Shown here in pieces: positions 1 to 64,000 of a stretch of 64,000 bases of DNA; position 1 is the first letter of the stretch; every line of letters begins with the position of its first letter. The translations under genes were made by a program, and so were the position numbers. The DNA is from Acidobacteriota bacterium (lineage in GTDB: Bacteria > Acidobacteriota > Vicinamibacteria > Vicinamibacterales > UBA2999). Where the stretch lies: positions 62,001-126,000 of the forward strand of contig JAKFYH010000021.1 in the NCBI GenBank assembly GCA_021730945.1, in the 5' to 3' direction. The notes beneath the pieces were generated by a model, which saw nothing but the letters and a program-made list of their open reading frames with translations, did not search any database and was not told the origin of the DNA.

Positions 1-603
1 GCGGCTGCCGGCCTGTTGGTGGAGAATTCGCCGGCGCCGAACAACCAATACGGCCTGGCGGTGGGATTTGTCTGGCCCGGCTTTCGCACCAAGGTGCTCG
101 GCTTCATTGCGGCCAGACCGGCCGCCAGTCGCGCCGGGGGATTTCTGCGCCAACTGCTCCACGGGGTGCGAGTCACCGCCCGGACGGTCGACATCCAAAC
201 CCACAGTCTGGGCGCCCGGGTCGCCTTGCAGGCCCTGTCCACCGACGACAGCCTCTGGGTGGACAACCTGATGCTGACCGCCCCGGCCGTGGACAACGAG
301 TGCCTGGAGCCGAACCAGGAGTTCTTCGAAGCCATCGACAGTTGTGGCCGCGTGGTGGTCTACCACTCGAAACACGATCCGGTCCTCAAGGCCTACGTCG
401 GCGCCGCGCTGGATCGCGCGCTCGGCAGCAAGGGTCCGGAGCACAAGAGCATCATTCTCGCGCAGTGCCCCAACGTGTTCGTCGTCGATTGCCAGTCGCA
501 GGTCAAGCAGCACAGCGACTACCGCAAAAAGGCGAAGTACATCGAACACTGGGCCGGGGTGTTGAGCCAGGTACCGCTGCCGCGCTACGACGCGCTTGCA
601 TGA
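1..603 (+). CDS. Alpha/beta hydrolase, DUF900-like, 5' end outside window
   Basis: Partial gene: the frame is open to base 1, so the start lies upstream and only the last 200 residues are visible. A nucleophile elbow reads THSLGAR near residue 69, an H-S-L-G variant of the lipase GxSxG motif, followed by an Ala/Leu-rich helix (VALQAL). Later strands carry candidate acid residues (YHSKHDPV) and histidines near the C-terminus (KQHSDY, EHW). The motif order resembles the DUF900 group of alpha/beta hydrolases. That assignment is inference; the substrate is unknown. The gene is followed by about 190 bases without a gene. Confidence 0.6.
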   Translation, partial: AAAGLLVENSPAPNNQYGLAVGFVWPGFRTKVLGFIAARPAASRAGGFLRQLLHGVRVTARTVDIQTHSLGARVALQALSTDDSLWVDNLMLTAPAVDNECLEPNQEFFEAIDSCGRVVVYHSKHDPVLKAYVGAALDRALGSKGPEHKSIILAQCPNVFVVDCQSQVKQHSDYRKKAKYIEHWAGVLSQVPLPRYDALA

Positions 604-783
604 ACCGCGTCTTGACGATTGACCGTCACAGGTGACCTCACGGGCCTGCGAACTATTCAGCGCCGGTTCCTGCGGTGTTGGGGGATATTTCCGACCCCCG
701 CGGCACCTCCGCTGTGGGGCGATCAACGGCCGGGTTCTTGCAGTCAGCCGGTTACAGCCGATTACCGGCTCTCGCATGTCAGG

Positions 784-789
784 TACAAT
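784..789 (+). promoter_or_regulatory. -10 hexamer TACAAT just before a start codon
   Basis: TACAAT (consensus TATAAT) ends 6 nt before the ATG of the small membrane protein. That spacing would put the transcription start at the start codon itself, so the mRNA may be leaderless. No convincing -35 is seen; ATTACC lies 17 nt upstream. Confidence 0.4.
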
Positions 790-795
790 GCCGTG

Positions 796-1335
796 ATGCT
801 CTCCCGTCCCTACACGTGGCCGTCGCGCCTCGAGCGGTATCGCTCGCTGGCCCGGACGACGGCGGTCGTGGCTGGAGCGCTGCTGGTGGCCTTCCACGGC
901 TGGCTGTTCGCGTCGCAAGCTGCGGCCGGACGGCTGGAGGATCCGTGGCTGGTCTTCCGCTGGATTGTCGCCGCCGGACTGGTGGCCGCCTTCGCCGGCC
1001 TTCGCCGGCGTGGCGTTTCAGTGTGGAGCCGTCAGGGCATTGCCGTGTGGGTGCTGGCGGCTTTGCTGCATGGCCCGGCCGTGGCCACCGACCTCGGCGA
1101 TTCCGTCAATGCGCTGGCGCTGCCGGAGACCGTGGCCACACTGGTGCTCCAGCAACTGGTGTCGGTGTCGACGCTGGTCGTCGCGCTGTGGTTACTGGCC
1201 GGTCTGCTCGCGACCCGCCGCGACCGGCACGCCCGCCTCTACGCTGGCCCGGTCGGCGCGACCGGCCTGGCCGGAATCTTCGGCGATGGGTTTTCCCCGC
1301 ACTACGCCTCTCGACCGCCTCCGCGCGAACGTTAA
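796..1335 (+). CDS. Small integral membrane protein of unknown function
   Basis: I do not recognise this 179-residue protein. It begins with a basic, aromatic segment (MLSRPYTWPSRLERY) and has about four hydrophobic stretches, roughly residues 20-40, 52-68, 80-97 and 110-133, separated by Arg-rich loops, so it is a multi-pass inner-membrane protein. The ATG is chosen because a -10-like TACAAT sits 6 nt upstream; a GTG one codon earlier is also possible. No ribosome binding site is visible. It ends about 70 bases before a TonB-dependent receptor on the same strand, which suggests but does not prove a shared role in uptake. Confidence 0.6.
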   Translation: MLSRPYTWPSRLERYRSLARTTAVVAGALLVAFHGWLFASQAAAGRLEDPWLVFRWIVAAGLVAAFAGLRRRGVSVWSRQGIAVWVLAALLHGPAVATDLGDSVNALALPETVATLVLQQLVSVSTLVVALWLLAGLLATRRDRHARLYAGPVGATGLAGIFGDGFSPHYASRPPPRER

Positions 1336-1371
1336 GACGCGTCTCCCTCTTAACTCATAGTTCGTAACTCT

Positions 1372-1390
1372 GAACCCGGTACCCGGGTTC
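1372..1390. promoter_or_regulatory. Perfect 19-bp palindrome before the TonB receptor
   Basis: GAACCCGGTACCCGGGTTC has 8-bp perfect arms around TAC and ends 15 nt before the receptor start codon. It could be an operator or an mRNA hairpin next to the ribosome binding site. Just upstream, AACTCATAGTTCGTAACTC is itself repetitive and resembles the junction repeats seen elsewhere in the window. Confidence 0.4.
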
Positions 1391-1405
1391 GCGGAGCATT
1401 TGATC

Positions 1406-4048
1406 ATGCGTAGCATTCGTGTCTTCATGTTTGCGGCGGCGCTCTTTGCCGCCACCCCCGGCCTGGCTGCCACCATTCGCGGTTCGGTCCTTGATTCGTC
1501 AGGCGCCGCGGTGCCGTCGGCGCAGGTCATCCTGCGCGCGGTCGCCAGCGGCCAGGAAACCGTCGTCGAAACCGATGGCCAGGGGCGCTATCGTGTCGAC
1601 GCGCCGGCCACCGGCACTTACCTGGTGATCGTCAGCCGTGCGGGCTTTTCCGAAGCGGCGCGCACCGTTGTCGTGGAACAGGCCGAGGCGGAGCTGGAGC
1701 TTTCGTTCGCACTCGACATTGGCGTGCTGAGCGCCGAGGTCAGCGTGACGGCCAGCCGATCGGAGCGCGAAGTGCGCCAGATCCCGCTGCACGTCGAAAC
1801 CATTTCCCAGGCGGCGATCGAACAGTCGAACCCGCTGTCGACCGGCGACACCCTCGCCTCGGCGGTCAACGTGACACCGGTGGGCAACGGGCCGTTTGGC
1901 GTGCGTCCGCGCCTGCGCGGCCTGGACTCCACGCGACTGCTGGTGCTGGTGGACGGCGAGCGCCTGAACACCGCCCGCCAGGCCACCGACCGGACCGGCG
2001 CCGAGGTGGGCTTGATCTCGCCTGATGCCATCAGCCGGGTCGAGGTCATCAATGGCGCCGGCACCCTGATGTACGGATCCGACGCGCTGGCCGGCACGGT
2101 CAACATCATCACCAACGAGCCGTCGTTCTCGCCGACCCGCCAACTGCTGTACGGCTTCAACGGCTTCTACAGCTCGAACGAGAACGGCATGCGCGGCACT
2201 GCAACCCTGGGCGCCACCTCGCCGATTGTGAGCTTCCGGGTGCAGGCGGGCGCCGAAAAATACGACAACTACCAGGCGGGCCGGCTCGGCGTCGAAGACA
2301 CGAAGCCCTTCTTTGCCTCGGGCCAGCTCAAGCAAGTCGATACCATCGACACCAACTTCGGGTTTGCCTTCAAGGCATTTCCCGACCCGTTCAACATGCC
2401 GTTTGTCAGGACCGACCGCGAGATTCTGAATTCGCAGGCGGAGGGCAAGTTTGTCAATGCCACGACCCTCGTCAAGCTTGGTGAGCGCCGCTCCTTGCGC
2501 GTGCGTTACCAGAGCCGGCGGATGGAAGACGTGGGGTTTCCCGACTTCGAGCAGCCCTACTTCTTTAACGACACCTCGCTGCCGCACAGCAACCTCGATC
2601 GCGTGTCGGCGCGCTACGAAGCCCAGGCCATCACGCCGTGGCTCGCCAACCTGTCGATGACGGCGTATTACCAGCGCACCGAGCGGTTGTTGCGGACGAC
2701 CTTGCCGGTGCAGTTCCCGGCGCCGACGCCGGTGGTGTTCTTCCCGATTACCGTGATGCGCCTCGACATAGTGTCTGACACCGAGCAGCGGGTGTGGACC
2801 CCCGGCCTCGACCTGAACGCCGTCTTTGTGCCGGCGAAGAACCACGTGCTCACGGCCGGCGCCACGTTCTATCGCGACCGCAGCAGCGACCGCCGCAGCA
2901 CCGCGACCACGACGTCGCTGGTTGGCCAGGTGGTTCTTGGCGCGCGCGGTCCCGCCGCCGTACCGCTGCCGGCGCCCCTGGCGCTGGGCCCGGCCTCGAT
3001 CGCGCGGCCGGTCCGCGTGCCCGACGCCAGCCTGCGCGACATCGGGATCTTCGCGCAGGATGAGTGGCGGGTGCGGCCGTCGCTATCGGTGATCGCCGGG
3101 CTGCGCGGTGACTTCTATACCGTCAACACCGAAGCCACGCCCGGCTACGACGTGCTGAGCGTGATCGGCAACGCGCAGCCCGCAATCGACCTGTCAACCC
3201 TGCCCAACCCGGCCGGCGCCACCTATTCGCGCAACGCCCTTACCGGCGACATCGGCGTGGTCGCCAACCCCGACGGCGCCGTCAATCCCTTCGTCCGCTT
3301 CGGCCGCAGCTATCGCCACCCCAACCTGGAGGAAATGCTGTTTGCCGGTCCGGCCACGGCCGGCAGCATCGTCCCGAACGTGACGGTCGAGCCCGAAACC
3401 GGCAACAACTTCGATGCCGGCCTGAAGTTCAGGGCCGGCCGCGTCTCGGGCGGCGCCTATTACTTCCTGAACCAGTACCGCAACTTCATCGCGCAGGACC
3501 TGGTGGTGGCCGCCAACAGCTCGGGCGCCCTGGCCCAGGCCACCAACTACGGCGACGTGCGTATCACCGGTGTGGAGCTTTCGGCGGCCGCGCCGATCGT
3601 GCTGCGCCCGGGCGTGTTGACCCTGGTCGGCAGCGCGGCCTTCGCCCGCGGCACTGTCACCGACGGCGTGAACCCGCTCGACAAGAGCTCACTGGCCGAC
3701 ACGCCGTTTGACAACATCACCCCAGCCAAGGTGATTGCCAGCGCCCGCTTCACCCAGTCGAGCGGGCGGTGGTGGTTGGAATACGGCATCCGCAACCAGG
3801 CCAAGGTCACGCGGGTGGCCGCGACGCTGCTCGATTCGCCGTTCCTGATCGCCCAGGACCTGCTCTCGCTCGACGGCTTCACCGTGCACCGTGCCGGCTT
3901 CGGCATCAACCTCACCCGTGGCCGCGATCGGGTGGGCCTGGTGTTCGCCGTGGAGAACTTCGGCGACACCTACTACCGCGAGCACTTCCAGTTCGCACCG
4001 GCCCGCGGTCGCAGCTTCACCGTCGGCCTCAACGTCGGCGCGTTCTGA
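1406..4048 (+). CDS. TonB-dependent receptor with carboxypeptidase-regulatory-like domain
   Basis: Outer-membrane receptor (880 aa) for energised import of a ligand I cannot name. Residues 1-22 form a signal peptide ending LAA. Residues about 24-105 form a CarboxypepD_reg-like beta-sandwich (RGSVLDSSGAAVPSAQV), common in Bacteroidota and Acidobacteriota receptors. The plug follows at about 115-235 (VSVTASRSEREVRQIP, then VLVDGERL and GTLMYGSDALAGTVNI), and a 22-strand-type barrel fills the rest and ends in Phe, the usual outer-membrane insertion signal. The plug resembles haem/colicin-type receptors, but that does not fix the substrate. The ATG is chosen over a TTG two codons earlier because GGAG lies 9 nt upstream. 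A TonB-like protein is encoded near 22-23 kb. Confidence 0.9.
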   Translation: MRSIRVFMFAAALFAATPGLAATIRGSVLDSSGAAVPSAQVILRAVASGQETVVETDGQGRYRVDAPATGTYLVIVSRAGFSEAARTVVVEQAEAELELSFALDIGVLSAEVSVTASRSEREVRQIPLHVETISQAAIEQSNPLSTGDTLASAVNVTPVGNGPFGVRPRLRGLDSTRLLVLVDGERLNTARQATDRTGAEVGLISPDAISRVEVINGAGTLMYGSDALAGTVNIITNEPSFSPTRQLLYGFNGFYSSNENGMRGTATLGATSPIVSFRVQAGAEKYDNYQAGRLGVEDTKPFFASGQLKQVDTIDTNFGFAFKAFPDPFNMPFVRTDREILNSQAEGKFVNATTLVKLGERRSLRVRYQSRRMEDVGFPDFEQPYFFNDTSLPHSNLDRVSARYEAQAITPWLANLSMTAYYQRTERLLRTTLPVQFPAPTPVVFFPITVMRLDIVSDTEQRVWTPGLDLNAVFVPAKNHVLTAGATFYRDRSSDRRSTATTTSLVGQVVLGARGPAAVPLPAPLALGPASIARPVRVPDASLRDIGIFAQDEWRVRPSLSVIAGLRGDFYTVNTEATPGYDVLSVIGNAQPAIDLSTLPNPAGATYSRNALTGDIGVVANPDGAVNPFVRFGRSYRHPNLEEMLFAGPATAGSIVPNVTVEPETGNNFDAGLKFRAGRVSGGAYYFLNQYRNFIAQDLVVAANSSGALAQATNYGDVRITGVELSAAAPIVLRPGVLTLVGSAAFARGTVTDGVNPLDKSSLADTPFDNITPAKVIASARFTQSSGRWWLEYGIRNQAKVTRVAATLLDSPFLIAQDLLSLDGFTVHRAGFGINLTRGRDRVGLVFAVENFGDTYYREHFQFAPARGRSFTVGLNVGAF

Positions 4049-4156
4049 AGCCGGCCAGGTGAACGCATCACTGGTCCATAGCGCTTGAATCGATCCGGGG
4101 AGTACCGGGTGCAGGTTAAGACCGACTGCGTCCAATCGGTCCTGCCCCCGTGCTCG

Positions 4157-5077
4157 CTATTTCATTTTGTGCAGGTCGGCTTCCGCGGCGATGAAGCCGA
4201 ACGCATTCCAGCCGCCGCCCGAGGTCACCACCCGCAGGATCTCGCGCGCCTTGGCCGGGTTGCCGGTGACGAAGTAGTAGTTGGCCACGCCGTAGCCCTG
4301 GGTGGCGATGGTCGTGTCGTCGGCCTTGGCCGTGTCGAGCAGCGCCTCCGGCTTCTCGAGGCCCTTGTACATCAACAACCGGCGGTGGTACGAACCGTTC
4401 TCGAGGATGTCCATTTTCGGCGTGATGCGTTCGAGCACCTTGGCGGCATCGGCCTTGCGGTTGAGCCGCATCAGCGTCATCCACATCCAGTCGCTGGTTG
4501 CCGCCACCGAATCGTCGTTGTTGGACACCTTCATGCACTCGACGTAGGCGTCGTAGGCCTTGGCGAAATTACCCTGCAGGTAGTACGCCAATCCCAGGTG
4601 GTACCAGATGTTGAACTGCAGCGTGCTGCGCGGCTTGCCGGCGGCGTTGGGAGCGCCGTCGGGCTCGATCTCGTCCGGCTGTCCCTTGATCAACTGGGTC
4701 GCCTTCTCGAAATCGGCCTGGGCCTTGGCGAACTGGCGGATGCTCAGGTAGCGATGGCCGCGGTGGCGGTAGAACTTCGGGTTGTCAGGGTACAACTCCG
4801 CGCCCTTGGTAAACATGGCAATGGCGTCGTTGTAGCGCCACAGGTAACCGAGGCGGCGGCCCACCCAGATGATGGCTTCGGCATCCTTCGGATTGGCGGC
4901 CAGCACCTTCTCGGCCTGGGCGAGGTCGGCGTCCAGTTTCTGTTTATTGGGGATGGCGGCCGGCATCATCAGAGACTTGCCGTCGAGCGACATCGCCTCC
5001 GGCTTGCCGCTCTGGGCAGCCACGGGATGGGCGGTTGCCGCGATTACCACGGCCACGATCAACATCACACGCTTCAT
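4157..5077 (-). CDS. Secreted tetratricopeptide-repeat protein
   Basis: A 306-residue protein with a signal peptide (MKRVMLIVAVVIAATAHPVAAQ) and several TPR-like helix pairs between about residues 60 and 290. Examples are AIIWVGRRLGYLWRYNDAIA and FYRHRGHRYLSIRQFAKAQA, with the usual small residues at helix contacts and NP turns between repeats. TPRs bind proteins, so it is probably a periplasmic scaffold; the partner is unknown. GAGGAG lies 6 nt before the ATG. It begins 11 bases after the end of rmuC on the same strand, so the two are probably co-transcribed. Confidence 0.8.
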   Translation of the reverse strand: MKRVMLIVAVVIAATAHPVAAQSGKPEAMSLDGKSLMMPAAIPNKQKLDADLAQAEKVLAANPKDAEAIIWVGRRLGYLWRYNDAIAMFTKGAELYPDNPKFYRHRGHRYLSIRQFAKAQADFEKATQLIKGQPDEIEPDGAPNAAGKPRSTLQFNIWYHLGLAYYLQGNFAKAYDAYVECMKVSNNDDSVAATSDWMWMTLMRLNRKADAAKVLERITPKMDILENGSYHRRLLMYKGLEKPEALLDTAKADDTTIATQGYGVANYYFVTGNPAKAREILRVVTSGGGWNAFGFIAAEADLHKMK

Positions 5078-5088
5078 GAACGATCTCC

Positions 5089-6372
5089 TCAGGTGGTTTT
5101 CACCGGTTTTGACTCTGTGCTCGTCGCCTCGTCGGCGGTGTCAGTATCGAAGTCGGCGTCGAGCAGGCCTTGTTGAGTAGGCCCGTCCAGCCTCCTGGCC
5201 GCGGTTTCCAGCGGATCAATCAATGGTATTTCCTTGGCGCTGCCGGCACCGAGTTCCCGGAAGCGCCGGGCCTTGACCAGGACGTTGTTCTCGAATGAGC
5301 CAATCACCTTGTTGAACGTTGCGAAGGTGCCGTCCATTCGCCGCCGCAAGTCCTCGAGGTGTTCGGCCATCGACGCCACGCTTTCGTGCAGCGATCGGCC
5401 CAGCCGGCTGATCTCTTCGGCGTTGATCGTCAACCGTTCCTGCCGCCACCCGAACGCCGCGGCCCGCAACAGGGCGATCAGCGTCAGCGGACTGGCAATG
5501 ATGACGTTCTGTTTCACGCCGTAGTCGATCAACAACGCGTCCTGTTCCAGCGCCGCCATGTAAATGGCTTCGGCCGGCAGGAACAGCACCACCATCTCCG
5601 GCGATGCCGGAAACTGGTCCCAGTAGGCCTTGGCGCCGAGCTTGGCGACATGGTCCTTCACCTGGCGCACGTGGTCGGCCAGCTTGCCGCTGCGGATGCC
5701 GTCGTCGGCCGCGGCCTGCGCATCGAGGAACGCTTCGAGCGGAGCCTTGGCATCGACCACGATCGAGCGGCCGCCAGGCAAGTGGATGATCATGTCGGGC
5801 CGCAGGCGGCCGGCTTCGGTAAAGATGGTGGGCTGCTCGTCGAAGTCGCAGTGGTCCATCATGCCGGCCAGCTCGACCACCTTGCGCAGTTGCACTTCGC
5901 CCCAGCGGCCGCGCACGCCCGGTGACCGGAGCGCCCTGACCAGGTTCTGGGTCTCGAGCTGCAACTGCTGCTGCGTCTGGCCCACCAGGCTCAGCATCGT
6001 GCGCATGCTGGCGCTGTCGTCGGCGCGGCTCTTTTCGACTTCCTTCAGCTTGGCATCGACCTGGTTCAGCGTGTCCTTGATCGGCGCGACCAGCGACCCC
6101 AATTCTTGCTGCCGCCGGGTCAGGTCGATCGCCGCTTCCTTGTGGACGTTGCCGATCTTCTGGTCGGCCAGCTTGATGAACTCGTCGGTGCTCGACTTGA
6201 GCGTCGCCGCCGCCATCGACGCGAACGTGTCGCGCCATTGCTCTTGCTGCGCGGTCCGGGTCCGCGACGACAACAGCCACCCGGCGGTGAACCCGGCGAC
6301 CAGCGCCAGAACAATTGCGAGTGTCAATTCCAATTCGAGTCGGATCGTAACCCGGAACCCCCGGCCGGCCAT
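5089..6372 (-). CDS. rmuC: DNA recombination protein RmuC family
   Basis: RmuC-family protein of 427 residues. In E. coli the family limits recombination at inverted repeats and is nuclease-related; the exact activity is not settled. The N-terminus has one membrane anchor (LTLAIVLALVAGFTAGWLL, about residues 14-32), then a coiled coil to about residue 125. The conserved core follows, with RSPGVRGRWGEVQLRKVVELAG, RPDMIIHLPGGRSIVVDAKAPL and SPLTLIALLRAAAFGWRQE, all typical of the family. The start is uncertain: the ATG gives nine residues before the anchor and TTG codons lie slightly downstream. It is the first gene of a likely two-gene unit with the TPR protein. RmuC's link to inverted repeats is notable given how many such repeats this window holds. 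Confidence 0.92.
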   Translation of the reverse strand: MAGRGFRVTIRLELELTLAIVLALVAGFTAGWLLSSRTRTAQQEQWRDTFASMAAATLKSSTDEFIKLADQKIGNVHKEAAIDLTRRQQELGSLVAPIKDTLNQVDAKLKEVEKSRADDSASMRTMLSLVGQTQQQLQLETQNLVRALRSPGVRGRWGEVQLRKVVELAGMMDHCDFDEQPTIFTEAGRLRPDMIIHLPGGRSIVVDAKAPLEAFLDAQAAADDGIRSGKLADHVRQVKDHVAKLGAKAYWDQFPASPEMVVLFLPAEAIYMAALEQDALLIDYGVKQNVIIASPLTLIALLRAAAFGWRQERLTINAEEISRLGRSLHESVASMAEHLEDLRRRMDGTFATFNKVIGSFENNVLVKARRFRELGAGSAKEIPLIDPLETAARRLDGPTQQGLLDADFDTDTADEATSTESKPVKTT

Positions 6373-6535
6373 CGCGCAGCGCAGGATCCGCGATCACCAA
6401 TTCGTCGCCAGGCGCCGGATTCTGACCGGCCGCCGCCACCCGCCTCCGGCGCTTGCATTTTGCGTAACTGCTTAGCCCGCTTCGGGTTAGCATAGCTGCG
6501 GCATCCCGGCTGTGGCTGGAAGGCCAGTTGCACCA

Positions 6536-8098
6536 ATGATTCGAGTGCTCCCATCGGTGAGCGAACCCACGATCGCCGTCGTCGACGGCTTCGGTCGTCG
6601 AACCGTCGGGATTGATTCCGACAGCGGCGACGAAGTCGAGATTCTCGAACTATCGACGGCGCTCGTCGAACACACGGGATTCGTGGCGGCGCTTGGCGAG
6701 CGCGTCGCACGCTTTGCCACCGTGCGGCACGCCTCGTACGTCCACTTGCGCCGACTCGATCGCCCGGCTGCCGACCGGCTCACCCTGGTTTCCGATCTGA
6801 CGGTTGGATGGCGCCTGTCGCAGATGCTGACGGCGTCGGCGACGATCGGTGCGCCACTCGACATCACCGTGGTCATTGGCCTGTTGCGGCAGCTACTGCC
6901 GGCAGTGGCGCTGTTCGGGCGTCACAACCGGGACGCCGCGATCGGCGCCCTGTCGCCGGAGCGCCTGATCGTCACGCCGCAAGGCCGCGTGGTGATTGCT
7001 GAACACGCCTTTGGCCCGGCCCTCGAGAAGCTGAACCTCGGCCGCGAGCGGCTGTGGCGGGATTTCCGTGTCTGCATGGCGCCCTCGGCCGGCCTGCCGC
7101 GCGCCAACGCACGCGCCGACGCCCACGCGATTGGCGTCGTCGCGCTGGCCCTGCTGCTCGGCCGTCCGCTCGCCGAAGACGAGTACCCGGGCCAGTTGGC
7201 GACGCTGGTCGAGTCGGCCGTCGAACGTCGCGGCGCGCAGACCACGCCGCTCTCTAAAGCCATGTCCAACTGGCTGTCCCGCGCGCTGCAGCTTGATATC
7301 AGCACCGCGTTCCAGTCGGCGCACGAAGCCCAGGTGGCGTTTGAATCGGTCCTGGCGAGTGATCGCGAATACGTCACTTCGTCCAGGGCGCTCGACGAGT
7401 GGGTAACCTCGGTCGGCACCGTCATCGACCAGCCGTCCAGAGGCACCGCAGCGCTTCAGCCCCCGGCGGTGGCACCGGCATCAGCCGTCGCCCAGCCTCA
7501 GACCGGCGAGCTTCCGCGAGATCTCGCCGAAGCGGACTTGGTCCGCGACGGCGGGCCCAAGACTCTATTCTTGGTTCAGGCCCCTGTAGTCCTGGCGCTG
7601 GTGGCGCTTGCGATCGTCCAGTCCCTTGCCCTGGTGTGGTTGTGGAATCGCGCGCCCGGCGAGCCGTCCGCGGGCGACGGCGAGTTGGTCGTGCAGTCAC
7701 GCCCGGTCGCCGCCCGTGTCTCGATCGACGGCGAGGAGCGCGGCGTCACGCCGATCACGCTGACGTTGCCGGCCGGCGCGCATGTGCTCGAGGTCCAGAG
7801 CGGCCGGTCCGAACCACGCGTGATTCCGTTGACCATTGCCGCCGGCGTCCAGACGGCGCAGTACATCGAACTGCAGAACGTGGCCATGACCGGTGGTCTC
7901 GATGTTCGTAGCGATCCGCCCGGCGCGCGCGTCACCATCGATGGCCAGCCGCGCGGTACCACGCCGGTCACGGTGCGGGACCTCGCGCCCGGCGACCACC
8001 AGGTCGTGCTCGAGGCCGGCGGCCGCAAGGTCACTCAGGCCGTGAGAGTCGATGCCGGCATTACTGCACAGCTTGTCGTGCCCTTGCCTCGCCGCTGA
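6536..8098 (+). CDS. Pseudokinase-like membrane protein with two C-terminal PEGA domains
   Basis: A 520-residue protein. Residues about 90-280 look like the C-lobe of a eukaryotic-like Ser/Thr kinase: LSPERLIVTPQGRVVIAEHAFG matches the catalytic-loop/DFG region and RADAHAIGVVALALLLGRPL matches the helix-F region. The HRD aspartate and the DFG motif are missing (EHAFG), so catalysis is unlikely. One membrane helix follows (about 345-367, VLALVALAIVQSLALVWLW), then two PEGA domains (DGEERGVTPITLTLPAG and DGQPRGTTPVTV) that would lie outside the membrane. PEGA domains are thought to bind envelope polymers or proteins. The ATG is preferred over an upstream GTG; the start is uncertain. It may relay envelope state to a cytoplasmic partner (inference). 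An M23 peptidase gene follows. Confidence 0.75.
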   Translation: MIRVLPSVSEPTIAVVDGFGRRTVGIDSDSGDEVEILELSTALVEHTGFVAALGERVARFATVRHASYVHLRRLDRPAADRLTLVSDLTVGWRLSQMLTASATIGAPLDITVVIGLLRQLLPAVALFGRHNRDAAIGALSPERLIVTPQGRVVIAEHAFGPALEKLNLGRERLWRDFRVCMAPSAGLPRANARADAHAIGVVALALLLGRPLAEDEYPGQLATLVESAVERRGAQTTPLSKAMSNWLSRALQLDISTAFQSAHEAQVAFESVLASDREYVTSSRALDEWVTSVGTVIDQPSRGTAALQPPAVAPASAVAQPQTGELPRDLAEADLVRDGGPKTLFLVQAPVVLALVALAIVQSLALVWLWNRAPGEPSAGDGELVVQSRPVAARVSIDGEERGVTPITLTLPAGAHVLEVQSGRSEPRVIPLTIAAGVQTAQYIELQNVAMTGGLDVRSDPPGARVTIDGQPRGTTPVTVRDLAPGDHQVVLEAGGRKVTQAVRVDAGITAQLVVPLPRR

Positions 8099-8134
8099 GG
8101 GGATTTTTACACCCCTTTGCACGGCCAGGTTTGC

Positions 8135-8140
8135 TAGGAT
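8135..8140 (+). promoter_or_regulatory. -10-like TAGGAT before the M23 peptidase gene
   Basis: TAGGAT ends 14 nt before the ATG, giving a very short 5' leader of about 8 nt. Just upstream, AGGGG and CCCCT flank a T-rich loop, a weak hairpin at the end of the PEGA gene. Confidence 0.35.
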
Positions 8141-8154
8141 CAACCGACTTTTCC

Positions 8155-9411
8155 ATGCGCAAACGGTTCCTCTTTCCGGCTATCGCCCTGCTTGTCGGCG
8201 CCGCATCCTCGGCGTTCTGGCTGGTGTCGGCTGCCGATTCGGAATCAGTCGCCCGCCGCACGGCGGATGTCTCGCTCGCGAGCGACGCCGACTACCTGAG
8301 CGGGTTGGTCCCCACGCGCACCACCATCAGCGCCGTGTTCGATCGGCACATGATCGAAGGACCCGAGAAGGCCGTGTTGGTGGCGGCCATCGGCACCGAG
8401 TTCGATCTGCGGCGCATCCGTGCCGGACAGCCCTACGTGATCGATCGCATGTTCGACGGCCGGGTCCGCCGGTTCGAGTACGAAATCGACGCTGATCGCC
8501 GCTTGATCGCGACCCGCGGATCACTCGAGGGCGCTCCCCGGTTCCACACGGCAATCGAACGCATTCCCAAGCAGACGTCGGTCGTGATGGTGGAAGGTGA
8601 TATCGACCGCGACACCAACTCGCTGTCGGCGGCGCTCGACAAGGCCGGCGAGCGGATTGACCTGGCGCTCGGACTGGCCGATGTGTTCTCTGGCGAGATC
8701 GATTTCAATTCAGACCTGCAGCCGGGCGATCATTTCCGCGTGCTGGTGGAACGCCAGACGCGCGAAGGCAAGCTGGCGGGATACGGGCCGATTCTGGCCG
8801 CGGCCTTCGTGAATAACGGTCGCGAGCTGCGTGCCATCCGCTTTACGCCCGAAGGCGGTTCGGCCGCCTACTACGACGACCAGGGCCGCTCGCTGAAGCG
8901 CTTCTTCCTGAAGTCGCCGCTCAAGTTCGAGCCGCGTGTCACCTCGCGTTTCTCGACCTCGCGCAAGCACCCCATTCTCGGCTACGCCCGCGCGCATAAC
9001 GGCGTCGACTACCACGCCGGCGCTGGTGCCCCGGTCGTCTCGGTAGCCCCCGGCGTTGTCACTGTCGCCGGCTGGACCGGCGGCGGCGGCCGCACCGTGA
9101 AAGTGCGCCACCCGAACGGCTACGAAACCGAGTACCTGCACCTGTCGGCCATCACCGTCAGGCAGGGCGCACGGATCGGTCAGGGCGACCTGGTCGGCCG
9201 GGTCGGCCAGACCGGCCTGGCCACCGGTCCTCACCTGCACTACGGGCTGAAGAAGAACGGCCGCTACGTGAACCCGATCCTCGAACATCGCAACATGCCG
9301 CCGGGCGAACCGGTGCCGGCCGCGTTGATTAACGCGTTCACCACCGAACGCGACGGTTTCATGTCGCTGCTTTTCGCCCCCTCTGCGTCTCGCGCCGCCA
9401 ACAACAACTAA
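8155..9411 (+). CDS. M23 family metallopeptidase, membrane-anchored
   Basis: Peptidoglycan endopeptidase of the LytM/NlpD/MepM type, 418 residues. An N-terminal anchor or signal (RKRFLFPAIALLVGAASSAFWL) is followed by an OapA/LysM-like middle region. The C-terminal M23 domain (about 255-385) keeps the zinc site: H281 and D285 in HNGVDYH, and H360/H362 in GPHLHYG. It probably cleaves peptide cross-links in the periplasm; complete zinc ligands argue against a NlpD-like inactive activator. The ATG is chosen because it starts the membrane segment and a -10-like element lies just upstream; a TTG 24 nt earlier is unlikely. Its Ser/Ala/Asn tail runs into a 9-bp repeat array. Confidence 0.9.
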   Translation: MRKRFLFPAIALLVGAASSAFWLVSAADSESVARRTADVSLASDADYLSGLVPTRTTISAVFDRHMIEGPEKAVLVAAIGTEFDLRRIRAGQPYVIDRMFDGRVRRFEYEIDADRRLIATRGSLEGAPRFHTAIERIPKQTSVVMVEGDIDRDTNSLSAALDKAGERIDLALGLADVFSGEIDFNSDLQPGDHFRVLVERQTREGKLAGYGPILAAAFVNNGRELRAIRFTPEGGSAAYYDDQGRSLKRFFLKSPLKFEPRVTSRFSTSRKHPILGYARAHNGVDYHAGAGAPVVSVAPGVVTVAGWTGGGGRTVKVRHPNGYETEYLHLSAITVRQGARIGQGDLVGRVGQTGLATGPHLHYGLKKNGRYVNPILEHRNMPPGEPVPAALINAFTTERDGFMSLLFAPSASRAANNN

Positions 9412-9438
9412 CCTCGCTGTTCTCGGTGTCCTCGGTGG
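9412..9438 (+). repeat. 9-bp tandem repeat at a gene junction
   Basis: Three units, CCTCGCTGT, TCTCGGTGT and CCTCGGTGG, start directly after the stop codon of the M23 gene and precede the DUF1015 gene. The period of 9 and the C-T-x-x-G-T-G core resemble the arrays inside the DUF1015 gene and near 15.2 kb. Confidence 0.6.
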
Positions 9439-9460
9439 CCATGGTTGCGGCTGGGGAACA

Positions 9461-9466
9461 TATAAT
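9461..9466 (+). promoter_or_regulatory. Consensus -10 TATAAT, likely leaderless or near-leaderless start
   Basis: A perfect TATAAT ends 9 nt before the ATG of the DUF1015 gene, so transcription would start within about 3 nt of the start codon. No good -35 is present at 16-18 nt. It probably drives the DUF1015-serA-serC operon. Confidence 0.55.
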
Positions 9467-9475
9467 TCATTAGCC

Positions 9476-10825
9476 ATGTCTGCCATCTATCCGTTCAAGG
9501 CTCTGCGTCCGGCACCCAAAGCCGCCGCGGCCGTCGCCTCGGTGCCCTACGATGTGGTGAACTCCGAGGAGGCTCGAGCCCTCGCCGACGGCAACCCTCT
9601 CAGTTTCTTGCGAGTGTCGAGACCGGAGATCGAGCTGCCGCCTGGGACCGACCCCCATGGCGACGCCGCCTACGACCTGGCCGCGAAGAACTTCGCGCGC
9701 CTGAAGGCACTGGCTCCGTTCGAAGTGGAGGACGCGGCCAGTTTCTACGTCTACCGTCTTCACATGGGCGCCCATGTCCAGTCGGGTGTGGCGGCGTGCT
9801 TCTCGATTGATGAGTACGACCGCGACCTGATCAAGAAACACGAGAAGACCCGCCCCGACAAGGAGGACGATCGCACCCGCCACCTGCTGGCGATTGGTGC
9901 GCAGACCGGTCCGGTGTTCCTGACCTATCGCGCCTCGGCTGCGATCGATGCGGCCGTGGCCGCCGCGACCACGGGCGATCCGATCTATGACCTCGTCGCT
10001 CCCGACGGCGTGCGCCACCAGGTGTGGCGGGTGCCGGCCACCATCAATCCGCAAATCATCGATGCGTTCGCGGCCCTCGACAGCCTGTACATCGCCGACG
10101 GCCACCACCGTGCCGCCAGCGCCGCCCGCGCGAGAACCGTCTTGAAATCTGCGTCAACCGCGGCCCCGGTCAAGTCTGCGTCATCTGCGTCATCTGTGGC
10201 CCTGGGCAAGTCTGCGTCATCTGCGTCATCTGCGGCCCTGGGCAAGTCTGCGTCATCTGCGTCATCTGCGGCCCTGGGCAAGTCTGCGTCATCTGCGTCA
10301 TCTGTGGCCCTGGCAGAGTACGAATCTGTGTTGGCGGTGGCTTTTCCCGACAGCCAGATGCAGGTCTTGCCCTACAACCGCGTGGTGCGCGACCTGTACG
10401 GCCTGACCCCCACCGAGTTTCTGGCCGCGCTCAAACGACGGCTGACGGTCACTGCCGGCGGTCCGGCCACGCCGGTCCGCAAGGGCGAGTTGGCAATGTA
10501 TCTGGCCGGTGCCTGGCACACCATCACGCTCCCCACCGTGGCTCACGCGCTTGATGTGGATCTGCTGGAAGACACCATCCTCGCGCCGGTCCTGGGCATC
10601 GACGATGTGCGGACGAACAAGCGGATTGATTTTGTCGGCGGCATCCGCGGCACCTCGGCGCTGGAGCAACTGGTCAGCTCCGGCGCGTTTGCCGTGGCGT
10701 TCTCGCTGTTTCCCGTCTCGGTCGCTGACTTGATGCGGGTGTCGGACGCCGGCGGCATCATGCCCCCCAAGTCCACCTGGTTCGAACCGAAGCTCCGCGA
10801 CGGCCTGCTGTCGCACCTGCTGTGA
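9476..10825 (+). CDS. DUF1015 family protein with an internal 12-residue repeat expansion
   Basis: A 449-residue DUF1015 protein of unproven function. Family hallmarks are the N-terminal YPFKALRPAP and VASVPYDVVNSEEA, the central HEKTRPDKEDDRTRHL, IADGHHRAASAARAR near 205-217, and a late DDVRTNKRIDFVGGIRG. Between about 220 and 280 it carries an unusual Ser/Ala/Lys stretch, four copies of SASSASSAALGK, encoded by a 36-bp repeat that fits the reading frame exactly. The rest of the fold continues normally afterwards (VLAVAFPDSQMQVLPYNRVV), so the insert is probably a surface loop. It heads a likely operon with serA and serC, a context I recall for this family, which suggests a role around serine or phosphoserine (inference). 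Confidence 0.88.
   Translation: MSAIYPFKALRPAPKAAAAVASVPYDVVNSEEARALADGNPLSFLRVSRPEIELPPGTDPHGDAAYDLAAKNFARLKALAPFEVEDAASFYVYRLHMGAHVQSGVAACFSIDEYDRDLIKKHEKTRPDKEDDRTRHLLAIGAQTGPVFLTYRASAAIDAAVAAATTGDPIYDLVAPDGVRHQVWRVPATINPQIIDAFAALDSLYIADGHHRAASAARARTVLKSASTAAPVKSASSASSVALGKSASSASSAALGKSASSASSAALGKSASSASSVALAEYESVLAVAFPDSQMQVLPYNRVVRDLYGLTPTEFLAALKRRLTVTAGGPATPVRKGELAMYLAGAWHTITLPTVAHALDVDLLEDTILAPVLGIDDVRTNKRIDFVGGIRGTSALEQLVSSGAFAVAFSLFPVSVADLMRVSDAGGIMPPKSTWFEPKLRDGLLSHLL
10141..10313 (+). repeat. In-frame minisatellite: four 36-bp units, each built on a 9-bp period
   Basis: Four copies of a 36-bp unit containing AAGTCTGCGTCATCTGCG, with a degenerate copy in front. Each unit is made of 9-bp steps (TCTGCGTCA). 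Copies differ only at one or two bases (CTGTGG versus CTGCGG), so the expansion looks recent. Lengths of 9 and 36 preserve the coding frame. The same 9-bp word occurs between genes near 15.25 kb. Confidence 0.9.
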
Positions 10826-10840
10826 TCCCGACCATGTTCA

Positions 10841-10902
10841 CCCTCCCGACAAGGATTGCCCTCCCGACAAGGATCGCCCTCCCGACAAGGATTGCCCTCC
10901 CG
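10841..10902 (+). repeat. 18-bp tandem repeat abutting the serA start codon
   Basis: Three full units of CCCTCCCGACAAGGATTG (one with C for T near the end) and a partial fourth end 2 nt before the serA ATG. They fill nearly all of the DUF1015-serA gap and leave no purine-rich ribosome binding site. The same unit recurs at 21.3 kb. Confidence 0.88.
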
Positions 10903-10904
10903 TC

Positions 10905-12128
10905 ATGAAAGTCCTAATCGCTGACAAGTTCGAGAAGTCGGGGTTGGACGGCCTGAGGGCGGCCGGCTGCGACGTGATCTTCCAGCCCGACGCCAACGGC
11001 GACACCCTGGTGGCCGCGCTCAGGGACACCAAGGCCGCCGTGCTCGTCGTCCGCTCGACCAAGGTGACCGAAGCCATGCTGGATGCCGGCGCCCTGTCGC
11101 TGATCGTCCGCGCCGGCGCCGGGGTCAACACCATTGATGTGGCCGGCGCGTCGAAGCGCGGCATTTACGTGTCGAACTGCCCGGGCAAGAACTCGGTCGC
11201 CGTGGCCGAGTTGGCGATGGGCCTAATCCTTGCCGTCGATCGCCGGATTCCCGACAACGTCGCCGAACTGCGGGCAGGCAAGTGGAACAAGAAGAAATAC
11301 TCGAAGGCGCGCGGCCTGCGTGGCCAGACGTTGGGCCTGTTGGGGTTCGGTCACATTGGCCAGGAAGTGGCAGCTCGCGCCCGCGCCTTCGGCATGCCGG
11401 TGCTCGTGTGGAGCCGGCGGTTCGCTGAAGACGCCTCCGCCCGGGATGAAGCCGAACAGGCGTTTGGCATACAAGTGGTGGCGACCGCCGCCGAGCTGGT
11501 GTCGAAAGCCGACGTGCTCAGCGTGCACCTGGCGCTCACCAGGGAGACGCGCAACTTCGTCAATGCCGAGTTGCTGGCGCATATTCGGACCGGCGCGTCC
11601 TTCATCAACACCGCGCGCGGGGAAGTGGTCGACTACGCGGCGCTCGAAGCCGCGGTGAAGGAGAAGGGACTTCGCGTTGGCCTGGACGTGTTTGCCAGTG
11701 AGCCGGCCGAGGCGACCGCCGACTTTGCCGACACGCTGGTGGCGCTGCCTGATGTCTACGGCACGCATCACATCGGCGCGTCGACCGACCAGGCCCAGGA
11801 GGCAATTGCCGCGGAGACCGTGCGCATCATCTCCACCTACCAGGATACTGGCCGGGTGCCCAACGTGGTGAACCTGGCCCGGCTGACGCCGGCCACGCAC
11901 ATGCTGGTGGTGCGCCACCGCGACAAGCCGGGAGTGCTGGCGCACGTCTTCGAGTACCTGCGCGTGGCCCACTTGAACGTGCAGGAAACCGAGAACATCA
12001 TTTTCGAAGGCGCCGAAGCGGCCGTGGCGCGCATCAACCTGGATGGCGCCCCATCGCCGCGCGCATTAAGCGCCATGCAGTCGGGCAACGCCGACATCCT
12101 CGATCTTCAACTCGTCAAACTCGGATAA
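10905..12128 (+). CDS. serA: D-3-phosphoglycerate dehydrogenase
   Basis: Catalyses the first step of serine synthesis, 3-phosphoglycerate to 3-phosphohydroxypyruvate, with NAD. The 407-residue protein has the 2-hydroxyacid dehydrogenase fold with the Rossmann motif GFGHIG at 147-152, the catalytic Arg in NTARGEVVD, and the catalytic His in YGTHHIGAST. A C-terminal ACT domain from about 330 (HMLVVRHRDKPGVLAHV) is the usual site of serine feedback. Ten bases separate it from serC. The start codon directly follows an 18-bp tandem repeat and lacks a Shine-Dalgarno sequence, so translation may depend on coupling to the gene upstream. Confidence 0.95.
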   Translation: MKVLIADKFEKSGLDGLRAAGCDVIFQPDANGDTLVAALRDTKAAVLVVRSTKVTEAMLDAGALSLIVRAGAGVNTIDVAGASKRGIYVSNCPGKNSVAVAELAMGLILAVDRRIPDNVAELRAGKWNKKKYSKARGLRGQTLGLLGFGHIGQEVAARARAFGMPVLVWSRRFAEDASARDEAEQAFGIQVVATAAELVSKADVLSVHLALTRETRNFVNAELLAHIRTGASFINTARGEVVDYAALEAAVKEKGLRVGLDVFASEPAEATADFADTLVALPDVYGTHHIGASTDQAQEAIAAETVRIISTYQDTGRVPNVVNLARLTPATHMLVVRHRDKPGVLAHVFEYLRVAHLNVQETENIIFEGAEAAVARINLDGAPSPRALSAMQSGNADILDLQLVKLG

Positions 12129-12138
12129 GCAGGTCCTC

Positions 12139-13221
12139 ATGAATCGCATCTACAATTTTTCCGCGGGCCCGGCAGTGCTGCCGGTGCCGGTTCTCGAAGA
12201 AGCGCAACGCAACCTGGTCGAACTGCCCGGTGTCGGCATGTCGGTGCTTGAGATCAGCCATCGATCGAAGACCTTCGAGGAGATCCTGGCCCGCACCGAA
12301 GCCGACGTCCGCGCCCTGGGCAAGGTGCCGGCCGATTACAAGGTGTTGTTCCTGCAGGGCGGCGCGTCCATGCAGTTCTCGATGGTGCCGCTCAACCTGC
12401 TGCCGGCCGGTGGCACCGCCGACTACATCGTCACCGGCGGCTGGTCGCAGAAGGCCGTGAAGGAAGCCCAGCGCGTCGGCACCGTGAATATTGCCGGTTC
12501 GACCGAGAGCGAGAATTTCGCCCGCATTCCCCGCCAGGACGAGCTGAAGCTCACCGCCGGCGCGGCCTACGTGCACATGACCACCAATAACACCTTGTTC
12601 GGCACCGAGTGGGCGGCCGAGCCGGCCGTTGGCGATGCGCCGCTTGTGGCCGACACCTCGTCTGACATGTTCAGCCGACCGATCGATGTCTCGAAATACG
12701 GCCTGATCTATGCGGGCGCGCAGAAGAATCTGGGACCGTCAGGCGTCACCCTGGTGATCATTCGCGAAGACCTGCTGGCGCGGTCGCAGAAGTCGCTGCA
12801 CACCATGATGAACTACGCCGTGCACGCCGAGAACGGCTCGATGTACAACACGCCGCCGTGCTTCGGCATCTACCTGATGGGCCTGGTGATGAAGTGGGGC
12901 CTGTCGCAGGGCGGGCTTGATGCGGTCGGCGCCAACAACGCGCGCAAGGCGGCCAAGCTGTATGCCGAGATCGACCGCTCGGGGTTCTACCGCGGCACCG
13001 CTGACCAGGCGAGCCGGTCGCGCATGAACATCACGTTCCGCCTGCCGAACGAAGATCTGGAGAAGGCTTTCGTGAAGGAGTCCACCGCGGCTGGACTCGA
13101 CGGCCTGAAGGGCCACCGGTCGGTCGGCGGCATGCGTGCGTCGATCTACAACGCGTTCCCCGAAGACGGTGTGGATGCGCTCGTCGCCTTCATGCAGGCG
13201 TTCGAGAAGAAGAACGGGTAG
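12139..13221 (+). CDS. serC: Phosphoserine aminotransferase
   Basis: PLP-dependent enzyme converting 3-phosphohydroxypyruvate and glutamate to phosphoserine and 2-oxoglutarate. Its 360 residues match the family length. It opens with IYNFSAGPAVLPVPVLEEAQ, has ISHRSKTFEEI and FLQGGASMQFSMVPLNLL, and the PLP lysine lies in YAGAQKNLGPSGVTLVII. The C-terminal GLKGHRSVGGMRASIYNA is characteristic. It is the last gene of the DUF1015-serA-serC unit. No serB is present in the window. It converges on the poly(A) polymerase gene with 12 bases between them and no visible terminator. Confidence 0.97.
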   Translation: MNRIYNFSAGPAVLPVPVLEEAQRNLVELPGVGMSVLEISHRSKTFEEILARTEADVRALGKVPADYKVLFLQGGASMQFSMVPLNLLPAGGTADYIVTGGWSQKAVKEAQRVGTVNIAGSTESENFARIPRQDELKLTAGAAYVHMTTNNTLFGTEWAAEPAVGDAPLVADTSSDMFSRPIDVSKYGLIYAGAQKNLGPSGVTLVIIREDLLARSQKSLHTMMNYAVHAENGSMYNTPPCFGIYLMGLVMKWGLSQGGLDAVGANNARKAAKLYAEIDRSGFYRGTADQASRSRMNITFRLPNEDLEKAFVKESTAAGLDGLKGHRSVGGMRASIYNAFPEDGVDALVAFMQAFEKKNG

Positions 13222-13233
13222 TGCCGCCCCTCG

Positions 13234-14679
13234 TCACGATTCCGGCGGCTTGTTGAAGCTGCGACGGCCACGGCGGCGCCTTCCCCGGCGTCGCCGGCCT
13301 GCGCCCGGGGCGCGGCCGTCAGCCGGTGGCGCGGAGCCGGGTTCCGGCGCCGGCGGATGCAGGGCTTCGGGGCCAAGCGCCTCGATGAATCCCTTCCAGT
13401 GTTCCAGCACGGCCGGCGCATTGCCGTGAATCTCGAACCAGGTCAACGCATCCTCGAACGGCCCGCGATGCATCAGCGCGCGCTTGGCCCGCGGCGACAT
13501 CTCGAGGTCGGCGATACGGCCCTGCAGTGACAGGATCTGGCGCAGGCGCTCGGTGTCGCCCCGCGCAATCGGCAGCGACCCAATCTTCAGGATCGGCTCC
13601 TTCGGTGGCCGCTTGAATCGCGACTTGTGCCCGACCGGCGTCGGCAGGGCCCTGCGGTTGCCAGGCTCGTCGCCCTCGCCACCATCATCCGGCGCCGGCA
13701 GGTCGTCGGCGTCGATTGATTCCCCATCCTCGTCAAACCGGCTGTGCTGCTTTCGCGGCATCAGCCCCAGGGGGATCAGCATGGTGCCAAGCAGGATCGG
13801 GTTGCGCAGGGTCGCCGGCGCCGACTCAAACTTGCGGCGATAGGCGTCGACAGCGGCCAGGCCCTCCCACAGCGCCACGTTCTTGGCGCCACGCTGGATT
13901 TCCGGAGTCACCGGATCGAGCAGTCTGTGCTCGGCCAGTGCGCGAAAGGTGGCCTCGGCCGCGCCCGAGCGCAGGATCTTGTAGTACTCCTCGATCATCC
14001 GGGCCGGCGATGCCGTCGCCATCAGTTGCCGGTGTTTGGCGATCGCCTTCACTACGGGCTCGTCGATCCGGAAGCCCAGGCGCGAGGCCATCACGACCGC
14101 GCGCAGCATGCGGACGGGATCTTCCTGGAAGCGCTCGTTGGGGTCGCCGATGCAGCGGATCAGGCCGTCCTTCAGGTCCTGCAAGCCGCCGACGTAATCG
14201 ATGATCGAGAAGTTGGCGATGTCGTAGAACAGCGCGTTGATGGTGAAGTCGCGGCGGAAGGCGTCCTCTTCCGGCGTGCCGAACGTGTTGTCGTGCTTGA
14301 TCTGCAGGTCGGAGGCGTCGGCCCCGTGGTCGGCGGATAGAGGCTCGGCGGGCTCTGCCTCGCTGCCGGCCGGGATGTTCTTGCGGAAGGTGGCCACTTC
14401 GATGGCCTTGAGCCCGAATCGGACGTGGGCCAGGCGGAAGCGGCGGCCGATGATCCAGCAGTTACGGAAGAGTTTCTTGACCTGGTAGGGATGCGCCGAG
14501 GTGCCGAGGTCGAAGTCTTTCGGCCGGCGACTGAGCAACAGGTCGCGAACGCTGCCGCCAACCAGGTAGGCCGTATAGCCCGCTTCGTGCAAGCGGTACA
14601 ACACTTTAAGAGCATCGGCATCGATGTCCCGCCGTGAAATCGGGTGCTCAGCCCGAGGGACAATTACCGGTTCAGTCAT
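13234..14679 (-). CDS. pcnB: Polynucleotide adenylyltransferase (PcnB) / tRNA nucleotidyltransferase family
   Basis: Class II nucleotidyltransferase of 481 residues. The head domain has YLVGGSVRDLLLSRRPKDFDLGTSA (about 37-61), with GGSVRD for nucleotide binding and the two metal-binding aspartates in DFD, then RRFRLAHVRF, and RRDFTINALFYD near 160. The order and the LFRNCWIIGRRFRLAHV segment look more like PcnB (RNA polyadenylation, promoting RNA decay) than CCA-adding enzyme. The linker at about 310-370 is acidic and disordered, and the C-terminus is an Arg-rich tail (RRRRGRRRRGRR) that probably binds RNA. The CCA-adding alternative cannot be excluded from sequence alone. Confidence 0.88.
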   Translation of the reverse strand: MTEPVIVPRAEHPISRRDIDADALKVLYRLHEAGYTAYLVGGSVRDLLLSRRPKDFDLGTSAHPYQVKKLFRNCWIIGRRFRLAHVRFGLKAIEVATFRKNIPAGSEAEPAEPLSADHGADASDLQIKHDNTFGTPEEDAFRRDFTINALFYDIANFSIIDYVGGLQDLKDGLIRCIGDPNERFQEDPVRMLRAVVMASRLGFRIDEPVVKAIAKHRQLMATASPARMIEEYYKILRSGAAEATFRALAEHRLLDPVTPEIQRGAKNVALWEGLAAVDAYRRKFESAPATLRNPILLGTMLIPLGLMPRKQHSRFDEDGESIDADDLPAPDDGGEGDEPGNRRALPTPVGHKSRFKRPPKEPILKIGSLPIARGDTERLRQILSLQGRIADLEMSPRAKRALMHRGPFEDALTWFEIHGNAPAVLEHWKGFIEALGPEALHPPAPEPGSAPPADGRAPGAGRRRRGRRRRGRRSFNKPPES

Positions 14680-14723
14680 CCAACCTTAGATTGTAAGCCA
14701 CGATGCTGGATAAACGGGCGCGG

Positions 14724-15098
14724 TCATGATGGCTTTCGTCGCGTCGCTGCCCGCAGGCGGTCCTGCTTCGCCCTGAGGCGCGCGATCCGGCTGATCAAGC
14801 CATATGGGATGGGCCGATCGAGCGGAAACTTGAGGTTCCCCTTCGGCCCCCGGAACGGTGCCAGTGCTTTTTCGAGGCTGGCGTCCCCGGCTACCGGCGG
14901 AAAGATGCCGATGTGCGCCTTGAACGCCGCGAAGTAAAGCAGGATGCCGTTCAGCTTGAACGCCGGCATGCGGTAGCTGATGACTTCGGTGGCCTTCGGT
15001 GCGGCGGAGCGGATGGTCCGGCGGATCTTCCTGAGGATCGGCCGGACCTCGGCCGGCGAGGCCGCGATGTAATCGTCGATTCCGGTAACTTGTTTCAT
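14724..15098 (-). CDS. DUF1801 (YdhG-like) protein
   Basis: A 124-residue protein of the DUF1801/YdhG family. It has the expected IDDYIAASPAEVRPILRKIRRTIRSAAPKA start, VISYRMPAFKLNG and YFAAFKAHIGIFP in the core, and GNLKFPLDRPIPYGLI near the end. Bacillus relatives have been described as frataxin-like iron chaperones, but for most of the family the role is unproven. It stands alone: pcnB lies 44 bases downstream on the same strand and a secreted TPR-like gene diverges upstream. Confidence 0.85.
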   Translation of the reverse strand: MKQVTGIDDYIAASPAEVRPILRKIRRTIRSAAPKATEVISYRMPAFKLNGILLYFAAFKAHIGIFPPVAGDASLEKALAPFRGPKGNLKFPLDRPIPYGLISRIARLRAKQDRLRAATRRKPS

Positions 15099-15193
15099 GT
15101 GAGCTCTTAATCAAGGTGACTGCATCAACGAGCCTAAATCGCCGACTGACGCGCCCAAAGGCAGCCGCGCGCCACGGCGACATGGTGGCACGA

Positions 15194-15208
15194 GACGCGT
15201 AGCGCGTC
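15194..15208. repeat. Tri-loop hairpin between genes
   Basis: GACGCG-TAG-CGCGTC is a perfect 6-bp stem with a 3-nt loop in the divergent gap of about 170 bases between the DUF1801 and TPR-like genes. It has the same style as the hairpin chain near 48.9 kb. Confidence 0.5.
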
Positions 15209-15242
15209 GGCTCCATTTTGGATCTGGAGCAAGTCCATCCAT

Positions 15243-15269
15243 TCTGTGTTATCTGTGTAATCTGTGGCT
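15243..15269 (+). repeat. 9-bp tandem repeat reaching a start codon
   Basis: TCTGTGTTA, TCTGTGTAA and TCTGTGGCT are three 9-bp units immediately before the ATG of the TPR-like secreted protein. Degenerate copies (CTGGTGTCA, TCTGCGGCT) continue into the signal-peptide codons. It is the same motif family as the minisatellite in the DUF1015 gene. Confidence 0.7.
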
Positions 15270-15272
15270 CTG

Positions 15273-16073
15273 ATGAAGCTGGTGTCATCTGCGGCTCTGG
15301 TGTGCCTGTTGGCCTCTACATCCGTGTTGGCGAGGCAATCCGAACTCGGCCGAGCCCGCACTCTCTACAATCAGCGGCAATTCGATGCCGCCATCGCGGC
15401 CGCTCTCGTGGCGCAGCAGGACCCCGCCACCCTCGACGCCGCCGCCGTCGTCCTCGCCCGCGCGCACCTCGAGCGTTACCGCGAACGCGCCGACCCCGGT
15501 GACTTGTCGGCGGCCCGCACTGCGTTGGGCACCATCCGTGTCAGCAGCCTGGATGCCCGCGATCACGTCGATTACCTGATGGCGCTTGGAGAAGCGCTGT
15601 TTTTCGAAGACGACTACGGCGCTGCGGCCCAACTGTTTGAAAGCGGCCTCGACGCCGCCATCACACAAGGCCCTGCGACCGCCGAGGCCATGCTCGATTG
15701 GTGGGGTAGCGCCATGGAGCGACACGCCGACGGCCTGGGCCGCGAAGACCGCGAAGCATCGTTCCGCCGCATGCGCGAACGCATGGCTCGTGAATTGTCG
15801 AGAAGCCCTGGGTCGGCGGCGGCCGGCTACTGGGTCGCGGTGGCGACCCGGGGCGCCGGCAACGCGGCCGGTGCCTGGGACGCCGCCATCGCCGGCTGGG
15901 TGCGCGCGCGCATGGCCGGCGGACTGGCCGCCAAGTTACGCGCCGACCTCGATAAGTTGGTGCTCGAAGGCATCATTCCCGACCGGGTACAACTGCTGTC
16001 GCCCGACAAGCGCGCGCAGGCCGAAGCCGATCTGCGCGCCGACTGGGCCGTGGTCAAGGAGCGGTGGAAATAA
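15273..16073 (+). CDS. Secreted TPR-like helical protein of unknown function
   Basis: A 266-residue protein with a signal peptide (MKLVSSAALVCLLASTSVLA) and an alpha-helical body. The body has TPR-like spacing (ARTLYNQRQFDAAIAAALVAQ, EALFFEDDYGAAAQLFESGL), then Ala-rich helices ending in VVKERWK. No catalytic motif is visible, so a periplasmic adaptor role is most likely (inference). The ATG is preferred over a GTG three codons upstream because it begins the signal peptide. Part of the signal peptide is encoded by degenerate units of the adjacent 9-bp repeat. It ends 5 bases from the end of polA, tail to tail. Confidence 0.65.
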   Translation: MKLVSSAALVCLLASTSVLARQSELGRARTLYNQRQFDAAIAAALVAQQDPATLDAAAVVLARAHLERYRERADPGDLSAARTALGTIRVSSLDARDHVDYLMALGEALFFEDDYGAAAQLFESGLDAAITQGPATAEAMLDWWGSAMERHADGLGREDREASFRRMRERMARELSRSPGSAAAGYWVAVATRGAGNAAGAWDAAIAGWVRARMAGGLAAKLRADLDKLVLEGIIPDRVQLLSPDKRAQAEADLRADWAVVKERWK

Positions 16074-16078
16074 GGCGG

Positions 16079-18763
16079 TCAGGACTTCGCGAGTTTCCAG
16101 TTCTCTCCGATGCCCACGTCGACATCGAGCGGCACGCGCAACGGCACGGCTGCGGCCATCTTCGCCTTGACGACCCCGGCCACCGCTTCGGCCTCGTCTT
16201 TCGCACACTCGAACAGCAACTCGTCGTGCACGGTGAGAATCATCTTCGCGAGCGGGTGACTCGCGGCCAGCGCGGCGTGCACATCGATCATCGCCTTCTT
16301 CAGGATGTCGGCGGCGGTGCCCTGGATCGGCATGTTGACCGCCACCCGCTCGGATGCCGCGCGAATCATCCCATTGCGGCTGGTCAACTCCGGCACCGGC
16401 CGGCGCCGGCCGAACATGGTCTGGACGAAGCCGCTGACGCGCGCATCCTCGAGCGTCTGATCGATGAAGGTCCGCACTCGTGGGAAGCCCGCGAAGTAGG
16501 CATCGATGAAGGTCTGCGCCGCCTGCTGCGTGACGCCGATGTCCTTGGCCAGCGTGAACGCGGTCTTGCCGTACAGCAGGGCGTAGTTGACGATCTTGGC
16601 GCGCCGCCGCAGTTCGTGCGGATCGAGCGTGCTGTCGGCACCGAAGACCTTGGCGGCGGTCTGGTCATGAATGTCGTCGCCGCGCTCAAAGGCGGCAATC
16701 AGCGTCTCGTCGCCAGACAGGTGGGCGAGCACCCGCAGTTCGATCTGCGAGTAATCGGCGGAAATCAGCACGTGGCCCGGTTCGGCAATGAAGGCGCCGC
16801 GAATCTGGCGGCCGATCTCGGTGCGGATCGGGATGTTCTGCAGGTTGGGATCGCTGCTGCTCAGCCGTCCCGTCGCGGCCACTGCCTGGCTGATCTGGGT
16901 ATGCACGCGGCCGGTGTCGGGGTTGACCAGCGTCGGCAACGCATCGATGTAGGTGCCCTTGAGCTTGGCCAGTCCGCGCCAGTCAAGTATCAGGCGGCAG
17001 ATGTCGTGCTGCGCCGCGAGCTCTTCGAGCACGTCGACCGCGGTTGACGGCGTGCGGGTGGCGCCGGTGCGCTTCACGACCGGCAGCTGGAGCTTCTCAA
17101 ACAGGATCTCGGCGAGCTGCTTGGGCGAGTTGATGTTGAACTCGCCACCGGCCAGCGCGAAGATCTGCCGGCCGAGGCCGGTCATCTCGGTTTCGAGCAG
17201 GGTCGACTGCGCGGCCAGCGAGCGCACATCGACGCGCACACCGGTGCGTTCGATCTCGGCCAGGATTGGCACCAGCGGCAGCTCGAGTTCGAGGTAGACC
17301 CGCATCAGCCCGTCGCGTTCAAGGATCGGCCGGAAGTGTTCGGCCAGCTGCCATGCCAGGTCGGCGCGCTCGCCGGCGTAGTCGAGCACCGCATCGACCG
17401 GCACCTGCGCGAACGGCAGTGCCTTGGCCCCTTTGCCGCGAACCTCGTCTTCAGTGAGAGCCTTGTAACCAAGTTGCTCGAGCGCGATCGGCTCCAGCGC
17501 CTGGCTCGACCGGTTGGCATCCACCAGGTAGCTGGCCAGCATGGTGTCGAAGGCCTGGGGGTTCTTCAGGTCAACGCCGTGACGGCCGAGCACGATCAGG
17601 TCGGCTTTGATGTCGTGGCCGATCTTCTCGATCGCCGGGTCGGTCAGGAGCGGCGCCAGCAGCGCCAGCGCGTCGGCCTTGGCCAGCGAGAAGCCGCCAC
17701 CGAAACCCTCGTGTCCCAGCGGAATGTAGCGGGCCATGGCCGGCCCGGTCGACACGGCAATGCCCACCAGCGTCGCGCGCACCGGCGCCGTGCCGTCGGT
17801 GATCACCTTCAGGCTGAAGCGCCCGGCGGCGCGGAGCTGTTCAACCAGGGCGGTCAACTCCTCGGTGGTGCCGACGAGCGCGTAGTCCTTGACGACCGAC
17901 GTTGCCGTCGGGGCAAACTCCGGCACCAGGGTGCGGAACCCCAACTGCGAGAACAGTGCGTAGCAACGCTCGCGCGAAGCGCCGCGATACCGGAACGTGT
18001 CGGCGTCGAACGGCACGTCCACGTCGGTTCGGATCGTGACCAGCTCGCGGCTCTGCCTGGCCTCGTCTGCATGTGCCAGCAGCCCTTCGCGATACTTCTT
18101 CTGCTTGATCTCGCCGGCATGTTCCAGCAGCGCATCGAGTGTGCCGTACTGCGCGATCAGCTCGCGCGCGCCCTTGTCGCCAATGCCGGGCACACCCTTG
18201 ACGTTGTCGCTGGAGTCGCCCATCAGCGCGAGCACGTCGACCACTTGCGCCGGTGGCACACCAAACTTCTGGACCACCCCGGCCGGGTCGAACCACGTGC
18301 CCTCGTCCTTGGGGTTGTAAACCTTGACGCCGTCGTTGACGAGTTGAAAGAAGTCCTTGTCGCCGGTGACGATCGCCGCCTGGAAGCCGTGGCCGGCCGC
18401 CTTGCTCGCCAGCGTCCCGATCACATCGTCGGCCTCGAAGCCTTCGGAGGTGAAGATCGGCACGCCGAGCGCCTCGCACGCCTCGAACACCCACGGGACC
18501 TGCTCGACCAGGTCAGCGGGCATGGCCGCGCGGTTGGCCTTGTAGTCGGCCGACATCTTCGAGCGGAAGGTCTGGCCGCGCACATCAAACGACGCGGCGA
18601 TGTACTCCGGCTGGTGATCGGCAATCAGCTTGCGGAGCATGGTGATGAAGCCGTACACCGCGTTGGTGGACTTGCCGTCGGGGCCGGTCAACCCGCGGAT
18701 CGCGTGGTAGGCGCGATACATCTGGTTGCTGCCGTCGATCAAGAACAGCGTGGGTTGAGGCAC
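16079..18763 (-). CDS. polA: DNA polymerase I, proofreading site degenerate
   Basis: Repair and Okazaki-fragment polymerase of 894 residues. The 5' nuclease fills residues 1-290 (LFLIDGSNQMYRAYHA, GFEADDVIGTLA). The middle 3'-5' exonuclease fold (about 310-500) has lost key acids: FSLKVITD at 316-323 has Lys319 and Ile321 where E. coli has the DxE pair, and Arg466 replaces the Asp of the third motif, so it should not proofread. The polymerase domain has motif A (DYSQIELRVLAHLSGD from 670), motif B (RRAKIVNYALLYG) and motif C (VHDE). In motif B the position of E. coli Phe762 is Tyr727, a change that relaxes discrimination against dideoxynucleotides in other family A enzymes. The start is GTG, with a -10 element 6 nt upstream. 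Confidence 0.97.
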   Translation of the reverse strand: MPQPTLFLIDGSNQMYRAYHAIRGLTGPDGKSTNAVYGFITMLRKLIADHQPEYIAASFDVRGQTFRSKMSADYKANRAAMPADLVEQVPWVFEACEALGVPIFTSEGFEADDVIGTLASKAAGHGFQAAIVTGDKDFFQLVNDGVKVYNPKDEGTWFDPAGVVQKFGVPPAQVVDVLALMGDSSDNVKGVPGIGDKGARELIAQYGTLDALLEHAGEIKQKKYREGLLAHADEARQSRELVTIRTDVDVPFDADTFRYRGASRERCYALFSQLGFRTLVPEFAPTATSVVKDYALVGTTEELTALVEQLRAAGRFSLKVITDGTAPVRATLVGIAVSTGPAMARYIPLGHEGFGGGFSLAKADALALLAPLLTDPAIEKIGHDIKADLIVLGRHGVDLKNPQAFDTMLASYLVDANRSSQALEPIALEQLGYKALTEDEVRGKGAKALPFAQVPVDAVLDYAGERADLAWQLAEHFRPILERDGLMRVYLELELPLVPILAEIERTGVRVDVRSLAAQSTLLETEMTGLGRQIFALAGGEFNINSPKQLAEILFEKLQLPVVKRTGATRTPSTAVDVLEELAAQHDICRLILDWRGLAKLKGTYIDALPTLVNPDTGRVHTQISQAVAATGRLSSSDPNLQNIPIRTEIGRQIRGAFIAEPGHVLISADYSQIELRVLAHLSGDETLIAAFERGDDIHDQTAAKVFGADSTLDPHELRRRAKIVNYALLYGKTAFTLAKDIGVTQQAAQTFIDAYFAGFPRVRTFIDQTLEDARVSGFVQTMFGRRRPVPELTSRNGMIRAASERVAVNMPIQGTAADILKKAMIDVHAALAASHPLAKMILTVHDELLFECAKDEAEAVAGVVKAKMAAAVPLRVPLDVDVGIGENWKLAKS

Positions 18764-18769
18764 CGTCCG

Positions 18770-18777
18770 TATATTAT
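18770..18777. promoter_or_regulatory. Overlapping divergent -10 elements in a 20-bp gap
   Basis: Only 20 bases separate the polA start (minus) from the start of the next gene (plus). They hold TATATT/TATTAT reading right and TAATAT reading left, each 6-8 nt from its start codon. Both genes could be transcribed as leaderless mRNAs from overlapping -10 boxes, and any -35 would lie inside the opposite gene. Confidence 0.5.
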
Positions 18778-18783
18778 TCCTTA

Positions 18784-19518
18784 GTGCGCCTTGCTTTCGG
18801 TCTCGTACTCGCTGCGGTGCTGGTGTCGTCGGCGTGCGGCAATGTCATTTCCCGCAAGTACGAGTACGAGGAAGAGGTGTTCCTCGGCCTGGATGGCTCG
18901 GCCGACGTCTTCATCAACGCCTCGGTGCCGGCGCTGGTGTCGCTGCGCGGCGCCGCCCTGCCGGTGGACCCGAGCGCGCGGCTCGACCGCCAGGTCGTGC
19001 GGGAGTTCTACCGCTCGCCCGTGACCGAGGTGGCCAGCGTCACCACCTCACGGCGTGACGGCAGGCGCTATGTGCACGTGCGGCTGAGCGTCGCTGATAT
19101 CCGAAACCTGGGCACCGCCGCCCCGTTGGCCTGGTCGCAGTACCGCTACCAGGAGAAGGACGGGTTGTTCGAGTACAGCCAAGTCGTTCAGGCCTCGGCG
19201 GGCAAGGAGGTGGGCAATGTCGGCTGGACCGGTGCCGAAATGGTGGCCTTCCGGGTGCACCTGCCCAGCAAGGTCGAGTTCCACAACTCGCCGTCGCGCA
19301 CCATCGAACGCGGCAACATCATCATCTGGGAGCAGTCGCTGTCCGAGCGGCGGCAGGGCGCGCCAGTCGAGATCGTCGTGCGCATGCAGCCCGAGTCGAT
19401 CCTGTTCCGGACCCTGCTGTTGTTCGGCCTGATGATGGCCGCCGTGGCGGTGACGTTCGCGGCGGCCATCTGGTTTGTGAAAACAAGAAAGACAGGAGAT
19501 CAGGAGATAAAGAGTTAG
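18784..19518 (+). CDS. Membrane-anchored secreted protein of unknown function
   Basis: I do not recognise this 244-residue protein. It starts with a signal sequence ending in a possible but weak lipobox (LVSSAC, Cys18). The body is beta-rich and hydrophilic (YEYEEEVFLGLDGSADVFINASVPAL and so on) and one membrane helix lies near the C-terminus (about 206-230, TLLLFGLMMAAVAVTFAAAIWF). The last residues (KTGDQEIKS) are encoded by an 8-bp-period repeat that forms half of a hairpin with the downstream intergenic sequence. The GTG start is chosen because -10 elements lie directly upstream and the signal sequence begins there. It is divergent from polA and convergent with a BON gene. Confidence 0.65.
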   Translation: MRLAFGLVLAAVLVSSACGNVISRKYEYEEEVFLGLDGSADVFINASVPALVSLRGAALPVDPSARLDRQVVREFYRSPVTEVASVTTSRRDGRRYVHVRLSVADIRNLGTAAPLAWSQYRYQEKDGLFEYSQVVQASAGKEVGNVGWTGAEMVAFRVHLPSKVEFHNSPSRTIERGNIIIWEQSLSERRQGAPVEIVVRMQPESILFRTLLLFGLMMAAVAVTFAAAIWFVKTRKTGDQEIKS

Positions 19519-19550
19519 GTCCTTTTCTCCTGACCTCCTGGTCTCCTGTC
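19491..19550. terminator. Bidirectional terminator built from facing repeat arrays
   Basis: GACAGGAGATCAGGAG on the left can pair with CTCCTGGTCTCCTGTC on the right over 16 bp with one G-U. The stem is preceded by an A-rich run and followed by a T-rich run, so it can terminate both convergent genes. Each arm is a tandem repeat of an 8-bp CAGGAGAT-like unit. The arms overlap the last codons of the left gene and the TGA stop of the BON gene. Confidence 0.65.
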
Positions 19551-20115
19551 AGTTTGTCTTACGCGATTCCAGCGCGTCGCGCACCTCGGCATCGGTCTTC
19601 AGCAGGTTCTTCACCTCGAATGCCCCAAAGCCGGACGCCAGCGATCTCGCGAGCATGCGCTCAACGTTGCTTTGCACCACGCCCTCGAGGCTGACGCGGC
19701 CGCGGTTCACCACCACGCGAATCGGCGGGTTGGCCATCATCGCGTAGTTCCAGAACGACGAGTGGCTGTAGATGGCCCGCGCGATGCGGAACCGCAGGTC
19801 ATCGTCGAACTGCGACACCGGCAGCACGCCGATCTTGTTGTCGATCGAGACGATCCCTTCCACCTTGCGCACGCGCTTCTCGATGTCGTCGCGCTTGTAG
19901 GGCATGGTCACCCAGCCGGTGAGCTGGACCTTGCCGTTGACGACTTCGGCCGAGATGCTGTCGAAGATGGTGATCTGCGTGTAGCGATCGACCTGAGTGA
20001 CGATGTCGTTGAACACTTGGAGGTCCTTGCGTTCCGGTTCCTGCGTGGCCGCGAATGCGGGCACGGCAGCCAGGACCAACAGCGAGACAAATGCGGATGC
20101 GATGAACCTCTTCAT
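19549..20115 (-). CDS. Periplasmic protein with two BON domains
   Basis: A 188-residue secreted protein with signal peptide MKRFIASAFVSLLVLAAVPAFA and two BON modules, about residues 38-98 (YTQITIFDSISAEVVNGKVQLTGWV) and 110-180 (NPPIRVVVNRGRVSLEGVV). BON domains bind membranes or phospholipids and occur in osmotic-shock and secretin-associated proteins. The ATG is chosen six codons inside the longest frame because the upstream sequence holds GGGAGG at ribosome-binding distance and the signal peptide starts here. It lies downstream of the VWA gene on the same strand, with about 100 bases between them, including a hairpin. Confidence 0.82.
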   Translation of the reverse strand: MKRFIASAFVSLLVLAAVPAFAATQEPERKDLQVFNDIVTQVDRYTQITIFDSISAEVVNGKVQLTGWVTMPYKRDDIEKRVRKVEGIVSIDNKIGVLPVSQFDDDLRFRIARAIYSHSSFWNYAMMANPPIRVVVNRGRVSLEGVVQSNVERMLARSLASGFGAFEVKNLLKTDAEVRDALESRKTN

Positions 20116-20154
20116 TGGCGAACCCTCCCACATGCCCTTGATGCTTCTTGCAGG

Positions 20155-20172
20155 GCACCCCTTTAGGGGTGC
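20155..20172. repeat. 7-bp hairpin upstream of the BON gene
   Basis: GCACCCC-TTTA-GGGGTGC is a perfect 7-bp stem with a 4-nt loop, midway between the VWA stop and the BON start. No T-run follows on either strand, so it is a poor intrinsic terminator; an operator or RNA-processing hairpin is possible. Confidence 0.45.
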
Positions 20173-20218
20173 TTACTGCGAAGGTCATGCCAGCGGATTG
20201 TGTCCACTCCGTGCGAAA

Positions 20219-21301
20219 TCAGGGGGTCGCGACGTAGCCCTTGCGGGCGCGGACCTTCAGTGACGGGTCGCGCACTTCCACCCGAATGGTGTGCCAGCGG
20301 CCGTCCCTGAAACCGGGGCTCGGGTAGCCCAGGTAGTACTGCTGACTCAGCTCGTCGGCGATGCTGGCCACGGCCGGATCGAGATCGCGGGCATCGCGCA
20401 CGATCTCCGTGCGGCCGCCGCTGTCGTCGGTCATCTCGCGCAGCGCGAGCACGTTCAGGCGATCGTCGGCGCCCCCGCCAATTGAGTAGCCGCCGCGTCC
20501 GCCGCCACCGGGCGGCGGATACTGCGGCTGCGGCGGGGGAACACGGCCGCCACCGCCTCGGCCGCCGGGGAACGGAAATGGAATCGGCAGGCGGGGCTGC
20601 GGCTGCTGAATCGGCGGCGTCGGCCGCTGGAAGGTCGGTTGCCCCTGCCCGTCGATGCCGACCGCGTAGACCAGGACCTCGGTCTCGCGAATCGCCCGCT
20701 TGACCTCGGCCACCGAGGTGCGGCTGCTGGTGTCGTTGCCGTCGGAGATGATCACGACGGCCTTCTTTCGGTTCTGGCCGCTCTGGGCCATCGGCACCGC
20801 TTCCACCACTGCGTCGTACATCGCGGTGCCGCCGTTCGGGCGAATGCGCCCGACCATGGTGGCCAGCCGATCCCGGTCGTTGGTCCAGTCGAGCACCAGG
20901 TCGGCGTTGGCGCTGAACCGGTAGAGGAAGAACTCGTCGAGCTCGTCGTTCATCATCCGGAAGAAGCGATCGATCGAGCTCACTGCCGCCGACCATTTCT
21001 CGCCGACCATGCTGCCGCTGGTGTCGACGACAATACCCAGGCTGGCCGGTGTGCGGTCGGCATTGAAGTGGGTGACCTCCACCAGCTTGTCGTCTTCGTA
21101 AATGATGAAGTCGTCCTTGGTGAGCCGCCCGGCAAAGCGCCCGGCGCGATCGGTCACCGTCGCCGTGACGTTGATCAGCTCGACGCCGCTCCTGAACCGG
21201 AAGCCATCCTGTCCCTGCGCGAGCGGACTCACGCTGGCAATGGCAAGCAGCACCGCCGCAATCGCTGCCGCCCTCGGTCCCCGACGCAAGTTGTTCTTCA
21301 T
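20219..21301 (-). CDS. VWA domain protein, acidobacterial VWFA-related type
   Basis: Secreted von Willebrand factor A protein of about 360 residues. The signal sequence (LRRGPRAAAIAAVLLAIASVSPLAQG) is followed by FRFRSGVELINVTATVTDRAGRFAGRLTKDDFIIYED, the N-terminal part of the VWFA-related acidobacterial family. The VWA domain then carries an intact metal site: DTSGSM, a Thr in PNGGTAMYDA and Asp in ISDGND. It probably mediates metal-dependent protein binding at the cell surface. A Gly/Pro-rich low-complexity insert occupies about 225-280. The ATG is chosen six codons inside the longest frame because GTGGAG lies at ribosome-binding distance. An 18-bp tandem repeat sits immediately upstream. 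Confidence 0.88.
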   Translation of the reverse strand: MKNNLRRGPRAAAIAAVLLAIASVSPLAQGQDGFRFRSGVELINVTATVTDRAGRFAGRLTKDDFIIYEDDKLVEVTHFNADRTPASLGIVVDTSGSMVGEKWSAAVSSIDRFFRMMNDELDEFFLYRFSANADLVLDWTNDRDRLATMVGRIRPNGGTAMYDAVVEAVPMAQSGQNRKKAVVIISDGNDTSSRTSVAEVKRAIRETEVLVYAVGIDGQGQPTFQRPTPPIQQPQPRLPIPFPFPGGRGGGGRVPPPQPQYPPPGGGGRGGYSIGGGADDRLNVLALREMTDDSGGRTEIVRDARDLDPAVASIADELSQQYYLGYPSPGFRDGRWHTIRVEVRDPSLKVRARKGYVATP

Positions 21302-21317
21302 CGCGTTCTCCACCGAC

Positions 21318-21369
21318 ATCCCGACAAGGAGTGCCCTCCCGACAAGAATCGCCCTCCCGACAAGAATCG
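21318..21369 (-). repeat. Second copy of the 18-bp repeat, before the VWA gene
   Basis: Two full units of CCCTCCCGACAAGAATCG and one shorter unit (ATCCCGACAAGGAGTG) fill the gap between the membrane-protein gene and the VWA start. The unit is the one found before serA, but here it is inverted relative to the downstream gene. Confidence 0.85.
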
Positions 21370-21374
21370 CCCCC

Positions 21375-22118
21375 TCACTTCAGCGTCACGCTGACGGGCT
21401 GCTCGTGTTCGGCGGCCAGCGGGGTGGCGCCGCGCCGATCGATATGCGGCACCACGCCGTCATCCGTCCGGAAGCTTACGCGATAGCGCGTCACCGTGGC
21501 CGGCGCATCGAGCGACACCACGAACGGCGACTCGTCTCCGGCGCCGAGCTTCAGGAAGTCGACGTTGGCCCTGGCGCTGGTCACGAAGGCGCCTTGACGG
21601 TCGAACAGGAACACTACCGCCGACAGCCGCTCGACCGGTAGCGCCGATGAGGGGTTGCGGACCAGGCCCGAGACGGCCAGCTTCTCGTTCTGCCGCTCGT
21701 GCCGCAGTGAGACCAATTCGAGCGGGTTGTTCGGGCCCATCGCCGCGGCGCTGGTGCCGCGCGGACCGGACATCATCCACGCCAACCCGCCCAGTAAGCC
21801 CACGCACAAGACCGCGGCGGCGATCGCCAGCGACCGCTGGCGTCCGCCGCCGTCCTGCTGCGGTGCGGCGCCGGCGCCCAGAAAACCCGAGGCATGCGAA
21901 ACCTCGCGAGGCAGCGGGTCGGGGTTGAGCGGCAGTGGCGCCGGTCCCCACGGCGCCCGCGCCGCCGGCTTCTCCGGTGCATCGGCCGCCATCGACAATG
22001 CCGCAACCCTGGCTGCAGACCGCCGCTTTTCATCACGCATTAAGCGCCACGCCGCCACGCTCATTACGAGCGCCACCACCAGCGAGACGACAGTAGTTCC
22101 AAGCAGCACTACTTCCAT
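21375..22118 (-). CDS. Two-helix membrane protein with FxLYD/DUF3426-like C-terminal domain
   Basis: A 247-residue protein with two membrane helices, at about 5-24 (LLGTTVVSLVVALVMSVAAW) and 98-118 (AIAAAVLCVGLLGGLAWMM), joined by a Pro/Ala-rich linker. The C-terminal 110 residues form a beta-rich domain (LVSLRHERQNEKLAVSGLVRNPSSALPVERLSAVVFLFD) with the pattern of FxLYD or DUF3426 domains found in envelope proteins. That call is inference from pattern only. It lies between the TonB-like gene and the VWA gene on the same strand; both gaps consist mainly of short tandem repeats, so the three genes are probably one unit. Confidence 0.6.
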   Translation of the reverse strand: MEVVLLGTTVVSLVVALVMSVAAWRLMRDEKRRSAARVAALSMAADAPEKPAARAPWGPAPLPLNPDPLPREVSHASGFLGAGAAPQQDGGGRQRSLAIAAAVLCVGLLGGLAWMMSGPRGTSAAAMGPNNPLELVSLRHERQNEKLAVSGLVRNPSSALPVERLSAVVFLFDRQGAFVTSARANVDFLKLGAGDESPFVVSLDAPATVTRYRVSFRTDDGVVPHIDRRGATPLAAEHEQPVSVTLK

Positions 22119-22128
22119 AAATCACCTG

Positions 22129-22168
22129 GCACCTCAGCACCTCAGCACCTAAGCACTTCAGCACTTCA
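22129..22168 (-). repeat. 8-bp tandem repeat overlapping a stop codon
   Basis: Five consecutive units: GCACCTCA twice, GCACCTAA once, GCACTTCA twice. The last unit contains the TGA stop codon of the TonB-like gene (minus strand), so the array both fills the gap and supplies the stop. Confidence 0.85.
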
Positions 22169-23323
22169 GCGAAGCCTGAACTCCACGCCCACCTGCACGA
22201 CGACATCGACTGCCACGCCCCTCATACGGCCCGGCGCAAATCGCCACTGCCGGACGGCCTGTGTCGCGCGCTCGTTCAATCCCCCGCGCAATCCGCGCAG
22301 AACCTTGATCTCGCCCACCGTGCCGTCACGCCGCACCACGATCTCCAGTTCGACTTCGCCCTCGATGTTCGCCCGGCGGGCTTCGTCCGAGTAATCGGCC
22401 TTCACTTCTCGCAGCAGGCGAGGCGGCTCGACGCCGCTGCCGGGGCGGAACGGCCCGCCACCAGTGCCGCCGCCCGAGCCATCGCCGACGCCGCTGCCGT
22501 CGCCTTCACCCAGGCCCGTGCCTCGCCCGGTGCCCGCGCCACCGCCGGCGCCGGGGCCCTGGCTGGGCGGCGTCTCGGGCGCCTTGGCCAGCACACCGTC
22601 GCGGTTTTCGGCATCAGCAGGTTTGGTCGCAATCGGCGCCATCACCGGCGGCAACACCTTCGCTTCGAGCGGCGGTGGTGGTTCAGGCGGCTTGGGGGTC
22701 GGCCGCATGGGCGGCGGCAGCGTGCGTGCCGGCAGTGGACTGCTGATCTTCTCGACGCCCTTGCGCGCGGCCTTTGGCGGCGGCCGCTTCATCATCAAGC
22801 CGCCTCCGCCCCCGCCTCCGCCCGGGCCCGGCGAGACCAGGAACACCATGCGGATCGGTTCCGGGTTCTTCAACGGCTCGGTCCGCTCGTCGGCAACCGC
22901 CAACCCAAGGCTGGCAATAAACAGGATCGCCGCTACGGCCAGGCCGTGCAGGCTGGTCGATACGACCAGTGGCACGGTCGTCGGTCGCCGCGTTCCGATA
23001 CCCTGCGCGAACAGCTCGCGCCCAAGGCCGAGTGCGCCGGCCACACCCACGCACGTGCCGCCCCTCAGGGCGCGTACGGCGCGAACCGCCTCTTCGTGTG
23101 CGACAAACCCGGCCCATTCCGCCTGGCCGTCGACCGGCAGTTGGGCAGCAATCGAGCGAATCTCGCCTCGCGCCAACAGCTCGAGCACGCGCCCGACCGA
23201 CACCCCTGCCGCCTCCGCGATGTCGCGGGCCGTGTAGACGTCGGGAGAGGGGTGGCCGAGCATGGCTGCAACTGGTAGAGGCAAAAGCCTTGCCGTCGGG
23301 GCGTCGCGGGCCCCCGGCATCAT
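22166..23323 (-). CDS. TonB family energy transducer with N-terminal helix-turn-helix
   Basis: A 385-residue protein with an unusual order. Residues about 28-60 (VYTARDIAEAAGVSVGRVLELLARGEI) look like a MerR/excisionase-type helix-turn-helix. A membrane helix follows (about 118-140, VPLVVSTSLHGLAVAAILFIASLGLA), then a long Pro- and Gly-rich periplasmic spacer, then a TonB C-terminal domain (about 305-385, YSDEARRANIEGEVELEIVVRRDGTVGEIKVLRGLRGGLNE) for docking to TonB-dependent receptors. Such proteins normally pass proton-motive energy from ExbBD to receptors, so a cytoplasmic DNA-binding-like head suggests an added signalling role (inference). An internal ATG at residue 21 is an equally good start. 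It could serve the receptor at 1.4 kb. Confidence 0.8.
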   Translation of the reverse strand: MMPGARDAPTARLLPLPVAAMLGHPSPDVYTARDIAEAAGVSVGRVLELLARGEIRSIAAQLPVDGQAEWAGFVAHEEAVRAVRALRGGTCVGVAGALGLGRELFAQGIGTRRPTTVPLVVSTSLHGLAVAAILFIASLGLAVADERTEPLKNPEPIRMVFLVSPGPGGGGGGGGLMMKRPPPKAARKGVEKISSPLPARTLPPPMRPTPKPPEPPPPLEAKVLPPVMAPIATKPADAENRDGVLAKAPETPPSQGPGAGGGAGTGRGTGLGEGDGSGVGDGSGGGTGGGPFRPGSGVEPPRLLREVKADYSDEARRANIEGEVELEIVVRRDGTVGEIKVLRGLRGGLNERATQAVRQWRFAPGRMRGVAVDVVVQVGVEFRLR

Positions 23324-23496
23324 GATCAGGCTTTTCGGCCAGTTTCCGCCAAGTCTTTGGGTGTTGGTCCCAGCCGAATGTGGTGCATTGGGGACGGGTG
23401 TCTACGATTCAAGGCAGCCACCTCGCCCTGCAGGGGGCCTGGTGTCGATAACGGGTCGGGGGTGCAATGCTCGCGCGGCCCACCGTTGGGCAGCGC

Positions 23497-23502
23497 TAAA
23501 AT
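23497..23502 (+). promoter_or_regulatory. -10-like TAAAAT before the FHA gene
   Basis: TAAAAT ends 9 nt before the ATG, again consistent with a start of transcription at or next to the start codon. No ribosome binding site is visible. Confidence 0.4.
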
Positions 23503-23511
23503 AACCGGGCT

Positions 23512-23823
23512 ATGGTGATGAGCCTGCGCGTCGGCCATCGTCGATACGTGCTGACCACCGGGGCCAACTCGATCGGTCGCGATCCGGCCTCCACGGTCTA
23601 TCTCAATGATTCCAGCGTGTCGCGCGCGCACGCCCGCATCACCATCGCGGCCGGCCAGGCCACGGTCGAAGACCTGAACAGCAAAAACGGCACGTCGGTG
23701 CAGAACCAGCTTCTCGAGGGACCCACCCTGCTCGCCGACGGCGACGAACTCGAGTTCGGCAACGTCAAAGGCTGGTTCATCATCGAAGCGGCCGATGACC
23801 CCCCGACCACGACTCATCTATGA
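23512..23823 (+). CDS. FHA domain protein
   Basis: A single forkhead-associated domain of 103 residues, which binds phosphothreonine on partner proteins. All key positions are present: GR in NSIGRDPASTV, the SxxH pair in SVSRAHARI, and NG in DLNSKNGTSVQ. The protein is cytoplasmic (no signal). An ATG two codons later is an alternative start. It diverges from the TonB-like gene, and its stop overlaps the stop of the methyltransferase gene tail to tail by 6 bases. The pseudokinase-like protein at 6.5 kb is probably inactive, so the kinase that generates its ligand is not seen here. Confidence 0.88.
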   Translation: MVMSLRVGHRRYVLTTGANSIGRDPASTVYLNDSSVSRAHARITIAAGQATVEDLNSKNGTSVQNQLLEGPTLLADGDELEFGNVKGWFIIEAADDPPTTTHL

Positions 23824-24399
23824 GTTCGGCCGAAGACCCTCGAGAAACCGGAAGCCATCTTTCTCGGCGAGCAGCCGCGACGGCTTGAACCCGGCTGCCG
23901 AGAGGTCGCGCAGCATGTCGTAGCCCTGCGGCCGCGCTACTGCGCCGCGAAACATCCCGCCGCCGCCGAGACCCTCGACCACTTCGATCCGTCCACCTCG
24001 GCGCACGATGCGTATGGCCTCGCGCAGGTACGCGACTCGCGCGCTCTCGGCGAGGGCGGCAAAGCTGCCGTTGGTGTCGTCCACCACGATCATGTCGAAC
24101 TGGTCGGAATCGAACGGCAGGGCGCTGCCCTCGATTTGCCGCACGTCGATCAGCGCCCCCACCTTGGCCCCGACCGCAGCCGCGCGCTTGTCCGACAGAG
24201 CGTCGGTCGAGGCCACCGCCGCGCCGCCGCTCAGTCCCACCTTGGCCGCCAGCCCCGACAGCAACGCGCGATCGTGACAGCCAATCTGCAGGAAGCGTTC
24301 GCCCATGCGGACACCGGTCATCGAGACCTGCAGGGGATCCATCGTGCGCGCCCGGCCGCCCCTGAGCAGGCGCAGCAAAATTCCAATCATTCGACCCAT
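23818..24399 (-). CDS. SAM-dependent methyltransferase-like protein
   Basis: A 193-residue class I methyltransferase-like protein. The SAM-binding region follows an N-terminal helix: FLQIGCHDRALLSGLAA stands for motif I (a divergent IGCHD rather than GxGxG), then an acidic strand end (VASTDAL), QIEGSALPFDSDQFDMIVVDD for motifs III/IV, and EAIRIVRRGGRIEVVEG, the usual motif before strand 5. The substrate is unknown. The frame stays open far upstream, but that part lies antisense to the inositol-phosphate synthase gene; I chose the ATG that begins a basic helix (MGRMIGILLRLLRGG). The degenerate motif I makes activity less certain. Confidence 0.78.
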   Translation of the reverse strand: MGRMIGILLRLLRGGRARTMDPLQVSMTGVRMGERFLQIGCHDRALLSGLAAKVGLSGGAAVASTDALSDKRAAAVGAKVGALIDVRQIEGSALPFDSDQFDMIVVDDTNGSFAALAESARVAYLREAIRIVRRGGRIEVVEGLGGGGMFRGAVARPQGYDMLRDLSAAGFKPSRLLAEKDGFRFLEGLRPNS

Positions 24400-24460
24400 G
24401 ATAGCTGCCGCCGCGCCGGCTTCCGGTGGTGGGAGGTCAGTGGTGCGGCGAACTGAGCCA

Positions 24461-24477
24461 TTCGCCTTTAAGGCGAA
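24461..24477. promoter_or_regulatory. 17-bp palindrome in a divergent promoter region
   Basis: TTCGCCTTTAAGGCGAA is a perfect inverted repeat around one T. It lies 21 nt upstream of the -10 element of the inositol-phosphate synthase gene and 62 nt from the divergent methyltransferase start, a typical operator position. Confidence 0.45.
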
Positions 24478-24498
24478 AGTCCAACGAAGGGCGCGTGA

Positions 24499-24504
24499 TA
24501 TATT
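24499..24504 (+). promoter_or_regulatory. -10 element TATATT, leaderless spacing
   Basis: TATATT ends exactly 6 nt before the GTG start of the inositol-phosphate synthase gene, so the first transcribed base would be at the start codon. Confidence 0.45.
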
Positions 24505-24510
24505 TCCAAG

Positions 24511-25821
24511 GTGAAACAACCCCTCGAAATCGCACCTGCCCAAGGCAAGCTGGGCGTTCTGCTCGTCGGGCTCGGCGCGGTCAGCACCACCACCATCGCC
24601 GGCGTCATCGCCATTCGCAAAGGCCTGGCGAAGCCCATTGGATCGCTCACGCAAATGGGCACCATCCGCCTCGGCAAGCGCGCCGATGGCCGCTCCCCCA
24701 AGATCAACGACTTCGTGCCGCTGGCCAGCCTTGACGACATCGTGTTTGGCGGCTGGGACATCTTCGAGGAAGACTGCTACGCCGCCGCCTGCACGGCCGG
24801 CGTCCTCGATCGCAACCTGCTTGATTCGATCCGCCCCGAACTCGAGGCGATCAAGCCCATGTCGGCGGTGTTCGATCAGCGCTACGTCAAGCGCCTGTCG
24901 GGTCCCAACGTCAAGAAGGGCAAGAACAAGAAGGATCTCGCCGACCAGTTGATTGCCGACATCCGCGCCTTCAAGGACAAGAACAAGTGCGCGCGCCTGG
25001 TGATGGTATGGGCGGGCAGCACCGAAGTGTTCATGAAGGAAGGCCCGGTCCACCAGTCGCTGGCGGCGTTCGAGAAGGGCCTCGAGTTGAGCGACGACTC
25101 GATTCCGTCGAGCATGGTCTACGCCTATGCCGCGCTCAGGGAAGGCATTCCCTTCGCCAACGCCGCGCCCAACCTGACCGCCGACATTCCGGCGATGCTG
25201 GAGCTGGCGGCGCAGACCAAGGCGCCGATTTGCGGCAACGACATGAAGACCGGCCAGACGCTGATCAAGACGATCATCGCGCCCGGCCTCAAGGCCCGGC
25301 TGATCGGCGTCAAGGGTTGGTACTCCACCAACATCCTGGGCAACCGCGACGGCGAGGTGCTGGACGATCCGGAGTCGTTCAAGACCAAGGAAGAGAGCAA
25401 GAAGTCGGCGCTCGACTACATCTTCCAGCCGCACCTCTATCCCGATCTCTACAAGGACATCTCGCACGTCGTCCGCATCAACTACTATCCGCCCCGCGGC
25501 GACAACAAAGAGGGCTGGGACAACATCGACATCGTCGGCTGGCTCGGCTACCCGATGCAGTTGAAGATCAACTTCCTGTGCCGCGACTCGATTCTGGCGG
25601 CGCCGATCGTGCTCGACTCGGCGTTGTTCCTTGACCTGGCCAAGCGCGCCGGGCGCGGCGGCATCCAGGAATGGCTGTCGTTCTATTACAAGGCGCCGAT
25701 GCACGCGAAGGACCTCTACCCCGAGCACGACCTGTTCATCCAGTTGATGAAGCTGAAGAACACGCTGCGCTACCTGATGGGCGAGGAGATGGTTACGCAC
25801 CTGGTCGAGGATTACGACTAG
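24511..25821 (+). CDS. Inositol-3-phosphate synthase
   Basis: NAD-dependent isomerase converting glucose-6-phosphate to inositol-3-phosphate, the committed step to inositol lipids and solutes. The 436-residue protein has the N-terminal nucleotide-binding strand (LGVLLVGLGAVSTTTIAGVIA), LASLDDIVFGGWDIFEEDCYAAA, VMVWAGSTEV, and the catalytic-core segments CGNDMKTGQTLIKTIIAP (catalytic Lys region) and GWYSTNILGNRDGEVL, all typical of the family. It is longer than the actinobacterial type. The start is GTG directly after a -10 element. A small membrane protein follows 6 bases downstream and is probably co-transcribed. Confidence 0.93.
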   Translation: MKQPLEIAPAQGKLGVLLVGLGAVSTTTIAGVIAIRKGLAKPIGSLTQMGTIRLGKRADGRSPKINDFVPLASLDDIVFGGWDIFEEDCYAAACTAGVLDRNLLDSIRPELEAIKPMSAVFDQRYVKRLSGPNVKKGKNKKDLADQLIADIRAFKDKNKCARLVMVWAGSTEVFMKEGPVHQSLAAFEKGLELSDDSIPSSMVYAYAALREGIPFANAAPNLTADIPAMLELAAQTKAPICGNDMKTGQTLIKTIIAPGLKARLIGVKGWYSTNILGNRDGEVLDDPESFKTKEESKKSALDYIFQPHLYPDLYKDISHVVRINYYPPRGDNKEGWDNIDIVGWLGYPMQLKINFLCRDSILAAPIVLDSALFLDLAKRAGRGGIQEWLSFYYKAPMHAKDLYPEHDLFIQLMKLKNTLRYLMGEEMVTHLVEDYD

Positions 25822-25827
25822 TTCCCC

Positions 25828-26337
25828 ATGGCCCCATCCAAGACCCAGCCGGCGCTTCTGGGCGGTCTGGCGATTGGCGTGCTTTCGGCACTGCCGGTCA
25901 TCAACATCGCCAATTGCTGCTGCGCGTGGATTCTCTTTGGTGGGGCGCTCGCGTCATTCCTGATGCAACAAAACCACCGCGAGCCGATCACGATTGGTGA
26001 CGGCGCGGTGGCCGGGTTGTATGCGGGCCTGGTGGGCGCGTTTGTCTGGCTGGTGGTGTCCATTCCGATCAGCACGGCGCTTGCCCCCTTCCAGGGCCAG
26101 ATGCTGCAGCGGGCCCTCCAGAACGCGTCCGACATGGCGCCCGAAGCGCGCGCGTTTCTCGAGGGTCTGCCCACCGGCCCTGCCGTCGGCCTGGGGCTGG
26201 TGTTCTCTTTCTTCGTCATGTTGTGCGTCAGCGCCCTGTTCGGCATGTTCGGCGGACTGTTCGGCGCGTTGATGTTCCGCAAGAACTCACCGCCCCCGCC
26301 TACGCTCCCTCCCCCGATTCCGCCCTCGACCTTCTAG
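25828..26337 (+). CDS. Small membrane protein with a Cys-Cys-Cys motif
   Basis: I do not recognise this 169-residue protein. It has four hydrophobic segments, about 8-24, 30-45 (containing ANCCCAWILFGG), 55-82 and 112-150, rich in Gly and Ala, and a Pro-rich C-terminal tail (PPPPTLPPPIPP). Three consecutive cysteines next to a membrane helix could bind metal or be lipidated (inference). The start is 6 bases after the inositol-phosphate synthase stop with no ribosome binding site, so translational coupling is likely. Co-transcription suggests a link to inositol metabolism or lipids, without direct evidence. Confidence 0.6.
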   Translation: MAPSKTQPALLGGLAIGVLSALPVINIANCCCAWILFGGALASFLMQQNHREPITIGDGAVAGLYAGLVGAFVWLVVSIPISTALAPFQGQMLQRALQNASDMAPEARAFLEGLPTGPAVGLGLVFSFFVMLCVSALFGMFGGLFGALMFRKNSPPPPTLPPPIPPSTF

Positions 26338-26412
26338 TCGGAGGGAGCTTCGGCGGAGCCGCTGCCCCCGCAGTAAGGTTTTGACGGTGCCGGGCCGATA
26401 ACCCGTGGTGCC

Positions 26413-27300
26413 ATGACCCAGCCGAAGCCACCCTACGAGTCCTTCTTTGGATTTGTCGAGCGGCCGTTCAGCCTGACGCCCGATCCGAAGTACTACTTTC
26501 GCAGCCGATCGCACAGCCGCGCGTTTGACGCGATCGCGGCCGGCCTTGGCCGCCGCGAAAGCCTGCTGCTGGTGACGGGCGACCTCGGGCTCGGCAAGAC
26601 GACGCTGTGCCGGACGATCCTGGCGATGCTCGAACGCAAGGGCCGGGCGGCGCTGGTCGGCAACTCGATGCTGTCGCCGGAGGATCTGCTGCGCCTGCTG
26701 CTGCAGGACCTCGGCGCCATCGCCAAGGACGAAGTGCGACACGGCCGGCTGGTGGGGGCGACGCGGGTGGAACTGCAACAGATGCTCGACGAGTTCCTGT
26801 TGCGCCTGCGATCGAGCAAGGACGGCGCCGTGCTGATCATCGACGAGGCGCACAGCCTGCCGCCGGCCACGGTCGATCAAGTCGTGCAACTGGCGTCGCT
26901 CGAATCCAATCGCGAGAAGGTGTTGCAAGTGCTGCTCTCCGGCCAGCCGCCGGCGGTCGGCGGACCGGCGCTGCCGGCAGCGATCGACTCCCGGCTCGCC
27001 ACCCGCGCGAAGTTGCTGCCGCTCGAACGCGATGAGTGTGAGCGCTACCTCCACCACCGGCTGACCATTGCCGGCGGCGCCGGGGTCACGTTCGCGCCCC
27101 GGGCCGCCGACGTGATCTATGGCCTGTCCGGCGGCGTGGCCCGGCTGGTCAACCTGCTGGCCGAACGCGCCCTGCAAGAGGGCGCCGCCCAGGGCGTCCG
27201 CCGCATCGAGCCCGGCATGATCGACGCGGCGGCCTCAGCACTACAGATGCTGCGGTTGCGACCCAAACGCTTTCGCTGGTTCGGGACCAATACTCGGTAG
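26413..27300 (+). CDS. ExeA/GspA-like AAA ATPase
   Basis: A 295-residue AAA protein of the ExeA/GspA type, the group linked to secretion and pilus assembly. It opens with YESFFGFVERPFSLTPDPKYYFRS, a signature of this family. It then has Walker A GDLGLGKTT (about 56-64), Walker B VLIIDEAHSLP, and a sensor region (LATRAKLLPLERDECERYLHHRL). It lacks the C-terminal peptidoglycan-binding domain found in true ExeA, which usually follows, so it could be the ATPase core only. A pilB gene lies 14 kb away. A large repeat-hairpin begins directly after its stop codon. Confidence 0.82.
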   Translation: MTQPKPPYESFFGFVERPFSLTPDPKYYFRSRSHSRAFDAIAAGLGRRESLLLVTGDLGLGKTTLCRTILAMLERKGRAALVGNSMLSPEDLLRLLLQDLGAIAKDEVRHGRLVGATRVELQQMLDEFLLRLRSSKDGAVLIIDEAHSLPPATVDQVVQLASLESNREKVLQVLLSGQPPAVGGPALPAAIDSRLATRAKLLPLERDECERYLHHRLTIAGGAGVTFAPRAADVIYGLSGGVARLVNLLAERALQEGAAQGVRRIEPGMIDAAASALQMLRLRPKRFRWFGTNTR

Positions 27301-27414
27301 TTCAAACACGAAGGTTCAAACACGAAGGTTCAAACACGACGGTTCTCCTTCGTCTTGGAACCCCTGTATTTGAACCCCTCTGTTTGAACCCCCGTGTTTG
27401 AACCCCCGTGCTTG
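27301..27414. repeat. Facing arrays of a 14-bp repeat forming a large hairpin
   Basis: Three direct copies of TTCAAACACGAAGG start at the first base after the ATPase stop codon. After a spacer of about 25 bases come three to four copies of the reverse-complement type (TTTGAACCCCCGTG). Both arrays have a period of 14. Together they can fold into a stem of about 40 bp and separate the ATPase from the acetyl-CoA synthetase gene. Confidence 0.88.
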
Positions 27415-27416
27415 CA

Positions 27417-27422
27417 TATACT
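27417..27422 (+). promoter_or_regulatory. -10 element TATACT for acs
   Basis: TATACT ends 7 nt before the ATG of acs and directly follows the repeat array. The spacing predicts a leaderless or near-leaderless mRNA; the -35 region would lie in the repeat. Confidence 0.45.
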
Positions 27423-27429
27423 TCCCCCC

Positions 27430-29391
<1,962 letters not shown>

Positions 29392-29395
29392 CGCG

Positions 29396-30784
29396 GTGAG
29401 TCGCGGAGCGATTGCCCCGGCCGGAGTTGCGGTCCTGTTGCTGCTGGCGATGGCCTCACCATCGGCACAGCGAACGGCGGAACAGCGTTACGCCGAGTGG
29501 GCGTCGCCCGGGTTCGCCGACGGCGAGTACGCCAGCCGGCGGCAGGTGCTGACGAAGCATATGCAGGCGGATGGGGGAGGGGTGTTCCTGACGCCAGCGG
29601 CCAGCGGCGTATCCGAAGGGTTTACCTTCCGGCAGTTGGACACTTTCTGGTACCTCACCGGACTCGAGGTGCCGGACGCGGTGCTCGCGGTCGACGCCGA
29701 TCGAGGCCGCACCACCCTTTACGTGCCGGCCCGCGACACCCGCTTCGAGAGCACATCACGACCCAACGACTTCCCCGGTCGGCCGCTCCTTGATGATCCT
29801 TCACTCGGTGTGCGGTCCGGCGTCAGCGACATCAAGCCGATCGAACAACTGCGCACCGACCTCTCGGCCTGGGTCGCCGCCGCGCGGACGCTGCGCGTGG
29901 ATCCCGGTGGGCCCGGCCGCGTGGCGCACGCGACGCCGGCGCCGTTTCAGCGCGCGTCGCCGCTGCAGCACTTCGTTGATTGGGTCGCGGACGACTTCCC
30001 CGGCGCGCGCCTGGTGTCGGCTTACTCCGCCGTCGCGCGCACCCGGATGGTCAAGTCGGCGGCCGAGATTGGGCTGATGCGACGGTCGGCGAAGCTCGGT
30101 GTCGACGGCATCGCCCATGCCGCCGGCCTGGTTAAGGCTGGTGTCGGCGAGCGTGGCCTCGAGGCCGAGTTCGAAGCCCATTGCAAGCGGGGTGGATCAC
30201 AGCGCCTGCCATTTGCCTCGATCATCAAGTCCGGGCCCAACTCGCTGTGGCCATGGCGCATCCTGGCGACGCACTACGACCGGCGCAACCGGCAGATGCG
30301 TGACGGCGAGCTGGTGATCTTCGACGTTGGCTGCGAGCTCGACGGCTATGTCAGCGATACCGGGCGGACCTTCCCGGTCTCAGGCAAGTTCTCCGCCGAG
30401 CAGCGCTCATTTCTCGAGATGGAAGTGAGCGTGGCCGATGCGCTGATTGCCGCCATGCGTCCGGGGGTAACTTTGCGGGACGTGCAACAGGCTGGCCTTG
30501 CAGCGATGCCGGCGTCGGCCCGGCCTTACATGCAGGCGGGTTTGTTTTTCGGCCATCATCTCGGCCTGTCGTCTGGCGATCCCTCGCTCGATGACGCACC
30601 GCTGGCGCCGGGCATGGTGATCACGGTCGAGCCGTGGTACTACAACCATGACCGCGCGATCTCGGTGTTCACTGAAGATGTCATCCTGATCACGGCCGGC
30701 GGCCGCGAAAACCTCACCGGCCATGTGGCGCGCACGCCCGATGGTCTCGAGGCCCTGATGCGGCGTCCACCCGCCCGTCAATAG
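29396..30784 (+). CDS. Secreted M24 aminopeptidase (Xaa-Pro type)
   Basis: A 462-residue pita-bread metallopeptidase of the aminopeptidase P/prolidase group, with a signal peptide (about 1-24). The N-terminal creatinase-like domain (EYASRRQVLTKHM and LDTFWYLTGLEVPDAVLAVD) matches aminopeptidase P. The catalytic domain keeps all five metal ligands: two Asp in FDVGCELDGYVSDTGRTF, His in FFGHHLGL, Glu in ITVEPWYYN and Glu in VFTEDVIL. It would release N-terminal residues before proline in the periplasm. The GTG start lies 4 bases after acs, so it is co-transcribed. Confidence 0.9.
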   Translation: MSRGAIAPAGVAVLLLLAMASPSAQRTAEQRYAEWASPGFADGEYASRRQVLTKHMQADGGGVFLTPAASGVSEGFTFRQLDTFWYLTGLEVPDAVLAVDADRGRTTLYVPARDTRFESTSRPNDFPGRPLLDDPSLGVRSGVSDIKPIEQLRTDLSAWVAAARTLRVDPGGPGRVAHATPAPFQRASPLQHFVDWVADDFPGARLVSAYSAVARTRMVKSAAEIGLMRRSAKLGVDGIAHAAGLVKAGVGERGLEAEFEAHCKRGGSQRLPFASIIKSGPNSLWPWRILATHYDRRNRQMRDGELVIFDVGCELDGYVSDTGRTFPVSGKFSAEQRSFLEMEVSVADALIAAMRPGVTLRDVQQAGLAAMPASARPYMQAGLFFGHHLGLSSGDPSLDDAPLAPGMVITVEPWYYNHDRAISVFTEDVILITAGGRENLTGHVARTPDGLEALMRRPPARQ

Positions 30785-30809
30785 CCCCGACGGCTGAACG
30801 ACGCGGCGA

Positions 30810-31574
30810 TCACTGCGGTCGGGTCGCGATGTCCAACAGCAGTGGCGCCAGCACGAAGTGATCGGCGTTACTCCCCTGATTCATCACGACGGCCACCGTC
30901 ACGCCGGTGTCCGGGTCGTGCAGCATCAAGCTGCTGCCCATGGCCGAACCACCGCTGTGCCCGAACTGTGTCCGCTCAAGATACTGATAACTCCTGATGC
31001 CGAGTCCGGCGCCGGTCTCGCCGGGAATGTTGCCGGCGGCGGGGACAAGTTCGCGAAGGGCTTGCTGGGTCTCGCCGGAAAGGAGGTCGCCAGTGAACAA
31101 CGCGCGTCCCCACCTGGCGATGGTTGGTGCATTCGACAGCAACCCAAAGGCACTGTTGCCAATGGTCAAGTCGGCCATGCGGGTCAGCGGCGCTACCAGC
31201 CCGATGCTGCTTAGCGCCGTGGCCACCGGCGAACCGGCGGGGTCCGACGAAGCCTAGCAGCTCCGTGGCACGAGTGCGCCGGTCATCGTCTTGGTGATGC
31301 TGGCGATCAGCAACATGTGCTCGCTGCGCAACGGCTCGCCCGGCCCGGCCAGCCCGGCGGTGCCGCGCCACTGAGCGCCATCGGCGAACACCACTGATGC
31401 GCTGACGCCGCGATGGACTGGCGAAACCGCCCATTCGTCGATCGCAACCCGCAGGTCCACCGCGACTGTCTCTGGCACCTCCGGCATCGGCGGCGATTGC
31501 GCCAGCGACGCGCGCGCGGTTGTGGCGAACGCCGCCACGACCAGTGCAAGTCCGCATCGAAACAGGGGGTTCAT
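30810..31574 (-). pseudogene. Broken serine hydrolase (class C beta-lactamase family)
   Basis: Two pieces of one class C beta-lactamase/DD-peptidase-like protein lie in the same frame, separated by a TAG. The first has a signal peptide (NPLFRCGLALVVAAFATTARASLAQ) and the nucleophile motif SITK in IASITKTMTGALV, then stops after VPRSC. The second starts near the equivalent of the third quarter of the family (TIARWGRALFTGDLLSGE) and ends with the HSGG motif region (FGHSGGSAMGSSLMLHDPDTG) and a normal C-terminus. The middle, about 150 residues with the Tyr motif, is missing, so an internal deletion plus a stop codon has destroyed the gene. The flanking genes are intact. Confidence 0.8.
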
Positions 31575-31657
31575 GGTGACCAGGGAAACCATACCCCGCC
31601 AGTTGCCGGAACGCACGCGATTGGCGTACGGCGGTTTTGCGAGGCTCTGGCGCCCGC

Positions 31658-32290
31658 CTAGAACTGGAACACCACGCCAACCGCGGCGTCGAGCCGCTTG
31701 CCAATCTCGACGTTGGTCTGCCGACCGCCGAAATCAGCGCGCGACGTGCCCGCCGTGGCCCGCAGGCGCAGAGGCCCGGCCAGCACCCGCTCCACCCCGG
31801 CGCCGAACCGGAGCAGTCCTTGCTCGTCGCCTTGCATGGTGCGCTGGCCGGCACGCAGAATCGTGACGTCAAACTTGCGCGTGACTTCGGACACATATCC
31901 GAACACCAGAGTCTTCGCGTCGAGCGTGTGCCCGGCGTTCAACGTCCAGTTCCACTGTGAGTTGTTCTTGTAGTCCACCGTCAACAGCCGGCCAGGCTCC
32001 TGGAGCACCAGGTCACCGTCGGTGCGGCCAAGACCCAGTTCCGCACCCAGGACGAGGCCGCCAATCTGGCCGCGAAGGCCGCCAAAGACGGTGACGACAG
32101 TGCGGGAATCATCCTGGAGCGTGTCGACGCCGTCGACCAACGAGCCGCCAATCACATGTTGCCGGCCTGCCTCAACACCAACGTAGAGACGGCTGAAGGT
32201 CTTGTTGCCAGACTGTCCTCGGGCCGGCACGGCGGCCAGCGTCAGTATGCTCAGAACAAGGAGGATGCGAAGGACGTGAACCGATCTCAT
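31658..32290 (-). CDS. Small outer-membrane beta-barrel protein
   Basis: A 210-residue protein with a signal peptide (MRSVHVLRILLVLSILTLAAVPARG) and an alternating-hydrophobicity beta-barrel body (RLYVGVEAGRQHVIGG, TVFGGLRGQIGGLVLGAELGLGR, RLRATAGTSRADFG) ending in VGVVFQF. The terminal Phe is the classical outer-membrane assembly signal. The size fits an 8-strand OmpA/OmpW-like barrel. The function is unknown. Its start overlaps the stop of the lipoprotein hydrolase gene by 4 bases, so the two are translated as a unit. Confidence 0.75.
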   Translation of the reverse strand: MRSVHVLRILLVLSILTLAAVPARGQSGNKTFSRLYVGVEAGRQHVIGGSLVDGVDTLQDDSRTVVTVFGGLRGQIGGLVLGAELGLGRTDGDLVLQEPGRLLTVDYKNNSQWNWTLNAGHTLDAKTLVFGYVSEVTRKFDVTILRAGQRTMQGDEQGLLRFGAGVERVLAGPLRLRATAGTSRADFGGRQTNVEIGKRLDAAVGVVFQF

Positions 32291-33132
32291 GGTTGTAACT
32301 CCGTGGCTAAGAACCGATCTACCACCGGCCGCGCCACTGCTTCTTCCGCGGCCGAGAATCCGTGTTGCGCGCCCGGCACCAGGAAGAGCTCGGTCGGCCG
32401 GCCGGCTGCCATGCGCGCCTGATGAACGAGCGTGCTTTGCTCGGTCGGCACCCGGGTGTCCATGTCGCCGTGAACCAGCAGCACCGGCGCCGCAATCTCA
32501 CGTGCCCGCAACAATGGCGATCGCGCATCGACGCCGCCGGGCTCGCAAACGGCAGTGATGTAGCCCGGGATGTCGGCATTGGTCGTTGTCGTCTTCCAAC
32601 GCGCGACATCGGTGACCGGGTAGTAAGCCACCACTGCTCGCACACCGGCATTGGCGGCCGCCGTCAGCAGCGCGACCTGCCCCCCTTGCGAGAAGCCAAT
32701 CATGCCAATCCGGTCGGCGATCACTCCGGGTTGCCTGCGCAGCCACCCGATCGCCGCCCCGACATCGTCTGGCTGCCGCAATCCGCAGTCATCGGCGCCG
32801 CCGCTCGGCGGCCAGCCGCGCAGGGCGAGGGCCAGCGCGACATATCCAGCGTCAGCATATCGGCGCGCTCGCGCCTCGACCGTGGCCGCGCCGTTGGTGC
32901 CGGCCGCCAACCACCCGTGCAACACGACTACGGCCGGCCGCGGCTCCGGTCCCTCTGGACGAAACAGGATGCCGCCGAGGACGACTCCGGCGCCAGTCAG
33001 GCTGACCTCGTGGCGTCCGGCGGCGACCGGTGGCTGAGACGACGTCGGCGCGGTCGGCGTTGGCGGTGCGTCGCAGCCAGAGATCCAGAGAGAGAGGGCG
33101 GCCGCAAGGAGGCGTGGTCCGATCGTCGTCAT
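32287..33132 (-). CDS. Lipoprotein alpha/beta hydrolase (dienelactone hydrolase-like)
   Basis: A 281-residue secreted lipoprotein: signal peptide with lipobox ISGC (Cys20) and a Pro/Thr-rich linker. The alpha/beta hydrolase core has an oxyanion-side VVLHGWLAAG, nucleophile elbow GFSQGG, an Asp in LLVHGDMDTRVP and a His in PGAQHGFSA, a complete Ser-Asp-His triad in dienelactone-hydrolase order. The substrate is unknown; an ester or peptide in the periplasm is most likely. The ATG/TGA overlap with the beta-barrel gene indicates an operon of two genes. Confidence 0.85.
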   Translation of the reverse strand: MTTIGPRLLAAALSLWISGCDAPPTPTAPTSSQPPVAAGRHEVSLTGAGVVLGGILFRPEGPEPRPAVVVLHGWLAAGTNGAATVEARARRYADAGYVALALALRGWPPSGGADDCGLRQPDDVGAAIGWLRRQPGVIADRIGMIGFSQGGQVALLTAAANAGVRAVVAYYPVTDVARWKTTTTNADIPGYITAVCEPGGVDARSPLLRAREIAAPVLLVHGDMDTRVPTEQSTLVHQARMAAGRPTELFLVPGAQHGFSAAEEAVARPVVDRFLATELQP

Positions 33133-33481
33133 GCGTCAGCTCAATTCGCTCCGTCCGGTATTTTGCATCTCAACGGTTGGAGGGCTGGCGACGCCCCACC
33201 CATCGGACGGGGGTGACCATCGGGTGTGAACTGTCCTGGAGTGCGTCCACGCTTTCGCAGAGCGAACACTTCTTGAGACAGTGTGGCGAAGACTCAAGGC
33301 CATACCCATCGTGCTCGCAAGACGCATGCCCATCTGCGTCGATTCATCCCACCGTTGGTCACGCCTGCGATGGGACCTGGGAAGGTGCCCCCCGGTCGTT
33401 TCATCACCAATTCGTCACGCCCGCCTCACGACAGCGCCCGGCCTCCACACCGACACTCGCCGCTAAGTGGCGGAGGTGTCC
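33133..33481. other. 349-base gap without a supported gene
   Basis: I see no convincing gene on either strand; short open frames here have no recognisable motif. CTTGAG/CTCAAG form a 6-bp inverted repeat with a 14-nt spacer near 33273-33298. At the right end, CCGC and GCGG pair around TAAGTG just before the aspartyl protease start, and the flanking GACA/TGTC can extend this. The ribosome binding site GGAGG lies in the 3' arm and could be hidden by the fold. Confidence 0.4.
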
Positions 33482-34321
33482 ATGCGAATCGCGTCGATCG
33501 TAGTCATCGGACTGTTGTGGTCGTGCCCATGTCTGGTGGCCAAGGAGGTGGCCGCCACCCCTTTTGCTTTCGGACCTCAAGGCGGCGTGCTGGCGGAGGT
33601 GATGATTAACGGAACTGGGCCCCACCAGTTTCTGGTCGATACCGGCGCGAGCCACTCGTCGATCTCGGACCAGCTCGCGCTCGTGCTCGGTGTCCGCTCC
33701 ATCGCTCGGACGACAGTAGTCACTCCAGTCGGCAGCCACGATCGCTTCGTCGTGCAGGTTGATCGGCTTAAAGTCGGGCCGATTACCATGGCGATCGCCG
33801 CCACCGCCGTGCCCGCCGGCGAACTCAAGCGGGCCGCGGGGGCGGTGGGTGTCCTGGGCCAGGACGTGCTGGCCGGCCTGAGTTACACGATCGACTATCG
33901 TCGTCAACAGATCCGCTGGAACGACCCGCGCGACCGCGACGGCCGCGGCTCGATCGCGATACTTCCGCTTGCTTTCCATGACGGCCTGCCCATGGTCGAG
34001 TTGCCGCAGCGCGAGGTCACCTTGACGCTGGTGGCCGACAGCGGCGCCGGCGGCCTGGTGCTGTTTGCTGGCGGCGGCCCGCTGCCGGGTGTAACGACCG
34101 ACGGCGGCCGGGTCCGCGTTGATGTGCTTCACGGCGGCACGGTCGCCAGTAGCGCGCGCATCGGCCAGTTTCGGGTCGGGGGGGCGATCTTCCGCGACGT
34201 GCCGGCGGTGCTGCTGCCACGGCCCCCAGCACCGGGGTACAGCGGCGACGGGCTCTTACCGCTGCGGATGTTTAGCCGCGTTACGTTCGATGGCCCCTCC
34301 GGCCGGCTGATTCTGGGATGA
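33482..34321 (+). CDS. Secreted retropepsin-like aspartyl protease
   Basis: A 279-residue protein with a signal peptide (MRIASIVVIGLLWSCPCLVAKE) and two retropepsin-like halves in one chain. The first half carries the catalytic motif FLVDTGASHSSIS (about 47-59) followed by GVLGQDVL, the hydrophobic-glycine psi-loop. The second half has LVADSGAGGLVLF, a DSGA version of the catalytic motif, and GDGLLPL. Both aspartates are kept, so a pseudo-dimeric active site is plausible. The ATG is chosen because GGAGG lies 7 nt upstream. No pathway link is visible from its neighbours. Confidence 0.82.
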   Translation: MRIASIVVIGLLWSCPCLVAKEVAATPFAFGPQGGVLAEVMINGTGPHQFLVDTGASHSSISDQLALVLGVRSIARTTVVTPVGSHDRFVVQVDRLKVGPITMAIAATAVPAGELKRAAGAVGVLGQDVLAGLSYTIDYRRQQIRWNDPRDRDGRGSIAILPLAFHDGLPMVELPQREVTLTLVADSGAGGLVLFAGGGPLPGVTTDGGRVRVDVLHGGTVASSARIGQFRVGGAIFRDVPAVLLPRPPAPGYSGDGLLPLRMFSRVTFDGPSGRLILG

Positions 34322-34405
34322 GTGGAGGGTCGAACCGCATGATGTTTTCGTGACGGTCGCTGCCCTGGTCAACCAAATGGCGTGGCTGAGCGTATCTTTC
34401 CGTGA

Positions 34406-36619
34406 GTGGCAACCCGATATCACTGGCGCGACTTCGTGCTCGACTTGGACACCTACCGGCTCGAACGGGGGGGCGTTGCGCTGACCCTTGAGCCCAAGGC
34501 ATTCAACCTGCTGGCACTGCTGATTAGCCGGCCCGGCCACCTGTTCACGAAGCAGGAGATCTTCGAGGCCCTCTGGGCCGACACCGCCGTCACCGACCAC
34601 GCGCTCACCCGCGTGGTTGCTCAACTGCGCCGCGTGCTCGGTGATGACGTCCGGCAGGCCGTGTATCTCGAGACCGTTCCCACGCGCGGCTACCGGTGGA
34701 TTCATGCGATTGAGACTGAGGACAGCGTGGCGCCGGCCGGGCTTGTACCAGTGCCGGCGGAGCAACCCAACTGGATATCGCGCCTGAGCATGGCGGTCAT
34801 CGGACTCGCTGCGGCGTTGATGCTGGGCTGGGTGATTCGCAACGCCGTTGCGGAGGCCGGGACGCCGGCCGCAGAGATTGCCTGGCCCGTTCAGCTCACG
34901 ACGCATCGCGGGCTCGATTTTCAGCCGGCCTTTTCGCCCTCTGGCGATGCCGTCGCGTTTGTGTCCGATCGAAGCGGCGCGCTCGAGGTGTACGTGCGAA
35001 GTCTCGGCGGAAACGCCACCGATACGCCGCTGACCACCGACGGTGGCCAGAACGTCCAGCCGGCGTGGTCGCCCGACGGACACACTATCGCGTTTCATTC
35101 CTATCGTCGGGGTGGCGTCTGGACCGTGCCGGCCCGGGGCGGCGTCGCGCGCCAACTGGCCGCCGCCGGCTCGCGGCCCGCGTGGTCTCCTGACGGCCGC
35201 CAAATCGTGTTTCAGTCAGACGAACACACAGACGCTTCGCCGAACGGATTCGGCGCTCAGCTTGGATCGACTTTGTGGATCACCGGCATCGATGGTGACC
35301 ACCCTCGGCCGCTCACGCGTGCCGATCTCCCACCCGGAGGGCACTCTTCGCCGGCTTGGAGTCCCAATGGCCGATTCGTCGCGTTCACGGTCTATGACGG
35401 CGGCCCGAGCAACGGCGTCTGGGTCGTGGATGTGAAGAGTGGGGAGGCGTGGGCGTTACGCGCCGGCAGGCGCGCGTATGAATCGGTTTTCGCTCGCGAC
35501 GGGTCGGCAATATTCGTCGCCGGCGGCGATTCGTTGATCACGCGGTTACCACTTGACGCCGCGACGGGCCGGCTCAACGGTCGGCCCGAGGTCCTGCCCA
35601 TTCCGGGCGTGCCCGGCGTGCGTGGGCTGAGCGTGTCGCCGGATGGGTTGCGGCTGGCATTTGCCGGTCTCACCCTCGACAGCCAGATCTGGCGGCAGCC
35701 GATTCACCCGGATGGTTCGCCGGCCGCGCCGGCTTCGCCACTGACCGGCGACACCAGCCGCCGAAACTCCGCGCCCTCGGTATCGCCCGACGGCCGCCGG
35801 GTCGCCTACGTGTCCACCAGGCGCGGCGAGATGTCGAACATCTGGGTGATGAACATCGACGGGGGTTCGCCGATTCAGATCACGGCGAGCAAGACGCCCG
35901 AGAGTCAGCCGGCGTGGTCGCGCGATGGCGCACGGGTGGCCTACCTGTCGAGTCGCGCCGGCGTCGGAGGGCTTTGGACCATCGATCTGGCGACCAGGCG
36001 CGAGCAGCAGTTGATGCCGCTCGGCCCTCCTGACGGCCAGACTCGGCCGCCCGGATGGCTTGGCGAACTTCAACTGTCGCCATCGATGAGTCGGCTGGCG
36101 TTCTCGCTCACGACTCCGTCGACGGGCCGGCGCCGCATCTATGTCAGCGGCACCGATCGCCTGGTGCCGTCGGCGGTAGGGCCAGCCAGCGCGTCGGCTG
36201 GATACCCGGCGTGGTCGCCCGACGAGCGCTACCTGGCGGTCGAGGTGAAGGAGTCTGGCGCGCCCGGCAGCGGCTCGGTTCAGGCGGGTGTCATCGAGGT
36301 GGCGTCTGGCGCCTTGCGCGTCCTGACCGGCGTGCGCGGGCAAACCTGGGTGCGAAGCTGGTCGCCGGATGGGCGATACCTGGCGGTGGCGGCACTGCGA
36401 GACGGCCTGTGGAGCCTGCGTGCCATTGACGCCGCGTCGGGCCAAGAGCGCGAAATGTTGTCGCCCGTCTCACCCCGGGTCTTTGTTCGCTATCCGGACT
36501 GGTCGCCGCGCGGCGATTCAGTGGTGTTCGAACGCGGCGAGATGCACGCCAACATCTGGACGGTCGCGTTGCCCAACGTGGGTACCACCGCCTCATCGAC
36601 GGGGCACACGGCGCCATAG
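34406..36619 (+). CDS. Transmembrane winged-helix regulator with PD40/TolB-like beta-propeller
   Basis: A 737-residue one-component regulator of the ToxR/CadC layout. Residues 1-100 form an OmpR-type winged helix (RWRD-like YHWRDFVLDLDTYRLERGGVALTLEPKAFNLLALLI, then VVAQLRRVLGDD and VPTRGYRW). A single membrane helix follows at about 128-150. The rest is a periplasmic propeller with at least eight PD40/TolB-like repeats (QPAFSPSGDAVAFVSDRSG, QPAWSPDGHTIAFHSYR, SAPSVSPDGRRVAYVSTRRG). The propeller probably senses an envelope ligand and the wing binds DNA from the membrane. The target genes are unknown; the adjacent selenoprotein gene, 10 bases downstream, is a candidate. The start is GTG. Confidence 0.88.
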   Translation: MATRYHWRDFVLDLDTYRLERGGVALTLEPKAFNLLALLISRPGHLFTKQEIFEALWADTAVTDHALTRVVAQLRRVLGDDVRQAVYLETVPTRGYRWIHAIETEDSVAPAGLVPVPAEQPNWISRLSMAVIGLAAALMLGWVIRNAVAEAGTPAAEIAWPVQLTTHRGLDFQPAFSPSGDAVAFVSDRSGALEVYVRSLGGNATDTPLTTDGGQNVQPAWSPDGHTIAFHSYRRGGVWTVPARGGVARQLAAAGSRPAWSPDGRQIVFQSDEHTDASPNGFGAQLGSTLWITGIDGDHPRPLTRADLPPGGHSSPAWSPNGRFVAFTVYDGGPSNGVWVVDVKSGEAWALRAGRRAYESVFARDGSAIFVAGGDSLITRLPLDAATGRLNGRPEVLPIPGVPGVRGLSVSPDGLRLAFAGLTLDSQIWRQPIHPDGSPAAPASPLTGDTSRRNSAPSVSPDGRRVAYVSTRRGEMSNIWVMNIDGGSPIQITASKTPESQPAWSRDGARVAYLSSRAGVGGLWTIDLATRREQQLMPLGPPDGQTRPPGWLGELQLSPSMSRLAFSLTTPSTGRRRIYVSGTDRLVPSAVGPASASAGYPAWSPDERYLAVEVKESGAPGSGSVQAGVIEVASGALRVLTGVRGQTWVRSWSPDGRYLAVAALRDGLWSLRAIDAASGQEREMLSPVSPRVFVRYPDWSPRGDSVVFERGEMHANIWTVALPNVGTTASSTGHTAP

Positions 36620-36629
36620 GTGAACTACC

Positions 36630-37205
36630 ATGGCGCCGAGGAGCGCCGTGGCATTCATCACCTACGTCCGTCCGGAAGAGCTGGCGCCGCAAGATCGCGT
36701 GGCCGATCCCGACAACATCATTCAGGTCCACGCGGTGCATCCGGCGGTGATGCGCCAGCACTACGAACTCTACAAACAACTGATGCATCGCGATGGCCCG
36801 TTGACGCGGCGCGAGCGTGAGCTGTTGGGGGTGCGGGTTTCAGCGCTCAATCACTGCCACTATTGACTGCACCATCACGGGGCGGGACTCCGTGTCATTC
36901 TGATCAAGCAGGACGTTGGCGCCGACGATCGCGAGTCGATCGTCCGCGGCCTGCAGACCACGCCGATCTCGGCGCCGCACCTGAGCGGAGCTGAGCGCGC
37001 CCTGCTGGCCTACGCCGATGTCCTGACGCTGACGCCGCAAGCCGTGACACGGGCGCACATCGACGCCCTGCGCACGGCCGGCTACGACGATCGCGCCATT
37101 CACGATGCCTGCGCGATCATCGGCTACTTTGCCTTTGTCAACCGGATCGCCGACGGCCTCGGCGTGCAGGTGGAGTCCGCAATCGATTCAAGCCGGCAGG
37201 TGTGA
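36630..37205 (+). CDS. Peroxidase-related AhpD-family protein, candidate selenoprotein (CxxU, Sec79)
   Basis: One continuous 191-residue AhpD/carboxymuconolactone-decarboxylase-family protein is read if the in-frame TGA at 36864-36866 is selenocysteine. The motif becomes C76-H-Y-U79, followed by LHHHG. Relative to M. tuberculosis AhpD, Glu64 (12 before Cys76) and His83 (4 after Sec79) fall at the relay residues, and Sec replaces the second, peroxide-attacking cysteine. The sequence after TGA is fully in frame and typical of peroxidase-related enzymes (SGAERALLAYADVLTLTP, then IIGYFAFVNRIADGLGVQVE). A SECIS-like hairpin begins 9 nt after the TGA. Standard gene calling would stop at 78 residues. 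AGGTGA lies at ribosome-binding distance before the ATG; a GTG 18 nt later preceded by GAGGAG is an alternative start. A nonsense mutation is the alternative explanation. Confidence 0.8.
36876..36894 (+). promoter_or_regulatory. SECIS-like hairpin after the in-frame TGA
   Basis: CACGGGG pairs with CTCCGTG (one G-U) around the 5-nt loop CGGGA. The loop starts 17 nt after the TGA and has G among its first two bases, which matches the general bacterial SECIS model (short stem, small loop with an early G, loop 16-37 nt downstream). It lies in the coding sequence, as bacterial SECIS elements do. Confidence 0.65.
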
Positions 37206-37244
37206 CGAGGCCCCCGCGCCGGACTCGCTACCCGGCGCGCCGGC

Positions 37245-39905
37245 TCAACCGCGCCGCAAGATCACCACCGGATCGATGCGCGTGGCTCGCCACGACGGGA
37301 CCAGCGTCGCCAGGACGCCCACCACCGCCAGCACTGCCACCACCACCACGGCGGTCAGGGCGTCGCGAGGCGCGACCCCGAACAGCAATCCTTCAAGCGT
37401 GCCGGACAGCATCCACGCGGCCAGCAGCCCTATGAGCATGCCGGCGACGACCAGCCGCAGCCCGGCACGCACCACCCAGGCAATCACCTTCGGCGTGCCG
37501 GCACCCATCGCCATGCGAATCCCGATCTCGCGCGACCGCTCACGGACCCGCTGCGACAGCACGCCGTAGACGCTCAGGACGGCCAGGAAGATCGCCGTGC
37601 CGGCGAAGACCAGCAGCGTGACCATCGCCTGGCGATCGCGTGCGTAGGTCGCACCCACCAGGTCTTCGAGCGCATACATGCCATGGGCCGGCTTTTGCGG
37701 ATCCACGTCCTTCAACACACCCCGCACAGCCGGGATCAACGCCCGCGGGTCGCCGGTTGTTCTTAACACCACGTTCAGGATCAGGTACGACCGTTGGGCA
37801 TGCGGAAGATAGATCTCCGGCGGCGGCGCGCTGCGCGGTCCGCGAAAGCGCACGTCGCCGACGATGCCAATGACTTCGTAGGGATAGGTGCCGGCCGTGC
37901 TGTAGTCCACCACGAGCTGCTGGCCGACCACCCGCTGGCCGGGCCACAAGCGTCGCGCCAGTGTCTCGTTCACCATCACCACGCGTGGCGACGCCGGCAG
38001 GTCGCGATCGTCAATGGCGCGCCCGTCGACCACGCGAAGCCCAAGCGCCGGAAAGTATCCGGGAGTGACCATGCGCACCGATGCCGGCAAACGCTGCGCG
38101 CTGTCGGGCGCCGCCCCTTCGGGCCACACCGGCCGCTCGAAGTCAGGCCCCAACGGACTGGTCGGCACCGTCGTTGCTCCCCCGACCGCAGAGACGCCGG
38201 GGATCGCCGACAGCCGCTCGAACAGCATCCGGTAGTACGCGCGCGTGCGGTCTCCGGAAGAGTAGGCCTGGCTGTCGAGGAAGATCGGCGCCACCAACAC
38301 GCCGCGGGGATCGAATCCCGGGTCGGTGCCGCGCAAGTGCAGGAAACTGCGGACCAGGAGTCCCGACGCGGCAAGCAGCACCACGGCCAGGGCGACCTGG
38401 GCAACGACAATGGAGTCGCGCAGGAAGTGGCGGCCGGCACCGCCGGTCATCCGCTGAGAGCCACCGGCCAGCCCGGCGATCGGCGCCACCCGCGTGCGCC
38501 GCCAGGCCTGCGGCAGGCCCGAGAGCAAGGCTGAGAGCGCGGTCACGGCCGCAACGAAGGCCGCCGCGCGGTAGTCGAAAACGACTTCGTCGATGCGCGG
38601 CAGGTCGCTGGTCAGCCGCGGCAGGATGCGAAGGCCGGCGGCAGCGATCGCCACGCCGAGCAGGCCGCCCAGTCCTGACAACAGCACCGACTCGAGAAAG
38701 AACTCCCGCACCAACCGTCCCGCCGAAGCGCCGAGTGCCAGGCGCACGGCGGTCTCCTCCGATCGGTCGAGCCCCCGCATCAACGACAACAACGCCACGT
38801 TGGCGCACGCCACCAGCAGCACCAGGCCGACCGATGCCAGCAGCACCCACAGCACCGTTCCCGTATCGCCGACCGTTTCGACCGCGAGAGGCGACAGGTG
38901 CACGCCCCAGCCGCGGTTGGTCGGTCCGTGCTCGAGGCCCAGGGTGGCGGCGACCCCGTTCAGCTGGTCCTGCGCCTGCGTCAGCGAGGCGCCGGGTTTC
39001 AGCCGCGCGATTCCCCCCAGGTAGTGTTGGTCCCGCGGCCTGACGCCGGAGACATCCCACGGAATCCAGAGTTGGACTCCGCGATCCGGCACCGCGAACC
39101 CGTCGGGCATGACGCCCACCACCCGGAATGGCCGCCGTTCAAGCATCACGGTGCGGCCGATGATGCCAGGATCACCGCCGAACTGCTGCTGCCACACGCT
39201 GCGCGCCACGATCACGACCGGGTCGGCGCCGGTGGGAGCGGCGGCGCTGCTGTACTGGGCCCGCCTCACCTCGTCGATGCTGAAAGCCTCGCCCAGGATT
39301 GGCGTTACCCGCATCAGCGAAAAGAAGTCCTGGGTGACCTGGGCGGTGATCAGGACCTCCGAGTTGGGACCCACTGTCAGTGTGCGCCCCATCGCGAAAT
39401 AGCCGGCGATGCCGTCGAACAGCGTCGTCCTGGCGCGCCAGTCGTCGAGGTTGCCGGTGGCCACACCGGCGCGGTCGATGCCGGCCTGGGCGTTGGTGTC
39501 GAAGATGCGAACGAGGCGATCGGAATCCGGGTACGGCAACGGGCGCAGGACCACCGCGTTCACCAGCGCGAACAGGATGACGCTGGCGCCGATGCCAGCG
39601 CCCATCGTGATGATCGAGAGCAGCGTGATGCCGGGGGACCGGCGCAGTACGCGGGCGGCGTAGACCGCCTCACGCCCGACCTGATCGAGGGCAAATCCGG
39701 TGCGGCGCTCGGCGATCTGCTCCCGCGCCGATTGAATGCTGCCGACTTCGATCAGCGCCTGCCGCCTCGCCTCGGTCTCGTCCAGGCCGGCCGCGACCTT
39801 TCGCGCCACCAGCAGGTCGACGTGATGCGCCAGCTCCTCGACCGCCTCGCGATCGAGTTGCCGGCCGCGGAACACTTCCAGGAGGCGCCGCCACAGCCCG
39901 GTCAT
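37245..39905 (-). CDS. ADOP-type duplicated ABC permease (MacB-like)
   Basis: An 886-residue permease of the acidobacterial duplicated orphan permease type. An N-terminal prefix domain (REAVEELAHHVDLLVARKVAAGLDETEARRQAL) precedes two MacB_PCD/FtsX units. Eight membrane helices are expected: one near 98-120 (GITLLSIITMGAGIGASVILFALV), three around residues 355-460, one near 510 and three near the C-terminus. The FtsX pattern REIGIRMAMGAGTPKVIAWVVRAGLRLVVAG is clear in the last part. It has no ATPase of its own next to it; the MacB-like ATPase at 44.6 kb could serve it (inference). The role is probably efflux or envelope mechanotransmission. PadR is encoded 4 bases upstream, so the two form one operon. 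Confidence 0.92.
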   Translation of the reverse strand: MTGLWRRLLEVFRGRQLDREAVEELAHHVDLLVARKVAAGLDETEARRQALIEVGSIQSAREQIAERRTGFALDQVGREAVYAARVLRRSPGITLLSIITMGAGIGASVILFALVNAVVLRPLPYPDSDRLVRIFDTNAQAGIDRAGVATGNLDDWRARTTLFDGIAGYFAMGRTLTVGPNSEVLITAQVTQDFFSLMRVTPILGEAFSIDEVRRAQYSSAAAPTGADPVVIVARSVWQQQFGGDPGIIGRTVMLERRPFRVVGVMPDGFAVPDRGVQLWIPWDVSGVRPRDQHYLGGIARLKPGASLTQAQDQLNGVAATLGLEHGPTNRGWGVHLSPLAVETVGDTGTVLWVLLASVGLVLLVACANVALLSLMRGLDRSEETAVRLALGASAGRLVREFFLESVLLSGLGGLLGVAIAAAGLRILPRLTSDLPRIDEVVFDYRAAAFVAAVTALSALLSGLPQAWRRTRVAPIAGLAGGSQRMTGGAGRHFLRDSIVVAQVALAVVLLAASGLLVRSFLHLRGTDPGFDPRGVLVAPIFLDSQAYSSGDRTRAYYRMLFERLSAIPGVSAVGGATTVPTSPLGPDFERPVWPEGAAPDSAQRLPASVRMVTPGYFPALGLRVVDGRAIDDRDLPASPRVVMVNETLARRLWPGQRVVGQQLVVDYSTAGTYPYEVIGIVGDVRFRGPRSAPPPEIYLPHAQRSYLILNVVLRTTGDPRALIPAVRGVLKDVDPQKPAHGMYALEDLVGATYARDRQAMVTLLVFAGTAIFLAVLSVYGVLSQRVRERSREIGIRMAMGAGTPKVIAWVVRAGLRLVVAGMLIGLLAAWMLSGTLEGLLFGVAPRDALTAVVVVAVLAVVGVLATLVPSWRATRIDPVVILRRG

Positions 39906-39909
39906 GGCC

Positions 39910-40221
39910 TTACTTCGCCTCCGCGCGCAGCACGCGAATCATCGCCGCGACACTGCGCTCCCAGGCCTTCTGGCCCGACGAAAGGCGCCGGCGTCCGGTC
40001 GGCGTCAGCGCGTAGTAGCGGGCGCGGCGATTGCTGTCGGACAGTGCCCACGACCCCTTGACCAGCCCGGTGCGCTCCAGCCGATTGAGCGCGGGGTAGA
40101 GGGCGCCCAGGGTGATACGCAACACGCCCCCCGAGGTTTGTTCGATTCGTTGGCCAATGCCGTAGCCGTGCAGCGGCGCCAGCGCCAGCGTTCGCAGGAT
40201 GAGCAGGTCGATCTTGTCCAT
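39910..40221 (-). CDS. PadR family transcriptional regulator
   Basis: A 103-residue winged-helix repressor. It starts MDKIDLLILRTLALAPLHGYGIGQRIEQTSGGVLRITLGALYPALNRLERTGLVKGSW, the full PadR signature with LHGYGI, the GxLYPxLxRLExxGLV recognition segment and the wing (NRRARYYALTPTGRRRL). PadR proteins often repress adjacent transporter genes and release DNA on ligand binding. Four bases separate it from the ADOP gene. The ATG is chosen four codons inside the longest frame because the family starts there. A palindrome centred about 22 nt upstream is a likely operator, so the operon is probably self-repressed. Confidence 0.93.
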   Translation of the reverse strand: MDKIDLLILRTLALAPLHGYGIGQRIEQTSGGVLRITLGALYPALNRLERTGLVKGSWALSDSNRRARYYALTPTGRRRLSSGQKAWERSVAAMIRVLRAEAK

Positions 40222-40232
40222 GGCCGGTGCCA

Positions 40233-40254
40233 CTCCTATCTAAATCGATAGGAG
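40233..40254. promoter_or_regulatory. Candidate PadR operator, 8-bp inverted repeat
   Basis: CTCCTATC-TAAATC-GATAGGAG is a perfect 8-bp inverted repeat with a 6-bp AT-rich centre, 11 nt upstream of padR. On the minus strand it contains TAGATA, usable as a -10 box, followed by AGGAG as a ribosome binding site, so a bound repressor would block the promoter directly. Confidence 0.6.
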
Positions 40255-40296
40255 TCTACCCACCGTCGGCCGGAATGTCCAGACGGGCCGCCGGCC

Positions 40297-41454
40297 CTAT
40301 TCGGAGGCGCCCGATCCCGCGGCGCGGGCCAGGGCTTCGACCGCGGCCCGCTCGAGCCGGACGTGGCGGCCGGCCTTGATCGGATCGAGTGAGCCGTCGG
40401 CGACCAGTTGTTCGATGCCCTCGCGGGTGGTGCCGAGGCGCTCGGTGGCCTCCTCGATCGCGATGAGGCGGGGCAGCAGTTCCACCTGCTCGACGCGGTT
40501 GCGGCCGCCGCCCTTGGCCCGCACGAGGGCGGCTTCCGCCTCCAGCACGAAGCGTTCGTGATCGATTGGCTCGCCCTCCAGGGCGCGCGCGCTGGTCACC
40601 GCCACGCTGACCGTGACCGCCGCGCGCTGGTCGGTGCGATAGTCGCGGAACGTCAACCGGTCCTCGACCATGACCCGGGTGCGATCGGCCAGGGTCAAGG
40701 CATCGGCCGGCGTGGTTTCCGGCAACAACACCGCGATGGTGTCCTCGGCGTAGCGGACGACCCAGTCGTGCTGGCGGAAGTAGGCGCGCAGCAGAATGCC
40801 CATGCGCTCGAGGATGCGGTCGCCGACGCCGTAGCCGTGCGCGCGGTTGATGCCCGACAAGTCGTCGATGTCGATCAGCATCATCGACAGCCAGTGCTCG
40901 AAGCGTTCGGCGCGGCAGCACTCCTTGGGCAGCACCGCGTCCAGCACCGGCCGCGTGTGCAGCGTAGTCAGGCTGTCTTCGATCGCCGAGCGCAGCGGCA
41001 TGTGCATCGATCGGGTGGTCCAGGCGGCCAGCAGGTCGAACGACCCGCGGCGGACAATCTGCGCCACCTGCGGCCACGGCTCCGTGGTCGCGCCGGCCCG
41101 CTGATCGAGCGAGAGCTCGTCAATCGCGGTCCCCATCGCGATGTGGACGAAGGTAAAGAGTTGCTCGGGCGACATCTCGCGCTCGGCGACGATGGTCGCC
41201 AGTTCGCTCAGGCCGGCGCCGCGCGCATCGAGCCGGCCTTCGACCACGGCATCGCACAGCAGGCGCGTGATCAGGTTGCCCAGGCGCACGCAGTAATCGG
41301 CATCCAGCCGGCGCGATCCACCCGACAACGGGAAGGTGGCGACGGTGTCGGCGACGATCACGTCGCGGCGATCTGCCAGGTGGTTGGCCACGTGCCGCCG
41401 CAGATCGACGTCGATCGCCGGGTTGCCGCCGGAGTGGTCGCTGTTGATATTCAC
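40297..41454 (-). CDS. Degenerate GGDEF protein with C-terminal excisionase-like helix-turn-helix
   Basis: A 385-residue cytoplasmic protein. Residues about 15-150 form an all-helical sensor-like region. Residues about 165-320 follow the GGDEF fold (MMLIDIDDLSGINRAHGYGVGDRILERMGILL), but the catalytic signature reads RYAEDTIAV (AEDT at 236-239) in place of GG(D/E)EF, so it should not make cyclic di-GMP. The C-terminal 55 residues (LIAIEEATERLGTTREGIEQLVADGSLDPIKAGRHVRLERAAVEAL) match a MerR/excisionase-type DNA-binding fold. It may therefore be a nucleotide-sensing or inert-GGDEF DNA-binding regulator (inference). It is divergent from pilB with about 215 bases between the starts, so pilB is a natural target. 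Confidence 0.78.
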   Translation of the reverse strand: MNINSDHSGGNPAIDVDLRRHVANHLADRRDVIVADTVATFPLSGGSRRLDADYCVRLGNLITRLLCDAVVEGRLDARGAGLSELATIVAEREMSPEQLFTFVHIAMGTAIDELSLDQRAGATTEPWPQVAQIVRRGSFDLLAAWTTRSMHMPLRSAIEDSLTTLHTRPVLDAVLPKECCRAERFEHWLSMMLIDIDDLSGINRAHGYGVGDRILERMGILLRAYFRQHDWVVRYAEDTIAVLLPETTPADALTLADRTRVMVEDRLTFRDYRTDQRAAVTVSVAVTSARALEGEPIDHERFVLEAEAALVRAKGGGRNRVEQVELLPRLIAIEEATERLGTTREGIEQLVADGSLDPIKAGRHVRLERAAVEALARAAGSGASE

Positions 41455-41593
41455 GTGCTTGATGCACAGGGTAACCCCAGACAGGCCTATGGCTGCAACC
41501 TGTCTTGGCCGAAAGACTTAGGGGATGTTCCAAGGAAGGCATCGGCTTGCGCAAAATTGCACGCGGCGGCCATCGGTGGCACTGTCGCCGGGG

Positions 41594-41622
41594 TTGCGTT
41601 GGGCGTACGCCCTTCCTATGAT
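41594..41622 (+). promoter_or_regulatory. Sigma-70-type promoter for pilB with a palindromic spacer
   Basis: TTGCGT and TATGAT are separated by exactly 17 bp. The predicted start leaves a leader of about 40 nt before pilB. The spacer contains the perfect 12-bp palindrome GGGCGTACGCCC (41601-41612), a position where a bound regulator would act on the promoter. Confidence 0.6.
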
Positions 41623-41669
41623 GGCCACTTGCCCTTACGGATCTGTATCCGGCGGGCACGAAGGGAACG

Positions 41670-43679
41670 ATGCGCAAGAAGCTCGGTGAGTGCCTGATTC
41701 AGGCAGGCCTCATCACTGATGACGATCTGCAGGCCGCGCTGGTCGAGCACAAACGCACGGGCGAGCGGCTCGGCGCGGTACTGGTGCGCCTGAACCTGGC
41801 CACCGAACGCCAGATCGCCAAAGCTCTCGCCTATCAACTTGGCTTCCCGTACCTGAACCTCGCCGAGAATCCGCCCGATGCGGCCGCCGTCATCCTGATC
41901 GCCAAGGACGTCGCGCTCAAGCGGTCGTGCGTGGCCGTCCGCCTCGACAAGAACCTGCTGACGGTCGCCATGGCCGACCCGCTGCTGTTCAGCCTCGTGC
42001 AGGACCTCGAGTTCCAGACCGGCTATCGCATCAAGCAGATCGTCGCGACCCGCGCCGACATCCTGGAGGCGATCGCCGCCGGCTACCCCGACAAGGCACT
42101 GATGCGCACCGCCGGCGCGCAGGCCGGTGTGCCCGCATCCCGCCCGGCAGGTCGCGAGCCGCAAGCCAGCGCCGAGTCCTCATTGATGCGCCGCCCAGAC
42201 GAGGACGGCTACGAGCCGATCGCCGGCCTGAAGGAGCGCAGCGAGGCGGCGCCGATCATCGATTTGGTCGACCTGGTGGTGAAGAGCGCAATCAAGGCCG
42301 GGGCGAGCGACGTCCACGTCGAGCCGATGGAGAAGGGTGTCCTGATCCGCCACCGCCTCGACGGCCTGCTCAAGGAAGTGATGGACCTGCCCAAGTGGGT
42401 CCACGAGGGCTTGATTGCGCGCTTGAAGATCATGGCCGGCATGGACATCGCCGAGAAGCGCCTGCCGCAGGACGGCCGCGTCCGCGTCGCCACCGAAGAA
42501 GGCAAGGATGTCGACTTCCGCGCCTCGACGCTGCGGACGCTGCACGGCGAGAAGATGGTGCTGCGCGTCCTCGACCAGAACCGCGGCGTCCCGCCCCTCG
42601 AAGAACTTGGCTTTTCAGCCACCGCCCTGAACGATCTCCGCGGCTTCCTCAAGTTTCAGCACGGCATGATCCTCGTGGTCGGCCCGACCGGCAGCGGCAA
42701 GACCACCACCCTGTGCTCGGCACTGATGTCGGTGCAGTCGGAACGCACCAACGTCATCACCATCGAAGACCCAATCGAGTACCAGCTGCCGGGCATCAAC
42801 CAGACGCAGGTCAACGAGAAGATCAAGCTGACCTTTGCCAGCGCGCTGCGTTCGATTCTCCGCCAGGACCCCGATGTGATCCTGGTCGGCGAGATCCGCG
42901 ACAACGAAACCGCCCGCATCGCCATGCAGGCCGCCCAGACCGGCCACCTCGTGCTCACGACGCTCCACACCGACGACGCCCCGTCGGCCGTGACCCGTCT
43001 GACCGACATTGGCGTCGAGCCGTACGTGATTGCCTCGGCCACCATCGGTGTCGTCGCTCAGCGCCTGGTGCGCCGGCTGTGCTCCGCCTGCCGCCGCCAG
43101 TACACGCCGCCGCCCGACACCCTGCGCGCCCTCAACATTACCGAGGCCGACGCCGCTCACATCCCGTTCTACCGCCCGGTTGGTTGCGACGCCTGCCATC
43201 ACACCGGCTACAAGGGCCGCATCGGCATTTATGAGGTGATGAAGGTCAGCGACCGCATCCGCCGCATGATCGCGCAGCGGGCGTCGGAAGACGCCGTCCG
43301 CGAAGTGGCGCAGTCCACCGGCATGCTGGCGCTGGGCGACGATGCGCTGGCCAAGGTCAAGGCCGGCGTCACCACGGCCGAGGAACTGCTGCGCGTGGTC
43401 ACCGAAGTGCGCGAGATGCGCAGCGTCTGTCCCGGCTGTGCCGGGCCGGTCGCGCTCGACTTCGTTGCGTGCCCGCACTGCGGCCGCCGCCTGAGCGGCG
43501 CATGCCCGGGTTGCGCCCGCAGCCTGCAGCCCGGTTGGACGTTCTGTCCCTACTGTGCCCGCGGCACCGAAGCCCGCAGCGATCGGCGCCTGCGCGAGCG
43601 CCGCGAGGCGCGTGAACTCCCCCCCGCGTCGGTGACCAACGTGACCAATGTCACCGAGTTCAAGAAGGGCATGTCCTGA
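41670..43679 (+). CDS. pilB: Type IV pilus assembly ATPase PilB with C-terminal double zinc ribbon
   Basis: A 669-residue extension ATPase of type IV pili or a type II secretion GspE. It has an N-terminal MshEN-like domain (KLGECLIQAGLITDDDLQAALVEHKRTGERLGAVLV) and the core with IIDLVDLVVKSAIKAGASDVHVEP, Walker A GPTGSGKTTT (about 338-347), IEDPIEYQLPGINQTQVN, Walker B ILVGEIRDNETA, and the zinc motif CSACRRQ...CDACHHTGYKGRIGIYEV. Unusually, about 90 more residues follow with a double zinc ribbon (CPGC, CPHC, CPGC, CPYC) and a VTNVTNVTEF tail encoded by 9-bp repeats. The extra ribbons may tether a partner (inference). GAAGGG lies before the ATG. A DnaJ-like gene follows 7 bases later. Confidence 0.93.
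   Translation: MRKKLGECLIQAGLITDDDLQAALVEHKRTGERLGAVLVRLNLATERQIAKALAYQLGFPYLNLAENPPDAAAVILIAKDVALKRSCVAVRLDKNLLTVAMADPLLFSLVQDLEFQTGYRIKQIVATRADILEAIAAGYPDKALMRTAGAQAGVPASRPAGREPQASAESSLMRRPDEDGYEPIAGLKERSEAAPIIDLVDLVVKSAIKAGASDVHVEPMEKGVLIRHRLDGLLKEVMDLPKWVHEGLIARLKIMAGMDIAEKRLPQDGRVRVATEEGKDVDFRASTLRTLHGEKMVLRVLDQNRGVPPLEELGFSATALNDLRGFLKFQHGMILVVGPTGSGKTTTLCSALMSVQSERTNVITIEDPIEYQLPGINQTQVNEKIKLTFASALRSILRQDPDVILVGEIRDNETARIAMQAAQTGHLVLTTLHTDDAPSAVTRLTDIGVEPYVIASATIGVVAQRLVRRLCSACRRQYTPPPDTLRALNITEADAAHIPFYRPVGCDACHHTGYKGRIGIYEVMKVSDRIRRMIAQRASEDAVREVAQSTGMLALGDDALAKVKAGVTTAEELLRVVTEVREMRSVCPGCAGPVALDFVACPHCGRRLSGACPGCARSLQPGWTFCPYCARGTEARSDRRLRERREARELPPASVTNVTNVTEFKKGMS
43632..43658 (+). 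repeat. 9-bp tandem repeat in the pilB C-terminal codons
   Basis: GTGACCAAC, GTGACCAAT and GTCACCGAG encode VTNVTNVTE, 19 bases before the stop codon. The placement at the very end of a gene matches the other junction repeats. Confidence 0.5.
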
Positions 43680-43686
43680 CCCTCAC

Positions 43687-44505
43687 GTGAGAACGCACTA
43701 CGAACTGCTGAGCGTCGAGCCCACCGCCGACGCTGACACCATCAAGAAGGCATTCCGCCGGGAGATCGCCCGCTACCACCCCGACAAGGTGATCCACCTG
43801 GGCGCCGAGTTCCAGGAGATGGCCGCCACCCGCGCCGCCGAACTGACGGTGGCATACAAGACGCTGAGCGATTCGGCGTTGCGCGCGGAGTACGACGGCC
43901 ACCTCGCCGATCCCGGCTCGCCGCCCGTCTACCAGCCGCCGCCCGCCGAAGCAGTGGCTCGCGAAGCCGCGGAGCCGATCCGCGAAACGCCAGATGAGCC
44001 AGCGCCCGCCGCGCCCGCCGGGCGCCGGATGTTCGAGACCGAGCGCGCCGGCCGCGATGTGATCGTGACGCGGGCCATCACTGCCAGGGTGCGAGGCGTG
44101 GTCGAGTCGCTGTTCGGCACGGTCCAGCTGCCCACCGTGCGCGGCTTCGATACCGCCATCGTGCCCACAGCCAAGCCGCGCTTTCTCGGCAGCCACCCGC
44201 CACGTGTCCTGATCAAGGTGACCGAGACGGTCGACGGCGCCGCGGTGACCGAGGGTTGGAACGCCGCGGCCCGGGCCCGGGTCCATGCCGGCAAGTCGCC
44301 CGTCGTGGTCCTGTTGTTCGGCCGCCGCCTGGCCGCGCGCGGCGAACTGCTCAAGGCCATGGAGGCCGCCGGCCGCCAGCGCCCGGTGGCCGACGGTCCG
44401 GCCGAAACGGTAATCGTGGCGGTGGCCACCGCCGACTGGAGCTACCTGATGCTGGACGGCGCCTCGGCGCCGGTCCGCAACCTGGTGGGGAAGATTTGCG
44501 TCTGA
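43687..44505 (+). CDS. DnaJ-domain protein
   Basis: A 272-residue protein with an N-terminal J domain (about 1-70: THYELLSVEPTADADTIKKAFRREIARYHPDKVIHLGAEF, then AYKTLSDSALRAEYDGHL), including the HPD tripeptide required to stimulate Hsp70 ATPase. There is no Gly/Phe region or zinc centre, so it is a type III J protein. A Pro/Ala linker leads to an unrecognised C-terminal alpha/beta domain (about 115-272). The GTG start is chosen because the J domain begins there; upstream codons overlap the end of pilB. The close spacing suggests it helps PilB or pilus assembly (inference). Confidence 0.82.
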   Translation: MRTHYELLSVEPTADADTIKKAFRREIARYHPDKVIHLGAEFQEMAATRAAELTVAYKTLSDSALRAEYDGHLADPGSPPVYQPPPAEAVAREAAEPIRETPDEPAPAAPAGRRMFETERAGRDVIVTRAITARVRGVVESLFGTVQLPTVRGFDTAIVPTAKPRFLGSHPPRVLIKVTETVDGAAVTEGWNAAARARVHAGKSPVVVLLFGRRLAARGELLKAMEAAGRQRPVADGPAETVIVAVATADWSYLMLDGASAPVRNLVGKICV

Positions 44506-44552
44506 CCACGGCCGGTGTTGAACCCGGACGCCCGCCCAGCCGTATCCATTGA

Positions 44553-44558
44553 TACACT
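44553..44558 (+). promoter_or_regulatory. -10-like TACACT before the ABC ATPase gene
   Basis: TACACT ends 7 nt before the ATG, with A/T-rich sequence between. The spacing is again consistent with a leaderless mRNA. Confidence 0.35.
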
Positions 44559-44565
44559 CAAATTT

Positions 44566-45276
44566 ATGCCGCTAATCGAAACCCGGGACCTGTGGAAGAC
44601 CTACGTGATGGGCGATGAAGAGATTCACGCCCTCCGCGGCGTATCAATCTCGATCGAACGCGGCGAATATGTCGCGATCATGGGGCCGTCTGGCTCCGGC
44701 AAGTCGACCTTGATGAACCTGATCGGCTGCCTCGACACGCCGAGCAAGGGCACCTACCTGCTGAACGGCAAGATGGTCAGCGAGATGAACGACAACGAGC
44801 TGGCCCGCATCCGCAATGAAGAGATCGGGTTCGTCTTCCAGACCTTCAACCTGCTGCCGCGCGCCTCGGCCCTGCACAACGTCGAGTTGCCGCTGGTCTA
44901 TGCCGGCATGTCGAAGGCGGCCCGGCTCGAGCAAGCCAAGACTGCCATCGAACGGGTGGAACTGACCTACCGCATGAACCACCGCCCCAACGAGCTGTCG
45001 GGCGGCCAGCGTCAGCGCGTCGCCATTGCCCGCGCGCTGGTCAACAACCCGTCAATCCTGCTGGCCGACGAGCCGACCGGAAACCTCGACTCGAAAACCG
45101 GCGTCGAGATCATGGCGCTGTTCGCGCGGTTGCACGAGGCCGGCAACACGATCATCGTCGTGACCCACGAGGCCGACATCGCCGCCTACGCCCATCGCGT
45201 TATCGCGATTCGTGACGGTGAAGTGGCGAAGGACGTCAGGCAGGAGCCGCACGCTCATGTCGCGGCACCGGCGTAG
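44566..45276 (+). CDS. MacB/LolD-type ABC transporter ATPase
   Basis: A 236-residue ATPase of the MacB/LolD/FtsE group. It has Walker [10 protein letters not shown], the Q-loop in [25 protein letters not shown], signature [15 protein letters not shown], Walker [13 protein letters not shown] and switch His VVTHEADIA. The phrase [10 protein letters not shown] and the Q-loop context are typical for ATPases that pair with MacB-type permeases. No permease gene is adjacent; the ADOP permease 5 kb away lacks an ATPase and is a candidate partner (inference). It is convergent with the oligopeptide ABC genes. Confidence 0.92.
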
Positions 45277-45279
45277 CGC

Positions 45280-45301
45280 GCGGACCGCCGCACGGTTCCG
45301 C
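45280..45301. terminator. Hairpin between convergent ABC ATPase genes
   Basis: GCGGACCG and CGGTTCCGC can pair (one bulged base) around a 5-nt loop, 3 bases after the stop of the MacB-like ATPase. No T-run follows, so it is a weak terminator candidate. Confidence 0.35.
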
Positions 45302-45320
45302 CCCTCAGCCGGTGGTTACC

Positions 45321-46202
45321 CTAAACCGCGGCGAAATGTCCCTCTGACACTTGCCTGAGCGGGGCGCCGGGCGCCACCAGGGCCGGATCGAGTTCGATGC
45401 GCGCGCGCGGCGCATCGGGATCGGTAGCAGGCACGGCCGAGAGCAGCGCCTTGGTGTAAGGGTGCTGGGCATTGGCGAAAATCTCAGCGGTGTTGCCCAT
45501 TTCCACGATTCTGCCGAGATACATCACCGCCACCCGCGTCGAGATGTGGCGCACCAGCCGCAGGTCGTGGGCAATGAACAAGTAGGTGAGCTTGAGTTGT
45601 TCCTGCAGGTCCATCAGCAGGTTGATGACCTGCGCCTGGATGGAAACGTCCAGGGCCGAGACCGGCTCGTCGGCAATGATGAACGACGGGTTGAGCGCCA
45701 GCGCCCTGGCCAGGCCGATGCGCTGACGTTGTCCGCCGCTGAACTCGTGGGGATAGCGATCGAGATGCCCGGGATCGAGACCGACCAGCGTGAAGAGATC
45801 CGCCACGCGGGCGCGCCGGTCGGCCTTCGAGCCGATTGCGTGAATAACCAGCGGCTCCTCCACGATCGTGAACGCGCGCATGCGCGGATTGAGCGACGAG
45901 TACGGGTCCTGGAACACCATCTGCATGTCCCGCCGCGCCGCCCGCATCTCGGCGCTCGAATAGGCCAACACGTCGCGGCCGCGGAACAAGACCTCTCCCG
46001 AGGTCGGCGCGACCAGCCGCAGCATGCAGCGGCCAGTGGTGCTCTTGCCGCTCCCTGATTCCCCGACCAGGGCGAAGGTTTCTCCCTCGTTCACCACAAA
46101 GCTCACATCGTCCACCGCCTTGACGACGGTCCTGGCGCGGAAGAGTCCGCCGCCACGCTCGAAATGCTTGACGAGGTGCCTGACCTCGACCAGTGGCGTC
46201 AC
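45321..46202 (-). CDS. Oligopeptide/dipeptide ABC transporter ATPase (OppF/DppF-like)
   Basis: A 293-residue ATPase. It has Walker [10 protein letters not shown], the Q-loop [12 protein letters not shown] characteristic of OppF/DppF, signature [15 protein letters not shown], Walker [13 protein letters not shown] and the C-terminal peptide-transporter extension ([18 protein letters not shown]). It hydrolyses ATP to drive uptake of peptides or nickel. The start overlaps the stop of the OppD-like gene by 4 bases, so both are coupled. No permease or binding-protein gene lies next to them in the window. Confidence 0.92.
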
Positions 46203-47206
46203 GGCTGTCCTCCGTTGAGATAACAGCGAACGGAGTGATCATGGGCGACCACGGTCTGCGACGGAAACGAGGTCTCGCAAACCGCCATGCGATGGGCGCA
46301 GCGGGGCGCAAACGAGCATCCAGCGGGCAGCGACGCCATGTTGGGAACGGTGCCATCGATCGCGCGCAAGCGCGACCCCGCGGTGTCGCCGGGAATTGAG
46401 GCCAGCAGCCCGCGCGTATACGGATGGGCGGGCTCGCGAAACACCTGGCGCACCGTGCCCTGCTCGACAATGCGGCCGGCGTACATCACAGCCACGCGGT
46501 CAGCGGTCTCGGCGATCACGCCCAGGTCGTGGGTAATCAGCAGCAGTGAGAGTTCGAACTGCGCTTTCATGTCCCGCAGCAGGTCGAGGACCTGGGCCTG
46601 CACGGTCACGTCGAGCGCGGTGGTCGGTTCGTCGGCGATCAGCAACTGCGGTTTGCAGGCGAGCGCCACCGCCATCATGACGCGTTGGCGCATGCCGCCT
46701 GAGAGCTGATGCGGATAGTCGTCGACGCGCTTCCCGGGGTCGGTAATCTTGACGGCGCGCAGCAAGTCGATGGCCCGCTCGCGAGCTTCGGCCCGTGACG
46801 CCAGTCCGTGAACGATCAGGGCCTCGGCAATATGGGCGCCCACGCGCATCACCGGGTTGAGGGCCGCCATCGGTTCCTGGAACACGAAACCAATGCCGGC
46901 GCCGCGGACCTTGCGCATTTCTGGTTCCGGCAACTGGGTCAGGTCGCGCCCTTGGAACAGCACCCGCCCACCGGCGATGCGGCCCGGTGACTGCAGCAGG
47001 CCAATGATCGAGAAGGCGGTCACCGACTTGCCGCTGCCCGATTCGCCAACCAGGCCGAGCGTCTCGCCCTTGCGGATCTCGAACGACACATCGTTCACGG
47101 CCACCACCGGCCGCGGTGCGACATCAAACACCGTCGTGAGACCGTCAACGGAAAGGAGGGTGTCAGACACCGTGCCAGAATCTGCGTACCTGCGAAGGGA
47201 ACTCAT
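46199..47206 (-). CDS. Oligopeptide/dipeptide ABC transporter ATPase (OppD/DppD-like)
   Basis: A 335-residue ATPase. It has Walker [11 protein letters not shown]-loop [26 protein letters not shown], signature [32 protein letters not shown], and the C-terminal oligopeptide-transport domain with its Cys-containing loop ([24 protein letters not shown]), which usually binds an iron-sulfur cluster in OppD/DppD. The first 12 codons lie inside a 34-bp perfect inverted repeat, so the ATG there is doubtful; a GTG at 47170, giving [10 protein letters not shown], is a better match to the family start. It forms a pair with the OppF-like ATPase. Confidence 0.9.
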
Positions 47207-47242
47207 GCCAGGTACGCAGATTCTGGCACGGTGTCTGACACC
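47159..47242. repeat. Perfect 34-bp inverted repeat with 16-nt loop
   Basis: Arms 47159-47192 and 47209-47242 are perfectly complementary over 34 bp. Each arm also contains the smaller palindrome GGTGTCAGACACC. The structure sits between the mutase stop and the OppD-like start and covers the latter's putative first codons. Perfect arms of this length imply recent origin or gene conversion; a palindromic mobile element or very strong hairpin are both possible. Confidence 0.93.
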
Positions 47243-47245
47243 TTC

Positions 47246-48796
<1,551 letters not shown>

Positions 48797-48816
48797 GTCT
48801 GAATTGTAATGGGCAC

Positions 48817-49005
48817 GGCGCTCCCGCGCCGCGTGGGGCTCGGGCGCTCCGCGCCCATCGTGGGGCTTGGCGGCCTTGCCGCCTCGTGAGGTGGCGGGGA
48901 AGGGGGATTCCCCCACAGGCGGCGAAGCGGCGCGCCCTACGAAGACCGAAGGTCGAGCCCGACGAGGCGCGCAGCGCCGAGCCCAAGCGGCGCCACAAGG
49001 CGCCG
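48817..49005. repeat. Chain of short GC-rich hairpins
   Basis: Seven tight perfect hairpins lie in about 190 bases, with stems of 4-7 bp and loops of 3-4 nt: CGGCGC-TCCC-GCGCCG, GGGCGC-TCC-GCGCCC, GGCGGC-CTT-GCCGCC, GGGG-GATT-CCCC, GACC-GAA-GGTC, GGCGC-GCA-GCGCC and CGGCGCC-ACAA-GGCGCCG. They fill the first half of the 456-base gap between the mutase gene and a small gene. No coding potential is evident there. Confidence 0.8.
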
Positions 49006-49062
49006 ACCCTCTCTGTCATCCGCCCAAGTCACAGCAATAACACAACTTATGGTGTTCTTCGC

Positions 49063-49091
49063 TTGACACCACCCCAGCCGCTTCATAGAAT
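49063..49091 (+). promoter_or_regulatory. Near-consensus sigma-70 promoter
   Basis: TTGACA, 17 bp, TAGAAT: the best promoter in the window. Transcription would start near 49098, leaving a leader of about 155 nt before the small gene, much longer than for its neighbours. Confidence 0.75.
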
Positions 49092-49097
49092 GTCGTG

Positions 49098-49252
49098 GAA
49101 TTTCCCAACTGAATCGTCCCACCGAATGACGACTTTTCGCCGCTGCCCGCCCGCCGCCCGGTGGGTCACGCATCGGCCAATGCCGACGGTCCCAGCCGAT
49201 TGGCGAACTGCGGGTGAACCTGGAGGTTTGCCCCACGGGAGGGAGCCGTCCT
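49098..49252 (+). other. Long structured 5' leader of unknown type
   Basis: The leader contains CCAAT and ATTGG that can pair across 17 bases (near 49178-49203), GTGAACC/GGTTTGC repeats and a clear GGGAGG ribosome binding site about 8 nt before the start. I compared it by eye with common riboswitch cores (cyclic di-GMP, ZTP, THF) and found no convincing match. It may be a regulatory leader or simply an untranslated region. Confidence 0.35.
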
Positions 49253-49573
49253 ATGGATGACGTGGTAAACCGGTTCGCGCGTGAGCTGGCCGACTCCATT
49301 GCCGCCGCCGTTTCCGAAAGTGCTGAAGTCGAAGCGTGTCGCGAACGCGCGCGCGCGGCCGGTTACGAGATGAAAGTGAATCTCGAGGCCGTTGTCGGGT
49401 TCGTCAATCGCGGCCAGCCACAGAGCGTCGGCGCCGCCGTGCCGGCCAATGTCACGACCATCGCGAAAGCGCTGGTGCCGCGCAAGCCGTTCGACATGAC
49501 GGTGAATGACCGCCGCTTCCTCCGCTCCCTGCGGATCGCCGCGGAAGAGGCGAAGGTGGAAGAGACGAACTGA
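49253..49573 (+). CDS. Small soluble protein of unknown function
   Basis: I do not recognise this 106-residue protein. It is mostly helical and charged, starting MDDVVNRFARELADSIAAAVSESAEVEACRERARAAGYEMKVNLEAVVGFVNR, with basic residues near the end (PRKPFDMTVNDRRFLRSLRIAAEEAK), a composition compatible with nucleic-acid or protein binding. There is no signal peptide. The gene has a near-consensus promoter, a long leader and GGGAGG at the right distance, so it is probably well expressed. Its TGA stop is part of a 7-bp repeat shared with the stop of gpmA. Confidence 0.65.
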   Translation: MDDVVNRFARELADSIAAAVSESAEVEACRERARAAGYEMKVNLEAVVGFVNRGQPQSVGAAVPANVTTIAKALVPRKPFDMTVNDRRFLRSLRIAAEEAKVEETN

Positions 49574-49600
49574 TCAGGGATCAGGGATCGGGGATCAGGG
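49572..49600. repeat. 7-bp tandem repeat carrying two convergent stop codons
   Basis: Four units of GATCAGG (the third is GATCGGG) fill the junction. The TGA of the small gene on the plus strand overlaps the first unit and the TGA of gpmA on the minus strand lies in the last. The same unit recurs, inverted, before eno. Confidence 0.85.
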
Positions 49601-50350
49601 TTTCCTGTTCGCCGATCCTTGACTTGCCACCGCGGCCGCCGCCTTCTTGATCGCGTCGGCATCACCCAGGTAGTAACTCTTCAGCGGCTTCAGGGCTGCA
49701 TCCAACTCGTAGACCAGCGGAATACCGGTCGGGATATTCAGTTCCACGATCGCCTGGTCCGAGATCCCGTCCAGGTATTTCACCAGCGCCCGCAGCGAGT
49801 TGCCATGGGCGGCGACGATCACGCGTTGCCCATCGCGAATCGCCGGAGCAATCGCGTCGTGCCAGTAGGGGAGGAATCGCGCCACGGTGTCCTTGAGCGA
49901 TTCGCTGAGCGGCAAATCCGACGCGGCCAGGTGACGGTAGCGTGGGTCGCGCGAGGGGTGGCGCGGATCGTCGGCGCCGAGCGGCGGTGGGGCGATGTCG
50001 TAGGCGCGCCGCCAAATCTTCACCTGGGCGTCGCCGTGCTGGGCGGCCGTCTCGGCCTTGTTCAGTCCCTGCAACGCCCCGTAATGGCGTTCGTTGAGCC
50101 GCCAACTGCGCTGCACCGGCAGCCACAATTGATCGAGTTCGTCGAGGACGATGTTGCTGGTGCGAATGGCCCGCTTCAACAGTGAGGTGAACACCAGGTC
50201 GAAGAGGTAACCCTCGTGCTTCAAGAGCTGGCCGGCTGCCCGCGCTTCCTCGCGGCCCTTGTCGCTCAGGTCGACATCGGTCCAGCCGGTAAAGCGGTTC
50301 TCCCTGTTCCAGGTGGATTCGCCGTGACGGATCAGAACGAGCTTATGCAT
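49595..50350 (-). CDS. gpmA: 2,3-bisphosphoglycerate-dependent phosphoglycerate mutase
   Basis: Interconverts 3- and 2-phosphoglycerate in glycolysis and gluconeogenesis. The 251-residue protein starts [28 protein letters not shown] with the phosphohistidine motif RHG (His9). It has [20 protein letters not shown], and the second catalytic His lies in [22 protein letters not shown]. The length and [11 protein letters not shown] match the cofactor-dependent type. An ATG three codons upstream is possible. It is the last gene of a glgC-eno-gpmA unit; the gap from eno is about 60 bases. Confidence 0.96.
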
Positions 50351-50412
50351 GGTGTCCAAGGGGAGCGGCCATCGCGGGCGGTGTCATCCAGGGTCTCGGA
50401 TGTCAACGACGG

Positions 50413-51756
<1,344 letters not shown>

Positions 51757-51757
<1 letters not shown>

Positions 51758-53031
51758 TATCCGCGCCGGTCGGCTTCTGCTTCGAGCGTCAGTGCTTCTT
51801 CCGAAATCGGCGCCACGTACGGTTCCTCGCCTGGCGCGACCACGACGACGCCGCCCTCCGAGACCGTGTGGCGCCGGCGGTCTTCCTCGGCGTTAAACCC
51901 AATCATCGCGCCGCGCGGGATGTCGACATCGCGGTCGATGATCGCCTTGCGGATGCGGGCGTGGCGGCCGACCCGCACGCCGGGCATCAGGATCGCCTGC
52001 TCGATGCTGCAGAAGCTGTGGACCCGCACGTTCGGGCACAGGATGCTGCCGTGAATGGTGCTGCCCGAGACGATGCAGCCCTGCGAGATCAGCGAGTCTT
52101 GCGCTTCGCCCCGCCGCCAGTCCTCGGCGAACACGAACTTGGCCGGCGGCGCCTGCGGCATGTAGGTGCGCAGCGGCCACTCGGGATCGTACATGTTGAA
52201 CTCGGGGTTCACATGGCACAGGTCCATCTGCGCCTCGTAGTAGGCATCGAGCGTGCCGATGTCGCGCCAGTACTTCGCCGCCTTCTTGTTCTCGTCGTAG
52301 AAGGGATACGCGAAGGTGCGGCCGTGGCCGATCAGCGCGGGGATGATGTCCTTGCCGAAGTCGTGCTTGCTGTCCGGCTTGGCGGCGTCTTCCTCGAGCG
52401 CACGGATCAGCACGTCGCTCGTGAAGACATAGATTCCCATCGAAGCCAGCGCCATTCCCGGCTGCCCGGGCATCGAGGGCGGATCTTGCGGCTTCTCGAG
52501 GAACCCGGTCACTTTCTCGCCTTCATCCACGGCGACGATGCCGAAGCGCTTGCCGTCTTCGATCGGCACTTCAATCGCGGCCAGCGTGACGTCGGCCGCC
52601 ATGTCCTGGTGAAACCGCAGCATCTTCTGGTAGTCCATCTTGTAGACGTGATCGCCGGCCAGGACGACGACATACTTCGGCGTCTCACGAATGATGGAGT
52701 AGAGATTCTGGTAGACGGCGTCGGCGGTGCCTTGGTACCACTGCTCGCCGACCCGCTTCTGCGGCGGCAGGATCTCGATGAACTCGCCCAGTTCTTCCGA
52801 GACAATCGTCCAGCCCTGGCGGATGTGCCGGTTCAGCGAGAGCGACTTGTACTGCGTGGCGATGAAGACATGGCGCAGCCCGGAATTGATGCAGTTGCTG
52901 AGGACAAAGTCGATGATCCGGTAAGGTCCGCCGAAGTACACGGCCGGTTTGGCCCGGTCGCGTGTGAGTGGCGCCAGGCGTTCGCCCGCCCCGCCTGCCA
53001 GCACAATTACGAGGACGTCATCACGCAGCAT
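51757..53031 (-). CDS. glgC: Glucose-1-phosphate adenylyltransferase
   Basis: Makes ADP-glucose from glucose-1-phosphate and ATP, the regulated step of glycogen synthesis. The 424-residue protein begins VIVLAGGAGERLAPLTRDRAKPAVYFGGPYRIIDFVLSNCINSG, with the nucleotide-binding GGxGxRLxPLT and PAVxFGG motifs. It continues with QWYQGTADAVYQN-type sequence (EQWYQGTADAVYQNLY), VVLAGDHVYKMDY and IEVPIEDGKRFGIVAVDE, and ends in a left-handed beta-helix region (ISQGCIVSGSTIHGSIL). It heads the glgC-eno-gpmA unit and links storage to lower glycolysis. Confidence 0.96.
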
Positions 53032-53109
53032 GGTTGCACTACCAGCACCTTATCACTGGATATTGAAAGTTCGGCGCTAAACCTCTGCTGTAACAGGGCT
53101 TTAGCGTGG

Positions 53110-53138
53110 TTGACTTGGTAGCCACGGCCCCCTATGAT
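53110..53138 (+). promoter_or_regulatory. Sigma-70-type promoter
   Basis: TTGACT and TATGAT are separated by 17 bp, about 60 bases before the secreted-protein gene. A leader of about 50 nt follows and contains a GAGGGGG ribosome binding site. Confidence 0.65.
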
Positions 53139-53197
53139 CTGGTGATCGGAAAGTCTGGGGCGTGCTTCAGCGCGCCTTTCGTTTTGAGGGGGAACTG

Positions 53198-54208
53198 ATG
53201 ATGGTATTTCGGCGTGCAACAGCCGTGGCGGTCGCGCTGGTCGTGTCGGCAACTTTTGCCGTGGCGCAGCAGGCTCCGAAGAAGGACGACAAGAAGCGCA
53301 GCAAGCAGGAACAGGCTGAAATCGAGCAGATCGTCAAGCTCGTGGACGGCGTGATGGCCGGCCAGCCTGCGCCCACCGACATCACGATGTCGGTCGAGCC
53401 CTTCTTCATGAAATCGCAGGAAGCGCGCACGTTCGTGCCCTTCGTGCTGAACCTGAACAACGCGCCCAAGACCGATGCCGCGCTGTACATCCGCGTGGTT
53501 GATCCGGCGGCCGTGCCGGACCCGAAGGCCAAGAAGGTCACCTACCCGTGGGACGACATCCACTTCGTGCCCGCTGCCCAGGTGGCCGGTGATTCCCCCA
53601 AGCTGAACCGCGTGTTCATGGCCACGGCTGGGACATACGATGTCTACGTCGCCTACAAGGAGCGCATCCCCGAGAAGGCGCCCAAGGGCACCGTCGCCAA
53701 GATGGGCGTGCTGAAGACCCAGATCACTGTGCCGGACTTCTACAACGCCGAGCTCAACACCAGCACCATCCTCGTGGCCGACAAGGTCAACATGCTGACG
53801 GCCCCGATTTCACCAGACGAGGCCCGCGAGCGCCCCTTCGTGTTCGGTGCGCAGGAACTACTGCCGGCGCCCGACATGGACTTCAAAAAGGCCGACGAGC
53901 TGTCGATCTTCTTCCAGGTCTACAATGCCGGCCTCGACGCCGCTGGCAAGCCCGACCTGACGCTCGAATACGAGTTCCACAAGACCGAGGCGGGTGCCGA
54001 AAAGTTCTTCAACAAGACCAACCCGCAAGTGGTCAATGCCTCGATGCTGCCGCCCACGTTCGACCCGGCCAAGTTCCCGGTCCCCGGCGGCATTACCGTC
54101 CCGCTGGCGTCGTTTGGCGAGGGCCAGTACCGCCTGGCCATCAAGATTACCGACAAGGCCGCCAACAAGGTCTTTACCCGCGACGTGAAATTCACGGTCA
54201 AGGGATAG
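53198..54208 (+). CDS. Secreted protein of unknown function
   Basis: I do not recognise this 336-residue protein. A signal peptide (MVFRRATAVAVALVVSATFAVA) is followed by a Lys-rich segment (PKKDDKKRSKQEQAEIEQIVKLVDGV) and two beta-rich, immunoglobulin-like regions, about 60-180 and 200-336 (DKVNMLTAPISPDEARERPFVFGAQELLPAPDMDFKKADELSIFFQVYNAG). The C-terminus (YRLAIKITDKAANKVFTRDVKFTV) looks like the last strands of a beta-sandwich. A periplasmic or surface binding role is likely (inference). The first of two adjacent ATGs is chosen because GAGGGGG lies 6 nt upstream. A good promoter precedes it and an intrinsic terminator follows. Confidence 0.7.
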   Translation: MMVFRRATAVAVALVVSATFAVAQQAPKKDDKKRSKQEQAEIEQIVKLVDGVMAGQPAPTDITMSVEPFFMKSQEARTFVPFVLNLNNAPKTDAALYIRVVDPAAVPDPKAKKVTYPWDDIHFVPAAQVAGDSPKLNRVFMATAGTYDVYVAYKERIPEKAPKGTVAKMGVLKTQITVPDFYNAELNTSTILVADKVNMLTAPISPDEARERPFVFGAQELLPAPDMDFKKADELSIFFQVYNAGLDAAGKPDLTLEYEFHKTEAGAEKFFNKTNPQVVNASMLPPTFDPAKFPVPGGITVPLASFGEGQYRLAIKITDKAANKVFTRDVKFTVKG

Positions 54209-54280
54209 TAGGGACGAACCTCGCCGGTCCGTCCACATGGCCTTGGCGCTGGTGGACGAAAGGCGTAGACTAGGCAGACT

Positions 54281-54316
54281 GCCCGCCCCTGCAAGATGGG
54301 GCGGGCGGCAATTTTT
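54281..54316 (+). terminator. Intrinsic terminator
   Basis: GCCCGCCCC and GGGGCGGGC form a perfect 9-bp stem (extendable by two pairs) around an 8-nt loop, followed 5 nt later by TTTTT. It ends transcription of the secreted-protein gene. An ATG in its loop is in frame with the next gene but is an unlikely start. Confidence 0.8.
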
Positions 54317-54319
54317 CTG

Positions 54320-56206
54320 ATGGGCACCCCCCGTCGACTGCTCACCCCGGTTTCGATGCTGTGCCTGCTGGCATTGCACTCGACCCTCGCCTCGGCCCAA
54401 ACCCCTCAGTTCGAACGAGTTACCAGCCTCGCCGCCGCCACCACCGGCCACATTGAAGGTTCGGTGATGGACGAGGCCGGTAAGCCCCTCGACGGCGCCG
54501 TCATTTCGGCGCTGGGCAGCACCACGGCCTTTGCGGTCTCAGATCGGCTCGGTCAATTCACGCTGCGCCAGTTGCCTCCAGGCGCCTACATGCTCCGCGC
54601 GCACTTGCAGGGCTTTCACGCCCCGCGCAGCACGATGGTCAACGTGCGGCCGGCCACGCGCAGCGCCTCGACCTTCACCTTGCGGCGTGAAGGTGCCGCG
54701 GGTGCGCCCCACGTCGCCGAAGCCTCGGTCGGTGCTACCGCTCTCGATGCGCCGGCCGATTCGGCCGCCGCGAAAGGCGGCCGCGACGAAAGCGAGTTTG
54801 CCTGGCGTCTGCGTCACTTGAAGCGGGGTGTGTTGCGCGAAACGGAAACCCGCGCCGGCATTCCCCAGGTTCCCGACGACGACTGGTTTATTACCGACTC
54901 GTTCCAGTTTCTGGGCCGCGCCTTCGGCAACTCGGCCAGGGCCGCCACGGCGCTGTTCTCGGATCTGTCGCTCGGCGGCCAGGTCAACCTGCTGACCACC
55001 GGCGCATTTGACAACCCATTACAGCTCCTGCAGCTGGAGCGGACGAGCAGTGTCGCGTTCTTCTCGCTCGGCGCACCGGTCGGTTCGCACGGCGACTGGA
55101 CCGTGCGCGCCGCGATGAACCAGAACGACTTGAGTTCGTGGATGCTGGCCGGCAGCTATGTGGTCACCGCCCCGGCACCCCACCGCTACCAGGTCGGCAT
55201 GTCGTACAGTCTGCAGCGTTACGAAGGCGGCAATGCCGCGGCGATCCTCGCCGTTGCCGACGGCGCGCGCAATGTCGGCTCGGTGTTTGCCTACGACGAG
55301 TGGGAAGTCTCGCGCTACCTGTCACTCAGCTACGGCGCCAACTACGCCCACTACGATTACCTGCCGGAGGGCCAGTCGCTGTTCAGCCCGCGCCTGACGG
55401 CAACGCTGTCGCCGACCCGGAAGCTGCGCGTGCGCTTCTCGGCCGCGCGTGACGTCAGCGCCCCCGGTGCCGAAGAGTTCCTGCCGCCGACGAGCGCCGC
55501 CTACCTACCGCCGCAGCGCACGTTTTCGGCGATCTCTCCGGCCGGCCTGCGGACCCAGGCGCTGCAGCACTACGAAGTCGGCGTCGACCGCGTCTTTAGC
55601 GGCGCCTCCATCGGCGTGCGCGCCTTCGAGCAGCGCATCAACGACCAGACCGTTACCGTGTTCGGCCTGCGCCAGAACGACAGCGCGGCCGAGACGCTCG
55701 GCCACTACTTCGTGGGCGCCACCGGCGATGCCGACGTCCGCGGCGTCGGCGTCACCTTCACGCATGCGCTCTTCGACAACGTCCGCGGGTCGATTGACTA
55801 TTCGCTCGCCAACGCCAATTGGCGCGCCCACACGACGCCGGTCGAGTACGCCGTCCTCACACGCTGGATTCCTTCGGCCGTCCGCAGCAACGAGCGCATT
55901 CACGACATCACGACGTCACTGCAAACCGAAGTCCCGCTGACCGCTACGCGTGTAGTCGTCCTTTACAAGTTGAATACGGGCTTTGCCTCCGGCCGCCGAT
56001 CCGATGGTCCTGGTTTCGACGCTCGATTCGACCTGCAGGTCAACCAGGCGCTGCCGTTCATGAACTTCCGAGCCTCGCAGTGGGAAATGCTGGTCGGCGT
56101 CCGCAGCCTGTTCCACGAGTCGCTCGCCAACGCCTCCTTCTACGACGAACTCCTCGTCGTGCGTCCGCCCAAGCGGATCGTCGGCGGCCTCACCGTCAAG
56201 TTCTAG
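54320..56206 (+). CDS. TonB-receptor-like beta-barrel protein lacking a plug
   Basis: A 628-residue outer-membrane protein with a signal peptide (about 1-27, ending LASAQ) and a CarboxypepD_reg-like domain (GHIEGSVMDEAGKPLDGAVISALG through YMLRAHLQGFHAPRSTMVNV, about 42-105). From about 180 there is a long beta-barrel (FITDSFQFLGRAFGNSARAATALF onward) ending in VGGLTVKF, with the terminal Phe. I find no plug domain between the two, so it may be a passive or adhesin-like relative of TonB-dependent receptors. The ATG is chosen downstream of an intrinsic terminator, because an earlier ATG falls in the terminator loop. Confidence 0.78.
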   Translation: MGTPRRLLTPVSMLCLLALHSTLASAQTPQFERVTSLAAATTGHIEGSVMDEAGKPLDGAVISALGSTTAFAVSDRLGQFTLRQLPPGAYMLRAHLQGFHAPRSTMVNVRPATRSASTFTLRREGAAGAPHVAEASVGATALDAPADSAAAKGGRDESEFAWRLRHLKRGVLRETETRAGIPQVPDDDWFITDSFQFLGRAFGNSARAATALFSDLSLGGQVNLLTTGAFDNPLQLLQLERTSSVAFFSLGAPVGSHGDWTVRAAMNQNDLSSWMLAGSYVVTAPAPHRYQVGMSYSLQRYEGGNAAAILAVADGARNVGSVFAYDEWEVSRYLSLSYGANYAHYDYLPEGQSLFSPRLTATLSPTRKLRVRFSAARDVSAPGAEEFLPPTSAAYLPPQRTFSAISPAGLRTQALQHYEVGVDRVFSGASIGVRAFEQRINDQTVTVFGLRQNDSAAETLGHYFVGATGDADVRGVGVTFTHALFDNVRGSIDYSLANANWRAHTTPVEYAVLTRWIPSAVRSNERIHDITTSLQTEVPLTATRVVVLYKLNTGFASGRRSDGPGFDARFDLQVNQALPFMNFRASQWEMLVGVRSLFHESLANASFYDELLVVRPPKRIVGGLTVKF

Positions 56207-56415
56207 GCGATCGGCCCTGGGGCCACCCTGCCGTTGTCTCGCCGCCTGTCTGGGCAAAATTTGAACAAAGGTTCCACGTTTTCTGTGGAAATATGCACAT
56301 ACTGAGTTTTGGATCGATCCACCAGCTTGTTGGATAAACCGGGGTTTCATGTCAGGCTCTGGCCTTGAATCCCTTATGCGTCAACGGTTTAGCGGTAGGT
56401 TAGCTGTCGGGCCGG
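56207..56415. other. Intergenic region with a hairpin, no gene
   Basis: This gap is relatively AT-rich. TTCCAC-GTTTTCT-GTGGAA (56272-56290) is a perfect 6-bp hairpin after the barrel gene. No T-run follows, so terminator function is doubtful. I see no coding sequence. Confidence 0.4.
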
Positions 56416-56431
56416 TGGTATAGGGTTTGCT
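56416..56431 (+). promoter_or_regulatory. Candidate sigma-54 promoter
   Basis: TGGTATAGGGTTTGCT has GG and GC separated by exactly 10 bases and ends TTTGCT, matching the -24/-12 pattern TGGCACG-N4-TTGCW in its core positions but not the CACG. It lies about 55 bases before the histidine kinase gene, whose partner is a sigma-54 activator. Confidence 0.45.
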
Positions 56432-56485
56432 GGCAATAACTCGGATAGATCTGCCTTGTTAGGAAGTACTGAACCGACGACAGTC

Positions 56486-59389
56486 ATGTCCGCGTCCGAG
56501 CCGGGATCGTGGTGGAAAGAGTGGCGGCAAACCGCGTTGCCCGTGGCGGTGACGCTCGGCCTGCTGACTCTCGGGCTGATCAACGTCGTTTCGCGCGCCA
56601 CCTCCAACGAAGTTGAAGACGGCGTGCTCTGGGTCGAGCGAGCCGTGGGCGTCGTCGCCGCCGAGGTCGCTTCGCCGTCGGCCGCCAGCCGCGCCGGCGT
56701 GCGCCCGGGCGACATTCTCATCGCCATCAACAATCAACCGGTCGACGGACGGCAGGACGTTCTCAACCTGCAGCGGCAGTCCAACGCCGGTGAGCGGCAT
56801 TCGTACACGCTGTTGCGGCTTGGCTCCCAGCAACTGGCCACCGTGTCGTTGTCGCCGATGCCAAGCGGCACCGGGCTGTTTTACTACCTGCTGGCGGCGG
56901 TCGGCATCTTCACGCTCCTGGTAGGCGCGGCGGTACGCGCTCGCCGGCCGACCGATCAGGCGACCCTGCACTTCTTCTGGCTCTCGGTCGCGTTCTTCGG
57001 TGTGTTTACTTTTTCGTTCAGCGGCCGCCTCGACCGCGTCGACTGGGTGTTTTACTGGGGCGACGTAATCGCGCTCAGTGTGCTGCCGCCGCTCTTCCTG
57101 CACTTCACGCTGGTTTTTCCCGAGCGGCCACACATGCCCGGCTATTCCGCGACCCTGGCGCGGTGGCTCCCCACCATCTACCTGCCCGGTGCGGTGCTGG
57201 GCTCGACGCGCACCCTGGCGGTGCTGCGTTCGAGTGTCGATCCCGAATATTTCGTGCGCGTGGTTACCCTTCTCGATCGCCTCGAGTACGTCTACCTGGT
57301 CGCGTTCGGCGCCGCCGGACTCGCCGTGCTGCTGCGCGCCTTGTCGCGGGCCCGATCGGTGACCGTCAAGCGCCAGTTGCGCTGGATTGTGTGGGGCACG
57401 GCGCTCGGTGCGGTGCCGTTCGCGCTGGGCTACGCCATTCCCTTTGCCCTCGGGGTCGACGCCTCGGTGCCGATGGAGTTGTCGGCCATCCCGCTGGGTT
57501 TCATTCCGCTCGCGTTCGCCTCCGCCATCATTCGCTATCGCCTGATGGACGTGGAGATCATCCTCAAGCGCCTGCTGGTCTACACCTCCGCCGTGGCCGC
57601 CATCGTCACCATCTACGTGCTGATCCTGCGCACCTCGGGCAATGAACTGCTCGAAGGCGAGGCGCAGCACCGCTGGATCATCGCGTTCCTGGCAACGGTG
57701 GTCGTGATCTTGCTCGCCAAGCCGGTGAAGGACGGCCTGCAGAAGGCGATCGATCGCGCCTTCTATCGCGATCGCTACGACTATCGGCGTGCCCTGGTTG
57801 GCTTCGCCCGCGAGTTGAACAGCGACCTCGACCTCAATCGCCTGGCCGACCGCCTGGTCACCCGGGTACGCGAGACCATCGAGCTCGACCGGATGGCGTT
57901 CCTGTTGGCCAACGAGGCCGGCGATTTCGACGTCCTCAGCCACGAAGGTTTCGAGTCCGCGCCGCCTCGGCTGTTGTCGGCCTCTGGGGTTGCCGCGCGG
58001 ATCAACAATGCGCACACGGTGCGCCTGGACGATCCACTCGCCGCGACCCGGTTCACGGCGGAAGAGGTCGAGTTCTGGCGCGATGCCGGCGTCTATTACT
58101 TTGTGCCGTGCGTGACCCAGGACGCAGCCATCGCCGTGCTCGCGCTGGGCCGCCGCTCGACCGGCGAGCCGCTCAGCAGTGAAGACACTGCGCTCGTGAC
58201 CGCGGTGGCCGCCCAGGCGGCGACGGCGATCGAGAACGGCCGGCTCTATCGCCAGTTGCACCTCAAGGCGTCGGAGCTGGATCGACTCCACGCCTTCAAC
58301 GAAAACATTCTCGAATCACTGGACGACGGCTTGCTGGTGCTGGGGCCTGGCGACCAGGTGGTGCGCTGGAATGCGGCGCTGGAGCGCTTGTATGGCCCAT
58401 CCCGCGCGGCCGCGCTTGGCCAGGCCGCCGACCAGCTGTTTGATTCGCACGTGGTTGAGCTGTTGTCGGCCGCCCGCCGCGATCATCCGGACGGCACGAC
58501 ACTGTTCCGGGTGCCCCTGGTGGCGCGAACCGGCGTCCATGAGGCCCGCCTGTTGGTAAACGTCACGACCGTGCCGCTGCAGACCCTGGCTGGTGGTTCA
58601 CAGGCCGGCACCATCGTGATCTTCGAGGACATCACCGAGCGGTCGCAACTGGAAGAGCAGTTGAGGATCTCCGAGAAGATGGCGTCGCTCGGCCTGTTGG
58701 CGGCCGGCGTGGCCCACGAAGTGAACACGCCGCTCACCGGCATTTCGAGCTACACCCAGATGCTGCTTGCGAACGCCGACCCGGCGGACCCGCGGACACC
58801 GGTGCTCGAGAAGATCGAGAAGCAGACCTTCCGCGCCGCCCGCATTGTCAACGGACTGCTCAACCTGTCGCGGCCCAACGCCGCGGAACAATCCGAGCGG
58901 AGCGTCGTCGATCTCAATGTGGTCATTGCCGACGTCTTGTCACTGCTCGAGCACCAGTTCGACAAGGGCAGCGTCAAGGTGCGCCGCGAATTGCACGCCG
59001 AGCCGATCCGCGTGGTCGGCTTTGAGTTCAAGCTGCAGCAGGTGTTCCTGAACCTCTTCCTCAACGCCCGCGACGCCATGGCCAGTGGCGGCTGGTTGAC
59101 CATTTCGACCCGCGCCGATGGCCGCGAGGTGGTGGCCGAGGTGGCCGATACCGGCAGCGGCATCGCCGCGGAGCACCTGGCGAGGATTTACGACCCGTTC
59201 TTCACGACCAAGGCGATCGGCCAGGGAACCGGGCTCGGGCTATCGATTACCTACGGCATTGTGCGCGAGCACGAGGCCACCATTCAGTGTGACAGCGCGC
59301 CAGGAACCGGCACTCGCTTTGAGATCCGGTTCGCGGCCGCGCCAGGAACCGGCGCCGTGACGCCCGCCCGGCAGCGAGCAGGACTGTGA
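56486..59389 (+). CDS. Membrane sensor histidine kinase with PDZ, GAF and PAS domains
   Basis: A 967-residue sensor kinase. After a first membrane helix (about 17-36) comes a PDZ-like domain outside the membrane (AAEVASPSAASRAGVRPGDILIAINNQPVDGRQDVLN). About seven more helices (residues 130-380), a GAF-like domain, and a PAS domain (FNENILESLDDGLLVLGPGDQVVRWNAALERLYG) follow. The kinase core has the H-box GVAHEVNTPLTGISSYTQML with His744, N-box QVFLNLFLNARDAM, and G-boxes VADTGSGIAAEH and GQGTGLGLSITYGI. It autophosphorylates and passes phosphate to the response regulator encoded immediately downstream. The ATG is preferred to an upstream TTG. The N-box/G-box set is of the NtrB/AtoS class. 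Confidence 0.92.
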   Translation: MSASEPGSWWKEWRQTALPVAVTLGLLTLGLINVVSRATSNEVEDGVLWVERAVGVVAAEVASPSAASRAGVRPGDILIAINNQPVDGRQDVLNLQRQSNAGERHSYTLLRLGSQQLATVSLSPMPSGTGLFYYLLAAVGIFTLLVGAAVRARRPTDQATLHFFWLSVAFFGVFTFSFSGRLDRVDWVFYWGDVIALSVLPPLFLHFTLVFPERPHMPGYSATLARWLPTIYLPGAVLGSTRTLAVLRSSVDPEYFVRVVTLLDRLEYVYLVAFGAAGLAVLLRALSRARSVTVKRQLRWIVWGTALGAVPFALGYAIPFALGVDASVPMELSAIPLGFIPLAFASAIIRYRLMDVEIILKRLLVYTSAVAAIVTIYVLILRTSGNELLEGEAQHRWIIAFLATVVVILLAKPVKDGLQKAIDRAFYRDRYDYRRALVGFARELNSDLDLNRLADRLVTRVRETIELDRMAFLLANEAGDFDVLSHEGFESAPPRLLSASGVAARINNAHTVRLDDPLAATRFTAEEVEFWRDAGVYYFVPCVTQDAAIAVLALGRRSTGEPLSSEDTALVTAVAAQAATAIENGRLYRQLHLKASELDRLHAFNENILESLDDGLLVLGPGDQVVRWNAALERLYGPSRAAALGQAADQLFDSHVVELLSAARRDHPDGTTLFRVPLVARTGVHEARLLVNVTTVPLQTLAGGSQAGTIVIFEDITERSQLEEQLRISEKMASLGLLAAGVAHEVNTPLTGISSYTQMLLANADPADPRTPVLEKIEKQTFRAARIVNGLLNLSRPNAAEQSERSVVDLNVVIADVLSLLEHQFDKGSVKVRRELHAEPIRVVGFEFKLQQVFLNLFLNARDAMASGGWLTISTRADGREVVAEVADTGSGIAAEHLARIYDPFFTTKAIGQGTGLGLSITYGIVREHEATIQCDSAPGTGTRFEIRFAAAPGTGAVTPARQRAGL

Positions 59390-59391
59390 AC

Positions 59392-60861
59392 ATGCGACGG
59401 AATGCAGCCGTACTCGTCATCGACGACGAAGAGGTGATGCGCGACATCCTGGGCACCCTCCTCGAGCGCGAGGGCTACACGGTGCGGCTCGCCTCTGGCG
59501 GCCAGGAAGGCCTCGAGCTGGCCAGGACGCTGCCGTTCGATGCGGTGATCGTCGACGTGATGATGCCGGGCATTGACGGCCTGCAGGTGCTCGACGAGCT
59601 CAAGAAGCAAGACGATGACCTGCCGGTGTTGATGGTGACCGCCTACGCCTCGATGGAGAGCGCGATCTCCGCGATGAAGAAGGGCGCGTTCGACTACATC
59701 ACCAAGCCGTTCAAGAACGACGAAGTGCTGGTGGTCCTGCGTAACGCCGTCGAGCGCCGGCAACTGGTGGCCGAGAACGTCGCGCTGAAGCAGAACCTGC
59801 AGGCGCGCTACAACAAGTTCTCCGGCATCATCGGCCGCAGCAGCCGGATGAAGCAGGTCTTCGACCTGATCATCCAGGCCGCCCCGAGCCGCTCGACCAT
59901 CCTGATCACGGGCGAGAGCGGTACCGGCAAGGAGCTGGTGGCGCGTGCCATCCACCAGAATTCGGCGCGCAGCGAGCGCGCGTTCGTCACCGTCAATTCC
60001 GGCAACCTGCCGCCTGACTTGCTGGAGTCGACGCTGTTCGGCCACGTCAAGGGGGCGTTCACCGGCGCGGTCTACCCGAAGAAGGGCCTGTTCGATCTCG
60101 CCGACAAGGGCACCATCTTCTTCGACGAGATCGGCAACGTGCCGATCGAGACCCAGGCCAAGCTGCTGCGCGTGATGCAGGAGCGCGAGTTCATGCGGCT
60201 GGGCGGCATGGAAACCATCAAGGTCGATGTCCGCATCGTTGCCGCGACCAATGTCGATCTCAAGCACGAGATGGAGGAGGGCCGCTTTCGCGAGGACCTG
60301 TTCTATCGCCTGCACGTCATCAGCATCCACCTGCCGTCGTTGCGCGAGCGCCGCGACGACATCCCGCTGCTGGTGCAACACTTCCTCGAGAAATACGGCG
60401 AGGAGAACGGCCGCAAGAACATCGAGGTCGCGCCGGAGGCGCTCGACCTGCTGATGGAATACGACTGGCCGGGCAACGTTCGCGAGTTGGAAAACGTGAT
60501 CGAGCGCGCCGTCGTGCTGGCCACCGGCCAGCGCATCGGTACGGAACTGATTCCCGATCAGGTCCGCAAGAGCCCGTCGTTCCAGGTGCCGCACGTGGTG
60601 ATGCCGGTCGAAGGGGTATCGCTGAAGGAAGTGACGGTCGCTTACGAACGCCAGTGGATCGAGTCGGCCCTCGAGGCCGCCGGCGGCGTGCAGAAACGCG
60701 CGGCCGAACTGCTGCGGATCAAGCCAACGACGCTCAACGAGATGATCAAGCGCTACGACATCCGTCCAAGGCGCAAGAAGGCGTCAGCCGCCGGCCCCGA
60801 GCCCGAGTCCAGCCCGGCCGCGAACGGCGACGAACTCGAACCCGTCGGCGAACCAGAGTAG
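59392..60861 (+). CDS. Sigma-54-dependent response regulator (NtrC family)
   Basis: A 489-residue activator with three domains. The receiver (1-120) has acidic pocket DDEE at 11-14, phosphoacceptor Asp55 in AVIVDVMMPG, and TKPFK. The AAA+ domain (about 140-370) has Walker A GESGTGKE, the sigma-54 contact loop GAFTGA in KGAFTGAVYPKKG, and the second GTIFFDEIGNVP motif. A Fis-type helix-turn-helix lies at about 435-465 (GVQKRAAELLRIKPTTLNEMIKRYDI). It remodels sigma-54 polymerase at target promoters. A GTG two codons earlier overlaps the kinase stop; the ATG is preferred. It is encoded with its kinase and may activate the sigma-54-like promoter of this operon. Confidence 0.95.
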   Translation: MRRNAAVLVIDDEEVMRDILGTLLEREGYTVRLASGGQEGLELARTLPFDAVIVDVMMPGIDGLQVLDELKKQDDDLPVLMVTAYASMESAISAMKKGAFDYITKPFKNDEVLVVLRNAVERRQLVAENVALKQNLQARYNKFSGIIGRSSRMKQVFDLIIQAAPSRSTILITGESGTGKELVARAIHQNSARSERAFVTVNSGNLPPDLLESTLFGHVKGAFTGAVYPKKGLFDLADKGTIFFDEIGNVPIETQAKLLRVMQEREFMRLGGMETIKVDVRIVAATNVDLKHEMEEGRFREDLFYRLHVISIHLPSLRERRDDIPLLVQHFLEKYGEENGRKNIEVAPEALDLLMEYDWPGNVRELENVIERAVVLATGQRIGTELIPDQVRKSPSFQVPHVVMPVEGVSLKEVTVAYERQWIESALEAAGGVQKRAAELLRIKPTTLNEMIKRYDIRPRRKKASAAGPEPESSPAANGDELEPVGEPE

Positions 60862-60862
60862 C

Positions 60863-60892
60863 GCCGGCCGACCCCGATCGCGGGTGGCCGGC
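60863..60892. terminator. Hairpin between convergent genes
   Basis: GCCGGCCGACCC pairs with GGGTGGCCGGC over 11 bp with one bulged G around a 7-nt loop, starting 1 base after the response-regulator stop. It is followed by GGTTTC rather than a strong T-run. Confidence 0.5.
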
Positions 60893-60905
60893 CGGTTTCG
60901 AAACC

Positions 60906-62057
60906 CTACTTGAGCGTGATCGCTCCCGCCTTGGTGAGTGCTTCGAGATACAGCCCGACCGCCGGGAGCCCCACCTGGCCGAACTCGGCCATCACGGCGT
61001 CGCGGATATCACTGACCGTCCGCTTGCCGTCGACGAAGTTGACGATCTCGTAGGCCACCTCGGCGTGGTTGGCGACGTTGAGCACGGCCGAATCGGCCGA
61101 GCCGGTCGCCCCTGCGACGCGGGCGGGTACGCGCCGGTCGTCACCTCCGCGGCCGCGAATGCGCTCGGCGGGAGGCACAAATGGCGAGCTGGTGATGCCC
61201 AGGCTGGTCCATACCGATGCAACACCCCGTTCCATGTCGGCCATCCGGCTGGCCAGGGTGGCGTCCAGGGGCGCGGGCATGAAGCGCGCAAGCGAGCGGA
61301 TGCGCCGCTGCTCGCGATCGATCGCCTGTCCCATCAGGATCAGCACGTCCGCGCTGGCGCGCTGCGACGGCCCCATTTGCGCCACCGCCCGGCGTCCGTC
61401 TTCCGCCAGCCGCGCGTGCGCGCCAACCATCAGGTGCGACAACAGCGCTTCGGCGCCGTCATTGGGCAGCGTGGCCAGGAAGTAGGCGGACGCAGCCGCC
61501 GTGGCGGCCGCATGGTCGCGCGAGGTCCAGGCGTTGGTGATAATCGTGGTCGTGGGGATGCCGTGTGGATCGAGCGGCAACTGGCCGAGATTCTCGAACG
61601 GCCGTACTTCCACGGCGACCCCGCCACGACGGCCGAACACCTCGGCAACCTCGTCACCGATGGACGCGGTGGACCAGGGGCCGCGAACAATCTGGAACGG
61701 CCGGTCGGTCGATTCGGCCACGTGAATCACTGCCCTGGTCTCGGCGGCCACCAGATCATTGATCGCCGACACCACCCGAATCGATCGCGACGGCTGCGGT
61801 ATCCGCTTGGCGGCCACCAGGGCGTTCAGCTTGCGCGCCGCGCGGGAGGCGGTGCCGCACTCGCCCTCGCGGCAGCTCAGCAGGATCCAGCCGCCACCGG
61901 GGTCGCTGCCGGCGGTCTGCGCGGACGACTCCGCGGTCAGCACCTGCTCGTCGATCGCGCGCAGCAGGGCCGGCGCCAGCAGGGTCTCTGCCGGGGTCAA
62001 TGGCGTCCGCGGGCCGAACTGCAGGGCCAGCGCGACCGCAAGCAGCAGGGCGATCAT
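60906..62057 (-). CDS. Secreted protein with PqqD-like C-terminal domain
   Basis: A 383-residue protein with a short signal sequence (MIALLLAVALALQFG). The body is helical and Ala-rich with a CREGECG cysteine pair and no recognised catalytic motif (IPTTTIITNAWTSRDHAAATAAASAYFLATLP). The last 60 residues (HAEVAYEIVNFVDGKRTVSDIRDAVMAEFGQVGLPAVGLYLEALTKAGAI) match the PqqD-like winged-helix pattern, seen in peptide-recognition domains and in the C-termini of some acidobacterial peptidases. The start overlaps the stop of a glycosyltransferase gene by 4 bases. The body may be a degraded M28 peptidase, but I cannot show this. Confidence 0.6.
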   Translation of the reverse strand: MIALLLAVALALQFGPRTPLTPAETLLAPALLRAIDEQVLTAESSAQTAGSDPGGGWILLSCREGECGTASRAARKLNALVAAKRIPQPSRSIRVVSAINDLVAAETRAVIHVAESTDRPFQIVRGPWSTASIGDEVAEVFGRRGGVAVEVRPFENLGQLPLDPHGIPTTTIITNAWTSRDHAAATAAASAYFLATLPNDGAEALLSHLMVGAHARLAEDGRRAVAQMGPSQRASADVLILMGQAIDREQRRIRSLARFMPAPLDATLASRMADMERGVASVWTSLGITSSPFVPPAERIRGRGGDDRRVPARVAGATGSADSAVLNVANHAEVAYEIVNFVDGKRTVSDIRDAVMAEFGQVGLPAVGLYLEALTKAGAITLK

Positions 62058-63292
62058 CGACGCAGTGACCCGATCAGGCGATCGTACTTGGAGAGGATGA
62101 CGTCCCAGCGGTAGTTTCGCTTGACGTATTCCTTGCCGTTTCGTCCCATGCGCTCGCGCATGCGCTCGTCAGCCAGCAGCAGTTTGGCGCTCTCGAGGAA
62201 CTCCTCCCGGTTCGCGTAGAACAGCCCGGCGTTGCTCTTCACGCAGTGATCCACCAGCACCTCGGAACGGGCATTACACAACAGCGGCGTGCCGACCGCC
62301 ATCGCTTCGAGCGCCAGCAACGACAGGCTCTCGAACGGCGACGGCACCACGACGATGGTGGCGGCTTCGAGCGCCTGGAGACGCTCCCGTTCGGACAGCA
62401 GGCCGGCAAAGCGGACCCACGGGACCTCGGGCAACTGCATCAGCTTGACGCCCATCAGCGTGAGGGCCGCTTCGCCGCCCTGTTCCTTGTAGCTGGTGAA
62501 GTACTCGATTAATTCCTCGCAGCCCTTGCCGGCGTCGATCCGGCCGCCGTAGAGCAGGAACTGGCCCTGCAGGCGATGGCGGCGGCGGAACTGTGCGCCG
62601 CGGGCCCGCAGGTGCTGCGGCAGCCGCTTATGCATTTCCTCGTCGTCTTCCGGCTCCGGGTCGTCCGGCTGGGCGGCATCCTGCAACAGGTCGACGCCGC
62701 AGCCGACGGTCTCCTCGGCGGCGGCGCGGAACTCGAAGGTCGCCTTGAGGAAGTTCTTCTCCACCTCGGTGTTGAACGCCACCGCCGACGGTTTGGCGAA
62801 CATTTCGCGGTAGATGCCGAGATGAATCGCCGGCTCGTCGTGAGCGGTCGGCACCAGGATGCTGCGGGCCGGGTCGATCTCGAGTCCGAGCACCGTCGGC
62901 GCGTAGAGATACGTGAAGAAGATCAGGGCATCGAACTGGCGGTGATGCTTGTTCAGGTATTCGATCAGCGCCGGGCACCATGGGCCTTGCTGCTCGAGCC
63001 ACGACATCTCGTCGTCCCGCGTGTGCGGGTGATTGAAGATCCAGTCGGAGTACTGGTTGAAGGCGTTGATGTCGCGGGTGTGGGCGTTCTTGAAGCGCCG
63101 GACCGTCACGCCGCGAATGCGGTCGTGGCCCTCGGGGTACTCGTTCTCCCAGGTGATGTAGTCGCGCGCGCAGGTGGTGAGGACCTCGACGTCGTGCTTG
63201 GCCGCGAGACGTTCGGCAATCAGCCGGCAGTGGTACTCGGAACCGCCGAGAATCTCGGCGCCGTAGCGTTGAACGATGAATGCAATCTTCAC
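62054..63292 (-). CDS. Group 1 (GT4-type) glycosyltransferase
   Basis: A 412-residue cytoplasmic GT-B enzyme that transfers a sugar from an activated donor to a surface polysaccharide or lipid. The N-terminal domain begins MKIAFIVQRYGAEILGGSEYHCRLIAERLAAKHDVEVLTT, the typical GGxE acceptor-side motif. The C-terminal donor domain has FLLYGGRIDAGKGCEELIEYF (the GRxxxxKG motif), VPSPFESLSLLALEAMAVGTPLLCNA (the EX7E motif) and RWDVILSKYDRLI. It overlaps the next glycosyltransferase upstream by 4 bases and the secreted protein downstream by 4, so all three are tightly coupled. Confidence 0.92.
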   Translation of the reverse strand: MKIAFIVQRYGAEILGGSEYHCRLIAERLAAKHDVEVLTTCARDYITWENEYPEGHDRIRGVTVRRFKNAHTRDINAFNQYSDWIFNHPHTRDDEMSWLEQQGPWCPALIEYLNKHHRQFDALIFFTYLYAPTVLGLEIDPARSILVPTAHDEPAIHLGIYREMFAKPSAVAFNTEVEKNFLKATFEFRAAAEETVGCGVDLLQDAAQPDDPEPEDDEEMHKRLPQHLRARGAQFRRRHRLQGQFLLYGGRIDAGKGCEELIEYFTSYKEQGGEAALTLMGVKLMQLPEVPWVRFAGLLSERERLQALEAATIVVVPSPFESLSLLALEAMAVGTPLLCNARSEVLVDHCVKSNAGLFYANREEFLESAKLLLADERMRERMGRNGKEYVKRNYRWDVILSKYDRLIGSLRR

Positions 63293-64000
63293 GATGTCAG
63301 CCTTTCGAGCTCACGGCGAATCCGGGCGTCGCCAAAATCGCTGAGGCGGGCGCGTTGTCCGGCGATCACCTGGGCCCTCAGCGTGTCGTTATAAGCAAGC
63401 TCCCCGAGGAGCTCGGCGGCGTATTCAAGATCTTTCGGCGCAAACTGCACGCCGGCGCCGCCGAGCGTGTCGGGCACGGCGGTCGACGCATAGGCGAGCA
63501 CGGGAACGTCGGCGGCCATCGCCTCCAGCAGCGGCACGCAGAAACCCTCGTGCTCAGACAGGGAGACGTAGACGTGGGCCGTGCGGTAGTAGGTGGCCAG
63601 GTCGGCGTCGGGCACCGGGCCGGTAAAGATGAACCGGTCTTCGAGCAGCTCGTACTCGGTCATCAGCTTGCGAACCATGTTGTAGTAGCGCGGAAAGGCG
63701 TCGGTCTTGCCGACGAAGATGAAGCGATACGCGGTATCGACGTAGCGCTTGTAGTGCTCCGCCATCCGGATGTGGTCCTCGATCTTCTTGTTGGGGGCGA
63801 TGCGGCCGACGAACAGGAAGTTCAGGAGCGGGCCGTCGGTGAGCAGGAACTCGAGCGACGGCACGCGCGGGGCCGCGGTGATCCGTTCGGTATCAATGGC
63901 AATCGGGAAGACACCGGTGTTGGTGAAGCCCATCTCCTCGAGCTCTTGCCGGTTGTACTCGGAGTCGCCCAGGGCGACGTCGGTGTGGCCGACCAGCGTT
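63289..64000 (-). CDS. Glycosyltransferase, 5' end outside window
   Basis: The C-terminal 237 residues of a GT4-type glycosyltransferase; the frame is open to the last base of the window (TLVGHTDVALGDSEYNRQELEEMGF precedes the internal ATG), so the gene continues beyond it. Donor-domain motifs are present: FLFVGRIAPNKKIEDHIRMAEHY, YVSLSEHEGFCVPLLEAMAADVPVLAYASTAVPDTLGGAG, the latter with the EX7E signature. It is the upstream member of the operon with the second glycosyltransferase and the secreted protein; a lipopolysaccharide or exopolysaccharide cluster is likely. Confidence 0.9.
   Translation of the reverse strand, partial: TLVGHTDVALGDSEYNRQELEEMGFTNTGVFPIAIDTERITAAPRVPSLEFLLTDGPLLNFLFVGRIAPNKKIEDHIRMAEHYKRYVDTAYRFIFVGKTDAFPRYYNMVRKLMTEYELLEDRFIFTGPVPDADLATYYRTAHVYVSLSEHEGFCVPLLEAMAADVPVLAYASTAVPDTLGGAGVQFAPKDLEYAAELLGELAYNDTLRAQVIAGQRARLSDFGDARIRRELERLTS

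Follow-up and report, generated by a model that had tools for sequence, protein, structure and literature searches.

A DUF1015 gene of an Acidobacteriota bacterium carrying a probable in-frame tandem expansion of a dispersed junction-type repeat

Background

The in-frame capture of dispersed repeats has been described, in the excerpts of the literature consulted here, for Rickettsia, for palindromic REPs and for the RU elements of enterobacteria. According to the excerpted source, RPEs are short dispersed repeats that lie in frame within unrelated protein genes (PMC10969869). The GTAG/CGTC-tagged REPs are, in the part of the source at hand, high-copy and mostly intergenic sequences that often form inverse pairs; some are intragenic, and clusters encode 43-82 aa (PMC3733652). 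For the ERIC/RU elements, an excerpt likewise reports in-frame capture in genes of enterobacteria (PMC2759123).

The repeat analysed here works like the RPEs and the REPs without being one of them. As in the RPEs of the excerpt, in-frame insertion is found in unrelated genes (12 of the 109 clusters) whose orthologues are without the array. The RPEs described there are about 150 bp long and palindromic, whereas the present unit, from the Acidobacteriota, consists of a 31-nt non-palindromic head plus a linker and, unlike those RPEs, has been expanded in tandem up to about 12-13 times. With the REPs, as excerpted, it shares a high copy number (390 core sites) and the occurrence of inverse pairs (11 within 300 bp). 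REP units, however, are self-complementary and tagged, with a palindrome of 20-40 nt, whereas the consensus of the single head folds at 0 kcal/mol, a value equalled or surpassed by 200 of 200 shuffles; REPs also flank their cognate RAYT, whereas the Y1_Tnp genes here are not flanked by the head. The RU elements of the excerpt are units of 103-168 bp, in contrast to the short words of the present repeat, which form arrays and have a signal-peptide-like use in three species. Terminal inverted repeats such as those of MITEs (15-30 bp) are present in the paired forms, but most clusters are one-sided. In coding minisatellites (VNTRs), in-frame tandem units lie within a gene; such units are found here too, but they are drawn from a genome-wide family and are not private to the gene. 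Among the papers listed by searches of an open-access library on intragenic or Acidobacteria repeats, which included ones on RPEs, REPs and ERIC, no title or abstract opening names this family. For the word itself one unrelated paper was found, and two listed papers contain the 8-letter string atctgcgt.

Results and discussion

The array in the DUF1015 gene

The window (the whole stretch of DNA analysed, 64,000 nt) contains a 449-aa ORF that matches the DUF1015 profile of Pfam (PF06245) in two stretches, with an E-value of 3.4e-87 and 292.8 bits against a cut-off of 25.8. A sequence-only reading had reported four near-identical 36-bp units in the middle of this gene, and these could be read directly at 10174-10317 (Table 1). 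TRF places the array at 10147-10313, with a period of 36, 4.6 copies, 94% matches and a score of 292, which is the highest among its 21 rows for the window. The array directly follows the conserved IADGHHRAASAARAR, and each unit encodes K-SASSASS(A/V)AL-(G/A); since V takes the place of A in two of the four units, SASSASSAALGK is a consensus only. The copies had also been said to differ by one or two bases, which holds except at the 3' edge of unit 4. Units 2 and 3 are identical, so that part of the expansion is recent, in line with the near-identity of the units and their absence from relatives. The unit counts come from a draft assembly and may be wrong. The search covered one genome of the array-bearing species, in which no change of copy number was observed.

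The 9-bp word noted "between genes" at 15.25 kb does belong to the same word family, but its placement had to be revised: the site overlaps the start codon of an ORF and is therefore partly coding. The start codon and the N-terminus of this ORF (VSSAALV; signal-peptide-like by eye) are made of the repeat word.

Table 1. Coordinates of the DUF1015 gene, its tandem array and the second site of the word family in the window.
Feature	Position	Strand	Remarks
DUF1015 gene, host of the array	9476..10825	+	449 aa; predicted free-serine-kinase (SerK/SbnI-like) fold
In-frame tandem array	10147..10317	+	27-nt partial unit plus four 36-nt units; TRF end at 10313
Divergent 27-nt partial unit	10147..10173	+	ATCTGCGTCAACCGCGGCCCCGGTCAA
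Unit 1	10174..10209	+	1 base different from units 2 and 3
Unit 2	10210..10245	+	identical to unit 3
Unit 3	10246..10281	+	identical to unit 2
Unit 4	10282..10317	+	4 bases different from units 2 and 3, three of them at its 3' edge
Tail word TCTGTGTT	10325..10332	+	of the 108 heads read in the genome, 72 have a word of this type within the next 60 nt
Second site of the word family	15243..15300	+	overlap with the 5' end (start codon and initial codons) of ORF 15264-16073 (MALMKLVSSAALV...)

A dispersed family of heads with private linkers

A unit combines one copy of a 31-nt head, which is dispersed in the genome and composed of 9-nt words (TCTGYGTCA), with a linker specific to its locus. The 390 sites of the 17-nt core ATCTGCGTCATCTGCGG were found with at most two mismatches in a genome of 4.73 Mb, against 0 for a reversed-pattern control. 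We read 909,780 bases of this genome, namely the window and stretches picked because they hold copies or, in four cases, a Y1_Tnp gene; they contain 358 sites in 109 same-strand clusters. Alignment of 108 clusters on their last word revealed a sharp-edged 31-nt head, TCTGCGTCATCTGTGTCATCTGCGGCCCTGG, with little conservation beyond it (consensus TCTGCGTCATCTGYGTCATCTGCGGCCCYGG), which is often followed, after a variable linker, by a tail word resembling TCGGTGTT. As a floating word, TC[GTA]G[CTA]GT[TC], this tail lies downstream within the distance given in Table 1, where shuffling predicts 2.1 occurrences and the other strand has 1. The linker, and hence the period, is private to each array (spacings of 18 to 75 nt, mostly 27-59), and on this ground dispersal appears to have come first and local duplication later.

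The array in the DUF1015 gene is probably a local in-frame tandem expansion of one such dispersed junction-type repeat, captured in a permissive loop of the protein. A copy would have reached the loop by REP/MITE-like movement or by template switching between copies, and tandem duplication of this copy, along with a few flanking bases, may have followed through slippage or unequal crossing-over. Purifying selection would have removed insertions that were out of frame, contained a stop codon or fell in folded parts.

The family might also be a transposase-driven miniature element (MITE-like or REPIN-like), the single heads then being half-elements. Once same-direction copies lying under 80 nt from each other had been joined into clusters, 13 neighbouring cluster pairs within 300 bp remained, 11 of which are inverse with their GGCC ends outward, two of the same direction and none of the opposite inverse type. 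The pair at L063 3990-4065 forms one 76-nt palindrome, a clean hairpin with a z of -10.9, and, like the four other inverse pairs that were folded (five of the 11), it beats every one of 200 shuffles. Most clusters, however, are one-sided or tandem, no Y1_Tnp gene is found near the heads, and the phage and plasmid collections contain no match to the repeat. We regard such an element as a tentative possibility that is rather less probable than its absence; it is a sub-hypothesis on the dispersal and does not conflict with local expansion of a dispersed repeat.

A link to a RAYT was considered and rejected. Of the five Y1_Tnp matches in G000, the one nearest to a head is 1.8 kb away from it, and three have no head within about 3 kb. 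The number of Y1_Tnp matches does not track the number of repeats either: G008 has 12 matches and one exact core, G002 one match and 48 cores. An origin of the repeat from a phage or plasmid was likewise discarded, given that the two collections yielded no match.

Thirteen of the 99 genomes searched, that of the window included, contain an exact match to the core (Y at two positions); they are mainly of the window's own genus and of genus g10. Of 396 genomes in the phylum, from 210 genera, 47 contain a looser form of the core (22 genera), with one control match (G241). A search with the 22-nt end of the head, which may omit the window's own genome, yielded 26 stretches in named genomes, and in 24 cases the assembly is one of Acidobacteria or Acidobacteriota. 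A Planctomycetaceae assembly and an Ochrobactrum record each have a single exact match to this head end (L183 and L197).

Copies within genes keep the reading frame

Twelve of the 109 clusters are sense-oriented inside a gene or a signal-peptide region, with a Ser-Ala-Ser-Ser-like reading every time and TCT GCG TCA as the reading of the head in all twelve. The 9-bp word, which had been proposed as one to look for in other genes, is in this way found in frame in about a dozen of them. Nine copies are interior, with as hosts DUF1015, COX1, NuoF-like, FdhA-like, ImuB-like, HupE, BatA, STT3 and a polysaccharide deacetylase; three are at gene 5' ends and form signal-peptide-like N-termini (L035, L048 and L095). 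We take the labels ImuB-like, FdhA-like, NuoF-like and signal-peptide-like from our own recognition of these proteins, and a Pfam search of L033 and L095 gave no match. One antisense frame of the head has a stop codon (TGA) and the other five are open, so that the common sense frame is not forced by stop codons alone. Sense copies would survive in genes because TCT GCG TCA TCT GCG encodes Ser-Ala-Ser-Ser-Ala, which makes a soluble and flexible linker or a portion of a signal peptide.

The frame is also kept in the spacing of the units. For arrays with at least two units spaced at most 75 nt (10 in-gene and 35 others, of the 109 clusters), all spacings are multiples of three in 10 of 10 in-gene arrays (32 of 32 spacings), as opposed to 12 of 35 arrays elsewhere (34 of 107 spacings), the chance level of one in three (Fisher p 2.0e-4 for arrays and 2.4e-13 for spacings), although an open frame was among the grounds for choosing the in-gene set, a bias towards multiples of three. 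The set was picked by eye from a mechanical list, using coding scores and recognisable proteins, and the bias is limited by a check of the flanks in the other 97 clusters. In 38 of these both flanks are coding-scored on one strand, and among those 38 no gene broken by an out-of-frame array was seen: three consist of a single match within a long frame, 27 are antisense with the stop of the upstream gene at most 77 nt from the array in each, and in the eight sense cases the upstream gene stops between 86 nt ahead of the core and 29 nt behind it.

The NuoF-like array (L032 10383-10516) splits an NADH_4Fe-4S domain: Pfam matches only profile positions 2-33 of 85, and 48 array residues separate the CxxCxxC motif from the later ICGLG. 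A long array with a period of 39 nt (about a dozen units; L035 9135-9589) occupies the N-terminal region of a 577-aa protein and ends in a signal-peptide-like core; the G001 orthologue (L179) is short. Sense N-termini of the SASSAALV type are found in three species (L035 and L095 in G000, L179 and L182 in G001, L152 in G002). No clear interior-loop array was seen in the 33 stretches of G001 and G002, with 102 sites, and loop capture of this particular head is thus documented for one species only.

Copies at gene starts on the opposite strand

Between co-directional coding flanks, CAGATG runs along transcription 27 times, against eight times for the other orientation, a count that excludes the 12 in-gene clusters and three single in-frame matches. 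The antisense single matches inside long frames, three in number, were set aside from the orientation and start counts; two of them (window 41057 and L075 2217) look like chance, and the other (L065 3982) reads RATDDTD. The MTQ phase is found at 17 of the 37 coding-scored gene starts that face an array on its CAGATG side, which is not a significant enrichment (binomial p 0.12), and repeat-borne starts are therefore claimed for single genes and not as favoured.

The frame is open for at least 60 codons in 14 of the 17 genes in MTQ phase. For eight of these 14 (L040, L041, L043, L066, L076, L078, L092 and L109) a further ATG, GTG or TTG is available within 11 codons, and the repeat was not taken to be required for their start. 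In five genes, encoding an HlyD-like protein (L042), a phosphoribosyltransferase (L080), an ABC ATPase (L085), a guanylate kinase (L104) and an unnamed protein (L111), the next in-frame ATG, GTG or TTG follows only 16 to 33 codons on, past the point where sequence conserved in orthologues begins. Translation of these five most likely begins in the repeat, rare start codons being possible. In the case of ArsA (L031) the array-adjacent ATG is at the start position of the orthologues, and the alternative start at codon 8 lies inside conserved sequence.

In G001 and G002, too, the head is found both where genes start and within N-termini that are signal-peptide-like. The HlyD-like gene of G001 (L173) also starts in the repeat, as does the L040-type gene in both G001 and G002 (L175 and L127), and the start of the G005 guanylate kinase (L140) lies in what appears to be a decayed copy.

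The host protein and its loop

A search of NCBIfam assigned the DUF1015 protein to no family. Its structure model, built from 30 sequences and graded good, has a pLDDT of 85.1. Residues 237-276 are the sole listed segment with a pLDDT below 50, between a helix at 210-229, which begins at the conserved HHRAASAARAR, and a strand at 284-291. The insert is thus predicted to be disordered, in agreement with the loop position that had been proposed for it. Foldseek matched the model to 5x0e (E 1.8e-6; TM 0.53 by target and 0.32 by query). VIA matched it to SerK (5x0k; Z 13.2, 222 aligned residues, rmsd 5.5) and to SbnI (5uje; Z 12.2, rmsd 4.0), the next entry of unrelated function reaching only Z 4.5. 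When solved relatives were sought by sequence, two streptococcal hemagglutinin sequences (E 0.38 and 0.57) were returned and taken as chance.

The two genes directly 3' of the DUF1015 gene (region 9476-13221) encode a 2-hydroxyacid dehydrogenase and then a member of the class-V aminotransferase family, which by position and similarity are presumably serA and serC. Because of the fold match to SerK and SbnI and these serA- and serC-like neighbours, the DUF1015 enzyme is probably serine-kinase-like, with a floppy loop added to it; fold and neighbourhood together suggest a serine kinase role.

With such a role in mind, the insert could be an adaptive linker of variable length and tune the enzyme in the manner of the coding minisatellites of certain surface proteins. 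Its place behind the HHRAASAARAR helix of a SerK-like fold, next to serA- and serC-like genes, and the maintenance of frame by the unit would agree with this. An adaptive linker is nevertheless very unlikely: the insert is missing in the relatives searched and predicted to be disordered, and the occurrence of the same unit in the unrelated COX1, NuoF-like, HupE and BatA proteins speaks more for tolerance than for a task in DUF1015. Most likely the loop itself is a disordered linker that is tolerated and has no specific task.

Comparison with related genomes

Sixty related genomes were searched, and 56 of them, including that of the window, have a DUF1015 match. In all 55 others residues 233-268 are uncovered by any DUF1015 match, the gene aligning as pieces on either side; one weak match in G032 that covers these residues belongs to another gene. 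In the 29 orthologues that were read directly, the aligned region is 397-412 aa long, versus 449. By these alignments the stretch is an insertion, as the sequence-only reading had supposed, and the view of it as a junction-type repeat expanded in frame is upheld by the same unit at gene ends and in other genes. A Ser/Ala/Lys stretch conserved as a domain in homologues was not encountered among these relatives: the DUF1015 loops of G003, G005, G006, G007 and G008 have no Ser/Ala-like stretch, and G004, of the same genus, has a short look-alike, ASVPSAALAS, with a single SAAL-like stretch. The loops of G001 and G002 contain a GGCAGAAG word (AEGRRQKAEE, AEGNRDKAEGTRQKAES).

An alternative is that slippage on Ser/Ala codons native to the DUF1015 loop produced the array, its likeness to the junction word being incidental. 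The tandem units do have a common locus-specific linker, which makes the last steps local, and a Ser-rich loop exists in a sibling (the FdhA-like protein of G005), yet its DNA is of the word type. The 31-nt head, moreover, is common to about a hundred other clusters, far beyond chance, and the five DUF1015 loops named above are without a similar stretch. Slippage from native codons is highly improbable as a whole, and for the head it is largely refuted. Least probable of all is a draft-assembly artefact from collapsed or mis-joined repeats; repeats do break assembly, and a second word family is found at several contig ends, but the array lies inside a 127.6-kb contig with its frame intact, and the same head occurs in two other genomes of the genus.

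The sibling G005 lacks the array in all eight interior genes compared, the gap being a multiple of three in each (the alignment of STT3 is looser), as well as in the orthologue of L048. Its orthologue of L095 has a similar N-terminus (SALSALSVALVV), which dates the N-terminus of L095 to before the separation of the species. Other words occupy three of the eight sites in G005: an in-frame array of its own, with about six 24-nt TCTGCGGCTGTGACGACCGGAAAA units, in the COX1 loop (L163 480-640); GATCAGG words in the NuoF-like gene; and TCTGTGTCC words in the FdhA-like gene, in a loop that reads GSVSSVSSVAQ. Altogether, four of the nine interior loops have other word repeats in a sibling, two of them related (TCTGCGGCT, TCTGTGTCC) and two different.

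Other word repeats were seen in passing. A second family with an 18-nt word, TCCCGACAAGGATTGCCC, is found in the window at 10826-10902, where it fills the junction up to the serA-like start codon at 10905, and at 21319-21372. It has 162 sites genome-wide (25-nt pattern, at most one mismatch), and several of the sites listed are at contig ends, so that long arrays may break the assembly. Two adjacent 14-nt tandem arrays, GTTCAAACACGAAG and GAACCCCTGTGTTT, lie at window 27300-27414. Upstream of the arrays, L033 and L031 have coding linkers that apparently consist of AATC words (DFQSSIGNQSSMANRQPEIDRQSSIAN; WQSINPESTNRQSG). One HAD-family gene (L134, L135, L078) is preceded by three different short-word repeats in three sibling species, of the CTTCGTG type, the CACAGATGAACACAGAT type and the present word.

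Conclusion

The best reading of these observations is a REP/MITE-like junction repeat that was captured by permissive loops of proteins and underwent local expansion, while selection preserved the frame. A bolder proposal, which we consider doubtful, is that the repeat acts as a two-faced coding module that rewires proteins while it spreads, offering a start codon (CAG ATG ACR CAG) on one strand and signal-peptide cores or loops (TCT GCG TCA TCT GCG GCC CTG) on the other; certain loops would then be recurrent capture sites, filled independently by different short-word families in sister species.

What is new with respect to the systems described in the excerpts consulted is that a different, non-palindromic repeat performs in-frame capture, and does so in an Acidobacteriota lineage. 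The arrays provide their own natural control, in that those within genes are always in frame and the others are at the chance level. As natural insertions in respiratory and other conserved enzymes, they offer material for the study of where a protein can accommodate some 10 to 170 additional residues, and of how non-coding repeats turn into signal peptides, start codons and linkers.
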